This document shows, piece after piece, positions 1 to 64,000 of a stretch of DNA of 64,000 nt. The notes under the pieces are model-generated. The model searched no databases. It was not told the origin of the DNA and was given only the letters and a program-made list of their open reading frames with translations. Each line of letters opens with the position of its first letter. Position 1 is the stretch's first letter. This DNA is from Pseudocercospora fijiensis CIRAD86 (taxonomy: Eukaryota > Ascomycota > Dothideomycetes > Mycosphaerellales > Mycosphaerellaceae). Location of the stretch: the NCBI RefSeq assembly GCF_000340215.1, contig NW_006921541.1, positions 3,769,266 to 3,833,265 of the forward strand, written 5' to 3'. The translations under genes and the position numbers were made by a program.

Positions 1-129
1 TTCATATTCAATTTATATTTAAATACAATCTTAGCGATAGTAAGGGTAGTAGTAACGCTTAGAGTTAAGAAGAAGGGTATTTTATAGCTATTTATATAAC
101 TCGTCGTTGTCTTCCGCTTCTATACTTAG
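1..129. other. AT-rich flank of hAT E, downstream of its transposase
   Basis: This stretch lies just beyond the transposase stop of hAT E (minus strand) and carries no gene I can see. The first 12 bases, ttcatattcaat, recur at about 15702, at the other end of the E region. That would fit element-terminal sequence, but I cannot define terminal inverted repeats because the window starts here. Confidence 0.35.
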
Positions 130-340
130 TTATAGCATGTCTACTAGTATATCCGCTACGCTAGTACATTGCTATTACTTAGAACACTCGCTTATACGGA
201 TGCTATTACTATTAAGAAAGGCTCGGTTCTATAAAACTATACGTCTACTACTACTAAAGGTATGCTTAGACTCCGCGGATATAGCGAAGGCTAATAATAA
301 GTTAATAGCTAGTTGCGAGAGTGTCGGATAGGCTATCCGT
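130..340 (-). pseudogene. hAT E transposase, C-terminal fragment (split by A1)
   Basis: Read on the minus strand, this continues the hAT transposase of 12463-14640 once A1 and one copy of the CCGT target duplication are removed. It gives the end of the hAT dimerisation domain: a TFSSSRRIVLWNRAFLNS-like stretch equivalent to the family's ERxFSxAxxxxxxRNRL, then an ECSKWW helix, ending in VDMLstop (stop at 130-132). One frame change separates the LSIP stretch from TFSSSRR. In-frame TAG and TAA codons sit where Trp or Gln are expected. The open frame on the plus strand here is a shadow. Confidence 0.7.
337..340. repeat. target-site duplication of A1, left
   Basis: CCGT precedes the 5' LTR and is repeated at 12463-12466 after the 3' LTR. 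A fifth base may be lost to mutation, since Ty3/Gypsy elements usually duplicate 5 bp (tccgt here, ccgtt there). Confidence 0.6.
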
Positions 341-620
341 TATTAGCTAGTAACCGGCCTTATATACCTAGGCTAAGTTTTAAGCCTATATAAGAGGCCT
401 CCTTCTATATTATAGATAGAGTACTAACCTCGTATAGCACATTATTTACGTTACACTTCTATAATGCCTATGTTATAGGGCTCTAGTTATTAGCCTAAGC
501 AACCGTCTTGTTATCCTATTATACTAAATATAGCTACCTATATTGCTATAGGTTATATTACCCTCGGTAGCCTATACTATTACTACTAGTAGTAGTAGTA
601 GTTTTAGTTTCCGTCCTTTA
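341..620 (+). repeat. 5' LTR of A1
   Basis: 280 bp, nearly identical to 12183-12462. It starts tattagctag (TG changed to TA by RIP) and ends ccgtccttta (CA changed to TA). A short ACT/AGT microsatellite lies near the 3' end. Compared with the 3' LTR the differences are almost all TG to TA or CA to TA, so this copy is the more mutated one. Confidence 0.93.
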
Positions 621-1446
621 TTAGAGCCGAAGGTGGGGCTATCTCTTTATATCTAATAGGTTCGGGTATGTTAAAGGTAGTCTCTAGGTACGAATAGCTA
701 TAACTAAAGCAAGGGTACGATAAGAGCCTACGATACGGACGATACCGAAGTATCTTAAGGGGCTATTACGACAAGCAGAGGAACCTCTTAACGAGGGCAT
801 CGCTTTAACCCCGAAAAGCTACAAACCCTTAGGACTGTTATAGCTTAGGGCCTAGTCTATAGCTATAGCTAGCTTCTAAGGACTCGGCTCCGGGTCGAAG
901 ACCTATTTAGTACCGCTTGCTCGAGATAAGCCCCGCCTAAGGAGGAGATAGACTAATTACCTATTAGCCTTGCTTAGTTTACTAAGACTATTAATTAATA
1001 GCAAATATAGATTGTAGGTCGGATAGCCGGGGAGTCCCCTATTAATCGGGTAGGGCGTTCCTAGATTCGCAGCCTCGCTTAGATAGTACTTAGCCTTCTA
1101 CTAGAAAAAGAAGGCTACCGCCCCCCCGCCTAGCTAAAGGAGGTATAAGCTAGTTTCTAGGATCTAGGTATAAATAGAGATTGCAGTCTCTCCCTCCGAG
1201 CGGCTTTTGTCTAAAATCTACTAAACTTAGCTCCTAGAGGTAGTTAGGCGACCCCTAGGAGGCTAAATCCTAATACTACCCTAGGGATAATACTAGGAGA
1301 AACAGCCTAATATACTACTCTCTCGTATAGCAACATTATAATAAACTAAATAGACTAAAGTTACTAAAAACACATTTATATAGCATTCTATTTTAACTTT
1401 ATATAGCATTCTATTTTAACTATTTCAACTATTTTATAACAATCGA
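621..1446 (+). other. A1 leader between LTR and gag
   Basis: About 820 bp without a convincing ORF. It is conserved, inverted, at 55446-56253. The first bases after the LTR, ttagagccgaagg, would hold the primer-binding site. Unlike in B and C, I find no stretch of the LTR complementary to it, so a tRNA primer is more likely than self-priming. Confidence 0.6.
1272..1294. repeat. 24 bp CCCSGGG near-palindrome, A1 copy 1
   Basis: aatactaccctagggata then atact, upstream of gag. Counterpart in A2 at 55584-55606. This is the most diverged of the five copies per element. Confidence 0.6.
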
Positions 1447-4330
1447 ATAAGCTCTAGCTCTAGCGAAAACAAACATCGAGAATTAGCGGAATCCTCTAAA
1501 TCCGAAAACGCCCCTAATCCTATTAACGAAGAAATTAGGCGGCGACTAGTTAATATAAGTAAGCCTCCTACGCCCTCTACGCTAGAGGCGCTCTATACTG
1601 TCCTTATAAAAATAATAGAGAAGCAAACTAAGCTTCTCCGTTAAAACAAGCGTCGCCCGCTAGAGCTAGGGAGTAGGGCAAATCCCCTATTCGAAGGGTA
1701 GAACGCTATAGCATATATTAAGCGCTTTAAGGAAGGCTTAGTTAATTACGAGCTCGATAGAGAATCCGACTAGTACAAGATTCGGTCCTTTACGAGGACT
1801 ACCTCCTCTAAGCTTTACCGAACCCTTAAAACCCTAGTTAGCTACCTAGAAAAGGACGATAAGTCTAATACTAACTAGGAGACCTTTAAGATAGCCTTTA
1901 TAAGGGAGTACCGGGAGCGCGATAGCCGTCGTATTAAAGGTAGTCGTACGTAGCTCGAGTCTCTCTACTTAGTAAGGCGCACTAAGGATAACGACCTAAA
2001 GGGGTATATCCGCGAGTTTATCGAGTTAGCGGATAGTATCGAATAGAGTAACCTCGAAAACTCTTAGAGAACAAGGCTGCTCCTCTAGGGGTTGCCGTAG
2101 CCTATAGCTTAGCGTATCTTCCGTCGCTATAAGCTTAGCGAGTCCGATCCTAAGAGTTTTAGGAAATACAAAGAGGTCCTAGTATATATTAAGGCCGACA
2201 TTAATAGTATAGCCGATACGAGGAAGTTTATCTACGGCGAAGACCGGAATAACCTAGCGCAGGTTAGGAAAGAAGCCTTAGTAAGTAAGGGACCTAAGTT
2301 CCTTCCTAAATCGCAAAGTAGTCCTAAGACTGTAACTCCTACTATTACTAAGCACTCTTAGGATGTCGCGGACTTGGCTAAATCCCTAGCCTAGCTAAAC
2401 CTAAATGCGAAAGCATTGCAGCGAGTTAGGGAGGTTATTAATGCTACTATACTAGGCGATATACTACTAGTCTACTAGGTTTCAGATCCTAACTACCCTA
2501 AAGCCCCTTTAGTAGATATCTACGCTATACGGAAGATCTATTCTAACTTAGATAGCAAGTGCTAGATATATAGCGGGTTTAAACATGTCTAATCCTCCTA
2601 CCCTATCTAGAAAGAGCTTCTTAAAAGGAAGCTTATTATGCAAGTAAATAGCCGATTCTACTATATAGACACCGGCGACAAGATTGATTTCGAATAGGAT
2701 CGGAGAGCCCCGAAGCTGCCTTAGCTAAAGACCCTTCTAGAAAAGAAGTATAGCGGCAAGATCGAGTTTAAGGACACTAGGAACAGTACCCTCGCTGCTA
2801 TTACTAAACGAGAAACTTAGAAGGTTAGGGCAAAACAGGTTAAGGAGCGAAGTAGTAACGGAACTACTAAGCCTATTAAAGTCAACTTTGTTTCTTAGGA
2901 TCCGGACGTAGTTACTAATGTTTACGCGGTTACTAAGAATAGTATAGATATCTACGCTGCTATACGGTCTTAGACCTAGTCCTAAAGCAAGGGTAAGAGC
3001 CCTTAGAACCCTACTCGCCCTAGTACGGCAGCCCCTACTAGGGTACTAAAGAACAAGGCGGCCGACAAGGCTAAGTAATAGCGAGAGTTAACCGCTAAAA
3101 CTAAGACTCTCTAGATAGCTACAGACCGCGCTACCCGATCTAGTACCGTACCTAGCACCGCCCCTAGTACCCTACCTATAGAAAGCCTAGTCGTCCTAGA
3201 GACTCTAGAGGTCGATATAGAGGATATTACTACCGACATTAGTAGTACCCTAGGCCTAGCTAACCTACCTGCCTATAAACGGAAGTTATCCGACCTAAAG
3301 AGCTTTCGCTTTAATAGGTATATAAACAAGTATAGTACTAGCCTAGCTAACTCCTTAGATACAAAGGCAAACGCTCTCTTCTAGGCTTTATAGTTCCTAG
3401 ACCTTAAGTCTAATGTGTCTATAGGAGAGCTACTAGTATACGGTTTGCCTACTAACCTATTCTAGAGCCGAATTCCTAACGATGCTACCTTTATAAAGGA
3501 TCTCGCTACCCTCCGACGAAAACAGGGACGAGAAGACTATATCGACGTCTCTTCCCTATAGTTCCTTCCTAAATTTTTAGGTACCTAAGAGTTAGTAGAA
3601 GGCGAATCGGTAACCTACGAGAACTAAGAGACTATCGATAATGCTAACGAAGAGGGAGTTAAGGAGATAGGCCGAGGGGATAGTAATAATCCCGACTCTA
3701 CTCTAGTTTTAGTCTCTATTAAGGCTATCCGGTTTACTAGCTAACAAATCGGTCGAGTAGGACCTCCTCGACCTAAAGAACTTTACTCTATCCCTAATAA
3801 TATAGACCTTTCCGTAGTTACCCGTTCCTTCGCCGTCGTCCCTACTATCTATATTTAGGTTACTATCGGGAGCTATAGTTAATAGATGCTAGTAATGCTT
3901 AATAATAGTTCAGAGTTACTTATTATAAGTAAGCGCTAGGCTAAACAGCTTAGACTACTAATAAACAGAGACATTTCCCTTAGCATATAGGGAGTAAATA
4001 GGGAGGTTACGCTAGTAGGTGCCTGCTACAATATTATAGTAGACGCTTTCGGTATATGCTTTTCCTTTACCTTCTAGATTGCCGCCGACCTAAACACGCT
4101 AATTATTCTAGGTCGGCTATAGTCTCGCATAACTCGTAGTATCTAGCGCAACTACGACGATAGCTCCTAGGAGGGAACTATCGCTAACTAGAAGGGCAAC
4201 CGAGTCGTGTTTACTAGTTATGTCGGCAATACTAGCTACAAGTCCTACGAGGATATCCTTGCTACTTCTAGGCGGTTTTCGGGAAACGCTACAGCGCGGT
4301 TATAAGACCGGCAATCTGCGCTATAAGTTA
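1447..4330 (+). pseudogene. A1 ORF1: gag and aspartic protease (RIP-degraded)
   Basis: Retroelement capsid polyprotein followed by a protease-like domain. The likely start is the ATA at 1447 (ATG before RIP), giving a Ser-rich N terminus SSSSSENKHREL. A charged capsid region follows. A zinc knuckle lies near 2560-2605 (KCxIYSGFKHVxSSYP; Cys2 and Cys3 of C-x2-C-x4-H-x4-C now read Tyr, as TGY to TAY would give). The protease-like stretch near 3890-4130 has MLNNSSELLIIS followed by LIILGRL. The frame is peppered with TAG/TAA and may contain shifts. A non-coding gap carrying the CCCSGGG motif then separates it from pol, so pol is not obviously fused to this ORF. Confidence 0.75.
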
Positions 4331-4558
4331 GTATAGCTTAAATAGGTCATTTCTAGAAGTGCGCCGCTCCGTACGTTAAGGCAAGTTTCTAGGTTCTATA
4401 CTAAGAAGACGAGTGCTCGAAGCGATAGCGAGTATAATATAACGACTACCTATACCTATTATATAAGTTAAGGTAATAATACTATCTTATATATCGTCGC
4501 CGGAGGTATTACTACCGGACGCGGGTCTACCCGAACTAACTAATTAGAGCGCGAGTCT

Positions 4559-4582
4559 AATGCTACCCTAGGGGTGTTATTA
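4559..4582. repeat. 24 bp CCCSGGG near-palindrome, A1 copy 2
   Basis: AATGCTACCC TAGG GGTGTTATTA arrangement in the gap between ORF1 and pol. A2 counterpart at 52343-52366. Confidence 0.75.
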
Positions 4583-4665
4583 CGAATCTAACGTTTTCGC
4601 CGGCGTTATAAATTAGGACTACTAGCTATACACCTATCGACTTAAGGAAACTTCTAAAGAAGTTT

Positions 4666-7600
4666 ATGCGCTATTTTGTTGCGCCAATCTCTAAGCCTAG
4701 CGATAAAGAGAGCGAGCTCGGGTTCGACAATCGATTAGTATACATACCCTATATAAGAGGGTAGCTAATAAGATTAAGCCTATAAAGGGTAGCGTATATA
4801 TTACCGATAGGTCAAATCCTAGCGGGAATCCTAACTAGCGATAAAAGTGCCTTAATTAGGAGGCGATACTACTACCTAGGGATAGTCCGTACGATTAGAA
4901 GTATATTACTAAAAAGTTTTCTACTATCCCTAGGGGGTTAAGGCTAATAGAGGAGAGGCTTACGAAAATCAAACCTAGTATCGAGCTTTCGGATCGTAAA
5001 CTGGATTTGCTATACGAGCTTCTATACAATCGCGAGGCTATATTAGTATATAACTTCACTTACCTAGGTAGAATAAACCCGGAGGTTGCCCCTCCGTAGA
5101 AGATCCGAACGATCGAATATAAGCCTTAGGCCTACCTAGGTTTCAAGCTGAACCTAAGCCTACGAGGTATAGTTAAGGATATAATACGACAGCGTATAAA
5201 GGCTAGCACCTTAGAACCTTCCTATACCTCGTACCGTAATCTATACTTCCTAGTTTAGAAGAAGACAGCTCCTAGGGAACTAAAGAAGTACCGCCTAATT
5301 AACGCTATATAAAAGTTTAATACGGTTACGATTAGAGATACTAACCTTCCTCCGGAGACTAATAGGTTCTCGGAAGCCTTTACTAACTATATTGTAGCCT
5401 TACTAGTTAACGTTTTCTCGGGCTACGACTAAATTCCTCTCTATCCTAATAGCCGCGACCTTACTAGTTTCGAGACACCTCTTAGGCTATATAGACAAAC
5501 TACCCTTCCCTAAGGGGCAACTAACTCCGTAGCCTAGTTCGTTCGTATTATAAACTAAGTCCTCGCGGCCTATATCTCCTATATAGCGATGCCTTTCCTC
5601 GACGATATCGGCATTAAGGGCCCTAAAACTAGGTACGATAATAAAGAAGTAGAGCCTAGCATCCGTAGGTTCTTTCTCGAATATATTTAGAACCTCGATA
5701 GTATCCTCTACGACCTAGAGCGAGCCAACCTAACGGTATATAGGGAGAAGCTTTAGCTCCTATATAAACGAATAAACATTGTCGGGTTTGTAACTAATAA
5801 GAACGGCCGCTATCCTAATAATGCACGGGTCCTAAAGATAGTGTCCTAGCCGGATCCTACCTATTAGAAGGGTGTCCGAACCTAGCTTAGAGTAGTCTCC
5901 TACTTCCGTATCTAGGTCGAGAACTTTGTATTAGTATATAAGCCCTTATACGCCTTACTTAAGAAGGATGCTAAGTTCGAATAGACCTCCGTTTACTAAG
6001 CGGCTAAGGATACGGTAACTAAGGCGCTCGTTAGCGCACCTATACTAATATCTATTAACTACTTAGAGGGTACGGGTTTAATAGTTGTTGCTATCGACTC
6101 GAGCGGGGAAGGCTATAGCGAGATACTAATACAGTATAACCGTAAGGAGCTATCCTTGCGTTATCCTATTAGGTACGACTCCGGACTATAGAAACCGATC
6201 GAGGCCCGATACGATACTAGTAAGCGAGAATGCCTTAGAGTCTATAAGGCTCTAAAGAAGTTCCGGCTATAGCTCTTTAGTATGTTCTTTCGCTTAGAAA
6301 TCGATGCTTAGACGCTAGTCTATTAGCTTAACTATATAGCCTCCGACCTACTAAACTCTACGATAGCTCGGTAGGTTGCCTAAATCTATTTATTTAATTT
6401 CGACGTCTTCTACGTTCCTAGTAAGAAGTATACTAGACCGGATAGCCTTTCTAGAAGGCCCGCTATAGAAGAGGACATCGCCGAGATAATAGAAGAAGAG
6501 GATATCGATACAGTAATTAACCGCACTTTCTTCGCTACCTTCTATATTAATGCTATACTAGCGATTACTAGGCCTACTACCGACGACTAACCTAGCGACT
6601 AACCTAGTAACTAGCCCGACGAGAGCCCTACTACTAACGATAACGACTAGGCTAAAGCTAAGGCGGATAAACTAGAGAGGGATAATATCCTTAATAGGGT
6701 CTACTCCGACGACTCCTATTATATCGCCTACTTCCTAACCTATACGAAGAAAGCGCCTAGCCTATTAAAGAGTTAATACTATCGGGTTATTCGCTACTCT
6801 CGACGATTCCTAGTTAAAGATCGAATCCTTTAGCAATAAGCGATAGTTAATATACCTCTCTAGCGTATTATTAACGACCTAGTAGCCCGATAAGAGATCC
6901 TTCGTTCCGTTTACGATAAGCTCGGCTACCGGGCGGCGGAGGGCACCTTCGATGTCCTTCGTCGGCGCTACTAGTAGGATAGCGTATAGGCTAATGTCTC
7001 TCGCTACTATAAGAGCTGTCCTAAGTGCAATTTTAGGAATAGTTACCGTCGGCTAGGCGAGCTGCGTATCCCCGCTACCTAATTAGTTAGTAAGCGATAG
7101 TACGGTAATAGGGTTTATCTAAGCCGGAATAATAGCCTCTATATTATTCGGGAAGGCCTTTCTTAATAGCTAGAGGCCTATTATTTCTATAAGGGCTACG
7201 GCGCTATTAATGCTCGTAATATAGCTACCTTCTTATTTAAAGATCTGTTTTGCCGCTAGGGAACACCTTACGAGATTATCTTAGACAACGCTACGAACAA
7301 TATAGCTAAAGAAGTTTAAGCACTACTTGTTTCCTATAGGGCGAAAAACGTTCGCATCTCCCCGTACTATCCCTAGTCGAATGCTATTATTAAACGTAGC
7401 TATCGGTCTTTAATTAATGCCCTATCTAAGATAACTAATAGAGGGGATAGGTCCGTTCCTATCTCTACCCGCGTTCTAGCCCTTCTCTAGGCGGATCGAA
7501 CTACTATTATCGATACGACTAGACTTACGCTAGTAGAGCTTATAATTAGGAGGGACGCCGTTCTTCCTATTAAGTTGTCCTATCGCACGCATAGCGTTTA

Positions 7601-8306
7601 CGATTAGGGGTCTATTCGTACTAGGGTAGATCTCCTTGCCCTACGCGCTAAGGCTCTTAAGGATATAACGACTACTTCTTAGGAGGGACTTGCTCGATAA
7701 CGTCGCCTTCGTAAGGAGGCTAAGCAGTATTTCGACGACTATAATGCTATTAACTAGGAGCCTCTAAAGGTTAGCGATATAGTCCTCCTATACCGGTCGG
7801 AGCTAGAATATAGTTACTCCTATAAGCTAGCCTTTAAATAGAAAGGGCCTTATAGAGTATAGGAGGTCCTTTACGATCGTTCTACGTACCGACTTTAGGA
7901 ACTTAATAGTGCTACCTTAAAGCACTCGCACCCCCGGGCTAACCTAAAGAAGGTCGTCGAGTTAAGAGAGCCTACCCGTCCTTCCCCGACCGAGGAGGAA
8001 GTTAATGCCTTTATAGACCCTCTACCGACCTTAGATACCTATCGAGAGGAGGATCCTACCGCGATTATAGATCCTATTCTGCCCGACAACTATACGTATC
8101 CCTAGATATATCTTAGTAAGCTATTAGGAATAACTTATAAACAAAGGGAGGGTTATATACGTATTAATTACGCGTAGAGCATTTCCGATATTAATTCCGA
8201 TAGTAAACTAGACTTCTAGCTATCTAACTCTAACTCCGAGGAGGAGCTCGACTAGTCTAGCGACGAAGACCGCCTAGAATTATAGCTAGATCCCGAGACT
8301 AAATAA
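4666..8306 (+). pseudogene. A1 ORF2: pol (RT, RNase H, integrase)
   Basis: Starts at MRYFVAPISKPS, preceded by the inter-ORF motif. Reverse transcriptase lies at about 5000-5950 with the catalytic box FLDD (5595-5606) inside AMPFLDDIGIKGP. RNase H follows at about 6050-6450, ending at DSLSRRP. An integrase zinc-binding stretch with SCPKC is near 7020. The integrase core carries LDNATNN and ends at YYPQSNAIIKRSYRS, where the catalytic Glu is Lys (AAA, 7392-7394). The C-terminal tail is acidic and has no chromodomain. The FLDD-IKGP type of RT reminds me of a Gypsy clade common in basidiomycetes and other fungi, but this is only an impression. Many in-frame TAG/TAA codons; the stop is at 8304-8306. 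Confidence 0.88.
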
Positions 8307-8549
8307 TTGCTTATCTTTCCCTACCTCTACTACGTTGTTTTCCTTGCCTTCTCCGCGCTATTAATATAGTGCCGCCTTATAGCTTTAGTCCTTACTACTT
8401 GTTCCTACGGATATTAATGCTTATAGTTACTACCCTCTTTTGCTTTTACTTTGTCTATTGTGTTGCTCTTTTGCCTTCGAGATGTTACTATAACTTTATT
8501 CCTTTGCTCTTGTTTTTCCTTAGATAGAACTATACGAGGCGTGTTTTCC

Positions 8550-8573
8550 TAATAATACCCCGGGGGTAGCATT
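8550..8573. repeat. 24 bp CCCSGGG near-palindrome, A1 copy 3 (inverted)
   Basis: Reads TAATAATACCCC then GGGGGTAGCATT, so the GCTACC half-site is on the opposite side to copies 2, 4 and 5. It lies about 240 bp after the pol stop. Confidence 0.75.
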
Positions 8574-9001
8574 AGGAAGATAGCCGAACCTAACCCCTCT
8601 ACCCTTCTAGGACTACTTCCCTCTAGATTCCTAGACTCTAGCAACCTTCCTTAAGTAATAACGACAACAAGATACTCTGCTAGAGACTATTCCTACCCTA
8701 ATTAGTACTAGTTACGTAGGACACTAAGAAAGGGAGGTTCCCTATCTCTCTCCCTTCCTAGCTCTTAGATAGATATAGCAACCTAGGCCTATAGCCTCTA
8801 AGAATAGGGACCTTAGGCTATTAAGCTTAGTGTTTAAAAGAAGGAAGAAGGTAAACGTATAGACTACCCTTACGTACTTACTAATGTAAAAGGTAATGCT
8901 ATATCTATAACGGCAGTGCTATAGGCTAATACACCGACGAATTAGCTACGCTAGGCCTAGGCGACTTGCTTCTCGCTACTAAGCATCTCTAGAGAAAAGC
9001 C

Positions 9002-9025
9002 AATGCTACCCCGGGGATGTTATTA
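9002..9025. repeat. 24 bp CCCSGGG near-palindrome, A1 copy 4
   Basis: AATGCTACCCC then GGGGATGTTATTA, about 430 bp upstream of ORF3. A2 counterpart at 47836-47859. Confidence 0.75.
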
Positions 9026-9434
9026 GTCCCGCTAGCTTTACTACTATAGATTTCTACTAAGGACTCGAACTAACTAGTTACATTTCGAGTGCGCGAGAAT
9101 CTACGATAGCTAAAGGTTAATAAAGGCGCGTAGTCGCTACTAGCAATTAGCTAGATCGATTGTTAAACTTTAGCCTACTCTAATAATAAAGAAGTCTTAT
9201 ATATAGCTTTACTTTTATATATAGCCGTTATCCGTTTGCTTTACTAGCGCGGAATACACGGACTACGTTACCTTCGCACTATATTTAAAGCGAGCTTCCT
9301 AAGCTCCTTCTTCTACTCGGTTACTAACTAACTCGCTACCGCCTAAAACCCCCCTTCTATCTAAACCCTTTAATTATTATTATTAAGCAACGAACACACT
9401 TTGTAAACTCGTTTCTAAACCGCCTCGGTCGACT

Positions 9435-12043
9435 ATGTCTTCTAGCGCCCCGAATCCGCTAGGCGCTAGTAGCAGCGACGACCTACCTGCCCCTATTAAC
9501 CTAAGCCTAGCCGCCCTAGTTCCGATCGAAGCCCTATCCGATAGCGCCTTAGCTGCTACAACTAGCCTCGAGTACTGCTTCTAGATCGTTACTGCCCTTA
9601 AAGACCCTTAAGAGAAGATCTAGAACGCTCGCACCCTACTACGCGTTATTAATAGGAATATTAAGAAGGCTACTGTCTTAGTTATATACGGTATAAACAA
9701 CTTGCGTTAGTCTATCGGTAAGCGTATCTTCAAGCGCGAGGTTCTTAACGATATAGATATTAAACAAGCCTTTCCTATCGTCTATAGTCTCGAGACTGCC
9801 GGCACCTAGATTCGTTTACGCTTTAAGACCCTCGACTAGGCCTTCGAATATTAGGGAGGACTAAGTAGTCTTCCTAAGAGCCTTATTAACTTCGCCTACG
9901 GTAGATAAGAGCGTGCTAAGTAGGTTTCTTCGTTCGTTAACAAGTATAAGGTCCGTCGTTAAGGCGCCGAGCATCTTTCCCGTACTATAATCTATCGTAT
10001 ATCTACCGCTAGTAAGAAGGTAGGCAAGTAGTTACTTAACCTATCCTTTACGCTTAACGACTTTACGATAGCCTACTAGAAGAAGCACTACGATGCGATT
10101 ATCTAGGTCGATCTTAACGTACAGACAACTAAGGATCTACTAAAGGAGAAGGGCTATCGTATTAATAGTATAGGCTTTATTATTAAAGGTTAAGAGGCGC
10201 CTATCGTTAATGTTCTTAAACGTAAGGCTCTTCGCCTAGAAACGGAGGCCGATACGGCTACTAGTCTCGCGCTCGCTACGGAGATATAGGCTAAGGATCG
10301 TCGCTCGACCCGTAACCGTAAGGTCCCTTAAGAAGTTTAAGACGAGCGCGCTAAGGCCGAAGCAGCGCGTAAGAAGGTATTACATGCTCGCTAGGCCCTC
10401 CGTAAGGCTACTAAGAAGTATAGCGCTCCTTCTAGTACCGACTATAGTACTAACTATAGTACTAACTATAGTAACTCGGATGTTAATATACTAGATATAC
10501 TACTAGAAGATGTCTCCTCCGAAGGCTCCTTTAGCGAGCGTAGAAATAGAGGCCTCTCGCCGATCCTATTAACTAAGAACATTTGTAGTTCTTATAAGGG
10601 CGACTCTATCGCGTACCTTATTACCGATATCGATATAGTTCCTAAAGCCGTAATAGGCGAAGCTCCTACCGCCCTCTCTATCTATTAATAGCTCGACGAC
10701 CTTAGCAAGCTAGGAGAAGAGCCGTTCTCTATATATACCAACTATATTAAGAAGGCCGCTAAGGTTTGTAGTCTCTATACTAGTGCTAAGGCGAGTGTCC
10801 TCGTCGGTCGCCTATTAAAGATTAGTCGCGAGGTTCCTAATTAAGACGCCTTCGCTACCCTTAAGGCTAATTAGGCCTATACTAACTAGTTTCCTAGACG
10901 CCCTATTGCCGCCCCGATATCTCTAGGACTCTACGCGTTCAACCCTACTAGTACTATTACTCGCGCCCTTACGCTAACGGATCGCTAGAGCAAGTTCGTT
11001 ACCGGCATTCTTAGCTAAGGCACCTCCTTCGATCGCTTTCGCTAGACTAGCAATACTATCTTCCCTTAAGTCTTTAGTTAGTTATAAGAGCCTCGTAGAG
11101 TATATCTTCCTTTCCTTATCGACCTAATATAGGAAGAGTTTGAGATATACCTTTAGTATATACGTAACATGCCTAAGTCTAAGTAAGAAGGCCGCAATAC
11201 CCTTTAAACTTATAGTGTAAGCAACTAAATCGTCCGCTAGTACCCTACCCTATAGCTCTTAGCTGTCGCCCTTCGACCTAATTACGTATACGAGCTTATC
11301 TCCGTCCCTAAGCCTACTAAGTTCTTTAAGGTTAGCGGTACTTACGAAAACTGTCCTTCTAAGGAGTCTACTCGTCTCGGACAAGATATAGTTAAGCTCG
11401 TAGCTAGCGAGGGTGCTAGTTACCTACGCATTAAGGTCTATCTTATGTCTAAGGATAAGACTAGCTACTCTACTGTTATCGAAGGTATATATTAGCCCGA
11501 GGTCTTTACGAACTAGGTTGAGAAGCTTAAGGCTCGTAGCCTAGTCCTACTAAGCAAGATCGGCAAGCTTACTAATAAGTACCTTACCGGCGACGACCTC
11601 GACCGCATATTCGATAGTTAGCCTAATAGTAAGGGGCGCAAAGCGGAGTGGATCCTTAACCCTCTAAAGGAGTACGAGGTCTCTATTTAGATGCTATACC
11701 TGCTATATACGACGCTCTAGTTAGTAGGATTCCTTAGTTAAGTTACGTTGTTTAGAACAAAGTTAAACAGATCCTCTAGCTTAATAACGAGGGACTTAAG
11801 GAATATCTATACAATTAGGAGAATGCTACGACGGAAAAGGCTGTTAACCTCCTCGTTAATTAAGCTTTCTACGAGGGATAGTACTTCGGTACTAATAGCT
11901 TTAACGCGTACGGAGGAGATTTCGAGAGCCGACTAGTAGATAAGGTTATTGCTAGTAAGGATTACGGTACATTAAAGCAGCAGTAAGTTAGCGTAGTAGA
12001 TTAGATGCTTAGGAAGTTGTTTTTACATATTAATAGAATCTAG
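9435..12043 (+). pseudogene. A1 ORF3: unknown protein of about 870 codons
   Basis: I do not recognise this protein. It begins at ATG 9435 (MSSSAPNPLGASSSDDLPAP), with a Ser/Pro-rich acidic N terminus. A mixed helical region follows, then a strongly charged stretch near 10250-10420 rich in Lys, Arg, Glu and Ala that could be a coiled coil. A short repeat STNYSTNYS is near 10440-10475. A long globular region runs to a stop near 12041. The start and stop are in different frames, so at least one shift or intron lies between. No RT, integrase, chromodomain, zinc knuckle, signal peptide or membrane segment is visible, which argues against an env-like product. The inverted copy 44711-47417 keeps the same ORF at the same place, so it is a stable part of family A. 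Confidence 0.7.
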
Positions 12044-12047
12044 GAAC

Positions 12048-12071
12048 AATGCTACCCCGGGGGTGTTATTA
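12048..12071. repeat. 24 bp CCCSGGG near-palindrome, A1 copy 5
   Basis: AATGCTACCCC then GGGGGTGTTATTA, immediately after the ORF3 stop. This is one of the least RIP-altered copies. Confidence 0.8.
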
Positions 12072-12182
12072 CGGAGTCTCTAAGAGATAGCCTTAGCTAA
12101 GATGCCTAAGGTTACTGCATAACTGTTTGTTTTGAGCGCGTAATGTAAAGCGTGTCTAGTTAGACACGAAGAAAGGGAGGGA

Positions 12183-12462
12183 TATTAGCTAGTAACCGGC
12201 CCTATATACCTAGGCTAAGTTTTGAGCCTATATAAGAGGCCTCCTTCTATATTGTAGATAGAGCACCAACCTCGTATAGTATATTGTTTACGTCACACTT
12301 CTACAATGCCTATGTTGCAGGGCTCTAGTTATTAGCCTAAGCAACTGTCTTGTTATCCTATTATACTAAATATAGCTGCCTATATTGCTATAGGTTATAT
12401 TACCCTCGGTGGCCTATACTATTACTGCTAGTAGTGGTAGTGGTTTTGGTTTCCGTCCTTTA
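12183..12462 (+). repeat. 3' LTR of A1
   Basis: 280 bp partner of 341-620. It keeps TG and CA at many sites where the 5' LTR has TA, for example gtggtagtggttttggttt near its end, so it gives a better view of the pre-RIP sequence. Confidence 0.93.
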
Positions 12463-14640
12463 CCGTTATATAGGAAGGCACTACTATTTAAGTAGACTTA
12501 TATAGATTAGCTAGCCTATCCGCTTATCGGTACTAACCTATAGCAACTTAATAGGCGTAGCGGTAATAAAGGACTCGAAGTGGTTAATATTAGTCGTAAG
12601 GACGTCGTTCTCGAGCTATTGTTGCTACGCTATTATGTCTATTAAATAACCTATAGCTTCTATAGTAGTAGCGGTAGCGGTAGCGGTAGTAGAAGTAGAC
12701 TCCTTAGAAGTAGGCTTATTACGTACTTAATATTTATTCTATAGGGCTCTCGCTCTTGCTAGACCGTTAATAAGCTACTAGTCTTTCTTCTTACTACTAG
12801 ACTAACGCTTACGAAGCTATACCTTACGGCGAGTTAGATATAATAGTATTATAGTAACGTAGATACCGCTATTATCGATTAGACGATAGTATTTGTTAAA
12901 CAGGTACTAAGAGACGTAAATAGCCTTTATTATAGCCTCTCGCTTAGCATACTGCTTCTTAGTACGCTCGAAGTAAGTAAGCAACTATTCTATAGTCTCT
13001 TAGAAGCAGTCGAAGGTAACGTTATAGCCCTATAGACGTTAAGTCGCTTCCTTAAATAGTATAAAGAATAGGCGTATCTCTTTAAGAACAAGCTAGTCTG
13101 CCTCGGTAAGCCGGTATTTACTAATCTGTAGTATACTAATAAACAAGGCGTTAAGAATAGGCCTTGTTTAAAGGGCCTCCTCGATTATTAGCAACTAGCT
13201 ATTCTAGCGAGTCTTACCTAGCGGCTTCGGATAGGTAGAGGGCAGCTTCGGCTATACCTTAGCTAATTCTTTAAAGGCGTTGTAGAGGTCGTTCTCTCGC
13301 TATAGGACCTTAGTTAGCTAGTAGAGACGCTATAGTAGAGATTGCTTAGTAAAGCACTCTGTATTAAGATCTAACTACCTAGATATAGAGACCTTATCGC
13401 TATCGCTCTCGGCTTAGTTATTAAATAGCACTTGCCGTACTTAGAGCGCTCTTTAATCGGCTAATTCTGCTACTTCCGTAGACTTAGTAAATATAAAGGC
13501 TTATATAATAAGGTTAATAATATAGCCGAAGTAGCGTAGCCGACGGCTCTGCTTAGTCTAGTATATATAGCCCTTCTTGTATATATAGAGCTTAATCGAC
13601 TCGTAGAGGGTGTTATTGTTAGCGGCATTATTAGCGGTTATCTAGCTAAGCTTATAAGCTATTAAGAAGGTCTCAAAGTACGAGATTAATAGCTAAGCAA
13701 GAAAGTCGCTAGTATAAAAGCCTCGTTGTAGCGGCGGCAGGTTAATAAGGACTTAAGTAAGCTTGCCGTACTTATTAATATACTAACAGTTAATCGCTTA
13801 GAAGTGCTTATAGCCGTATTACGCCTTCTATATATTAGTGCTAATATAGAGGCAACTAATAGCCTTAAGAAGCGCTATTTTGACCCTCTCTCGCTAGTTC
13901 TCGAAGTTATACTATACTCGTACTATTATTAAAGTGTGTAACTTTAAAAGAGCCTTATCTGCATATAGATTAACTGCTAATATTATCTCTTTAAAGGCCT
14001 TAGAAACAAGGGAAGAATAAGCGACACTATATGCTATAGTATAGCGAGCTATAGCCTACCTAAATTTGTCTATATTAGCTTCCGCTGTATTCCTTAGAAT
14101 AGTAGCCGTACGCCTTACCTCGTTGCCCTCGCTTACTACCTATATTTTGTCGATATTAATACGGCCTTATAGCGGATCTTTGTCTAGATAGACAATAATA
14201 CTATATACCTTAAGAAGGTAGTCTACTACGTTGCTAGACACTAATTTCTATACCTTAGGACTGTCTACTAGATAGTGCTTGTAGTAGAAGTATTTGTAAC
14301 CGTATCTATTACGAGGAGGCTCGCTATCCTACGGATCTCGAGTATAAGACTATAACACTAGATCTGTCTTATTCTTTGCAAAGTGTAGCTTCTTCTACTA
14401 AGCGAGTGTCGGTAGTATAGGCCTTAGTACTAGTATTAGAGTTAGAAGGAAGGCTAAAGAAGAGGATGTCGATTGCTAGGTGTCTTAAAGCTCGTCTAGA
14501 GTCGGATTTAGTACTAGTTCGCCTACGCTGTCCGTATGCTTACGTTTCCGTAGTTTCTAGCTTTCCTATTCGGATTCTTAGGTATTTAGGAAGCTTTCGA
14601 GCGCTCGTTATATCGGTATACGATTTTCTCGTATCTTTAT
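12463..14640 (-). pseudogene. hAT E transposase, main part
   Basis: hAT transposases cut and paste DNA with an RNase H-fold core and dimerise through a C-terminal domain. Read on the minus strand, a BED-like zinc-finger region comes first (EPPRNRYGYKYFYYKHY near 14277-14325). Then comes the hallmark ITANNAANNNTLY near 13603-13638 (family iTtDNAsNN), RRLRYFGYIINLII near 13513-13549 (family RCxxHxxNL), and a KTRxNS block near 13200. YRLTEADxLVLKEIRLFF near 13090 follows, and then the approach to the dimerisation domain. The extreme C terminus lies at 130-340, beyond A1. In-frame TAG/TAA codons are frequent and the two middle Asp/Asn positions of the DN motif look altered. It differs in sequence from the transposase of D. 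Confidence 0.85.
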
Positions 14641-14699
14641 TATAAGGAAGAAGGTAGTTAGGTTCTAATTAGAAGAGATAGATTTAGAAATTTGACTTT

Positions 14700-15600
14700 A
14701 GAGGCTAAGTGCGGCCCGCTTCGGTTAGGCTATCTAAAAGCTAAGAATATAGATTAGCGAGTCTAATTAGGCTTAGCGTAACCCTTATAACGCAAACTCG
14801 AGGCAGGTACGGAAACTAGAATACTAAAGACCTTCGACTAATTATCTACCTAATTAATAATAACAACCTTACTACCGCCGCTAGCGGCCTCGCTATCGAT
14901 TAACTAGTATAGCACCCTATCGATTCGACGCCTAAAGTACATCTGCCGCTACGAGTACTACGATTTTAGCCCTTAATTGCACTCGAATAAGCAGAAGTAT
15001 AGTTTCTTACTAAATTCGAAGTAACGACGAGAACCGAGTAGAAGAATAGGCCGTCCTTTACGCTCTATACCTTTATACACCTTTTGAAGGCTATTAGCGA
15101 CACGCTCTTAATAGATAGCAGCTCTTTTAACGATCTCCGCCGCGTAGACAAGGCTCTTTATTGTCTTCCTCGTAATCCTTCGAAAGGGCAACTATAAGCC
15201 CTCCCTTTCCGCCTCCCTAATATACTACTCGAAGTCCGCCTATTCTACGTACTCGATAAACGAAATATCGTCCGAATTAGCCTAATAATCGTTTACCTAA
15301 TTAGTATTAATAAGAGGTAGATAGACCGAGCGGATATTCTTTAGCTATTATTATTATTAAAGCCTATAGTCCTATAGAGCGAGGAAGGCTTATATCTCGG
15401 ATAGAAAGCGGTAGAATAAAGAAGGTAGTAATAATACAATAACCTCGTATTAAGAGGCCGTTAGCGACTCGGCAACCTGCTAGAATTAGCGACCTTTATA
15501 TGCCTTAGTTAGTTCGTTCTATCTACCTACCTCGAAGCGGTCTATCCTCCGAGCCTATAGAAAGAGCTTGGTTTTTAGTAAGAAACAAGCGACAAACAAC
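14700..15600 (-). pseudogene. unknown coding relic upstream of hAT E transposase
   Basis: On the minus strand one frame stays readable through TAG codons, with stretches such as ERKGRPILLLGSRRYFEFS and EAASGGSKVVIIN. I do not recognise the protein. It is oriented like the E transposase and could be its 5' exon, a second ORF of E or an older gene that E entered. The RIP pattern matches its neighbours. Confidence 0.35.
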
Positions 15601-15689
15601 CTAATTTCGCACGATTAAAGAGATCTACGTACGCTATAGTATAACCGTCGAATTGCCGACTAAATCTACTAAATATTCGAATATTTAGT

Positions 15690-15770
15690 AACCTCGTATT
15701 TAGATTCATATTCAATATTAAATATAAATCTAAATTGAATCCGATTTAATATTTAACAGCTATATATATA
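15690..15770. other. AT-rich segment with inverted similarity
   Basis: tagtaacctcgtatttag is followed by AT-rich sequence in which attcaatatt and aaattgaat stretches face each other. It shares ttcatattcaat with position 1. It may be an end of hAT E or of another small element, but neither is proven. Confidence 0.3.
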
Positions 15771-15779
15771 CCTAAATCC

Positions 15780-17041
15780 TCTACCTTACGTCTAGCGCTA
15801 TCCTATAACGCTATGCTCCGCCCTTCTCTATATACTAGACGAAGCCTACGCGGCGGGCAACGAAATAGTTAGACTTGTAAGCTTTTTATTACTTAATCTA
15901 TAGAGAGTAGGTAATAATAAATTAAGCAAAATCTATTATAGAAATCGGCACTATAGATCCTCTAGCGATAGCGTCTAATACGGCTTACTTTAATCTAGTA
16001 GTAATAAAAAAACTATAGAAAGCAATCGATACGGATCCTAAGATTAACTTAGTTTCTAAAATATCTCTAAATTATTTAATAAGGCTTACTAGATAGAAGA
16101 GCGAAGGTATATAGATTTCTATAAATACGTAGATATTCCTAGGTCGTAGATATAAAGAGTAGTATCTCGAGTTTATAAAGAACTTAGATAGTATTTAAGG
16201 CTAGCTTCTAGATATTACTTTAGCTTAGGTTATTTCCCTACTAGCTAAATCTATCTAGAATCTTCTATATAATAACTCTTCTAATCTATTCTTAGTAGAG
16301 GAACTATATAAATTAGTTAAGCGAAGCTAGGTTTTTTAGAAACATTAGATTAGTCGCTATAAGATCGTCCTCTATTCTAGTTTAGAAATCGCTCTAAAAA
16401 TTATTTAAAATATAGATAATACTACCGAGTATATAACCCTTAAATACCTAGAGAAATACTTGCCGGCTATTTCTATATCTAGGCCGCTTAGACTAGTAGC
16501 TTTTAAGAAATAGTATTCTCTCTTATTTATATTACTTATATCTAGAATAACACTTAGAGTAATCTAGACTACCCTTAATAGCTTTTAAAGCGCTCCGTTT
16601 AGGAATAGTTAAACTATATCGTTACCTTACTATAATTATTTTATTATCTAGGAACTAGGATACTACTTAGGGATATAGTAGGCGAAAGCTATAAGGATCT
16701 ATAAAAATACGTCTATTATACTAAAGAACCTATCTAGACTATCGAGTAATTTAACGATTAGTAATTCTTAAATCCTTATTTCGGAAGCTTAATTTATAAA
16801 GAAGCGCTTCGTAGCCTCTCTCTACCTTTACTACTAGAACTAGTTCTTAGTTATAATAATCTAAGACCTAATAATAAAATTATAGAGCTTAGAGGCGGAT
16901 AGTACTACGTAGTAGAGATTATTAACTAGTAGTATAGCGGCTTCTATCTAACGTACTACGAATCTACTAAGGTTATAAATAGTATTACTCTAAACGAGAC
17001 GAATAAGTAGTATCTATATATTCTAGAATACGTTTTATTAG
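15780..17041 (+). pseudogene. unknown coding relic, heavily RIP-altered
   Basis: A plus-strand frame from about 15935 reads through TAG/TAA for some 300 codons (IEIGTIDPLAIASNTAYF, later KYLPAISISRPLRLVAF). Composition suggests a soluble helical protein. I recognise no family. The segment is more AT-rich than the neighbouring transposons and ends where the reversed A LTR begins. It could be a former host gene or part of an unrecognised repeat. Confidence 0.35.
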
Positions 17042-17099
17042 TAAAGGACGGAAACTAATACTACTACTACTACTACTAGTAATAATAGTATAGGCTACC
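17042..17099 (-). repeat. LTR of family A (A3), left piece, split by B
   Basis: taaaggacggaaacta and the ACT microsatellite match the reversed end of the A LTR. The LTR resumes at 31860 with gagggtaatata, exactly where this piece stops, so B sits inside it. No A internal sequence flanks either side, which fits a solo LTR or a strongly truncated copy. The flanks attag and gtagc do not give a clear target duplication. Confidence 0.85.
17095..17099. repeat. target-site duplication of B, left (CTACC)
   Basis: CTACC immediately before the B 5' LTR is repeated at 31855-31859 immediately after its 3' LTR. The sequence belongs to the interrupted A LTR. Confidence 0.9.
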
Positions 17100-17445
17100 T
17101 ATTACGGATCTGATTAGTTAGAGTCCTTACATAATCTTAGAGCGACGCTAAGACTAGTAGGCTGAGCTGTCGCTCTATCTTACTAGGAGCGATAGGAGCG
17201 GTCGAGAGCGATAGCGTCGCTTACGTCGCTTACGACTATAGACAAGATGTCTCCTTTGTATTTAGGAACGCCGGAATGCCCTTATAGCTCGAGGCGTTTA
17301 ACTTATATTACCTACTTACTAATTGGAATTACCTTTGTACTAATTATTCTGTCTCTGCCTCCCGCTTGTATTAGCCTCTCTAAAGAAGCCTCGGCTTACA
17401 CGTAATAAGAAGTCACTTAACGATCTGTCGCGAGTAACCGTAACA
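17100..17445 (+). repeat. 5' LTR of B
   Basis: 346 bp, aligned end to end with 31509-31854. The first bases tattacgg are TGTTACGG after one TG to TA change; it ends cgtaaca. Confidence 0.95.
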
Positions 17446-17447
17446 CT

Positions 17448-17457
17448 TTGAACGCCC
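17448..17457 (+). other. putative self-priming site of B
   Basis: ttgaacgccc lies 2 nt after the LTR. Its complement shares the 9-mer ggcgttcaa with the LTR (31702-31710; RIP-altered to ggcgtttaa in the 5' LTR). This is the arrangement known from Tf1-type self-primed elements, in which the mRNA 5' end folds back on the priming site. Confidence 0.45.
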
Positions 17458-18700
17458 TTAGGATAAGTGCCTTATTACAAGTCGGAAGGGGAACTCCCGC
17501 CCCTAGCGAGACAGGCAGTACTCGACGTACTACCTCTAGTGCTAGCAATGCACTCGGAACCTATACCGGAAACGATTCTCTTAAGATCGGAAAGCTAGAC
17601 TTTTATTACGGCGACCGAGACAAGTTCGATACCTAAGTTAGCTAGATAGATATATATTTTATGTTTAACTAGGTTTAAGATAACTTAAAGCTAGTCTTCG
17701 TAACGACGTTTATACGAGGCAGGGCTTAGCATTAGGTTAAACTATTTCTTAGGACCTATCTAGATAGCAACGGGACCGACAATTCGGATAGAATCTTCGC
17801 AAGCTACGAAAATCTCAAGCGTGCGATAAAGAAGGTCTTTAGATCTTCTAACGAAGTTGCTACCGCAGTTAGGGTTATCTAATATTTAACTTAGAAGGGG
17901 TTATATACCGATTACGCCGCTAAATTTTAGGAATACGCCTAACTTACGGATTAGGACGACGAAGCTCTTATAACAATATATCGGCGAGGTCTTAAGAATA
18001 ACGTTAAAGACGAGCTTATACGCGACGGTAGAAAAATAGATAATATAGGAATATTAGTTAAGGTTACGATCGATCTCGACGATAGGCTCTACGAACGAGC
18101 TTTAGAACGACGTTACGATTCTAAGACTTCTAGAAAAGCTAGTTATACTCCTAGATACGATAATAGACGAAACTATAGTACCTACGATAAACTAAAAGGG
18201 AATAACTACTACGGTACGCAACTAATAGAGCTAGACGCTACCTAGAAGGGTCGAGCAATTAAAGGAAGAAAAGGCAAGAGTTCGCCTAAGAAAGTAGGAA
18301 GATTAACTTGCTATACGTATAGCAAGGAAGGCTATATAGCACGGAACTGCCGCGGTAAGAATATAGTGCGACGCGAACAGTTTAATATAATACAACGAAA
18401 GGACTTAGGCAGAGAAGGCTACCGAATAGTAGTAGAGCTATACTCTATTAATAACGCGCCGAGGACCTACGTAGAGGTCGTAAAGAAAGAGCTACGACAA
18501 ATCTATATAATAGCACGACGACAAGAACCTATATATAGAACCCTTTACTAGAGATTCTGTTACGACGACTAATGCTAAATTCATTATTCTACTAAAGTAG
18601 AAGCAGGATTCTTCCCTTAGATTAGGCGACTCGTACGAGAAGATGCGAAATCCTAGTTAGAAGAAGAAACGATTAATAAATCTTACTTAGATACCTACGA
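17448..18700 (+). pseudogene. B gag (capsid and nucleocapsid)
   Basis: Capsid protein of the chromovirus particle. The frame opens right after the LTR; the true ATG is not clear because TpG is destroyed. A Ser/Thr-rich N terminus leads to KLDFYYGDRDKFDT and a capsid-like region at about 17600-18080 (RGLKNNVKDELIRDG). A basic linker follows, then a zinc knuckle near 18308-18350 (CYTYSKEGYIARNC, i.e. C-x2-C-x4-H-x4-C with the second Cys and the His now Tyr, as RIP of TGY and CAY gives). TAG/TAA codons replace Trp and Gln. Confidence 0.8.
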
Positions 18701-19400
18701 TAAAGAAAACCGAGATCCGGAAGCTTTATTCCCTCCCGGGGAGGAGTTAGGAGCTATCCTAGAAGTACCGGAGTCCCCTTAGTAAAAGGAGGAATAGTAA
18801 GAAGATTTAGAAGGAAGTCTAGATACCGAGGAAGAAACTACGAATAAAGAAAGTAAAGACGAATTTAGGATTAACGACGATACGATCCTTACGTTTATAA
18901 TAGATATACCTATAGCAGCGCGAACAATCGCCTTATATCTAGTACGCAAATACGAGGAAATGTTTCTAAAGGTTAACGGATAACGGAAGGTCGATCCTAT
19001 CTAATTTGATTATTTCTAGATAAGCCTATAGGCAAAATTCTAGAATTACCCCCGGATACCTATAGACTATGCGTACTATAACTTCATTATAGAGCGAGTA
19101 CCGATAGGAAGTATAATTACGCCCTACGGATACGTCCTACCCGACGAAAGGACGATTATTACTTAAGACATGCGTTAGACGGTTTAGCGATTAAATCAGC
19201 AATACCGAAAGGCTATAGCAGCGTAGGGACGGGACGTATATAACGACACCCTCGAAGAAAAATTATATGCCGAAGAAGCACGAACGGTAGGACTACGGAT
19301 CCGTAACTAGTTAGAACAACGTTAGGCTACTAATTAGTCGGGAAACGGACTAACTCTCTAGATTAGAGCGTTCTAAGAGAGTTCCTTAATACCGAAAGCG
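18701..19400 (+). pseudogene. B gag-pol linker, acidic region
   Basis: Reads as an acidic segment rich in Glu and Asp (GSLDTEEETTNKESKDEF near 18830) and then a hydrophobic stretch with IPIDYAYYNFIIERVPIGS near 19060. No known domain is recognised. It lies in the polyprotein between nucleocapsid and protease, so I treat it as part of the same gene, with probable frame changes. Confidence 0.5.
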
Positions 19401-19419
19401 CTCAAGCATTAATAGTAGT

Positions 19420-19790
19420 CTTCCGTACGAAAGTTATCGTTAACGGGCACCCGACGAGTATATTAATAGATTCCGGAGCGAGCGGGAACTTTGCCTCCGA
19501 ATTATTCGTTAAAAGCCGAGGGATCGCAACCCGAAGCAGAAGAGAAGGAGCGTATAAACTTATAGTAGTAGATAGGTTACCGCTACCTAGTATAGAACGA
19601 GAAACGATACCGTTACTACTAGCTATCTAATAGCACTACGAGGAGATTGTCTTAGATGTTACTAATATAGCTAGTTATAACATTGTATTAGGCATACCTT
19701 AGTTAAGAAAGTATAACCTAGTCGTAAACTAGAGAAAAGGAGTATTTACATTTAAGGAATACGACTGTATAATCGGCATTTAACCTATAC
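19420..19790 (+). pseudogene. B pol: aspartic protease domain
   Basis: Retropepsin that would process the polyprotein. The catalytic motif LIDSGASGNF lies near 19465 and is intact, followed by the expected IVLGIPxLRKYN stretch near 19685-19720. Immediately upstream of RT in the same polyprotein. Confidence 0.85.
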
Positions 19791-20039
19791 CGCGGCAGCG
19801 TTCGTAGGTAGATAAGATTAATAAACGTAGAGCGACTCGTAAGACGTTTACGTCGATAGGAATTACGGAGAACCGTATTCAACCCGGATCGACACTACCG
19901 TTAGGTTAGGAGGGTTACAATAATAATTACGGGAAGGATAGAAGTTATACGCTATCGAAGAATGAAACTAGAATCTCGGACCTAGACATTCCTAAAGAGT
20001 ATACTAAGTAGAAGCGACTCTTTAAAGAGGAGAGAGGCA

Positions 20040-21403
20040 AGGCAGCCTTACCTAAACACTAACTATAGGATTATAAAATACACTTACAGCCTAGGAAAGA
20101 GCCTCTATAGGGACCCTTATACGCAATGTCTAAGAAAGAGCTCAAAACCCTAGACAAGTAGCTAAAAGAGAAATTAGAAAAAGGCTAGATACGGAAGTCG
20201 ACATCCTCGGCAGCCTTACTAGTAATGTTCGTTCCGAAAGCCGGATTAGACGAAGGACGGCTAGTAGTCGATTTTAGACGACTTAACGATATTACAATTA
20301 AGAATCGGTACCTACTACCGAACATCGAAGAAATGCAAGACCGATTAACTAGATTAGACTAGTATACGAAGATTAACCTACGCGATGCGTTTTACGCAAT
20401 ACGTATAGCAGCTAGATACGAATGGATAACAGTATTCCGAACAAGATATAGGCTTTACGAATTCTTAGTTATATCTATAGGACTTACAAATGCCCTAGCG
20501 TTATATTAAGACCTTATAAACGAAGTCCTCCGAGACCTTCTAGACGTATACGTTATCGCATATATAGACGATATCTTAGTCTATACTAAGGGAGCTCTCG
20601 CGGACTATATACGAATAGTGTAGGACGTCTTTAAACGATTTACTTAAGTAGGATTTAAGACTGCACCTAAGAAATGCGAATTCTATAAGAAGGAAGTTAA
20701 ATTCCTAGGATTTATTATTAGCACTATAGGAATTAGGATCGATCTAGAAAAAACCAAGTTAATATAGGAATAGCTAACGCCTATATGCGTTAAAGACGTA
20801 CAATTATTCCTAGGATTAGCTAACTATAACAGAAAATTCATCGAGGGCTACTCTAAGACAGCGGCACCCCTTACGGAGCTTATAAAGAAAGACAAGAAAT
20901 GGAACTAGAGTACGAAGGAAGACGAAGCGTTTAGGCAGCTAAAGAAGCAATGCGTTTCTACGCTAACGCTACGATTATTCGATAGGAGTAAGGCGGTCTA
21001 GATAGAAACAGACGCGTCGGATAGGGCTATAGGAGCATACCTTATATAGGAGCATAACGGGAAACGATACCTAGTAGCCTATTACTCGAGAAAGATATTA
21101 CCCGCGGAATAGAACTACGATATCTATAATAAGGAGCTACTTGCAATAGTTGCATTACTGCAATACTAGCGAGTATACGCGGAAGGAGTACTAAGTCTTA
21201 CGATTCTTTCTAATTATAAGAATCTAACTTACTTTACTACGACTAAAGTACTAACCCGAAGATAGGCCCGCTAGTCGGAGCTACTAGGATAGTACAAGTT
21301 CGAAATCCGCTATACCCTAGGACGCGAGAACGGACGAGCCGACGTACTAAGCCGCCGTAGCGACTATATAGAGGGTTACGAACTAGTGCAGCAGCAGATA
21401 TTA
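20040..21403 (+). pseudogene. B pol: reverse transcriptase and RNase H
   Basis: RT copies the element RNA and RNase H degrades it. GRLVVDFRRLNDITIKN lies near 20258-20310. The catalytic YIDD is intact at 20561-20572 within VIAYIDDILVYT. KKCEFYKKEVKFLGFIIS is near 20675-20730. The RNase H begins at IETDASDRAIGAYL near 21003 and runs to GRENGRADVLSRR near 21325-21360. Several Trp and Gln codons read TAG or TAA. The gene is cut at QQQI by the C1 insertion and continues at 29255. Confidence 0.92.
21399..21403. repeat. target-site duplication of C1, left (TATTA)
   Basis: TATTA before the C1 LTR, repeated at 29255-29259. Removing C1 plus one copy restores the B pol frame. Confidence 0.9.
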
Positions 21404-21600
21404 TGTGAGAAGGGTTATGTTAGCAGGTAGATAGGGTAGTGGTAAATTAGTGTAGTATTCGATAAGGATCTAGAAGGAGAGGGAGGAAGGTAGGAGAGTT
21501 AGCCTAACGCTAAGCGCTAAGCCCTGCCTAAGGCATCGAGACCCTAGCTTCACTCGGCCTAGTTATATGCTAATTACGTGTAGCCTCTTTGGTCCTGATA
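21404..21600 (-). repeat. 3' LTR of C1
   Basis: 197 bp, tgtgagaagg to cctgata on the plus strand. It matches 29058-29254; differences are of RIP type. Confidence 0.93.
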
Positions 21601-22817
21601 TACGCTTCCCTTCTAAAGGCCGCGCCCTCGTAGCCTGCCTATATTCCAATCTCGACCTCTATTGCCGCTAACTTAGCAAGTCCAATAAGCTGCTTAGCCC
21701 GCGCTAAATTAAACACTTAACTACCTAATTATGTAACTATGTCAAACCTTACCTCTAAACAACACAATATACAACTCTAACTGCGCTATCTCTATATATA
21801 ATGAACTATAAAGTGATATATATCTATAAGAATTGAGGGCCTTCGACCAATTACAATACGAGCGCGTCTTCCCTACTATAATAGGTAGACGTACGAGGTA
21901 TTGCAGCACTGCCTCCGTTCTAAGTAATGTCGTACGAGTTCTTTGCGTCTACTCTAATAGACCTAGAAATGTCCGCTCCGAGGGTTTGTCCGCTTCCGAG
22001 GGTTGTTCTTATTATTACGAGGGCTATTATTTACTATCGTGGTTTCACTAGCCTAAATTAGTTAGGTTTGGTAGCCTTCAAGTGTTAACCAATTATATCT
22101 TTTCAAAAAACTCAGTTCTTCTAGTTTCTATAGGTGAAGGCTATTGTAAGTGCAGTAGTAGAGGTTCGCCTCGCTTAAAGGGTCGGAAAGATCGAGGAGT
22201 AACCTATTATCCGCAAGATCGACCCCGGCTAGCTTAGCTCTATAGTTTTGCCCTTAGTTAGTCTATTAGTCGCTTAATCTTTTAACTTAGTTAAAGTTTT
22301 GACTTGGCCTTAAAGTTTTAATTAAACCTTTAATAGGCTTAAGGCTTTAATCAAAGTTTTGATTAAGGGTGCCTTAGGCTCGTAGTGTAGGTAAGGTTGT
22401 GTCTATAGGCGCAGCGATAACAGCAAGTAATGTTAACAATAGTAGCGCTAGTCGTCTTAGCGCCAACTTTACCTTGCTTTCGATTTCCTTCTTTAACTAA
22501 TAATACACTCCGTAACACCGTTACTAATATAGCCGCGCCGGCCGCCGGCGCACTGCTAGCTCGTAGCGCGACACTATTACCTTTATTACCGTCATTCGCA
22601 CGCGCGCGTACGTCGCCCTTGTCGAACGCTTAGGTCTCGAGGCCTCGATAGAATAAGAAACAAGAGGGAAACCTATAGGGCGCGTTAGTAGAGAGGTAGT
22701 TTCCTAAAAGAGCAGCGGATAGTTAACGCGTTATAGCGCGCTTGTTGACACTCGGTGCGCGTTTACTATAGTAGTGTAGTCTTATTGTCCTAGTTTGCCG
22801 GCCTCTAATTGGTTAGC
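21601..22817 (-). other. C1 3' non-coding region
   Basis: About 1.2 kb between the end of pol and the 3' LTR, matched in C2 (41676-42813). Around 22280-22375 there are several imperfect repeats of aaagttttgattaa. Open frames at 21833-22051 and 22430-22633 are not supported by the C2 copy, and I do not call them genes. Confidence 0.6.
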
Positions 22818-22841
22818 TAATAGCACCCCGGGGGTAGCATT
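22818..22841. repeat. 24 bp CCCSGGG near-palindrome in C1
   Basis: TAATAGCACCCC then GGGGGTAGCATT, directly after the pol end on the minus strand. Same motif as in family A, with half-sites AATGCTACCCC and AATAGCACCCC. Confidence 0.8.
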
Positions 22842-22859
22842 GTTCCTAGGCGATATTAT

Positions 22860-25800
22860 AGGCCCTTAGCCTTCTTCTTGTTCTTTACGCTAGTCTAATA
22901 CTTATCTAACAACTCAGTTATGTCTTTAAAAGAGTCTTCAGCTTCCTACGAGTCCTATTTAGGTGAATAGCCTTACTATCTTAGTAGGTACTCCTTCTTG
23001 CCTTACCTAGTGCGATGCTATAGGATACGTTCTATAGACTATAGCTCCTTACTATCCGCTAGTATGTCTTCGTATTCTGTAGGGGCTTTATCCCCTTCGC
23101 GCAGGTAGTACGGCTTAAGGAGGGATATATAGAAGGTGTTATAGATAGTGTAATGAGGTAGGAGCTATAACTAATAGGCCTATACGGAGGAGCCCTTAAC
23201 TTCTCGAATGCGGAATAGGCTAATGTATCTTAGTGCGAGCTTAGGCCTTGTTTTGCCGTTAGGTAATAGGTGCTTGCGGATGCGGAGGTTCTTAGTACTT
23301 AGTATAACTATGTCGCCTTGTTTAAAGGTTATCGGCGTGTAGTGCTTGTCGTAGTAGGTCTTTTAGTACTCTTAAGCCTTTATCAACTTCTCGGCTATCT
23401 TAGCATGGATTTCTCGCATCTTCTAGACACGTTCTATTGCCGCTAGTGTCTCTAGTACTTAACGCGCTTCCCTTTCCTTGCGCTCGGCCTCGAGCGAGGT
23501 AAATGGATCTTGTAGCAACGCGGCGTTTTGACCTATTATAGCTATATATAGTGAAACCTTAGTTGATGAGTATACACTATTGTTGTATACGAATTCTATA
23601 GGCTATAGGAGATTGACCCAATCCCTAGGATTCTCGTTAATGTAACTACGTAGGTACTGCTATAGGGTAGTATTCTGCCTCTCTGTTTAACCGTTAGTCT
23701 ATAGATAGAAGGCTGTTAATAGCCGATGCTTTAGTCTTAGCTATAGGCATATTTCGCTCTAATAGTGCGATGTGAATGTCGTGCCCCTATCGGAGACTAT
23801 CCCCTTAGGGGTTCCCTAATAGGTGCAGAAGATGTTAGTCTATAGCGCCTCTACTATATTAATAGCAGTCTAATCCTTCCGCGCCGGGATGTATCGAGCG
23901 CCTTTAGTAAATCGATCTACTACAACAAGGATAGCATTATACACATCCTTGCTACCCCTACGCTTAGTAGGAGGAAGGCCTGTAATAAAGTCTATTGTAA
24001 GCTTAGCAAATAGCTTCTTTAGAATAGGGAGTGAAGACAACTCGCTAAATAGTAAGTGCTTTAGTGCTTTAACTCGCTAGTATACTATACAGGTCTGTAT
24101 ATACTCCTTTATATGCCGCTTACTATTTAGCTAGTAGTATATACGCGATAGTAACTCGTGCGACCTCTCTGTACTATAGTGACTAGCGAGCTTACTATTA
24201 TAGTGCCTCTTTAAAAGCTCTTGTCTAATCGATTGTTTAGCGGGGATATAGTATCTGCCCTTGAACTTTAAGTAACCTTTATCGTCGATCGACTAATTGT
24301 TGTTACTCTTACCGGATCGAGTCGCCCGCCTACTTACAAGCTTATTAATGCGCTCGATAGCAAAGGCGTCCCTCTACTAAGTACGTAACAGCTTATCTAT
24401 AAACGATTAACTATCCCCGTTTACAAGGTTATTTAATAGCACCCGTGCTATCGAACGAGGTACGTATTATATATATCTAATAGTACTAGTAGCCGGATCA
24501 ACTGCAACCTCTTCTATAGTACTGTCGCTATAGATAACAATATCTTCAATCGAGTCGTTATAGCTCAAGCGATCTACGTCCTTTTTAACGTATACTAGAA
24601 GAACGATAACTCCGCTATAGTATTTGTTGCCGCCGCGGGGTCCGGAAGTCCGCTTATCCTACGCCTACTTTATAGCAAGGTCTATAGCAATCTTATACTA
24701 TAGGGTTAGAAATAGAGAATTAATGTGTTAGGTTTCGCTGTCGTAATTAGGTCGCCTCGATAGGCTATTAGTAGGGTTACTCACGCCTAGCCGATATAAT
24801 ATATTAAAATCGAACCCGGCGAGGTAGACGGCCTATCTAGCCTGTCGACCTATAACCCTAGTAACCTTCGTAATTCTACGGAGGTTGTTATGGTCCGTAT
24901 AGACCTGAATAGGGTGCTAAGCACTATCGAGATAATAGCGCTAGTGCTTAAAGGCTTCTACGATTGCTAGGAGCTCTTGCTCGTAGGTCTCGTACCGACG
25001 TTCTATATCGATTATCTTCCGTAAAAAGAAGGCAATCGGGTGCTAATAGGTATCATTAGCCTGCTATAACATAATGGCTGATACAGCGAACTGTAAAGCG
25101 TTAGTTTTAATTCGGATCTGCTTACTTAGCACGAAATAGTACAACAAGGGGACATTAGTAAAGCGTTGCTTTAGGCCGTTAAAAGCGGCTTGTGCTCTAT
25201 TAGTCCATTTGAACTCTCTAGTTAGGTTAGCCTTGGTTTTAGTAAGCTTAGTTAGGGGCATTACATGCCGTAAATAGCCCTTAATGAACCGACGGTAGAA
25301 GTTAGCAAAACCTAGGAATAATTGAAGCTCTTTAATAGACGTAGGAACGGGCTATTTAGTAATTGTTTTAATCCGGTTAGGATTAGCCTTAACACCCTCG
25401 GTTGAAATAAGAAAGCTAAGGAATAACACCTCCTTAGTAGCAAAGGTGCATTTAGAAGGCTTNNNNNNNNNNNNNNNNNNNNNNNNNNNNNNNNNNNNNN
25501 NNNNNNNNNNNNNNNNNNNNNNNNNNNNNNNNNNNNNNNNNNNNNNNNNNNNNNNNNNNNNNNNNNNNNNNNNNNNNNNNNNNNNNNNNNNNNNNNNNNN
25601 NNNNNNNNNNNNNNTAGGGGCATTAGCTAGCCTAAATAGCATAACTAAGTACTTAAAATAGCTATAGCGAGTGCGAAAGGCTGTCTTCTATTCATCGCCC
25701 TTGCGAATACGGATACGGTAATAGGCGTCCTTAATGTCTAATATAGTATAGTAGTAGGTACTAGAAAGGCGATCGAGGGTCTTATTAATAAGAGGAAGTA

Positions 25801-26779
25801 GACAACGATCTTTAATAGTAACAGCATTAAGTCTACGGTAATCGACGCATAACCGTAGGCTACTATCCTTCTTTAGAACAAACAGGATTAGTGCACTAGT
25901 AGGGCTGTTACTATACCGAATGCGACTATTAGCTAGGTTTTCCTCTAGGTACTTACGCAACATAGCAAGCTCTCGTTTACTAAGGTTGTAGAGGGGGCTA
26001 AAAGGAACCTCCTTGCCCTCTATAATGTCAATCTTATAATCTGTCTCCTTAAATATAGGCAATGTCGATGCTAGGTGATGTTTAAATACATCAATATAGG
26101 TCTCTCGAATAGGCACTAGTATACGTTCGAGCTAATTAGGGTCTATACTATTAGGGGGCACAGGTTTATCGTTATTACTACCGAGCAGGTCGGTAGTCGG
26201 ATTAGCTAAGGCGGAGGCTAGTATTAGGTTGCTAATAAACAGGACCCTAATATTATTAGGACACTCGCTAATGTCGATGTATTTAATGTCCTCTTTCCTA
26301 GCGATTCTAAACCGCTATTGTTGACTACCTAAGTCTATAACTATAGCATAGTACTTGAGAACAGGGTTGCTAATAACAATGTCGGATAGGAGGCTGTCTA
26401 TATCTACCGCGTAGGTAGTGAAGTTTAGTAGGCGTTTATTTCCGAGGTCGTCTTTTAGAACTATAGGAACATAGTAGGCCCTATAGGTCAAGTACCGAGC
26501 GTTATTAAACTAAGCAAGGGTTAGTAGGTCAGTTTTCGGCAGTTGTCGGAGGTCTAATTGCTTAGCTAGGTAATAGCTAATAAGGGCGCTAACTGAATTT
26601 CCGGGGTCTAGTATAACCTTTGCCTTATAGTTAGTGTCGGGCCTAGATATAAGACAGGTACGTGTAATAGCTAGCACAATGTCGATAGTCTTACGCCGTA
26701 TAAGGCCAACAGTTAGTGCGGCGCTTACTCTTTTTTCGACTGATTGAAAGAGCCGACTAGGGTAGCATTAGCGGCTAAA
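22860..26779 (-). pseudogene. C1 pol: protease, RT, RNase H, integrase, chromodomain
   Basis: A protease-like stretch near 26590-26650 reads VILDPGNSVSALIS, so the expected D-S/T-G is D-P-G. RT opens at 26116 and stays open to 25688 ([17 protein letters not shown]); its YLDD box falls in the N gap but is present in C2. RNase H is at about 24790-25261. The integrase zinc region and core span about 23130-24600, with LTIDFITGL near 23965-24010 and TERQN of the catalytic Glu near 23680. The C terminus (about 22880-23085) reads SIERIL, GKKEYLLR, GYSPK and DSFKDITELLDKY, a chromodomain that would steer integration to methylated histone H3 chromatin. RIP stops are fewer than in C2. Confidence 0.92.
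25463..25614. other. assembly gap (152 N)
   Basis: Unknown bases within the RT domain of C1. Frames crossing it are meaningless. C2 has the missing stretch, including YLDD. Confidence 0.99.
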
Positions 26780-27273
26780 AGATGTTTCCTATGCTCGGCG
26801 GAAGCACGGTCAATTCGGGCCTAGTCCTTAGGTTTGTCGCATTGGCCTAGTAGATAGCTAGTGCTGTTACAATTGAAGCACTTCAATCCGGTTAGTAGAC
26901 TACCGTAGCTATTGTTATTATTAGCAGAGCGGTTAGTATTGTAGGGATACGAGCCCCTTCTACGGCCCCTATCGCGGCCTCCTCTGTATAGCCGGCGGCT
27001 ACGGCCTCTTCTACGGTTATTGTTACTGTTCCTATTGTTAGCATTGTTGTTATAGTAGGAACCTTGGTTTCCTCCGCGGCCGCGGTTGCTACGGTTAGTA
27101 CTAGCTAGTCGGATCCTCGATTCTAGTCGTTATTAGAGCTAGACAGCCCGCTCGGCTATTTCTACTTCGACTATAAATTGAATGCGTGTTAGGTTAGCCT
27201 GTTCGAATACACGACGGCGGTCTAATTCAAGGACTAATTCCTATCGCAATTTAGGGCGTATTTCGGAAATCTA

Positions 27274-27281
27274 GATAGAGT
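27274..27281. repeat. 8 bp target duplication of the MITE, left (GATAGAGT)
   Basis: GATAGAGT is repeated exactly at 27976-27983. C2 lacks the insertion at the matching site, which shows the empty target. Confidence 0.85.
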
Positions 27282-27975
27282 CTACCTCTATTTAGGCGCT
27301 TCGTATAGAATTCGTTGTGTGTATGTGACTTCCGCTTTGAGACTATTCTTGATTAGGATTAGCGCCATTCGAGATCTCATTCTTGCGAAGCGCCTAACGA
27401 CAAACCGTTCTAGGCGGGTGTAGGCTCGCCTATCTACCTACTAGCATATGCATATTAGCTCGAATACCGTAACAACCATTACCCGTAGTATAGCACTTTA
27501 TAGAGACGGTTCCTAGATAATTTAGTAATTAAGGATATCCGCTATTTTAATAATACTATTGCTTTACAAATTCGAGAATTATCATTAGGAAACATGAATT
27601 GCTAGTCTCGCCTAACTCTAGATAGGCGGATAGCTGCAGAAGTAGGCTCGGCTGAATTGGTGTAACTTAGCGCGCACACGTCGCATACACGAGATTTTTA
27701 GATCGTTAGACTCGCAATTAGCAGGGCTACAACCTCCTTGTATTGGATTTGCTAGTTATCGTTGGTATAGCGAGATCGTATTTTGATAGCGGAATCCACG
27801 ATGAAAATTAGCGGTTTGGCTTTAGGCCTTTAGGCAAAGGATTAGGTAGAGTAGTGTGTGATTAGTTGTTCGGAAAGACGGAAGCTAGCCCTAATTTAAA
27901 TCTATTACGTGCAATCTGACCAATTCACCACCGCGCAACGTAATCCTTAATGCATAAAGGCCTGAACGGAGGTAG
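27282..27975. mobile_element. 694 bp non-autonomous DNA transposon (MITE) in C1 gag
   Basis: Bounded by inverted repeats: ctacctctatttaggc on the left and, reverse-complemented, ctacctccgttcaggc on the right. That is 16 bp with three transition differences. It is flanked by a perfect 8 bp duplication. An 8 bp duplication fits hAT or P-like superfamilies. It has no coding capacity that I can see. Its TG and CA content is clearly higher than in the surrounding elements, so RIP has acted on it little. The matching stretch of C2 reads straight through. Confidence 0.88.
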
Positions 27976-29046
27976 GATAGAGTCGGTCTTAGCTAGCAAA
28001 TCGTCCTCGAGGGTCTTTAAATAGGCCTTAAATAAACGGGCTAATTGATTAGTCTTTTGCTTAGCCCGAAGGTACTGGTCCTAAGCGTGCTGTTGCCTTA
28101 GTATAGGGTTTCTAAGGGTGTCTAGTATAATAGTCTTGTAGTCTTGCTACTGAATAGCGGTCTGATTAGTAAGGGAATCGAAATGGTCATCCTAGGTGCG
28201 CTTTAGGTCGCTATTAATGTACTACATCGCGTAGACAACTAGTAAATAGTTATCTAGAAGAGCCCTCGGCGCATTTCGTTAGTTAAGCTCACAATCGCGT
28301 ATATAATTATTGTATTGTTTGCGACTAGAGCCGTTAAATACGGTATAGTCCTTGAGCTTAGTATCCTTCTTTTAGACAGGGACGGGTAGTAAGGAAGGCC
28401 CTGCTATCGGCTTAGTAGTGGTTATTAGGGCTTCCTACAGACGGCGAATCTCGAGGAGATTATCCTTTAGCTGTTGTTCTTAACGCAAGGCAGTAAGCCT
28501 GTTTTAGGTAGCTTCCTAAAGTCTCGCTACTAGTTAGGGACTAAAGGCTAGCTAGCTATATCGACGGTTAACAATATTGTTAAGAATATCGTCGACAGGC
28601 AATTCTAGGTCGTCACCTAGAACTGCAGGTTCTTCTTTAGTAGGTCCTATAGTAGGCTCTTCGGTAGGAGGCACTTTAGCAGGTGCTCTAGTAGGCACTT
28701 TAGCAGGCACTGTGCTACTAGCATTGTCGTTGCTAGCGCTGCTAGCGGCAGCACGGTTATTGTTTCGTAATAAGCCGGCTATTGTAATAGGGGGTGACAC
28801 TAATAATGTATTGTTAGCCCCTAAGATGCGGATGTAGCGGAATTAGTAGGTATTAGTCTAGTACGATTGACTTAGTGTAATAGGCCGTATAGAAGGCCTT
28901 GCTTGATAATTGGTACGGTTGTTTCGATGGAATAGTACGTGTAGGTCCCGTTCTTAGGGCGTAATATAGTTAGATTAGTCTTGTTCGTAGCTATACCGCT
29001 AAAAGCTTAAAATAAGGACTATCTAGCTGCTGCCCTCAAAGGGTAG

Positions 29047-29056
29047 ATCGAATACT
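29047..29056 (-). other. putative self-priming site of C1
   Basis: On the minus strand agtattcgat starts 1 nt after the 5' LTR. The 10-mer complementary to it is inside the same LTR (29108-29117). The arrangement recurs in C2 and C3. Confidence 0.5.
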
Positions 29057-29057
29057 G

Positions 29058-29254
29058 TATAAGAAGGGTTATATTAGCAGGTAGATAGGGTAGTAGTGAA
29101 TCAGTGTAGTATTCGATAAGGATCTAGAAGGAGAGGGAGGAAGGCAGGAGAGTTGGCCCAACGCTAAGCGCTAAGCCCTACCTAAGGCATCGAGACCCTA
29201 GCTTTACTCGGCCTAGTTACATGCCAATTACGTGTAGCCTCTTTGGTCCTAATA
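29058..29254 (-). repeat. 5' LTR of C1
   Basis: 197 bp, starting tataagaagg (TGTGAGAAGG with two TG to TA changes) and ending cctaata on the plus strand. Confidence 0.93.
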
Positions 29255-30640
29255 TATTAAAAGCAAACTAAGATAGAAGCCTTAGTACTAACATAAAAGA
29301 ATTCAACTATATTATACGAGTTCTTTAGGATATAGAAGAACAGTTTCTAATCGAATATAGGAAATACTAAGTACCTAAGGAACGAGTTACGGAGTATATA
29401 CGACAACACTACGACGGACTAGAAAATAGATACCCTAGAGTTTTAAAAACAATAGAACTAGTTAGGCGAAGCTTCGGATTCCTATATATGCGACAACGAG
29501 TTCTAGAATATATTAAGAAATGTCTACAATGTTAGCGTAATAAGGCTAATAGACACGCTAGATATAGACATATCTAATTTAGGACGCTACTAGATAAACT
29601 ATAGGACGAAGTTACAATAGACTTTATTACGAAACTACCGAAGTCTAAGGATCCGGTTATAGGACATAGCTACGACATAATACTTATTATAGTCGATAGG
29701 CTTACGAAATACGTATACTTCATTCCTGCTAACGAAGCAAGTACGGCAGAGCAACTCGGATACCTCGTACTAGATAGACTTATACGATACTACGGATTTC
29801 TAAAGACCTATATTACGGATAGAGACAAGCTCTTTACGTCAAACTACTAGAAGACGCTTATAGCGACGCTTAGAATTAAGCACAAGCTATTAACGGCATA
29901 CTATCTATAGATAGACGGCCAAACGGAAGTTAAGAATTAGGCCTTAGAGGTATACTTACGGCACTACGTCAATTACGTATAAAACAATTGGGCATCGCTA
30001 TTGCCTATAGCACAACTTGCACTAAACAACTAACAATCTAAGACTACGAAAGAGACACTATTCTTCGCTAATTTTAGGAAACATCCGTAGCTATTCGGGG
30101 AACAGTATTTATAGTATCTATACGCGGATAAAGCGATAGTCGCTTTAGAAGACTTAAAGCAGGTATATAAAGAATTGTAAAGGGCAATTGCCGAGTCTTA
30201 AGAAAAGATTACGGGACTATATAATGCTAAACGAAAAATGGCACCTTAGCTAAAAAAGGGGGATAAGGTCTACCTCCTAATAAAGAATCTAAAAACCCGG
30301 AGATCGACTAAGAAACTAGACTACGTTAAAGTCGGGCTATTTTTAATTAATGAGCCTAAAGGACTAGTTAATTACCGACTTAAACTACCGGACGACGCAA
30401 AAATCTACCTAGTATTCTATATCTCTATACTAGAACCTACAGACGCCGAAACACCGTGTTAAGAAACATTTTACTTCTAACCTAAGGAAGAAAATAAGTT
30501 TAAAGTCGAAAAGATCCTAGATTAGCAAGGTTAGAAATACCTTATTAAATAGAAAGGATACCTATATTTAGAAAACACTTAGGAACTAAAAGAAAACCTA
30601 TAGAACTGTTAGTAGATAATCAAAAAATATTAAAACTAGA
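29255..30640 (+). pseudogene. B pol continued: integrase and chromodomain
   Basis: Continues B pol after C1. The zinc-binding region of integrase includes an HxxxxH-type start (RQHYDGLENRYPR) and KCLQCxRNKANRH near 29520-29560. The catalytic core has VTIDFITKLPKSKDP near 29610, ITDRDKLFTSNY near 29813 and DGQTEVKN near 29915, so D, D and E are all still present. A GPY-like region follows. The C terminus near 30490-30630 reads FKVEKILD, KYLIKxKGYLYLENTxEL: a chromodomain with aromatic-cage positions partly replaced by TAG. The gene ends about 860 bp before the 3' LTR. Confidence 0.92.
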
Positions 30641-30699
30641 CAAAAAGGAAAATAACTAGTATAGGAATTAAACCTACGACCTCTTAGACCCTATCGATT

Positions 30700-31436
30700 A
30701 TAGCGCCTTAGAGTTCTTAACGACCTAGGGCAGTATAGCTCGAGGAGCGGGGACTCTAATAGCATACCTAGCAACTATGTCTTTTATAGCTAAGAATTAT
30801 ACTACTAGACTAACTAGCTAGAAGATAAAATAGATAGAAAACATTAAAAATATATACCTTTAGGACACTAGACTCTCGGCACTCCTACTAGGAATTTTAG
30901 AGGTAGGCTAGGACGTCCTATCTAGACGACTCTAGTTATAAGGCGATATCTATAATCGGCTATCTAGGGGAAACGGCTCGTTAGTAGGCAACGAGAATAT
31001 TATCGGCTCTATAGGCGAAGAGCCTAGCTCTCTTTCGAGCTCCTCCGCCTATTAAATAGAGGCTTCCTCTACCTTAAGAGCTTATACCTCCCGATCTTCC
31101 TTTATACGTAGCGACTTACGTAAGCGATAGACCTTTACGCGATACTCGAAAAGCTTCCGCGTAAGGAGGTCCTCCTCCTCTTCGGCCGCTTCGAGATCTT
31201 TAGCTATCTTTAGGCGCGCCTTCCGGATTTTTTTATACTCTATACGAGTAACTTGCATATTATAGGACTAGCCGTATAGGGCGCACTCGGAGCAGCGACC
31301 GGAACGGAGATCGACTTTGTAAGATTTATCGGCCTATTCGTAATAAAAGCAGCGGATCGGCATTTCGAGGCAGTCGGTAAGGATATTATTTGCGATATTT
31401 TCCTTACGCTAACGAGAAGACAAGTCCTTTAATAAC
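30700..31436 (-). pseudogene. antisense ORF of B: zinc-binding, coiled-coil protein
   Basis: Lies between pol and the 3' LTR on the opposite strand. From Met at 31363 it reads MPIRCFYYE, then KVDLRSGRCSECALYG: a Cys-rich N terminus of the type CxYC followed by CSEC. About 100 residues of Lys/Glu/Arg/Leu follow (DLEAAEEEEDLLTRKLFEYR), which look like a long coiled coil. The part below about 30960 is poorly supported. I recall similar Cys-rich coiled-coil hypothetical proteins from many fungal genomes, but cannot check this. The function is unknown; a nucleic-acid or regulatory role is only a guess. Confidence 0.6.
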
Positions 31437-31508
31437 TTTAGTATAGCAAAGAAGTTAGAATTAGAAAGTTCCGGAATAAGGGACTATCCCGCTTAAGGAG
31501 GGGGATAG

Positions 31509-31854
31509 TGTTACGGATCTAATTAGTTAGAGTCCTTATATAATCTTAGAGCGACGCCAAGACTAGTAGGCTAAGCTGTCGCTCTATCTTACTAGGAGCG
31601 ATAGGAGCGGTCGAGAGCGATAGCGTCGCTTACGTCGCTTACGACTATAGACAAGATGTCTCCTTTGTATTTAGGAATGCCGGAATGCCCTTATAGCTCG
31701 AGGCGTTCAACTTATATTACCTACTTACTAATTAGAATTACCTTTATACTAATTATTCTGTCTCTACCTCCCGCTTGTGTTAGCCTCTCTAAAGAAGCCT
31801 CGGCTTGCACGTAATAAGAAGTTACTTGACGATCTGTCGCGAGTAACCGTAACA
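31509..31854 (+). repeat. 3' LTR of B
   Basis: 346 bp, tgttacgg to cgtaaca. It retains the terminal TG that the 5' LTR has lost. Confidence 0.95.
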
Positions 31855-31859
31855 CTACC
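31855..31859. repeat. target-site duplication of B, right (CTACC)
   Basis: Second copy of CTACC. The interrupted A LTR continues directly after it. Confidence 0.9.
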
Positions 31860-32085
31860 GAGGGTAATATAACCTATAATAATATAGGCAGCTATATTTA
31901 GTAAGATAGGATAACAAACATATCGCTTAGGCTAGTAACTAGAGCCCTACAATATAGGCACTATAGAAGTATAATATAAATAGTATACTATATAAGGTTA
32001 GATAATCTATCTATAGTATAGAAGGAGGCCTCTTTTATAGGCTTAAACCCTAGCCTATAGGTATAGGGCCGGTTACTAGCTAATA
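31860..32085 (-). repeat. LTR of family A (A3), right piece
   Basis: gagggtaatataacct to ggttactagctaata continues the reversed A LTR begun at 17042. Together the pieces make about 284 bp, the full LTR length allowing for the microsatellite. Confidence 0.88.
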
Positions 32086-32842
32086 GTAGCTAGGTACCTA
32101 TAGAAGTTCTTACTTAATACTCTTTAGTAGAAGTATATTAAATAAATAGTAGATAGAACTAGAGAAAGCATTTAACTTAGAAATTATATATAATTATAGT
32201 AGCGGCAGTTATAGATAGTAGTAGCGCTCCTTCGGACTTAGAGGAATCTTAAAGAGAAAAATAGATAATAGGGCCGTTTAGGCGACTTAGGTTTCTATAG
32301 AGAAGATTAATATTCGGGTTCTACGTAATATCGGTTATCTTATTCTAGATAATAGAGACCTTTAGCAATTTCGAGTATTAGAATTTAGTAGTATTTACTA
32401 GGATTAGTAACTAAGCCTATCTAAGACGGCTCTTTCGAGGCCTTTAGTAACCTCCTTTTACTATCTCTTAGCTACTTAGTTATTATATCTATAGTAATAT
32501 AGCCCTAGCTATTTAATATAGACCTTAGTTAGTATATAGTAGTATTATTACCGGCTTAAACGAGACGCTTAAGTAAGGCAATTATTACTAGACTATTAGG
32601 TAGTTATTAGATAAGCGGCTAGCGCCTATTTTAAGTTAGTAGTCGATATTATCGTAGACGACGAGGCCGACGAGGCCTATATAAGTAATTAAATAAGGAG
32701 CCTATATCTAGATATTTATAATCGGCTTAAAAGGACGAGGTTAGTAGATCTAAAGAACGATTAGTATAAGCGTAGATTTTGCTTCTAGAAGTAGGACCTA
32801 TATAGATTAGTAAGGCTACTTAAGTTAGACTAGATTAAGTAG
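32086..32842 (+). pseudogene. unknown relic between two A LTR remnants
   Basis: No recognised repeat. A weak plus-strand frame through TAG/TAA includes IVDDEADEAYISN and RSLYLDIYNRLKR near 32650-32740. It could be an old gene remnant. AT-rich with strong RIP. Confidence 0.25.
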
Positions 32843-32854
32843 TAAAAGACGGAA

Positions 32855-32927
<73 letters not shown>

Positions 32928-33022
32928 ATAGTAATAGTATAAGTCTTCGAAGGTAGTATAACCTATAGTAATATAGGTAGCTATACTTAGTAAGATAGGA
33001 TAGTAAACTTATCGTTATAGGC
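32843..33022 (-). repeat. truncated LTR of family A (A4)
   Basis: taaaagacggaaact, the microsatellite, then gtataacctatagtaata and gtaagataggata match the reversed A LTR. Similarity stops near 33010-33022, so roughly half of the LTR is missing. Confidence 0.75.
32855..32927. repeat. expanded ACT microsatellite, about 24 units
   Basis: A run of about 73 bp of ACT inside the A4 LTR. The same position in the other A LTR copies carries only a handful of units. Confidence 0.95.
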
Positions 33023-33359
33023 GGGGTAAGTAGGTCGTAGGTAGAGGTTTATATATAGGGAACTATATACTATATTCCTTATATTTAATATATCTTAGAT
33101 AACTACGAGGGGTCTATATAGTACTATATACCTTTAGAGGGCAGTATTATAAGTATTTATAAGATAGGAAGGATAGTAACGAAGGCTATATTATAGCGTA
33201 GTAAGGTATTATTCTTATATATATCTACCGCTATACTATTATTATAGTCGTATATATACCGTTATATATATCTATATATTCGAAAATATAAAGGTATGCG
33301 CCTATACTAAGCTAGGTTTCCCTATAGTAGCCCTACTATATCGTTAAGGCTATAGTAAT
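33023..33359. other. AT-rich filler
   Basis: TA-rich sequence with no gene or repeat structure that I recognise, lying between the A4 LTR and the left end of D. Confidence 0.5.
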
Positions 33360-33524
33360 TAGACCCTATAGTAGTTCGGTCTTCGAACTACTAAACGTAT
33401 ATAGTTTAGTTTCTTAGCGGCGAACTAGCTCCCCAGTTCCGGGTTGGTTTTTTTAAACTATATAGATTCCTAGTTTAAACTAGAGACTATATTAGTTTTA
33501 CTATAAGGATACTCTTATTCGACT

Positions 33525-33547
33525 GCCGGCTACGATTGCCGGCTATA
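33525..33547. repeat. D motif cluster 1 (GCCGGCTA type)
   Basis: Two units, gccggctacgattgccggctata, close to the left end of D. Confidence 0.6.
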
Positions 33548-33581
33548 ATAGTAACTAGGTTATATTTACTACGCTCTATTA

Positions 33582-33646
33582 CCGTTACTAGGGCGCAGTT
33601 GCCGTTACTAGGACGTAGTTACTATTACTAGGGCATAGTTACTATA
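33582..33646. repeat. 20 bp tandem repeat, about 3.2 units
   Basis: ccgttactagggcgcagttg is repeated with RIP-type changes (ctattactagggcatagtta). Subterminal in D-left. Confidence 0.8.
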
Positions 33647-33835
33647 TATACAAAAGCTTACTTATATAACGTTATATAGGCAGTAATAATTAGGGCTTCG
33701 CGATATTCTTATATCTTTTAACTTCTTCCTTTATACCTATACCTATAATAACTACTATATACTACGCCTCCGCCCCCTAGGCCCTTCCTTATAATAGTAA
33801 GAAAGAAGCGAGCCGCTCGCTAAATAGAAGATAGA

Positions 33836-34150
33836 ACTAAAGACCGCGAGTTTGTTTTACCTAAGCATCTAATAAAAAAGCGTAAGACTAAAGAGGAGTA
33901 CTCTACGAAGAAGAATTCTATACGAGACTACGAGAGAAAGGAGAAGATAGATAAAAATAAAAGATCTAAGTATAAGAGAAGAAAGGCACGGAATAAGGCA
34001 TTCTATTAATAGCTAGCGCCTATAGAAAAAATTAAGGGTTAGAATAAGAAGATAACCTAAAAGAAGGCTAAGAGGAGGAAAGAATTACGTCTAGTTTTCA
34101 AGCGTAAAGTTCTAGTAGCGTAAGTTGATCTAGCTAACGGCCGTAGCTAG
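33836..34150 (+). pseudogene. D: basic coding relic
   Basis: A plus-strand frame rich in Lys and Arg (DRTKDREFVLPKHLIKKRK, later KKAKRRKELRLVFKRK) reading through several TAG/TAA. It looks nuclear-localised or nucleic-acid binding, but no family is recognised. It ends at a motif-bearing putative intron at about 34151-34202 and may be the first exon of the next ORF. Confidence 0.4.
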
Positions 34151-34179
34151 TAGCTATAGCCGGTAGCTATAGCCGGTAT
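34151..34179. repeat. D motif cluster 2, in a putative intron
   Basis: tagctatagccggtagctatagccggta. Followed by ttaactaatag, a plausible branch site and 3' splice site, before coding resumes near 34203. Confidence 0.6.
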
Positions 34180-34202
34180 ATTTTTCTTTAAGACGTTAAC
34201 TA

Positions 34203-35190
34203 ATAGCATTTATACCTATAGCCGCTACCTCTATTAATATAACTAATAGTAATAGAGATATTTAGATAGCCGAGAATAACGATACTAGAGTTTAGGATAC
34301 CGCGAAAGAGCTTAATACTACGAATAAAGGGACTAAAAAAAGTGAGGAGATACTATACGTTAATCTAGTAATAGGTATAGTCTTAGGGCCTAACGCTATA
34401 GACGATAAGCGCTAGGAGTAGATCGAGTATAGTTAAAGAGACGAGATACTAGTAAAGGGCTAAGGTATAAGTCCTATTAATCTAGAAAATTATAGTCCTA
34501 GCTAATACGAAAAGCTAGTAAGGATTAGAATCGAGACTAGTCGTCTTTATATCCTCGATATAGAGTAGAAATTTCTTTATTAGTATTAGAGTATAGCCTT
34601 TACGTCTATAAAGACAAAGTAGCTTACGATTAATACGATCGGGGCTAGGTATCTAGGGACGGTAGAAGTATTACTAAGGGAGGAAGGGGTACAGGTAATT
34701 ATTCTATACTCGGTATATATAGCCGGCGTTCGTAGCCGGTAGATACTAATAGTTAAATAGAAAGCGTTTCTCGAGGATAGAGTACTACTACTATATAAAA
34801 TCTTTACTAAGGTAGAGAGGGCTTATATCCGGAATCTAAGCTACTAGTAGGATAGTTTAGCGTTAGAATTCTCTAAATCTCTATATAAGCCTCCGAAGGA
34901 TTACCTATTTTAGCGATACGGCTTTATCTCGACTACTCCGTAGGTACCCGACGAAGCTCGAGCGCTCTTTAAGGTCTTTACTAAGAAGCGGAAGGAGTTC
35001 GAGGATTAGGATTAGTTAATAGAGCTATTAGTTAGTCTTAGGTTTCGTAGTTAGACTCGGCCTAAGTATTTGCTTATCGAGTATCTTATACCTAAAAAGG
35101 ATAGATTAGGACTAAAAACGAGCTTAGATTCGTTAGGTATAGTAGCTCGGTTCCGTTAGTAGGAGAGAGACGCTATATAGAAGGCAAAAT
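34203..35190 (+). pseudogene. D: unknown ORF spliced across a motif-bearing intron
   Basis: One reading frame can be followed from AATSINITNSNRDI through VNLVIGIVLGPNAIDD and GTVEVLLREEGVQVIILYS. It passes a putative intron (about 34713-34757, gtatat to tactaatag) and continues through KVERAYIRNLSY and ARALFKVFTKKRKEFED to about 35190. TAG/TAA fall at plausible Gln and Trp positions. I recognise no domain. It lies upstream of the hAT transposase in the same orientation and recurs from 64000 leftward in D-right. It could be the transposase's own N-terminal part or a second element-encoded protein. Confidence 0.45.
34715..34741. repeat. D motif cluster 3, in a putative intron
   Basis: tatatagccggcgttcgtagccggta, inside a segment with 5' gtatat and 3' tactaatag. 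Confidence 0.6.
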
Positions 35191-35197
35191 TTAGATA

Positions 35198-35330
35198 GTT
35201 AGGGTAGCTAGGAAAGAAATTCTAGTAGTTAGGCTAGCTAGGGTAGCTAGGAAAAAAAATCTAGTAGTTAGGTAGCTAGGAAACAAAAAAAAGGTAGCTA
35301 GCTATTTACTACCTAGCTATTCCTAACGAT
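35198..35330. repeat. GTAGCTAGGAAA repeats in D-left
   Basis: Several imperfect units of gtagctaggaaa, each followed by an A-run and tctagtagttag. Mirrored in D-right at about 63787-63912. Confidence 0.7.
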
Positions 35331-35339
35331 ACGATACTG

Positions 35340-35901
35340 TAAAAGAAAGGGTATTTCCTTATAGCTACTAGTATATATCTACTACTCCTAAGTCCTTACC
35401 TTACTATACGAAACTTTAAAATATACCGACCGATATTATATATATACTAGGCGCTATACTAGGAAGGGTAATAACGAGACAATAGTCGAAATAGTCTAGT
35501 ATACGAGCGAGATTACGATAACGTCGAGAGGAGGTTATATACTCGCCTTCGAGCCTATCGAGTCCTAGACGACGATTAGGGCTAGATTTATCCTCTCCTA
35601 ATCCTAGTAGTAGGAATTTATTATAGGGTACTACTACCTAGTCCTTACCTTTACGGAGTCTAAGTAGAAGGTTATTCGGAGATATAAGAATATCGAGTAT
35701 TAACCTAGATATCTTCGAAAAGGCTAGCTAGGCGTATCTTTAGAAATCCGAGTATACCGAGTAGTTAAATTAATAGGTCTATAAGATATAGTTCCCTTTA
35801 TACTTACGTTCGAAGGAGTATAAACTCCGGAAGTACTCGATACGATAGGGTAGTAAAGAGCGAATAGATATATTCTAGAAGTTCTTTATAGAGGGGGTAT
35901 T
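35340..35901 (+). pseudogene. D: further unknown coding-like segment
   Basis: A plus-strand frame reads through TAG to give EITITSRGGYILAFEPIES, later LGVSLEIRVYRVVKLIGL and VLDTIG. It is conserved in D-right (about 63220-63800, minus strand) with mainly RIP-type differences. No family is recognised. It continues after C2 at 43017. Confidence 0.4.
35897..35901. repeat. target-site duplication of C2, left (GTATT)
   Basis: GTATT, repeated at 43012-43016. D-right has a single uninterrupted copy of this site near 63207-63216. Confidence 0.9.
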
Positions 35902-36099
35902 TATTAGGACTAACGAGGTTATACGTAATTAGTATATAACTAGGCTCGAGTAAAGCTAGGGTCTTAGTGCCTTAGGTAGGGCTTAGCGCTTAGCGTTAGG
36001 CTAACTTGCCTGCCTTCCTTCCTCTCCTCCTAGATCTCTATCGAATACTATATTAATTTACTACTACCCTATCTACCTACTAATGCAGCCCTTCTTATA
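35902..36099 (+). repeat. 5' LTR of C2
   Basis: 198 bp, from tattaggac (TGTCAGGAC after RIP) to ccttcttata. Confidence 0.93.
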
Positions 36100-36100
36100 C

Positions 36101-36110
36101 AGTATTCGAT
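36101..36110 (+). other. putative self-priming site of C2
   Basis: agtattcgat 1 nt after the LTR. The complementary atcgaatact is in the LTR at 36040-36049. Confidence 0.5.
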
Positions 36111-36184
36111 CTACCCTTTAAGGGTAGTAGCTAGACAGTCCTTATTTTAAGCTTTTAGCGGTATAGCTACGAACAAGACTAATC

Positions 36185-37740
36185 TAACTATATTACGCCT
36201 AAAGAACGGGACTTATACGTACTATTCTATCGAAACAACCGTACCAGTTATTAAGCAAGGCCTTCTATACGGCCTATTATACTAAGTTAAGCATACTAGG
36301 CCGACACCTACTAATTCCGCTATATCCGCATCTTAGGGGCTAATAATATATTATTAGTGTCGCCCCTTATAATAGCCGGTTTATTACGAAATAACAACCG
36401 TACTACCGCTAGTAGCGCTAGCAACGACAACGCTAGTAGCATAGTGCCTACTAAAGTGCCTACTAAAGCACCTACTAAAGAGCCTGCTACTAGAGAGCCT
36501 GCTACTAAAGAGCCTGCTACTAGGCCTACCGAAGAACCTATAGTCCTAGGCAATAATCTAGAATTGCCTATTAACGATATTCTTAGCAATATTATTAACC
36601 GTCGATATAGCTAACTAGCCTTTAGCCCCTAGCTAGTAGCGAGACTTTAAGAAGCTACCTAAAACAGGCTCGCTGCTCTACGTTAAGAACAATAGCTAAA
36701 GGACAACCTCCTCGAAATTCGCCGCCTTTAGGAGGCCCTAATAACTAATACTAAGCCGATAGTAGGGCCTTCCTTACTATTAGTCCTAGTCTAAAAGAAG
36801 GATGCTAAACTTAAGGACTGCACTATATTTAATAGCTCTAGTCGAAAGCAATATAACGACTACATTCGTAACTATAAGCTTAACTAACGAAACGCACTAA
36901 GGGCTCTACTAAATAACTATTTACTAGTCGTCTATACTATATAGTACATTAACAGCGACCTAAAACGCACCTAGGATAACCATTTTAACTCCCTTAATAA
37001 CTAGACTGCTATTTAGTAGCAGACCTACAAAACTATTATACTAGACACCCTTAGAAACCCTATACTAAGGCAATAACACGCTTAGGACTAGTACCTTCGA
37101 GCTAAACAAAAGACTAACTAATCGGCTCGCTTATTTAAGGCCTATTTAAAGACCCTCGAAGATAACCTCCCGACTAAAACTAATTCTATCTAGATCTCCG
37201 AAATACGCCCTAAATTAAGATAGGAATTAGTCCTTAAATTAGACCGCCGCCGTGTATTTAAACAGGCCAATCTTATACGCATTTAATTTATAGTTAAAGT
37301 CGAAACTATAGAGCGTATAGTATAGCTATAGCAACGGTTAGAATCTAAGATACGACTATCTACTAACCGTAGTAGCCGCGGTAGAAACTAAGGAAGTACT
37401 CCCTAAACCAACACTGCTAACAACAGAAACAGTAACGACTAATATAGAAGAGGTAGGGGCCGATACCGCGGTAGAAACCCCTAGCGAGGAAGAGGGCAAG
37501 GAAGGGGCTTATTTCTATATACCCCTAATCGTTCCTCTAATTCTAGCGCTAATCCGAGTAGATATAGCAACAATCTCCTAACTAGGTTAAAGTGCTTTAA
37601 CTATAATAGCACTAGCTATCTACTAGGCTAATGCGACAAACCTAAGGATTAGGCCCGAATCGACCGTACTACCGCCGAGCACCGTAAGTACCTTTTAGCC
37701 GCTAATACTACCCCTATCGGTCCTTCGAAAAAAGAATAAG
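36185..37740 (+). pseudogene. C2 gag
   Basis: Equivalent of C1 gag without the MITE. The GTG at 36357 lies inside a longer frame (QFRYIRILGANN precedes it), so it is not the start. The Pro/Thr repeat is longer here (KEPATREPATKEPATRP) than in C1. The zinc knuckle at 37593-37634 reads CFNYNSTSYLLGxC, with the second Cys and the His changed to Tyr. An Arg/Gly-rich stretch precedes it near 37440-37510. Confidence 0.82.
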
Positions 37741-40700
37741 CGCCGTACTAACTATTAGCCTTATACGGCGTAAGACTATCAACATTGTGCTAGCTATTAT
37801 ACGCACCTATCTCGTATTAGACTCGTATAGCACTAATTATAAGACTAAGGTTATACTAGATCTAGGGAATTTAGTTAGTGCCCTTATTAGCTATCGCCTA
37901 GCTAAGTAATTAGATCTTCGACAATTGCCTAGGACTAACCTGCTAACCCTTGCTTAGTTTAATAACGCTCGGCACTTAACCTATAGGGCCTACTATATTC
38001 CTATAGTCCTAAAGGACGACCTTAGAAATAAACGCCTACTAGACTTTACTACCTATATAGTAGATATAGATAGCCTTCCCTCCGATATCGTTATTAGCAA
38101 CCCTATTCTTAAATACTACGCTATAGTTATAGACTTAGGTATCTAGAAGTAGCGATTTAGAATCGCTAGGAAAGAGGATATTAAGTATATCGATATTAGC
38201 GAGTACCCTAACGATATTAGGGTCCTATTTATTAGCAACCTAACTCTAGCTAATCCGACTGCCGACCTACTCGGTAGTAATAACGATAAACCTATGCCTC
38301 CTAATAGCATAGACCCTAACTAGCTCGCTCGTATACCCTAGACTATTAGGGAGACCTATATCGAGGTATTTAAACACTACCTAGCATCGATATTGCCTAT
38401 ATTTAAAGAGACGGATTATAAGATTGATATTATAGAGGGCAAAGAGGTCCCTTTTAGGCCCCTCTATAACCTTAGTAAACGAGAGCTTGCTATATTACGT
38501 AAATACTTAGAAGAAAACCTAGCTAATAGCCGGATATAGTATAGTAACAGCCCTGCTAGTATACCTATCCTATTTGTTCTAAAGAAGAATAGTAGCCTAC
38601 GCCTCTATATCGACTATCGTAGGCTTAATACTGTTACTATTAAAGATCGCTGTCTACTTCCGCTTATTAATAAGACCCTCGACCGCCTTTCTAGCGTATA
38701 CTTCTATACTATATTAGATATTAAGGATATATACTATCGTATCTACATTCGTAAGGGCGACGAATAGAAAACAGCCTTCTATACCCGTTATAGCTATTTC
38801 GAGTATTTAGTTATACTATTTAGACTAGCTAATGCCTCTATAACGTTCTAGTCCTATATTAATCGGGCCCTATTAGGCCTATTAGACTACCTCTACGTAG
38901 TCTATCTAGACGATATCCTAGTCTATATATACTTACCTAACATTGCGGAATATTAGGCCGCTGTACGCAAGGTACTCGACCGCCTATAGGCCTATAGCCT
39001 ATATTGTAAGCCTTCTAAATACACCTTTGCTACTAAGGAGGTATCCTTCCTTAGCTTCCTCGTATTAACCGAGGGTGTTAAGGCTAATCCTAATCGGATT
39101 AAAACGATTACTAAATAGCCTGTTCCTACGTCTATTAAAGAGCTTTAATTATTCCTCGGTTTTACTAACTTCTACCGCCGGTTTATTAAGGGCTATTCGA
39201 GGCATGTAATGCTATTAACTAAGCTTACTAAGACTAAGGCCAATCTATCTAGAGAGTTTAAATAGACTAATAGAGCACAAGTCGCTTTTAACGGTTTAAA
39301 GAAGCGCTTTACTAAAGTCCCCTTGTTATACTACTTCGTACTAAGCAAACTAATCCGTATTAAGACTAACGCTTTACAGTTTGCTATATTAGCTATTATG
39401 TCCTAACAATCGGACAAGGACTATCATTAGTATCCGATTGCCTTCTTTTTACGGAAGATAATCGATATAGAACGTCGCTACGAGACCTACGAGTAAGAAC
39501 TCTTAGCTATTATCGAGGCCTTTAAGCACTAGAGGCACTACCTCGATAGGGCTTAATATATAATATAGGTCTATACAGACTATAACAACCTCCGTAGCAT
39601 TACTAAGGTTACTAGGGTTATAGGTCGATAGGCTAGATAGGCCGTCTACCTCGCTGGGTTTGATTTTAATATATTATACCGGCTAGGCGTAAGTAACCCT
39701 ACCGATAGCCTATCGAGGCGACCTAATTACGATAGCGAGACCTAACACATTAATTCTTTGTTTCTAACCCTGTAGTATAAGATTGCTATAGCCCGTATTA
39801 TTAATAAGTACGCGTAGGATAAGCGGCTTACCGGACTCCGCGACGGCTTAAAGCATATTAATGCTCTTACTATATTAATAGTACGTGTTAAGGCAAGGGC
39901 TAAGGACATAGATAGGAGAAGTTATAATAACTCCCTAGTCGATATCGCTATATATAGTAATAGCGATTAAAGCACTAATACAGTTAATCCGGCTACTAGT
40001 GCTATTAGATATATATAATACGTACCTCGTTTAATAGCGAGGGTGCTATTAAATAACCTTATAAATAGGGATAGTTAATCGTTTATAGATAAGCTATTAC
40101 GTACTTAGTAGAGGGACGCCTTTGCTACTAAACGTATCGATAAGCTTATAAGTAGGCGAACGACTCGATTTAGTAAGAGTAACTAGTCGATCGATAACAA
40201 AGGTTATTTAAAGTTTAAGGGCAGATACTATATCCCCGCTAAACATTCGATCCGATATAAACTTCTTAAGCGATACTACGATAGTAAGCTTGCTAGTTAC
40301 TATAGTATAGAGAGGTCGCACGAGCTACTATCGCGTATATACTACTAGCTAAATAGTAAGCGGGATATAAAGGACTACCTAAATACGTATACTATATACT
40401 AACGTATTAAGGTACCGAAGTATTAGCCTTTTAGCGAGTTGTCCTTATTACTAGTCCCCTACAAGCTATTTGCAGAGCTTATAATAGACTTTATTATAGG
40501 CCTTCTACCTACTAACCGTAGAGGCAGTAAGGACGTATATAATACTATCCTTATTATAGTAGATCGATTTGCTAAAGGCGCTCGATACATCCCGGCGCGT
40601 AAGGATTAGACTACTATTAATATTGCAGAGGCGCTATAGACTAATATCTTCTATACCTATTAGGGAACCTCTAAGGGGATAGTCTCCGATAGGGGCTCGA

Positions 40701-41640
40701 TATTTATATCGCACTATTAGAGCGAAATATACCTATAGCTAAGACTAAAGCATCGGCTATTAATAGCCTTCTGTCTATAGACTAACGGTTAAATAGAGAG
40801 ATAGAATGCTACCCTATAGCAGTACCTGCGCAGTTATATTAACGAGAATCCTAAGGATTGGGTCAATCTCCTATAGCCTATAGAATTCGTATATAACAAT
40901 AGTATACACTTATTAACTAAGGTTTTACTATATATGGCTATAATAGGTTAAAACGCCGCGTTGCCGCAAGATCTATTTACCTCGCTCGAGGCCGAGCGTA
41001 AGGAAAGGGAAGCGCGTTAAGTACTAGAGACACTAGCGGCAATAGAACGTATCTAGAAGATACGAGAAATCTATACTAAGATAGCTAAGAAGTTAACAAA
41101 GGCTTAAGAATACTAAAAGGCCTACTACGATAAGCGTTACGCACTAATAACCTTTAAACAAGGCGATATAGTTATGCTTAGTACTAAGAACCTCCGCATC
41201 CGCAAACACCTATCGCCTAACAGTAAAACAAGGCCTAAGCTCGTACTAAGATACATTAGCCTATTTCGTATCCGAGAACCGAAGGGTAATAGCTAGGCCT
41301 ACTAGTTATAGCTTCTACCTTATTACACTATCTATAACACCTTCTATATCTCCCTCCTTAAACTATACTACTAGCGCGAAGGCGATAAAGCGCCTGCTAA
41401 GTTAGAAGAAGTCTTAGCTAATAGTAAAGAGCTATAGTCTATAGAACGTACCCTAAAGCATCGGACTAGGCAGGGCAAGAAGGAGTACCTATTAAGATAG
41501 CAAGGCTATTTACCTAAATAGGACTTATAGGAGGCTAAAGACTCGTTTAAGGATATAACTAAGTTGTTAGATAAGTATTAGACTAGCGTAAAGAATACGA
41601 AGAAGGCTAAGAGCTCACAATGCCTACAACATTACTACTA
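37741..41640 (+). pseudogene. C2 pol: protease, RT, RNase H, integrase, chromodomain
   Basis: The protease-like motif reads LDLGNLVSALIS (C1 has LDPGNS). RT spans about 38340-39000, with YLDD intact at 38903-38914 (VVYLDDILVY). RNase H is at about 39340-39740 ([16 protein letters not shown]), and the integrase core begins near 40470 (LIIDFIIGL). The chromodomain near 41410-41570 reads SIERTLKHRTR, GKKEYLLR and DSFKDITKLLDKY. Nearly every Trp and Gln is TAG or TAA. This copy supplies the RT stretch hidden by the gap in C1. Confidence 0.9.
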
Positions 41641-41651
41641 AGCCTAGGATT

Positions 41652-41675
41652 AATGCTACCCCTAGGGTGCTATTA
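41652..41675. repeat. 24 bp CCCSGGG near-palindrome in C2
   Basis: AATGCTACCCC TAGG GTGCTATTA arrangement just after the pol end, at the position equivalent to C1. Confidence 0.8.
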
Positions 41676-42813
41676 GCTAACTAATTAGCTGCAAGCAATT
41701 GTTAGCAAAGGACAATAAGACTACGCTAGTGCGCTACGACGCGCTAATTAGTTACTGCTCTTTTAAGGCTTCTACCTTTTTACTAATATGCCCTATAAGA
41801 CCCTTCCCCTAGTATTTAGATCCTCCTCTTATTCCTTTATTCTATCGAGGCCTAGGCGATCGGCGAGGACGGCGTCGCGCTTATAACGGCGCGGCCGGCG
41901 CGGCTATATTAGTAATAGTGTTGCGGAGTGTATTACTATTTAAGAAAGGAAGGACACGGCTATATTAGTAACGGTATTGCCGAGTTGTTATTAGTTAAAG
42001 AAGGAAATTAGAAGAAGGTAAAGTTAGCGCTAAGACGACTAGCGCCGCTATTATTAATATTACCTACTATTGCTACTATACTTACGAAGACAACCTTACC
42101 TATACTACGATCGTAAGGCACCTTTAATTAAAACTTTAATTAAAACTTTAAGCCGCCTAAAAGATTAAGCGACTAATAGACTAACTAAGGGCAAAAACTA
42201 TAGAGCTAAGCTAGCCGGGGTCGATCTTGCGGATAATAGGTTACTCCTCGATCTTTCCGACCCTTTAAGTAAAGCGAACCTTAACTATTGCACTTATAAT
42301 AGCCCTTACCTATAGAAACTAGAAGAACTGAGTTTTTTGAAAAGATATAACTAGTTAACACTTAAAGGCTGCTAAACCTAACTAATTAGGGCTAGTGAAA
42401 CTACGATAGTAAATAATAGCCCTCGTAATAATAAGAACAACTCTCGGAAGCGGACATTTCTAGGTCTTTTAGAGTAGATGTAGAGAACTCGGAACGACAT
42501 TACTTAGAACGGAGGCAGTGCTATAATATCTCGTACGCCTACCTATTATAGTAGGGAAGGCGCGCTCGTATTATAATTAGTCGATAGTCCTTAATTCTTA
42601 TAGTTATATATTACTTTATTATAGGCAAGGATAGCGTAGTTAGAGTTAGACATTGTATTATATTAGAGGTAAGGTTTGATATAGTTATATAATCGGTAGT
42701 TGCGTGTTTAATTTAGCGCGGATCGAGTAGCTTATTAGACCTACTAAGTTAGTAGCGATAGAGGTTAGAACAAAGACCGGCTACGAGGGCGCGGCCTTTA
42801 GAAGGGAAGCGTA
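41676..42813 (+). other. C2 3' non-coding region
   Basis: About 1.1 kb matching C1 21601-22817 inverted. Includes a GC-rich stretch near 41880-41910 and repeated taattaaaactttaa units near 42125-42150. No ORF is conserved between the two copies. Confidence 0.65.
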
Positions 42814-43011
42814 TATTAGGACTAACGAGGTTATATGTAATTAGTATATAACTAGGCTCGAGTAAAGCTAGGGTCTTAGTGCCTTAGGTAGGGCTTAGCG
42901 CTTAGCGTTAGGCTAACTTGCCTGCCTTCCTTCCTCTCCTCTTAGATCTCTATCGAATACTATACTAATTTACTACTACCCTATCTACCTACTAATATAA
43001 CCCTTCTTATA
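42814..43011 (+). repeat. 3' LTR of C2
   Basis: 198 bp, tattaggac to ccttcttata. Followed by the second GTATT. Confidence 0.93.
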
Positions 43012-43217
43012 GTATTATATAGTTATACGACTTCTCGACTTAAAGATTAACTAGTAATTATCTAGAACTTCTACGGTTTAATCTTAAAATACTTAAAACT
43101 AGGGGATAGGAACTTATCGCCTACGAACTATCTCTATTCTAAATAGTATTAGGAATCTTAAAGAAAAGGAGGGTTAATATAGATATAGCGTTCTAGAAAG
43201 AGGTACGTCTTCTAAAA
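43012..43217 (+). other. D-left continued after C2
   Basis: Matches D-right about 63207 down to 63005 inverted, including ttagtttaatcttaaa-like sequence and ggggataggaacttatcgcc. It stops at cttctaaaat where C3 begins. The D motif cluster and the transposase would come next. Confidence 0.8.
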
Positions 43218-43406
43218 TATTAGAGGTTATACGTAATTAGTATATAACTAGACCGAGTAAAGCTAGGGTCCTAATATCTTAGGTAGGGCTTAGCACTTAG
43301 CGTTAGGCTAACTAGCCTACCTTCCTCTCTCTCCTCTTAGATCTCTATCGAATACTATACTAATTTACTACTACCCTATCTACCTGCTAATATAACCCTT
43401 CTTATA
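43218..43406 (+). repeat. 5' LTR of C3
   Basis: Same family as the C1 and C2 LTRs; shorter because about 9 bp are missing after the first six bases. agtattcgat follows at 43408-43417. Confidence 0.85.
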
Positions 43407-43659
43407 TAGTATTCGATCTACCCTTTAAGGGTAGTAGCTAGATAGTTCTTATTTTAAGCTTTTAGCGGTATAGCTACGAATAAGACTAATCTAACTATAT
43501 TGCGCCCGAAGAACGGGACCTATACGTACTATTCTATCGAAACAAGCGTACTAATTATTAAGTAAGGCCTTCTATACGGCCTATTATACTAAGTTAATTA
43601 CACTAAGCCGATATCTACTAATTCCGCTATATCCGCATCTTAGGGGCCTATAATATATT

Positions 43660-44286
43660 ATTAGTATTACCCCTTATAATAGCCGGCTTATTACGAAGTA
43701 ATAACAACCGCGGCGCCGCTATTAGCGCTAGCAATAATAACGCTAGTAGTACAGTTCCTACTAAAGTACCTACTAAAGTGCCTGCTAAAGAGCCTACTAG
43801 AGGGCCTACTAAAGAAGAACCTATAATTCTAGGTAATAATCTAGAATTGCCTATTAACGACATTCTTAACAATATTATTAATCGACGATATAGCTAACTA
43901 GCCTTTAGGCCCTAGCTAGTAGCGAGACTTTAAGAAGCTACTTAGAATAGGCTTACTACCTTACGATAAGAACAATAGCTAAAGGATAATCTCCTCGAGA
44001 TTCGCCGCTTATAGAAAGCCCTAATAACTACTACTAAACTAGGACTAGTAGTAGGACCTTCTATATAGAAGAAGGATACTAAACTTAAGGATTGTACTAT
44101 ATTCGATAGCTCTAGTCGGAAGTAATACAACGATTACATTCGTAACTATAAGCTTAACTAGCGTAATATACTAAGGGCTCTTCTAAACGACTACTTATTA
44201 GTCGTATACGCTATATAGTATATTAATAGCGACCTAAAGCGTACGTAGGATAACTATTTTAATTCCCTTTACGACTAGACCGCTAT
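43660..44286 (+). pseudogene. C3 gag, N-terminal part
   Basis: Follows the same frame as C1 and C2 gag: IAGLL, then ASSTVPTKVPTKVPAKEPT, then NNLELPINDIL. The Pro/Thr repeat has yet another length. Heavy RIP. Ends abruptly at A2. Confidence 0.78.
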
Positions 44287-44566
44287 TAAAGGACGGAAAC
44301 TAATACTACTACTACTACTAGTAGTAATAGTATAGGCTACCGAGGGTAATATAACCTATAGCAATATAGGCAGCTATGTTTAGTATAATAGGATAATAAG
44401 ACGGTTGCTTAGGCTAATAACTAGAGCCCTGCAATATAGGCATTATAGAAGTGTAATTTAAACAATATACTATACGAGGTTAGTACTCTATCTACAATAT
44501 AGAAGGAGGCCTCTTATATAGGCTTAAAACTTAGCCTAGGTATATAGGGCCGGTTACTAGCTAATA
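44287..44566 (-). repeat. 3' LTR of A2
   Basis: 280 bp, reverse complement of the A1 LTRs, from taaaggacgg to agctaata. Confidence 0.93.
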
Positions 44567-44683
44567 TCCCTCCCTTTCTTCGTATCTAACTAGATACGCT
44601 TTATATTGCGCGCTTAAAACAAACAAACAGTTATATAGGGCACCTTAGGCATCTTAGCTAAGGCTATTTTTTAGAAACTCCGC

Positions 44684-44706
44684 AATAATACCCCCGGGGT
44701 AGTATT
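44684..44706. repeat. 24 bp CCCSGGG near-palindrome, A2 copy 5
   Basis: AATAATACCCC C GGGGTAGTATT; counterpart of A1 12048-12071, next to the ORF3 stop. Confidence 0.75.
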
Positions 44707-44710
44707 ATTC

Positions 44711-47417
44711 CTAGATTCTATTAATATACAAAAACAACTTCCTAAGCAACTAATCTACTACGCTAACTTACTGCTACTTTAATATACTATAATCCTTACT
44801 AGTAATAACCTTATTAGCTAGTCGATTCTCCTAAACTCCTCCGTAGGTATTAAAGCTATTAGTACTAAAGCACTCTGCCTCGAAGTAAGCTTAATTAATA
44901 AGGAGGTTAGTAGCCTTGTCCTATATAGCCTTCTCCTACTCGCGTAGATAGTCCTTAAGCTCCTCCTTACTAAACTAGAGGATTTGTTTAACTTTGTTCT
45001 AAATAACGTAACTTAACTAAGGAATTCTACCGACTAGGGTATCGGAAATGTAACTAAGGCCTTCGACTAAGATAGTAGTAGGGAAGGCGAACGGTACGAA
45101 GGTGTTAGAACCTAGAAAGGCGGTTAGATTGCGGTACGCCTTAGTAACGTTAGCGACGGTTAGGTTATCGTAGCCCTTAATCTTAGTACCGTCGATAATA
45201 CGAGAGTAGCCTAGGTCGATTAATATACGGTCGCTCTCGGGCTTTAGATTACTATATAGAAGGTATAGTATCTAAATAGAGACTTCGCATTCCTTTAGAG
45301 GGTTAAGGATCTACTAAGCTACCTCGCCTTCGTTAGGCTAACTATCGAATATATAGCCGAGGTCGTCGTTAGTAAGGTACTTGTTAGTAAGCTTACTAAT
45401 CTTGTTTAGTAGAACTAGGCTATAGGCATTAAGCTTCTTAACCTAGTTCTCGAAGACCTCTAGTTCGTATATACCCTTAATAATAGTTAAATAGGTAGTC
45501 TTATTTTTAGATATAAGAGAAACCTTAATACGTAGATAGCTAGTACCCTTACTAGCTACGAGCTTAACTATATCTTATTCGAGACGAGAAGTCTCCTTAG
45601 TAGGGCAGTTCTTATAACCGCTATTACCTACCTTAAAGTACTTAGTAGGCTTAGGGACGGAGATAAGCTCGTATATATAATTAGGTCGAAGGGTAACGGC
45701 TAAGAGCTATAAGGCGGGATGCTAATAGATGATTTAGTTGCTTACTCTATAGGTTTAAAAGTTATTACGGCCTTCCTACTTAGACTTAGGCAGTTTACGT
45801 ATATACTAAAAGAATATACGAAACTTCTCCTATATTAGGTCGACGATAAAAGGAAGGTACGCTCTACGAGGCGACTATATCTAACCGAAGACTCGAGGGA
45901 AGATAGTATTACTAGTCTAACGAAAGCGGTCGAAGGAGGTGCCTTAGCCGAGAATACTAGTAAAGTTAGTATAAGATCGCGAGTAATAGTGCTAGTAGGG
46001 TTAAATATATAGAGTCCTAGAGAGGTCGGGGCGGTAGTAGGACGTCTAGGAAACTAGTTAGTATAACTAGTCTTAAGGGTAGTAAAGGTATCCTAATTAG
46101 TAACCTTGCGACTAATCTTTAATAGGCGACCGACGAGGACACTTGCCTTAGTACTAGTATAGAGACTATAGACCTTAGTAGCCTTCTTAATATAGTTAGT
46201 ATATATAGTAAACCGCTCTTTACCTAGCTTACTAAGGTCGTCGAGCTATTAATAGATAGATAGAGCGGTAGGAGCTTTACCTATAGAGGCCTTAGGAACT
46301 ATATCGATTTCGGTAATAAGATACGTAATAGAGTCGCCCTTATAGGAACTATAGATATTCTTAGTTAATAGGATCGGCGAGAGGCCTCTATCTCTACGCT
46401 CGCTAAAGGAGCCTTCGGAGGAGATATCTTCTAGTAGTATATCTAGTATATTAATATCTAAGTTACTATAGTTAGTACTATAGTTAGTACTATAGTCGGT
46501 ACTAGAAGGAGTACTATACTTCTTAGTAGCCTTACGGAGGGCCTAGCGAGTATACAATGCTTTCTTACGCGCTACTTCGGCCTTAGCGCGCTCGTTTTAA
46601 ACTTCTTAAGAGACCTTATAGTTATAGGTCGAGCGACGATCTTTAGCCTACATTTCTATAGCGAGCGCTAGACTAGTAGCCGTATCGGCCTCTATTTCTA
46701 GGCGAAGAGCCTTACGTTTAAGGATATTAACGATAGGAGCCTCTTAACCTTTAATAATAAAACCTATACTATTAATACGATAGCCCTTCTCTTTTAGTAG
46801 ATCCTTAGTTATCTATACGTTAAGATCGACCTAGACAATCGCATCGTAGTACTTCTTCTAGTAGGCTATCGAAAGTCGTAAGCGAAANNNNNNNNNNNNN
46901 NNNNNNNNNNNNNNNNNNNNNNNNNNNNNNNNNNNNNNNNNNNNNNNNNNNNNNNNNNNNNNNNNNNNNNNNNNNNNNNNNNNNNNNATAGTCCTCCCTA
47001 ATATTCGAAGGCCTAGTCGAGGGTCTTAAAGCGTAAACGAATCTAGGTACTAGCCGTCTCGAGGCTATAGACGATAGGAAAGGCTTATTCGATATCTATA
47101 TCGTTAAGAACCTCGCGCTTAAAGATACGCTTACTAATAGACTAACGTAAGTTGTTTATACCGTACGTAACTAAGATAGTAGCCTTCTTAATATTCCTAT
47201 CGATAATATATAGTAGGGTATAAGCGTTCTAGATCTTTTCTTAAGGATCTTTAAGAGCGGTAACGATCTAGAAGTAGTACTCGAGGCTAGTTATAGTAGC
47301 TAGAGCGCTATCGGATAGGGCTTCGATTAGAACTAGGGCGGCTAGGCTTAGGTTAATAGAAGTAGGTAGGTCGTTACTACTAGTAGCGCCTAGCGGATTT
47401 AGGGCGCTAGAAGACAT
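44711..47417 (-). pseudogene. A2 ORF3: unknown protein
   Basis: Minus-strand equivalent of A1 ORF3, from the ATG at 47417 to the stop near 44711. It keeps the SSAPNPL-like N terminus, the charged stretch and the short repeat near 46460-46500. A gap removes 100 bases. The same ORF in the same place in two independent copies argues that it is an original element gene, although its function is unknown. Confidence 0.7.
46888..46987. other. assembly gap (100 N)
   Basis: Standard-size gap within A2 ORF3. A1 at about 10070-10000 shows what is likely missing. Confidence 0.99.
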
Positions 47418-47835
47418 AGTCGACTAAAGCGGAAGTAGGTTGTAAACGAGTTTGTAAGTATATTGGTTGCTTAATAATAATAATTAAAGGGTTTAGATAG
47501 AAGGGGGGGATAGTTAGGCGGTAGCGAGTTAGTTAGTAATCGAGTAGAAGAAGGAGCCTAGGAAGCTCGCTTTAAATATAGTACGAAGGTAACGTAGTCC
47601 GTATATTCCGCGCTAGTAAAGCAAACGGATAACGGCTATATATAAAAGTAAAGCTATATACGAGACTTCTTTGTTATTAGGGTAGGCTAAAGTTTAACAA
47701 TCGATCTAGCTAATTACTAGTAGCGACTATGCGCCTTTTATTAAACTTTAGCTATTATAGACTCTCGCGTACTCGAAATATAACTAGTTAGTTCGAGTCC
47801 CTAGTAGAAATCTATAGTAGTAAGGCTAGCGGGAC

Positions 47836-47859
47836 TAATAATACCCCCGGGATAGTATT
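47836..47859. repeat. 24 bp CCCSGGG near-palindrome, A2 copy 4
   Basis: TAATAATACCCC C GGGATAGTATTA; upstream of ORF3 on the minus strand. Confidence 0.75.
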
Positions 47860-48287
47860 AGCTTTTCTCTAGAGATACTCGGTAATAAGGAGCAAGTCGC
47901 CTAGGCCTAGCGTAGCTAATTCGTCGATATATTAGCCTATAGTACTACTATTATAGGTATAGCATTACCTTTTCTATTAGCAAGTACGTAAAGGTAGTCC
48001 GTACGTTTACCTTCTTTCTTCTTCTAAATACTAAGCTTAATAGCCTAAGGTCCCTATTCTTAGAGGCTATAGGCCTAGGTTACTATATCTATCTAGGTAG
48101 TAGGAAGGGAGAGGGATAAGGGAACCTCCCTTTCTTAGTTATCCTATATAACTAGTGCTAATTAGGGCAGGAACAGTCTCTAGTAGAGTATCTTATTATA
48201 GTTAATATCTAAGGGTAGTCGCTAGAGTCTAGGAAGCTAGAGGGAAGTAGTCCTAGAGGATAGAGGGTTAGGTTCGGCTATCTTTCT

Positions 48288-48311
48288 AATACTACCCCTA
48301 GGATATTATTA
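48288..48311. repeat. 24 bp CCCSGGG near-palindrome, A2 copy 3
   Basis: AATACTACCCC TAGG ATATTATTA; downstream of pol on the minus strand. Confidence 0.72.
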
Positions 48312-48579
48312 GTAAAACACGCCTCGTATAGTTCTATCTAAGGAAAAGTAAGAGCAAAGGAATAAAGTTATAGTAATATTAATCGAAAGTAAAGGCAAAG
48401 CAAAGGACAATAATAAGATAAACTAAAAGCAACAAACGAGAGTATAAATATTAGTAGGAACGGATAATAGGTAAGGACTAAAGATATAGGGCGGTACTAT
48501 ATTAATAGCGCGGAGAACGATTAATAAGAGTAAGGAAGTAACGTAGTAGAGGTAGATAGAGGCAAGGAAGAGTAAGCAA

Positions 48580-51500
48580 TTATTTAGTCTCGGAGTCGGG
48601 GTCGTTTAATACCTATAATTCTAGGCGGTCTTCGTCGCTAGACTAGTCGAGTTCCTCCTCGGAGTTAGAGTTAGATAGCTAGAAGTCTAGTTTACTATCG
48701 GAATTAATATCGGAAATACTCTACGCGTAATTAATATATATATAACCCTTCCTTTGTTTATAAGTTATTCCTAATAGCTTACTAAGACGTATCTAGGGAT
48801 GCGTATAGTTATTAGGTAGAATAGGATCTGTAATCGCGGTAGGATCCTCCTCCCGATAGGTATCTAAGGTCGGTAGAGGGTCCGTAGAGGTACTAACTTC
48901 TTCTTCGGTCGGAGGAGAGTAGGTAGGTTCTCGTAACTCGACGATCTTCTTTAGGTTAGCCCGAGGGTACGAGTGCTTTAAGGTAGTACTATTAAGTTCC
49001 TAAAGACGGTACGTAGAACTATCGTAAAGGACCTCCTACACTCTATAAGGTCCTTTCTGTTTAAAGGCTAGCTTATAGGAGTAACTATATTCTAGCTTCG
49101 ACCGGTATAAGAGAACTATATCGCTAACCTTTAGAGGTTCCTAATTAATAGTATTATAGTCGTCGAAATACTACTTAGCCTCTTTACGAAGGCGACATTA
49201 TCGAGCAAGTCCCTCCTAAGAAGTAGTAGTTATATCCTTAAGAGCCTTAGTACGTAGAGTAAGGAGATCTACTCTAGTACGAATAGACCCCTAGTCGTAA
49301 ACGCTATACGTACGGTAGGACAACTTAATCGGAAGAATAGCGTCTCTTCTAATTATAAGCTCCGCTAGTATTAGGCTAGTAGTATCGATAACGGTCGTTC
49401 GGTCTACCTAGAGAAGGGCTAGGACGTAGGTAGAGATCGCGACTAATCTATTACCTCTATTAGTTAGCTTAGACAAGGCATCGATTAAAGACCGATAGCC
49501 GCGCTTAACGATAGTATTAGATTAGGGATAGTACGGAGAGATACGAACGTTCTTCGCCCTATACGAAGTAAATAGCGCTTAAACTTCTTTAGCTATATTA
49601 GTCGTCGCGGTATCTAAGATAATTTTATAGGGTATACCCTATCGGTAGAATAGGTCCTTAAATAGGAAGGTAGCTATATTATAGGCGTTAATAGTACTAT
49701 AGCCCTTGCGGAAATAATAGGCTTTAGGCTATCGAGAAAGACCTTCCCGAATAATATAGAGGCTATTATTCTAGCTTAGATAAACCCTATTACCGTACTA
49801 TCGCTTACTAACTAATTAGGTAGCGGGGATACGTAGCTCGCCTAGCCGACGGTAGCTATTTCTAAAATTATACTTAGGATAGCTCTTATAGTAGCGAGAG
49901 ATATTAGCCTATACGCTATCCTACTAGTATCGTCGATAAAGGATATCGAAGGTACCCTCTACTATCTAGTAGCTAAGCTCGTCGTAAACTACGTAAAGGA
50001 TTTCTTATCTTGCTATAGGGTTATTAATAATACGCTAGATAGGTATATTAACTATCGCCTATCGCTAAAGAATGCGATTCTTAACTAGGAATCGTCGAGA
50101 ATAGCGAATAACCCGACGGTACTAACTCTTTAATAGACTAGATACTTTCTTCGTATAGGTTAGAAAGTAGGCGATATAATAGGAGTCGTCGGAGTAGACT
50201 CTATTAAGGATATTATCCCTATCTAATTTATCCGCCTTAGCTTTAGCCTAGTCGCTATTAGTAGTAGGGTTTTTAGGCTACTCGTTAGTTTTATTAGGTT
50301 AGTTACTAGGCTAGTTATTAGGCTAGTTATCGGGCTAGTTGTCGGTAGTAGACCTAGTAATCGCTAGTATAGCGTTAATATAGAAGGTAGTAAAGAAGGT
50401 ACGGTTAATAACCGCGTCGATATCTTCTTCTTCTATTATTTCGGTAATATCCTCTTTTATAGTAGGCCTCCTAGAAAGGCTATCCGGTCTAGTATACTTC
50501 TTCCTAGGAACGTAGAAGACGTCGAAGTTAAACAAATAGATCTAGGTAACCTACCGAGCTATCGTAGAGTTTAGTAGGTTAGAGGCTATACGGTTAAGCT
50601 AATAGACTAGCGTCTAAGTATCGATTTCTAGACGAAAGAATATACTAAAGAGCTATAGCCGGAACTTCTTTAGAGCCTTATAGACTCTAAGGCATTCTCG
50701 CTTACTAGTATCGTATCGGGCCTCGATCGGTTTCTATAGTCCGGAGTCGTACCTAATAGGATAACGTAAGGATAGCTCCTTACGGTTATACTATATTAGT
50801 ATCTCGCTATAGCCTTCCCCGCTCGAGTCGATAGTAATAATTATTAAACCCGTACCCTCTAAGTAGTTAATAGACGTAAGTATAGGTACGCTAACGAGTG
50901 CCTTAGTTACCTTATCCTTAGCCGCTTAGTAAACGGGGGTCTATTCGAACTTAGTATCCTTCTTAAGTAAGGCATATAAGGGCTTATATACTAATATAAA
51001 GTTCTCGACCTAGATATAGAAGTAGGACACTACTCTAAGCTAGGTTCGGATATCCTTCTAATAGGTAGGATCTAGCTAGGATACTATCTTAAGGACCCGT
51101 ATATTATTAGGATAGCGGCCGTTTTTATCGGTTATAAACCCGACAATGTTTATTCGTTTATATAGGAGCTAAAGCTTCTCCCTATATACCGTTAGATTAG
51201 CTCGCTCTAGGTCGTAGAGGACGCTATCGAGGTTCTAGATATATTCGAGAAAGAACCTACGGATACTAGGCTCTACTTCTTTATTATCGTACCTAGCTTT
51301 AGGGCCTTTAATACCGATATCGTCGAGGAAAGGCATCGCTATATAGGAGATATAGGCCGCGAGGACTTAGTTTATAATACGAACGAACTAGGCTACTAAG
51401 TTAGTTGCCCCTTAGGGAAGGGTAGTTTGTCTATATAGCCTAAGAGGTATCTCGAAACTAGTAAGGTCGCGGCTATTAGGGTAAAGAGGAATCTAGTCGT

Positions 51501-52260
51501 AGCCCGAGAAAACGTTAACTAGTAAGGCTATAATACAGTTAGTAAAGGCTTCCGAGAACCTATTAGTCTCCGAAGGAAGGTTAGTATCTCTAATCGTAAC
51601 CGCATTAAACTTTTATATAGCGTTAATTAGACGGTACTTCTTTAGCTCCCTAGGAGCCGTCTTCTTTTAAACTAGGAAGTACGGATTGCGATACGAGGTA
51701 TAGGAAGGCTTAAGTGTACCGGCCTTTACGCGCTGCCGTATTATGTCCTTAACTATACCCCGTAGGCTTAGGTTTAGCTTAAAACCTAGGTAGGCCTAAG
51801 GCTTATATTCGATCGTTCGGATCTTCTATAGAGAGGCAACCTCCGGGTTAATTCTACCTAGGTAAGTAAAATTATATACTAATACGGCTTCGCGATTGTA
51901 TAGAAGCTTATATAGTAGGTTAAGTTTAAGATCCGAAAGCTCTATACTAGGTTTAATCTTCGTAAGCCTTTCCGGTATTAGCCTTAAACCCCTAGGAACG
52001 GTAGAGAACTTTTTAGTAATATATCTCTAATTGTACGGACTATCCCTAGGTAGCAATATTGCTTCCTAATTAAGATACTTTTGTCGCTAGTTAGGATTCC
52101 CGCTAGGATTAGACCTATCGGTAATATATACGCTACCTTTTACGGGCTTAATCTTATTAGCTACCCTCTTATATAGGGTATATATACTAATCGATTGTTA
52201 AACCCGAGCTCTCTCTCTTTATCGTTAGGCTTAGAGATTAGCGTAATAAAACAGCGCGTA
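48580..52260 (-). pseudogene. A2 ORF2: pol
   Basis: RT, RNase H and integrase as in A1. The RT catalytic stretch is near 51310-51340 (MPFLDDIGIKGP on the minus strand). The segment 50335-50535 is open and reads FNFDVFYVPRKKYTRPDS then LSRRP, the end of RNase H. The integrase catalytic Glu is again Lys (NTIVKRGYR near 49500). The stop is at 48580-48582. Confidence 0.87.
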
Positions 52261-52342
52261 AACTTCTTTAGAAGTCTCCTTAAGTCGATAGGTATATAGC
52301 TAGTAGTCCTAATTTATAACGCCGGCGAAAACGTTAGATTCG

Positions 52343-52366
52343 TAATAATACCCCCGGGATAGTATT
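52343..52366. repeat. 24 bp CCCSGGG near-palindrome, A2 copy 2
   Basis: TAATAATACCCC C GGGATAGTATTA, between gag-protease and pol. Confidence 0.75.
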
Positions 52367-52559
52367 AGACTCGCGCTCTAATTAGTTAGTTCGGATAGAC
52401 CCGCGTCTAGTAGTAATACTTACAATAGTATTATTACCTTAACTCGTATATTAGGTAGTCGTTATATTATGCTCGCTATCGCTTCGAGCATTCGTCTTCT
52501 TAGTATAGAACCTAGAAACTTGCCTTAACGTACGGAGCGGCGCACTTCTAGAAATAACC

Positions 52560-55445
52560 TATTTAAGCTATACTAACTTATAGCGTAGATTGCCGGTCTT
52601 ATAACTACGCCGTAGCGTTTCCCGAAGACCGTCTAGAAGTAGCAAGGATATCCTCGTAGGACTTGTAGCTAGTATTGCCGATATAACTAGTAAATACGAC
52701 TTAGTTGCCCTTCTAGTTAGTAATAGTTCCCTCCTAGGAGCTATCGTCGTAGTTGCGCTAAATACCTCGGATTATACGAGACTATAGTCGACTTAGAATA
52801 ATTAGCGTATTTAGGTCGGCGGTAATCTAGAAGGTAAAGGAAAAGCATATACCGAAGGCGTCTACTATAATATTATAGTAAGTACCTACTAGCGTAACCT
52901 CCCTATTTACTTCCTATATACCGAGGGAAATGTCTCTATTTATTAGTAGCCTAAGTTGTTTAGCCTAATGCTTACTTATAATAAGTAACTCCGAACTATT
53001 ATTAAGCATTGCTAGTATCTATTAACTATAGCTCCCGATAGTAACTTAAATATAGATAGCGGGAACGACGGCGAAGGAACGGGTAACTACGGAAATGTCT
53101 ATATTATTAGGGATAGAATAAAGTTCCTTAGGTCGAGGAGGTCCTACTCGACCGATTTGTTAGCTAGTAAACCGGATAGCCTTAATAGAGACTAAAACTA
53201 GAGTAGAGTCGGGATTATTACTATCCCCTCGGCCTATCTCCTTAACTCCCTCTTCGTTAGTATTATCGATAGTTTCTTAGTTCTCGTAGGTTACCGATTC
53301 GCCTTCTACTAACTCTTAGGTACCTAAAAATTTAGGAAGGAACTATAGGGAAGAGACGTCGATATAGTCTTCTCATCCCTATTTTCGTCGGAGGGTAGCG
53401 AGATCTTTTATAAAGGTAGTATCGTTAGGGATTCGGCTCTAGAATAGGTTAGTAGGCAAACCGTACGCTAGTAGCTCTTCTATAGACATATTAGACTTAA
53501 GGTCTAGGAACTATAAAGCCTAGAAGAGAGCGTTTGCCTTTATATCTATAGAGTTAGCTAGGCTAGTACTATACTTGTTTATATACCTATTAAAGCGAAA
53601 GCTCTTTAGATCGGATAACTTCCGCTTATAGGCCGGTAGATTAGCTAGCTCTAGGGTACTACTAATATCGGTAGTAACGTCTTCTATATCGACCTCTAGA
53701 GTCTCTAGGACGACTAGGCTCTCTATAGGTAGGGTACTAGGTACGGTACTAGATCGGGTAGCGCGGTCTATAGCTATCTAGAGAGTCTTAGTTTTAGCGG
53801 TTAACTCTCGTTATTATTTAGCCTTATCGGCCGCCTTGTTCTTTAGTACCTTAGTAGGGGCTGCCGTACTAGGGCGAGTAGGATTCTACGGGCTCTTACC
53901 CTTGTTTTAGGACTAGGTTTAGGACCTTATAGTAGCGTAGATATCTATACTATTCTTAGTAACCGCGTAAATATTAGTAACTACGTCCGGGTCCTAAGAA
54001 ACAAAGTTAACTTTAACGGGCTCGGTAGTACTATTACTACTTCGCTCCTTAACCTATTTAGCCCTAACCTTCTAAGTTTCTCGTTTAGTAATAGCGGCGA
54101 GGGTACTATTCCTAGTATCCTTAAACTCGATCTTACCGCTATACTTCTTTTCTAGAAAGGTCTTTAGCTAAGGCAGCTTCGGGGCTCTCCGATCCTATTC
54201 GAAATTAATCTTATCGCCGGTATCTATATAGTAGAATCGGCTATTTACTTATATAATAAGCTTCCTTTTAAGAAGCTCTTTCTAGATAGGGTAGGACGAT
54301 TAGATATATTTAAACCCGCTATATATCTAGCACTTGCTATCTAAGTTAGAATAGATCTTCCGTATAGCGTAGATATCTACTAAAGGGGCTTTAGGGTAGT
54401 TAGGGTCTAAAACCTAGTAGACTAGTAGTATATCGCCTAGTATAGTAGTATCGATAACTTCCCTAACTCGTTATAATATCTTCGCATTTAGGTTAAGTCG
54501 GGCTAGGGATTTAGCTAAGTCCGTAACGTCTTAAGAGTACTTAGTAATAGTAGGAGTTACGGTCTTAGGACTACTTTACGATTTAGGAAGGAACTTAGGT
54601 CCCTTACTTCCTAAGGCTTCTTTCCTAACCTACGCTAGGTTATTCCGGTCTTCGCCGTAGATAAACTTCCTCGTATCGGCTATACTATTAATATCGGCCT
54701 TAATATATACTAGGACCTCTTTGTATTTCCTAAAGCTCTTAGGATCGGCCTCGCTAAGCTTATAGCGACGGAAGATACGCTAAGCTATAGGCTACGGCAA
54801 TCCCTAGAGGAGTAGCCTCGTTCTCTAAGAGTTTTCGAGGTTACTCTACTCGATACCGTCCGCTAACTCGATAAATTCGCGGACGTACCCCTTTAGGTCG
54901 TTATCCTTAGTGCGCCTTACTAAGTAGAGGGCTTCGAGCTACGCGCGACTGCCTTTAATACGACGGCTATCGCGCTCCCGATACTCCCTTAGAAAGGCTA
55001 ACTTAAAGGTCTCCTAGTTAGTATTAGACTTATCGTCCTTTTCTAGGTAGCTAACTAGGATTCTAAGGGTTCGGTAAAGCTTAGTGCTAGTAGTCCTTAT
55101 AAGGGACCGGATCTTATACTAGTCGGACTCTCTATCGAGCTCGTACTTAATTAAGCCTTCCTTAAAACGCTCTATATATACTATAGCGTTCTACCCTTCG
55201 AATAAGGGATTTATACTACTCCCTAGTTCTAGCGGGCGACGTTTGTTTTAACGGAGAAGCTTAGTTTGCTTCTCAATTATCTTTATAAGGACAGTATAGA
55301 GCGCCTCTAGCGTAGAGAGCGTAGGAGGCTTACTTATATTAACTAGTCGCCGCCTAATTTCTTCGTTAATAGGATTAGGGGCGTTTTCGGATTTAGAGGA
55401 TTCCGCTAATTCTTAATACTCGTTTTCGCTAGAGCTAGAGCTTAT
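52560..55445 (-). pseudogene. A2 ORF1: gag and protease
   Basis: Inverted copy of A1 ORF1. The likely start is the ATA at 55445 (ATG before RIP). The zinc-knuckle region is near 54290-54340 and the protease-like part near 52760-53000. Same interruptions as in A1, with further TAG/TAA. Confidence 0.75.
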
Positions 55446-56253
55446 TCGATTATTATAAAATAGTTAAAATAAAATGCTATATTAAAATAAAATGCTATAT
55501 AAATGTGTTTTTAGTATCTTTAGTTTGTTTAGTTTATTATAATATTACTACGTAAGAGAATAGTATATTAGGCTATTTCTCCTAGTATTACCCCTAGGAT
55601 AGTATTAGGATTTAGCCTCCTAGGGGTCGCCTAACTACCTCTAGGAGCTTAGTTTAGTATTAGACGAAAGCCGCTCGGAGGGAGAGACTATAATCTCTAT
55701 TTATACCTAGATCCTAGAAACTAGCTTATATCTCCTTTAGCTAGGTAGGGGGGCGGTAGCCTTCTTTTTCTAGTAGAAGGCTAAGTACTATCTAAGCGAG
55801 GCTACGAATTTAGGAACGCCCTATCCGATTAATAGAGGACTCCCTAGCTATCCGACCTATAAGCCGTATTTGCTATTAATTAATAGTCTTAGCAAACTAA
55901 GTAAGGCCGATAGGTAATTAGTCTATCTCCTCCTTAGGCGGGGCTTATCTCGAGCAAGCGGTACTAAATAGGTCTTCGACCCGGAGCCGAGTCCTTAGAA
56001 GCTAGCTATAGCTATAGACTAGGCCCTAAGCTATAATAGTCCTAAGGGTTTATAGCTTTTCGGGATTAAAGAGATGCCCTCGTTAAGAGGTTCCTTCGCT
56101 TATCGTAATAGCCTCTTAAGATACTTCTATATCGTCTATATCGTAGGCTCTTATCGTGCCCTCGCTCTAGTTATAGCTATTCGTACCCTAGGACTACCTT
56201 CGATATACCCGAGCCTATTAGATATAAAGAGATAGCCCTACCTTCGGCTTTAA
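55446..56253 (-). other. A2 leader
   Basis: Counterpart of A1 621-1446, no ORF. It contains the near-palindrome at 55584-55606. Confidence 0.6.
55584..55606. repeat. 24 bp CCCSGGG near-palindrome, A2 copy 1
   Basis: AGTATTACCCC TAGG ATAGTATT, upstream of gag on the minus strand. Confidence 0.65.
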
Positions 56254-56320
56254 TAAAGGACGGAAACTAATACTAATACTACTACTAGCAGTAATAGTAT
56301 AGGCTACCGAGGGTAATATA
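56254..56320 (-). repeat. 5' LTR of A2, truncated
   Basis: Only the first 67 bp in this orientation (taaaggacgg to gggtaatata). In full LTRs acctatag follows; here the sequence changes to agttctagacc, the end of D-right. Confidence 0.88.
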
Positions 56321-56420
56321 AGTTCTAGACCTCGTAGTAGTTCGGGTTAGTTTAGTTTAGTTTACTAAGCCGAAACTCTAGTTTGGTTTAGGTTAGTTTA
56401 CTAAGTAACTATATAAGTAG
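56321..56420. repeat. terminal region of D-right
   Basis: tagacctcgtagtagttcgg corresponds to the D-left end at 33360. Subterminal sequence has several gttagttta units. A perfect terminal inverted repeat cannot be drawn because the other end is outside the window. Confidence 0.6.
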
Positions 56421-56507
56421 CTAGTTCGAACTATATAATTTATCGGTTTTTAAGAAGTATACGAATATATACGTAGCTTTAAGCAAGCCTTTTATAAGAC
56501 TTAGCAG

Positions 56508-56530
56508 TATAGCCGGTAGCGTAGCCGGTA
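56508..56530. repeat. D motif cluster 4
   Basis: tatagccggtagcgtagccggta, subterminal. Confidence 0.6.
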
Positions 56531-56755
56531 TTTTTAGTCCTTAGTACTTATAGAATTTTCGAATCCTACTTAGGCTACGTAGTTATATAAAGGTACTTAT
56601 ATAACCTTAAATCTAAAGACAATTAGCTAAGGGCACTAACTAATTAAAAGCATATATATATATATAAGGCATTATAGTTTAGTTCGGAAACTACACTCCT
56701 TAGGTATAAATTTTATCCTTTCGTTTACGGTTTAATTCCCTAACTACTTAGTAGA

Positions 56756-57210
56756 ATGTCTTTATCTAGATCTAGGTAGAACTTATCGATTTCCGTCGAA
56801 GCTCTCCTTAAGAAGTTCTAGCACTTTCCTACTAAACTATACTCTAATATTAAGTACTAGGATAGCTCCTCTCTCGATATCGGTACTATATACGAAACAG
56901 CTATAAGGTAGCTCTATAGGGCGTTCTACTAGTTACTCGCTATACTACGGCCGAATACTAGCTCGTTCCTTAGAACTCTAGGTTATTTAGTAGATATTAA
57001 GGATAGGATAGGTAGTAACTTCGTATTATATAAGGAAGTAGAGGCTACTATAGAGGAGTCCTTTAACCTATAGAAGATAGTAAAAGATATAGAGGTAGCT
57101 ATAGGTCTAGGTACCTAGTTAAATTTCTAGTAGGTAGAGTATAAGGATATTTAGTAGGAGTATTAGGTAGAGTTGCGAAAGTAGGTATATAATATAGTCT
57201 AGAGAATAGG
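56756..57210 (+). pseudogene. D: small unknown ORF, opposite strand to its neighbours
   Basis: Starts at ATG 56756 (MSLSRSRxNLSISVEALLKKF) and reads through TAG codons for about 150 residues (RPNTSSFLRTLGYLVDIKD, then EVEATIEESFNL). It ends near 57210 or continues after an intron. The stops fit Trp or Gln codons. No family is recognised. It is convergent with the H3-like gene at 57606. Confidence 0.42.
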
Positions 57211-57345
57211 GATAATGCCTATAACTATAAGTATTAGGTTCTTTAATCTTCCTCCTTTTTTCCTTATTTTCTTTTTATAAAAATCTAAACTAATACAAAT
57301 TAACTAGAATGTCTATCTTCTTTTAGTTCTTTATAAGACCTAGCA

Positions 57346-57380
57346 GCGTAGCCGGCAGCGTAGCCGGCAGCGTAGTCGGC
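57346..57380. repeat. D motif cluster 5
   Basis: Three units of cgtagccggcag between the small ORF and the H3-like gene. Confidence 0.6.
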
Positions 57381-57691
57381 CTTTTTACTTCTAAGCACTA
57401 ACGGGTTTTTCGAAGACTTCTATTCTATACGGCTAATAAAGTATACTATACTATATAGGTATGCTTAGAGAGTATTTAGAGCGCGGTATATAGCGCCGTA
57501 TAATAGCGGCTTATTTCGTATATAGAAAAGCTTATAGACGATACTACGAACATCCTTCCTACTAGTATATCTATCCTATCTAGCACTATCTCGAATATAG
57601 ACATTCTAGCCTTTTAGAATCTAATCGAGTGCTTTAAAATCCTTGTCTATAATCGTTATACGCTTCGCGTAGATAGCTATAAGGTTAACCG

Positions 57692-57739
57692 CTAAAATAG
57701 TATTAGTATAGTCCGAAAAGAGGTAGAAGAGAAATATAC
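57692..57739 (-). other. intron 2 of H3L-2 (48 bp)
   Basis: Minus strand gtatat to ttttag with tactaatac as branch site. Removing it joins RIFE to NLIAIYAKR, as in H3. Confidence 0.82.
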
Positions 57740-57922
57740 ATTCGAAGATACGAACTAGGTAGGCTTCTATAGCCTCTTAAAGGGCGCCTATCGCGGAGGC
57801 TTAGAAGCGAAGGTCCGTTCTATAATTCTAGGCAATTTCGCGAATAAGTCGTTAGAAAGGAGCTTTACGGATTAGGAGCTTAGAACTCTTCTAATACTGC
57901 CGAATCTTACGGAGGGCTACGG

Positions 57923-58001
57923 CTAAAGAAGGATTAGTAAAAAGATAGTAAGAATACCGGCTACGCTACCGGCTACGCTACCGGCTATAAATAGGACTTA
58001 C
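57923..58001 (-). other. intron 1 of H3L-2 (79 bp) with D motif cluster 6
   Basis: Minus strand gtaagt to tctttag with ttactaat. It contains three TAGCCGGTA units (57955-57989). Splicing joins RRxRLG to TVALRKIRQY, the H3 RYRPGTVALREIRRY segment. Confidence 0.85.
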
Positions 58002-58483
58002 TTCCTAGGCGCTATCGACGCTTCGTACGATTACTACTAGTAGTAGAAGCGCTAGTTATCGTCTTACGTAGAGCCTTACCCGCCGTTGTCTTACGCGGAG
58101 CCTTGCTCGCGACGCCCTTTCTAGTACCGGAGCTAGCGGTAGTAGTAGCAGCCCTCTTACGTTAATATACTATACTCGTTCTATTATTTCCGATCTTATT
58201 ACGACCCGTAGAAGTAGTAGGTCCCTTCTTGCGAGGCGTCGTAACTTAGTTAAGTAGACTCGCTATTATAAAAGTCGTCGAATTAAGGAAAAAAGTGCGT
58301 TACGAAGGTATACGAAGGCGCGCGTAGAGCGAGGGTATTACGGAGGTAGTAGATATAGAGCGTAGAAGTATAGATATCGATACGAAGGTTAAATATAGCG
58401 AGAGAGATAGTATCGCGGTATCGCTAGGTAATAGAGTAAGCTTCGCGTAAGCCTATATTATAGTAACGTTAGAGTAAGGAAAG

Positions 58484-58572
58484 AAGGCAGGTACGGCTAA
58501 AAAAGGCAGGTACGGCTAAAAAAGGCAGATACGGCTAAAAAAGGCAGATACGGCTAAAAAAGGCAGGTACGG
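58484..58572. repeat. 19 bp tandem repeat, about 4.6 units
   Basis: Unit aaggcaggtacggctaaaa; period exactly 19 at 58484, 58503, 58522, 58541 and 58560. Units 3 and 4 have gg to ga. The core tacggcta is one base short of the D motif taccggcta. Confidence 0.93.
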
Positions 58573-58584
58573 TAGACTTTAAAA

Positions 58585-58610
58585 TATAGCCGGTATATAT
58601 AGCCGGTATA
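58585..58610. repeat. D motif cluster 7
   Basis: tatagccggtatatatagccggta, adjacent to the 19 bp tandem array; a further single unit is at 58639-58650. Confidence 0.6.
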
Positions 58611-58699
58611 GTAATAGGCGAAAGCCTCCTTTTAATAAATAGCCGGCGTAATAATAGTATCCTACTATAGTATAGATATTCTTTAGTAATGCCTTTACT

Positions 58700-59510
58700 A
58701 GCTATAGTAATCTTATAAGTAACCTAGGCCTATTGCTAGTAAATATAAGAAATATTATATAGGCTATACTAAACAAGCTAGTTATTTAGTAGGAAAAGGC
58801 CTACTACCGTCTCTATATACCGGCTACGAGTGCCGGCTATCGCTCTAAATTTAACTCCGCCCTATCTCGGAGGCTAAGGTACCGAGCGGAAACCCTATAG
58901 CTTATATTTACTCGGTTGTCGCGGAGCGCTTATAGGTAAGGTATTAGAAAAGAGTATAAAAAGTACGAGAAGAGTATCCTAGGATATAGGTCGTAAGTAA
59001 ATAAGAGTAGTACGCCTAGTTATTTATATAGTACGTTACTCTATATAACTAAGAGCCTATATTATCTTATACTTCGCTTATAAGACCTCGACTCTACTAG
59101 TATACTATCGATCTCCTCCTCGGTCGCTAATATACTATCTTTATTCTTCTTCGAGTTGCCGGACTTAGTATGTATCTATAGCTATACAATAGCGCTACGT
59201 ATTATAGAGAGTTTCTCGTTAAAGTTTCTCTCTCGTAGGCTTGCTATCTGCCTCGTAGTATAGAGGATTAAAGTGCTAATACTAAAGAATCTCCTTATAG
59301 TTAGGATACTAGGGCTTCTTAGAACCTTTATATTTTAGGTCTAAATAGAGACGTATTATAAACGTTCTATCGCCCTTTCGCTTACTATCCGCTAGGTCGC
59401 GATATACGAAGAAACTAATCTAAATATAGCTCGTCTCTATAATAGCCGGGTAAATATAGAGCGCTAGGTTTCTACTTCGTACCTTAGACTTAGGGACAGC
59501 GCGGAGATAA
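58700..59510 (-). pseudogene. D: unknown ORF between the two H3-like genes
   Basis: Minus-strand frame from AVPKSKVRSRNLALYIYP through VYRDLADSKRKGDRTFII, LDLKYKGSKKP and ERNFNEKLSIIRSAIV to an acidic stretch ILATEEEIDSILVES. TAG/TAA fall at plausible Gln and Trp positions. It is bounded by D motif clusters at 59520 and 58817. I recognise no domain with confidence. It is co-oriented with the transposase and both H3-like genes. Confidence 0.42.
58817..58840. repeat. D motif cluster 9
   Basis: taccggctacgagtgccggcta. Confidence 0.55.
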
Positions 59511-59519
59511 AATTAGAAA

Positions 59520-59543
59520 TATAGCCGGTACCTATAGCCGGTA
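59520..59543. repeat. D motif cluster 10
   Basis: tatagccggtacctatagccggta, just downstream of H3L-1. Confidence 0.6.
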
Positions 59544-59602
59544 AAAGGATACGAAAATAGGCCTCCTCCTAGGTTAATCTAATAACTAAATACAATTTCT
59601 AA

Positions 59603-60244
59603 CTAATCCGCTATAAACCGACGCCGAATTTTAGCTAGAAGCTATATATCTTTATTTTAAAGAGTAACCCGCTTCGTATAGATAGTAAGGAGGTTTAAAA
59701 GCTTAAGCTCGGTTACGAGAAATGCCTCTATAGCTTCCTAAAGAGTACTAATCGCCTTAGCCGTAAATCGTATACTAGACCGAAAATCTAATATAATTTC
59801 TTAAATAAGTCGCTAGAAGGGAGTCTTAGGGATTAAAAGCTCGGTCCCTCTTTTGTTTTAGAAAAGCTAAATCTAGCGAAGGGTAATAGTACCTAGTTTA
59901 AAGCGCCGCTTCTTTATCGTCGAGTCCTACCTTGTTCCCTTTCTTTTAATAGAAAGATAACTTTTCTTCGCGATAGTCTTCGTCCGCCTACTCTTTTTAG
60001 CCTTCTCCTATCTATCTATAGCCTTCTTGTTTTTCGGTACTATTTTCCGAGGAACCCCCTTCCTTCGTATATACTACGGAGAGCCTTACTCTTCCGATAT
60101 CTCGTTCTCGCTATAGTCTCCCTATACTTAGCTTGCTTTATCCTTGCCCTTTAGCCTCTAAAGATATTTATCTACGCGTTTAGGTAACGAGGGTATATCG
60201 GTAGGACCTAGAAAATTAATAAGTATATAATCGTAAGGAGACAT
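59603..60244 (-). pseudogene. histone H3-like gene, single exon (H3L-1)
   Basis: Minus strand, intact ATG at 60244 to a TAG at 59603-59605; 213 codons in one frame without a shift, against about 136 in canonical H3. The N-terminal part of some 110 residues is basic (RRKGVPRKIVPKNKKAID, later KKSRRTKTIAKKS). The histone fold then reads KLGTITLR, GTELLIPKTPF, RLI, IRF, AISTL, EAIEAFLV, then LLTIYTKRVTL and NKDI. About 15 TAG/TAA and no TGA interrupt it. Three of them replace the conserved Gln of PFQRL, LQEA and DIQL, exactly as RIP of CAG predicts. One or two extra residues follow the QK of helix N. The long divergent tail and fold are CENP-A-like, but I cannot assign it to CENP-A. Co-oriented with the transposase upstream. 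Confidence 0.85.
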
Positions 60245-60529
60245 TAATGCTTCTTACCTTCTAGAACAAACAGTCTTCTATTAAACCGCCTTAGTAGGTT
60301 ATCGTTAGATTCGAATAAAGGATAGTAGCTTAAGGAAGGGGAAGTAGCCGGCTTAGGAAGGCCCGAAGAGCCGAATCCTTAAGGTATATTTATCTTTAAG
60401 AATATAAGGAAAGGGAAGAAGGAGAGGAAGAGCGAATAGAGAATTAGAAATAGTCCGTAGGTAAGCGGGATCGGTTACTATAGCAACTAGTCTATTTAGG
60501 TCCTAGGAATTCGAAATATATTTCGGATA

Positions 60530-60555
60530 TATACCGGCTATATATACCGGCTATA
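60530..60555. repeat. D motif cluster 11
   Basis: tataccggctatatataccggcta, between the transposase end and H3L-1. Confidence 0.6.
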
Positions 60556-60600
60556 TTACCTTATACGTAAACGCTTCGTCTCCTTAAAGCTACTCTAAGC

Positions 60601-62930
60601 CTATATACGTTTCCGCTTCTCGACCCGGTATCGCCTTCTACCTCCGCCCTCCTCCTCTTCGTTATCGCTAATTAGGGTTTCGCTTAGACTAAATTTCGTA
60701 TTCTCTTTATACTCCTAGGTTTCTTCGATTTTAAGGTTTTCTAATTCCTCGATTAACTCCTTTAGTATAATCTTTAGTAACCTACCTTAGCGATTCTAGT
60801 AGAGGAGATAGTATCGGAATACTATAATAGATTCGAAGGTAGTAGGCGAGTATATTCGATTAAAGCGGCCCTAGTAACGAGCGATACTAAAAGACCTCTT
60901 ATAGCCTATACCTATACTCGGGATAGCGAGGACGTCCCGAGCGACCGACGCTATCGTTAGAAACTTAGGCTCTAACCGCTACTATATAGCGAGAATATCG
61001 TCTCCGAATTCGTCTAGAAGACCGGTAAGATCTAGAGATTATTAGCCCTCTTTCCGAGCCTACGGGTTTATACTTACTTACGCGCCGATAGAGATCGAAC
61101 TCTTCTTTATTTACTTTAGTAGTTACTTCCTCTTCTACCTCTACTTCTTATCTACGAAATAGGTATAATATCGGAGCCTTCTAAACCTTCTTTTTCTTTA
61201 TAGGAGCTATATTTAGACTAGTTTCTTTCCGATACTCGTAGAATATCTTTTCTAGAATAGTCTAGTAATGCTTCGGCTATACCTCGTCTACCTTCTATTC
61301 TAGCCTCTACTAGTATATATCCTTTTCTACCGGGTTAAGTAAGTACGTAACGCTATAGATATCCCCGAACGACTTAAAGATAGTACTATAATATTTATAT
61401 AACTTAGTATAGGAGGTGTCTATAGCTTTCGTTATAGCTACTTTCTAGAGAACGCTCTTCTTAGCTAGCTTAGCTACGGTTTCCTCGAGCTCGTTAAAGA
61501 GCTAGTTATAGTACGTAAAGATAAGGTAGATCGTCGGTCCTTAGGTTCTTCTAATCGTAGTAGTAACCTTCGCGTAATACTTACTAATATCGACGAGATA
61601 CTCTACTTAGCGCTATTCGGCGGCGGTAAGGCTAAGCTACTTAATACCCTCGGAACTCTAATAGATCTCGAGAGCGGTACTTAAAGTATATCCTCTCGTA
61701 ACTATATAGAAAGTCGAATCGAACCGGGTCTTAACGTCTTAGGTAAAACAGAGTAGGCGCTAAGGAGGCCGCTTTTACTATCGCTTATTCTATACGATAT
61801 TCTAGGTATCGGTTTTAGGGCGCTCGATTGGGTTCTTTTAAATAGCCTCGAATCGGTTATATCTCTATAAGCTCGAGTTCGTATATATTACTAGACGACG
61901 AAGCTAGAGAAAAAGAGTAAGAACTATACTAGGTTGCCGGCTATAGGTACCGGCTACGGATAAAAGTTATATCTAATACAAAACGAGAGCGAGGCTCTCT
62001 ACCTTATCCTGTCTTATTACTATAATAAGTTTCTCGACTTTCGACTTTGCTTTATCTTTATCTAGGATCTTCTGTTAGTCGTCGTTTAATAGTGCAATTT
62101 TAAGCGTCTTAAAGAGGGCTCGGATCGCGATTTAAACTATATAAGCGAGGTAGGGAAACTTCTATAGGGATATAACTAGTAACGACGTCGGCTCCGATTT
62201 AATAGGGCTAGGGCTATTAATAGGCTCCTTTTTATCGTTATTATCGTACGTATTATCGTACGTATCCGGAATCGTAGCGAGCCTAATATTCGGAAGATTA
62301 AGCTAGATTATAGACCTTATAATCTCTTCTACGTACTCGACCCTATCGATATAATTAGTAATTTTAAAGATATATACGAGTAAATTGTATATATAACGCC
62401 TTATATAATGTTCGATTATTACTAGCGTTATCCGTAGTAATCGAGATTAGTTTCGTTATTACGCTAACCCTATCTATTACCGTATAAATAAGCTTCGCTA
62501 TATCCTTACTAGTATAGGAACCTAGAATTTTAGGGAATCCGATTATAAGTTCCTAGAGTTTCTAATCCGAATTAATAAAGTATAGTATAATCGAAAGAAA
62601 GGAGGCTCTTATAGTCCGGCTTAACTAGCTATCGATAGTAATAGCTACTCGGCGAGTATTACGGAGGATCTCCCGAATATCGTCTAACGTAGCCTCTTTA
62701 TTCTTTTCGAATATAATACGCTAGGTTGTCGCGCCGAGAAATAGGGGAGGGTAGTTTATAAGATATAGGTATATCTTCTATATAGACTCCCTTTTGTAGA
62801 AGTCTTCCGGAAGACCGTTTATAGCTAGTATTTCGTTTACTAGTTGCTTAAAGTCTTCGGGGGAGAAATCGGTAGCCTTTAATCCTAGAGCTTCCTTAAG
62901 TATAGCCTATAATAATTAGCTAGACCTCTA
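60601..62930 (-). pseudogene. D: hAT transposase
   Basis: Catalyses excision and insertion of the element. Minus strand: DFSPEDFKQLVNEILAI near 62860, VAITIDS near 62630 (family TxDxWTS), then the hallmark ISITTDNASNN at 62417-62437. AHIVQIAIRALFKTLKI is near 62085-62145 (the family's RCxAHxxNL block; the Cys is Tyr in the sequence). VKTRFDST is near 61720, and NxLFNELEETV near 61490. The C-terminal dimerisation domain near 60850-60960 has FLTIASVARDVLAIPSIGIG followed by RSFSIAR. An acidic, then basic tail ends near 60601. At least one frame change and one motif-bearing putative intron (61935-61957) interrupt it. Distinct from hAT E. Confidence 0.88.
61935..61957. repeat. D motif cluster 12, within the transposase gene
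   Basis: tgccggctataggtaccggcta. It lies where the hAT frame breaks between the AHIVQ block and VKTRFDST, and ctctttttctctag follows on the minus strand, so an intron is likely. Confidence 0.6.
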
Positions 62931-62943
62931 CGGTTAATTTAAG

Positions 62944-63004
62944 TAGCCGGAATCTATAGCCGGAATCTATAGCCGGTAGCTATAGCCGGTAGCTATAGCC
63001 GGTA
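62944..63004. repeat. D motif cluster 13, five units
   Basis: tagccggaatctatagccgg and related units up to 63004; the longest cluster, at the upstream edge of the transposase. D-left breaks off right here because C3 inserted beside it. Confidence 0.7.
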
Positions 63005-64000
63005 TTTTAGAAGACGTACCTCTTTCTAGAACGCTATATCTATATTAACTCTCCTCTCTCCTTAAGATTCCCGATACCGTTTAGAATAGAGATAGTTCGT
63101 AGGCGATAAGTTCCTATCCCCTAGTTTTAGGTATTTTAAGATTAAACCGTAGAAGTTATAGACAATTACTAGTTAACCTTTAAGTCGAGAAGTCGTATAA
63201 CGGTATAATACCCCCTCTATAAAGAACTTCTAGAATGTGTCCGTTCGCTCTTTACTCCCTTATCGCATCGAGTACTTCCGGAGTTTATACTCCTTTAAAC
63301 GTAAGTATAAAGGGAACTATATCTTATAGACCTATTAATTAAACTGCTCTATATACTCGGGTTTCTAAAGATACGCCTAGCTAGCCTTTTCGAAGATTTC
63401 CGGGTTAATAATCGATATTCTTATATCTCCGAATAACCTTCTACTTAGACTCCGTAAAGGTAAGGACTAGGTAGTAGTACCCTATAATAAATTCCTACTA
63501 CTAGGATTCGGAGAGGATAAATCTAGCCCTAATCGTCGTTTAGGACTCGATAGGCTCGAAGGTAAGTATACGACCTCCTCTCGACGTTATCGTAATCTCG
63601 CTCGTATACTAGACTATTTCGACTATTATCTCGTTATTACCCTTCCTAGTATAGCGCCTAGTATATATACAATATCGGTCGGTATGTTTTAAGGTTTTAT
63701 ACGGTAAGGTAAGGACTTAGGAGTAGTAGATATATACTAGTAGCTATAGGGAAACACCCTTTCTTTTATAGTATCGTATCGTTAGGAATAGCTAGGTAGT
63801 AAATAGCTAGCTACGTTTTTTTGTTTCCTAGCTACCTAACTACTAGATTTTTTTTTCCTAGCTACCCTAGCTAGCCTAACTACTAGAATTTCTTTCCTAG
63901 CTACCCTAACTACCTAAATTTTGCCTTCTATATAGCGGCTCTCTCCTACTAACGGAACCGAGCTACTATACCTAACGAATCTAAGCTCGTTTTTAGTCTT
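63005..64000 (-). other. D-right upstream region, matching D-left
   Basis: Matches 43217 back to 43017 and 35901 back to 35108 inverted, with the C2 insertion site empty here. It carries the same coding-like segments (EITITSRGGYILAFEPIES equivalent near 63600) and the GTAGCTAGG repeats (63787-63912). It is cut by the end of the window. Confidence 0.85.
63787..63912. repeat. TTTCCTAGCTACC repeats in D-right
   Basis: Inverted counterpart of 35198-35330: several tttcctagctacc units separated by T-runs. Confidence 0.7.

What the first reader, a model, noticed from the sequence alone, without database searches (positions are those of the whole stretch)
59603..60244. A divergent histone H3-like gene inside a hAT transposon (H3L-1)
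Seen: a single 213-codon frame with a long basic N terminus and an H3 fold (GTITLR, TELLIP, EAIEAFLV, KRVTL). Stops sit exactly at the conserved glutamines of PFQRL, LQEA and DIQL. Known: RIP turns CAG into TAG. Inference: D carried a functional H3 variant before RIP. A mobile element that encodes its own H3 variant could alter nucleosomes on itself or at centromere-like heterochromatin, or it may be a passive capture. I recall a report of gene transduplication by DNA transposons in Pyrenophora, possibly involving histone H3, but cannot check it.
Basis: partly seen in the sequence, partly recalled or inferred. Interest (0 to 1): 0.9.

Follow-up and report, generated by a model that had tools for sequence, protein, structure and literature searches.

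The report
Histone H3 genes inside dead transposon
A jumping gene present in very many mutated copies in what looks like a banana-pathogen fungus carries two altered copies of the DNA-packaging protein histone H3; this is already in print, but one copy turns out to have introns and to look as if it was once kept as a working protein.

Summary
On the MINUS strand, window 59603-60244 is a 213-codon frame with a histone H3 fold (PF00125, E 1.4e-21), 15 internal TAG/TAA stops and no TGA. It sits in a hAT element starting at window 56326; nine other copies have both 20-bp ends, seven with identical 8-bp duplications. The genome fits Pseudocercospora fijiensis, where Dhillon et al. 2019 (PMC6710886) described this element as RIP-killed: the core finding is known.

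Points I did not see in what I read of that paper: (1) the second H3-like copy is a different gene (H3L-2, about 57.6-58.3 kb, minus) with two introns; the published '16-residue insertion' is its 48-nt second intron, so capture of an intronless transcript does not fit H3L-2. (2) Element families A, B and C carry both genes (one whole copy each of B and C seen). (3) In the spliced frame the H3L-2 fold shows constraint (omega 0.38-0.67, five of six tests p<0.05; wrong frames 0.71-2.15). For H3L-1, the finding's gene, constraint is only suggestive. Both group with H3, not CenH3. Most likely these were H3-derived proteins encoded by the element; their role is unshown.

The parts
56326..64000 (.). 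hAT element (family A), left end to window end; its right end lies outside the window, where the genome record is withheld (N)
   Evidence: similarity to other copies begins at 56326 in 8 of 9 and at 56325 in 1 of 9; those nine copies are 9565-9957 bp
56326..56345 (+). left 20-bp terminal inverted repeat
   Evidence: both ends found (up to 2 mismatches) in 9 of 9 other copies; identical 8-bp flanks in 7 of 9
60556..61029 (-). C-terminal part of the hAT transposase frame (weak Dimer_Tnp_hAT match at about 60880-60996)
   Evidence: PF05699 at 14.2-16.4 bits, below the cut-off of 21.4; frame found in 12 of 12 copies; RIP-masked omega 0.42, 0.27, 0.27, transversion-only 0.27, 0.70, 0.55 (not significant)
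59603..60244 (-). H3L-1, the gene of the finding: 213-codon H3-like frame with about 80-residue N-terminal extension, 15 internal stops
59624..59893 (-). H3L-1 histone fold (codons 118-207)
60008..60244 (-). H3L-1 N-terminal extension, codons 1-79; alignable in families A, B and C
   Evidence: no significant constraint
58002..58280 (-). H3L-2 exon with H3-like tail (KAPRK-type repeats); start of the gene not determined, limits approximate
   Evidence: tail test (3 of 2000 shuffles reach the window row's score)
57923..58001 (-). H3L-2 intron 1, 79 nt, GTAAGT...ACTAAT...TTTAG, phase 1
57740..57922 (-). H3L-2 exon 2 (TVALRKIRQYQ... to ...RIFE): alpha-N to alpha-2 of the H3 fold
57692..57739 (-). 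H3L-2 intron 2, 48 nt (here GTATAT...CTAAT...TTTTAG; GTATGT donor in 4 of 10 family-A copies); read in print as a 16-residue insertion
57594..57691 (-). H3L-2 exon 3 (VNLIAIYAKRITIIDKDFKAL...), 3' end approximate

Best explanation
This is a RIP-killed copy of the Pseudocercospora H3-carrying hAT transposon. Shown here: on one strand the element bears, in order, a hAT-type transposase frame (domain match below cut-off), H3L-1 (N-terminally extended, diverged H3) and H3L-2 (H3 with two introns and a repeated KAPRK-type tail). Three diverged families of the element carry both genes. Inferred: at least one H3 gene was taken in before the families split, probably as genomic DNA (H3L-2 has a phase-1 intron one codon from the host H3's second intron). 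Both then evolved as proteins encoded by the element, with relaxed but real constraint on the fold, and RIP later put stops into the copies. The most likely role while alive, unproven, is an H3 variant made from the element that entered nucleosomes or competed for H3 chaperones or tail-modifying enzymes and so eased silencing of the element. None of the scored copies could make a full-length product.
For: H3 fold and stops. Copy number: 150 scored places for H3L-1 (851 candidates); for H3L-2 exon 2, 149 places with stops plus the intact host H3 (778 candidates). Ends and duplications. Species fit: 73.94 Mb, contig 1 of 11.88 Mb, intact H3 on contig 6 against 74 Mb, largest scaffold 11.8 Mb (PMC4981457 passages) and H3 on scaffold 6 (PMC6710886 Results). 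Families B and C with both genes, one whole copy each. Introns: both found in 12 of 12 copies with the relaxed patterns and in 3 of 6 further loci; intron 1 lengths 67, 69, 79, 91, 103 and 116 nt cover all three remainders mod 3, and the frame joins as ..LG-TVAL.. after removal. Constraint: H3L-2 fold transversion-only omega 0.38 (A-C, p 0.002) and 0.54 (B-C, p 0.048), RIP-masked 0.43, 0.40, 0.49 (p 0.023, 0.002, 0.014), wrong frames 0.71-2.15. Transposase end RIP-masked 0.27 against C (p about 0.001). Conservative divergence from host H3: 0-8 of 400 neutral simulations reach the observed value in each of 16 tests. Tail of H3L-2 is H3-like: 3, 0, 38 and 0 of 2000 shuffles for rows win, c26, B and C.
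Against: H3L-1 itself shows no constraint by transversions alone (0.80, 1.05, 1.79) and none by codon position (15 of 37 changes at third positions, Fisher p 0.22); only RIP-masked values of 0.45 and 0.31 against family C (p 0.06, 0.025), with 1.03 for A-B. Its N-terminal extension shows none, and one wrong frame there scored 0.35 (p 0.007), so the test is noisy. H3L-2 A-B transversions: 0.67, not significant; the H3L-2 tail shows no constraint (0.60-1.38, none significant). The transposase control is not significant by transversions (0.27, 0.70, 0.55). In 3 of 6 further loci the intron-1 pattern was not found and was not pursued; with the stricter patterns intron 1 was found in 11 of 12 and intron 2 in 7 of 12. 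Simulated neutral drift of the fold would leave no stop in 11% of runs, so an open frame alone proves little. The H3L-1 plus H3L-2 grouping has weak support (82/73). Pairwise tests share lineages and are not independent. No expression data. The structure model was poor (mean pLDDT 48.6).
Confidence: 0.6

Rival explanations
1. Passive transduplication: a host H3 transcript or retrocopy was trapped in the hAT, hitch-hiked to high copy, had no function and was erased by RIP (the published reading, PMC6710886).
For: 150 of 150 scored copies carry stops; H3L-1 has no intron in the fold; transversion-only omega for H3L-1 is about 1; the paper reports intronless, mostly truncated H3-like copies.
Against: H3L-2 has two introns with conserved signals; both genes recur in three element families; conservative divergence and H3L-2 fold constraint.
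Confidence: 0.25
2. An already diverged, functional host H3 variant gene was captured; the conservative changes pre-date capture, and the copies then drifted inside the element.
For: Conservative divergence from canonical H3 does not date the selection; H3L-1 is almost unconstrained between families.
Against: Among the 150 scored PF00125 places (772 candidates) only H3 (C6) and CenH3 (C5) are free of stops (a capped list); the H3L-2 fold is constrained between element families.
Confidence: 0.13
3. A centromeric H3 (CenH3) relative carried by the element.
For: Long, unconserved N-terminus and two extra residues between alpha-N and alpha-1 in H3L-1 (alignment).
Against: The tree separates host CenH3 and P0003-P0005 from the H3L rows (96/94); H3L rows group with host and yeast H3 (89/78).
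Confidence: 0.02

Closest known systems
hAT element with histone H3-like sequences of Pseudocercospora fijiensis (Dhillon et al. 2019, PMC6710886)
   Same: 20-bp ends, 8-bp duplications, full-length copies of 9.5-9.9 kb, one or two H3-like copies per element, hundreds of RIP-damaged copies, CA to TA bias, original H3 on scaffold 6: almost certainly the same element in the same genome.
   Different: The paper reads the 16-residue difference as an insertion and the source as an intronless transcript; here it is a 48-nt intron, with a second intron upstream, in a gene distinct from H3L-1. The paper reports DUF659 but not the dimerisation domain; here a weak dimerisation match is seen and DUF659 is not. 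I did not read its supplements.
H3L-carrying hAT of Pyrenophora tritici-repentis (Manning et al. 2013, PMC3538342)
   Same: hAT with transposase, a further frame and an N-terminally altered H3-like gene that matches neither H3 nor CenH3 fully (passages).
   Different: 26 nearly identical H3L copies, 24 without frameshift, with ESTs; elements of about 5.6 and 2.3 kb (passages); PMC6710886 found no similarity between the hAT sequences. Not compared by sequence here.

Membership tests
Histone H3 | histone fold with H3 as nearest family | tested here: met
   PF00125 above cut-off; best solved matches are H3; H3 side of the tree
Histone H3 | H3 N-terminal tail (ARTKQTARKSTGGKAPRK) | tested here: inconclusive
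   H3L-2: met in part (KAPRK module; 3, 0, 38, 0 of 2000 shuffles). H3L-1: not better than shuffles when any tail segment is allowed (280-1411 of 2000); with residues 1-13 fixed, 17-183 of 2000
Histone H3 | assembles into nucleosomes | not testable with these tools
   no experiment; AlphaFold model too poor
CenH3 | groups with CenH3 in a tree | tested here: not met
hAT transposon | 8-bp target site duplication and short inverted ends | tested here: met
   7 of 9 copies identical, 9 of 9 with both ends; the family-C copy too, while in the family-B copy only the right end was found
hAT transposon | transposase with hAT dimerisation domain | tested here: inconclusive
   PF05699 14.2-16.4 bits, cut-off 21.4, in one copy each of families A, B and C; DUF659 not found in window 60300-64000 at E up to 5
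RIP-inactivated repeat | CpA depletion with TpA excess, stops from CAR codons | tested here: met
   (CA+TG)/(AC+GT) 0.11 and TA/AT 1.89 in the element, against 1.27 and 0.55 at host H3; CAA/CAG kept in some of 10 copies at 6 of 15 internal stops
P. fijiensis H3-hAT of PMC6710886 | size, ends, two H3-like copies, genome | tested here: met
   the organism name itself is inferred, G000 is unnamed

The most novel reading that the evidence does not exclude
A DNA transposon lineage that kept two H3-derived genes as its own working genes over the divergence of several element families, using self-made H3 variants (one with a multiplied K9/K14/K18-like tail) against the host's H3-based silencing, until RIP ended it.
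Probability: 0.25. Interest if true: 0.85.

Novelty: already known. Interest (0 to 1): 0.45.

Why it matters
The element and its RIP death are in print. What changes is the reading of how H3 got in and whether it mattered: introns in H3L-2 argue against a trapped transcript, and codon-level constraint on its fold argues that the element used at least one H3 protein. If so, transposons have carried histones as tools, and the intact Pyrenophora H3L copies become a direct test case.

Tried and rejected
Transversion-only and codon-position counts on H3L-1 gave no constraint; kept as evidence against. A search for H3L-1 relatives among 5.8 billion proteins gave 4 hits, by eye H3-like and CenH3-like histones; one for the transposase end gave none. 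A search of solved structures for the transposase end was made in a neighbouring frame by mistake and says nothing. The 21 DUF659 hits and 47 dimerisation-domain hits of the genome were not matched to H3L elements. The minus strand of L015 was never scanned against Pfam. AlphaFold of H3L-1 was too poor for a fold search, so none was run. An Rfam scan of the window was empty at gathering thresholds. The idea that H3L-1 keeps the ARTKQTARKS tail was dropped. The centromeric reading was dropped. Papers: PMC6710886 outline and abstract, Results in full, Discussion part 1 of 2 and passages; PMC3538342 and PMC4981457 passages only. No supplements read. Searches for prior reports: (other papers seen as listings only); I saw no statement of introns in the element's H3 genes, or of selection on them, in what I read.

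Full report
What is there. The frame lies on the minus strand of window 59603-60244. Read with TAG/TAA as Gln it is a 214-residue protein with one Pfam family, PF00125 Histone, E 1.4e-21, and its best solved relatives are H3 chains. It has 15 internal stops, none TGA. Among 10 family-A copies, 6 of the 15 keep CAA or CAG in at least one copy, while 2 of the 15 (codons 126 and 148) are Arg codons in 9 of 10 copies, so they are not former Gln. Five of the eight stops in the fold fall on the seven Gln of the host H3 (P 2.5e-5).

The element. Nine other copies were fetched from near the top of the list of 150 scored places. Similarity to the window starts at 56326 in 8 of 9 and at 56325 in 1 of 9. 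All nine have both 20-bp ends, lengths 9565-9957 bp, and 7 of 9 have identical 8-bp flanks, as expected for hAT. The window copy runs beyond the window and its right flank is withheld, so its own duplication was not checked. The transposase lies upstream on the same strand; its C-terminal frame gives a sub-threshold Dimer_Tnp_hAT match and was found in 12 of 12 copies.

Which organism. G000 has 73,937,190 bases, contig 1 is 11,880,248 bases, and the intact H3 is on contig 6. This fits P. fijiensis CIRAD86: 74 Mb, largest scaffold 11.8 Mb (PMC4981457 passages), original H3 on scaffold 6 and 784 H3-like copies in 471 hAT elements, the full-length ones 9.5-9.9 kb (PMC6710886 Results).

The second gene. 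The window copy and each of the nine others have a second H3-like match about 2 kb away on the same strand, at 57627-57923 in the window. It is a different gene, closer to H3 in the fold. The '16-residue insertion' of the paper reads as an intron, GTATGT...CTAAT...TTTTAG, 48 nt. RIP has changed the donor in part: its first G is kept in 5 of 10 family-A copies and the whole GTATGT in 4 of 10. Removing it gives ..FE-SV-NL.. against ..FE-DT-NL.. of H3. A second intron, GTAAGT...CTAAT...TTAG, separates an H3-like tail from ..TVAL..; its length is 67, 79 or 91 nt in family A, 69 in B, and 91, 103 or 116 in C. These lengths cover all three remainders mod 3, yet the spliced junction reads ..LGTVAL.. 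in 15 of the 15 loci where it was found; in c14 a duplication just after it shifts the frame. With strict patterns intron 1 was found in 11 of 12 and intron 2 in 7 of 12; with patterns that allow RIP-changed donors, both in 12 of 12 and in 3 of 6 further loci. The intron sits one codon after the position of the host H3's second intron (sequence). A captured, intronless transcript does not explain this gene.

Families. Elements B and C (one whole copy each; about 88% and 80% identical to A over the right part) carry both genes in the same order. Indels in H3L-1 between A, B and C keep the frame in most rows; L031 is shifted upstream and L038 looks chimeric there.

Selection. RIP makes only transitions, here mainly at CpA/TpG, so I counted transversions alone, and all changes with RIP-able sites masked, in the true and two wrong frames (order A-B, A-C, B-C). 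H3L-2 fold: transversions 0.67, 0.38, 0.54 (p 0.39, 0.002, 0.048); masked 0.43, 0.40, 0.49 (p 0.023, 0.002, 0.014); wrong frames 0.71-2.15. H3L-2 tail: 0.60-1.38, none significant. Transposase end: transversions 0.27, 0.70, 0.55 (none significant); masked 0.42, 0.27, 0.27 (p 0.067, 0.001, 0.001). H3L-1 fold: transversions 0.80, 1.05, 1.79; masked 1.03, 0.45, 0.31 (p 0.79, 0.06, 0.025). H3L-1 extension: 0.65-2.33, none significant, and one wrong frame gave 0.35 (p 0.007), which warns against over-reading. The pairs are not independent. Against the host H3, changes in both genes are much more conservative than neutral simulations: 0-8 of 400 reach the observed value in each of 16 tests. That shows selection at some time, not necessarily inside the element, and takes the host H3 as ancestor.

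Relationships. H3L-1 and H3L-2 fall with host and yeast H3 (89/78), apart from host CenH3 and P0003-P0005 (96/94); their own sister grouping is weak (82/73). The H3L-2 tail resembles H3 6-26 (3, 0, 38 and 0 of 2000 shuffles in four rows); the H3L-1 tail does not pass when any tail segment is allowed.

Verdict. The finding is real and already described for what is almost certainly this genome. The functional-variant idea is plausible for H3L-2 and only suggestive for H3L-1. Any effect on chromatin is inference.

Noticed in passing
window 57343-57380, 57955-57987, 58584-58610, 60527-60560, 62944-63004: Related 12-13 bp units (TAGCCGGYAGCG-like) recur as short tandem arrays in several places of the element, including inside H3L-2 intron 1, where copy number changes intron length.
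   Followed up: partly
window 58480-58572: A 19-bp tandem array (4.9 copies) lies between H3L-2 and H3L-1.
   Followed up: no
window 52689-56321: The stretch left of the element also matches DNA beside copy c14 (84% and 83% identity), so another repeat probably abuts the element.
   Followed up: no
L029 (contig 5, 605800-607000): Intact host CenH3 gene with an intron, used as a tree control.
   Followed up: partly
L031 (contig 20, 3200-4500): A more diverged H3L-1 copy whose N-terminal part is frame-shifted; possibly a fourth element family.
   Followed up: partly
H3L-2 tail, about window 58002-58130: A KAPRKTTAG-type unit is repeated and varies in number between copies.
   Followed up: partly
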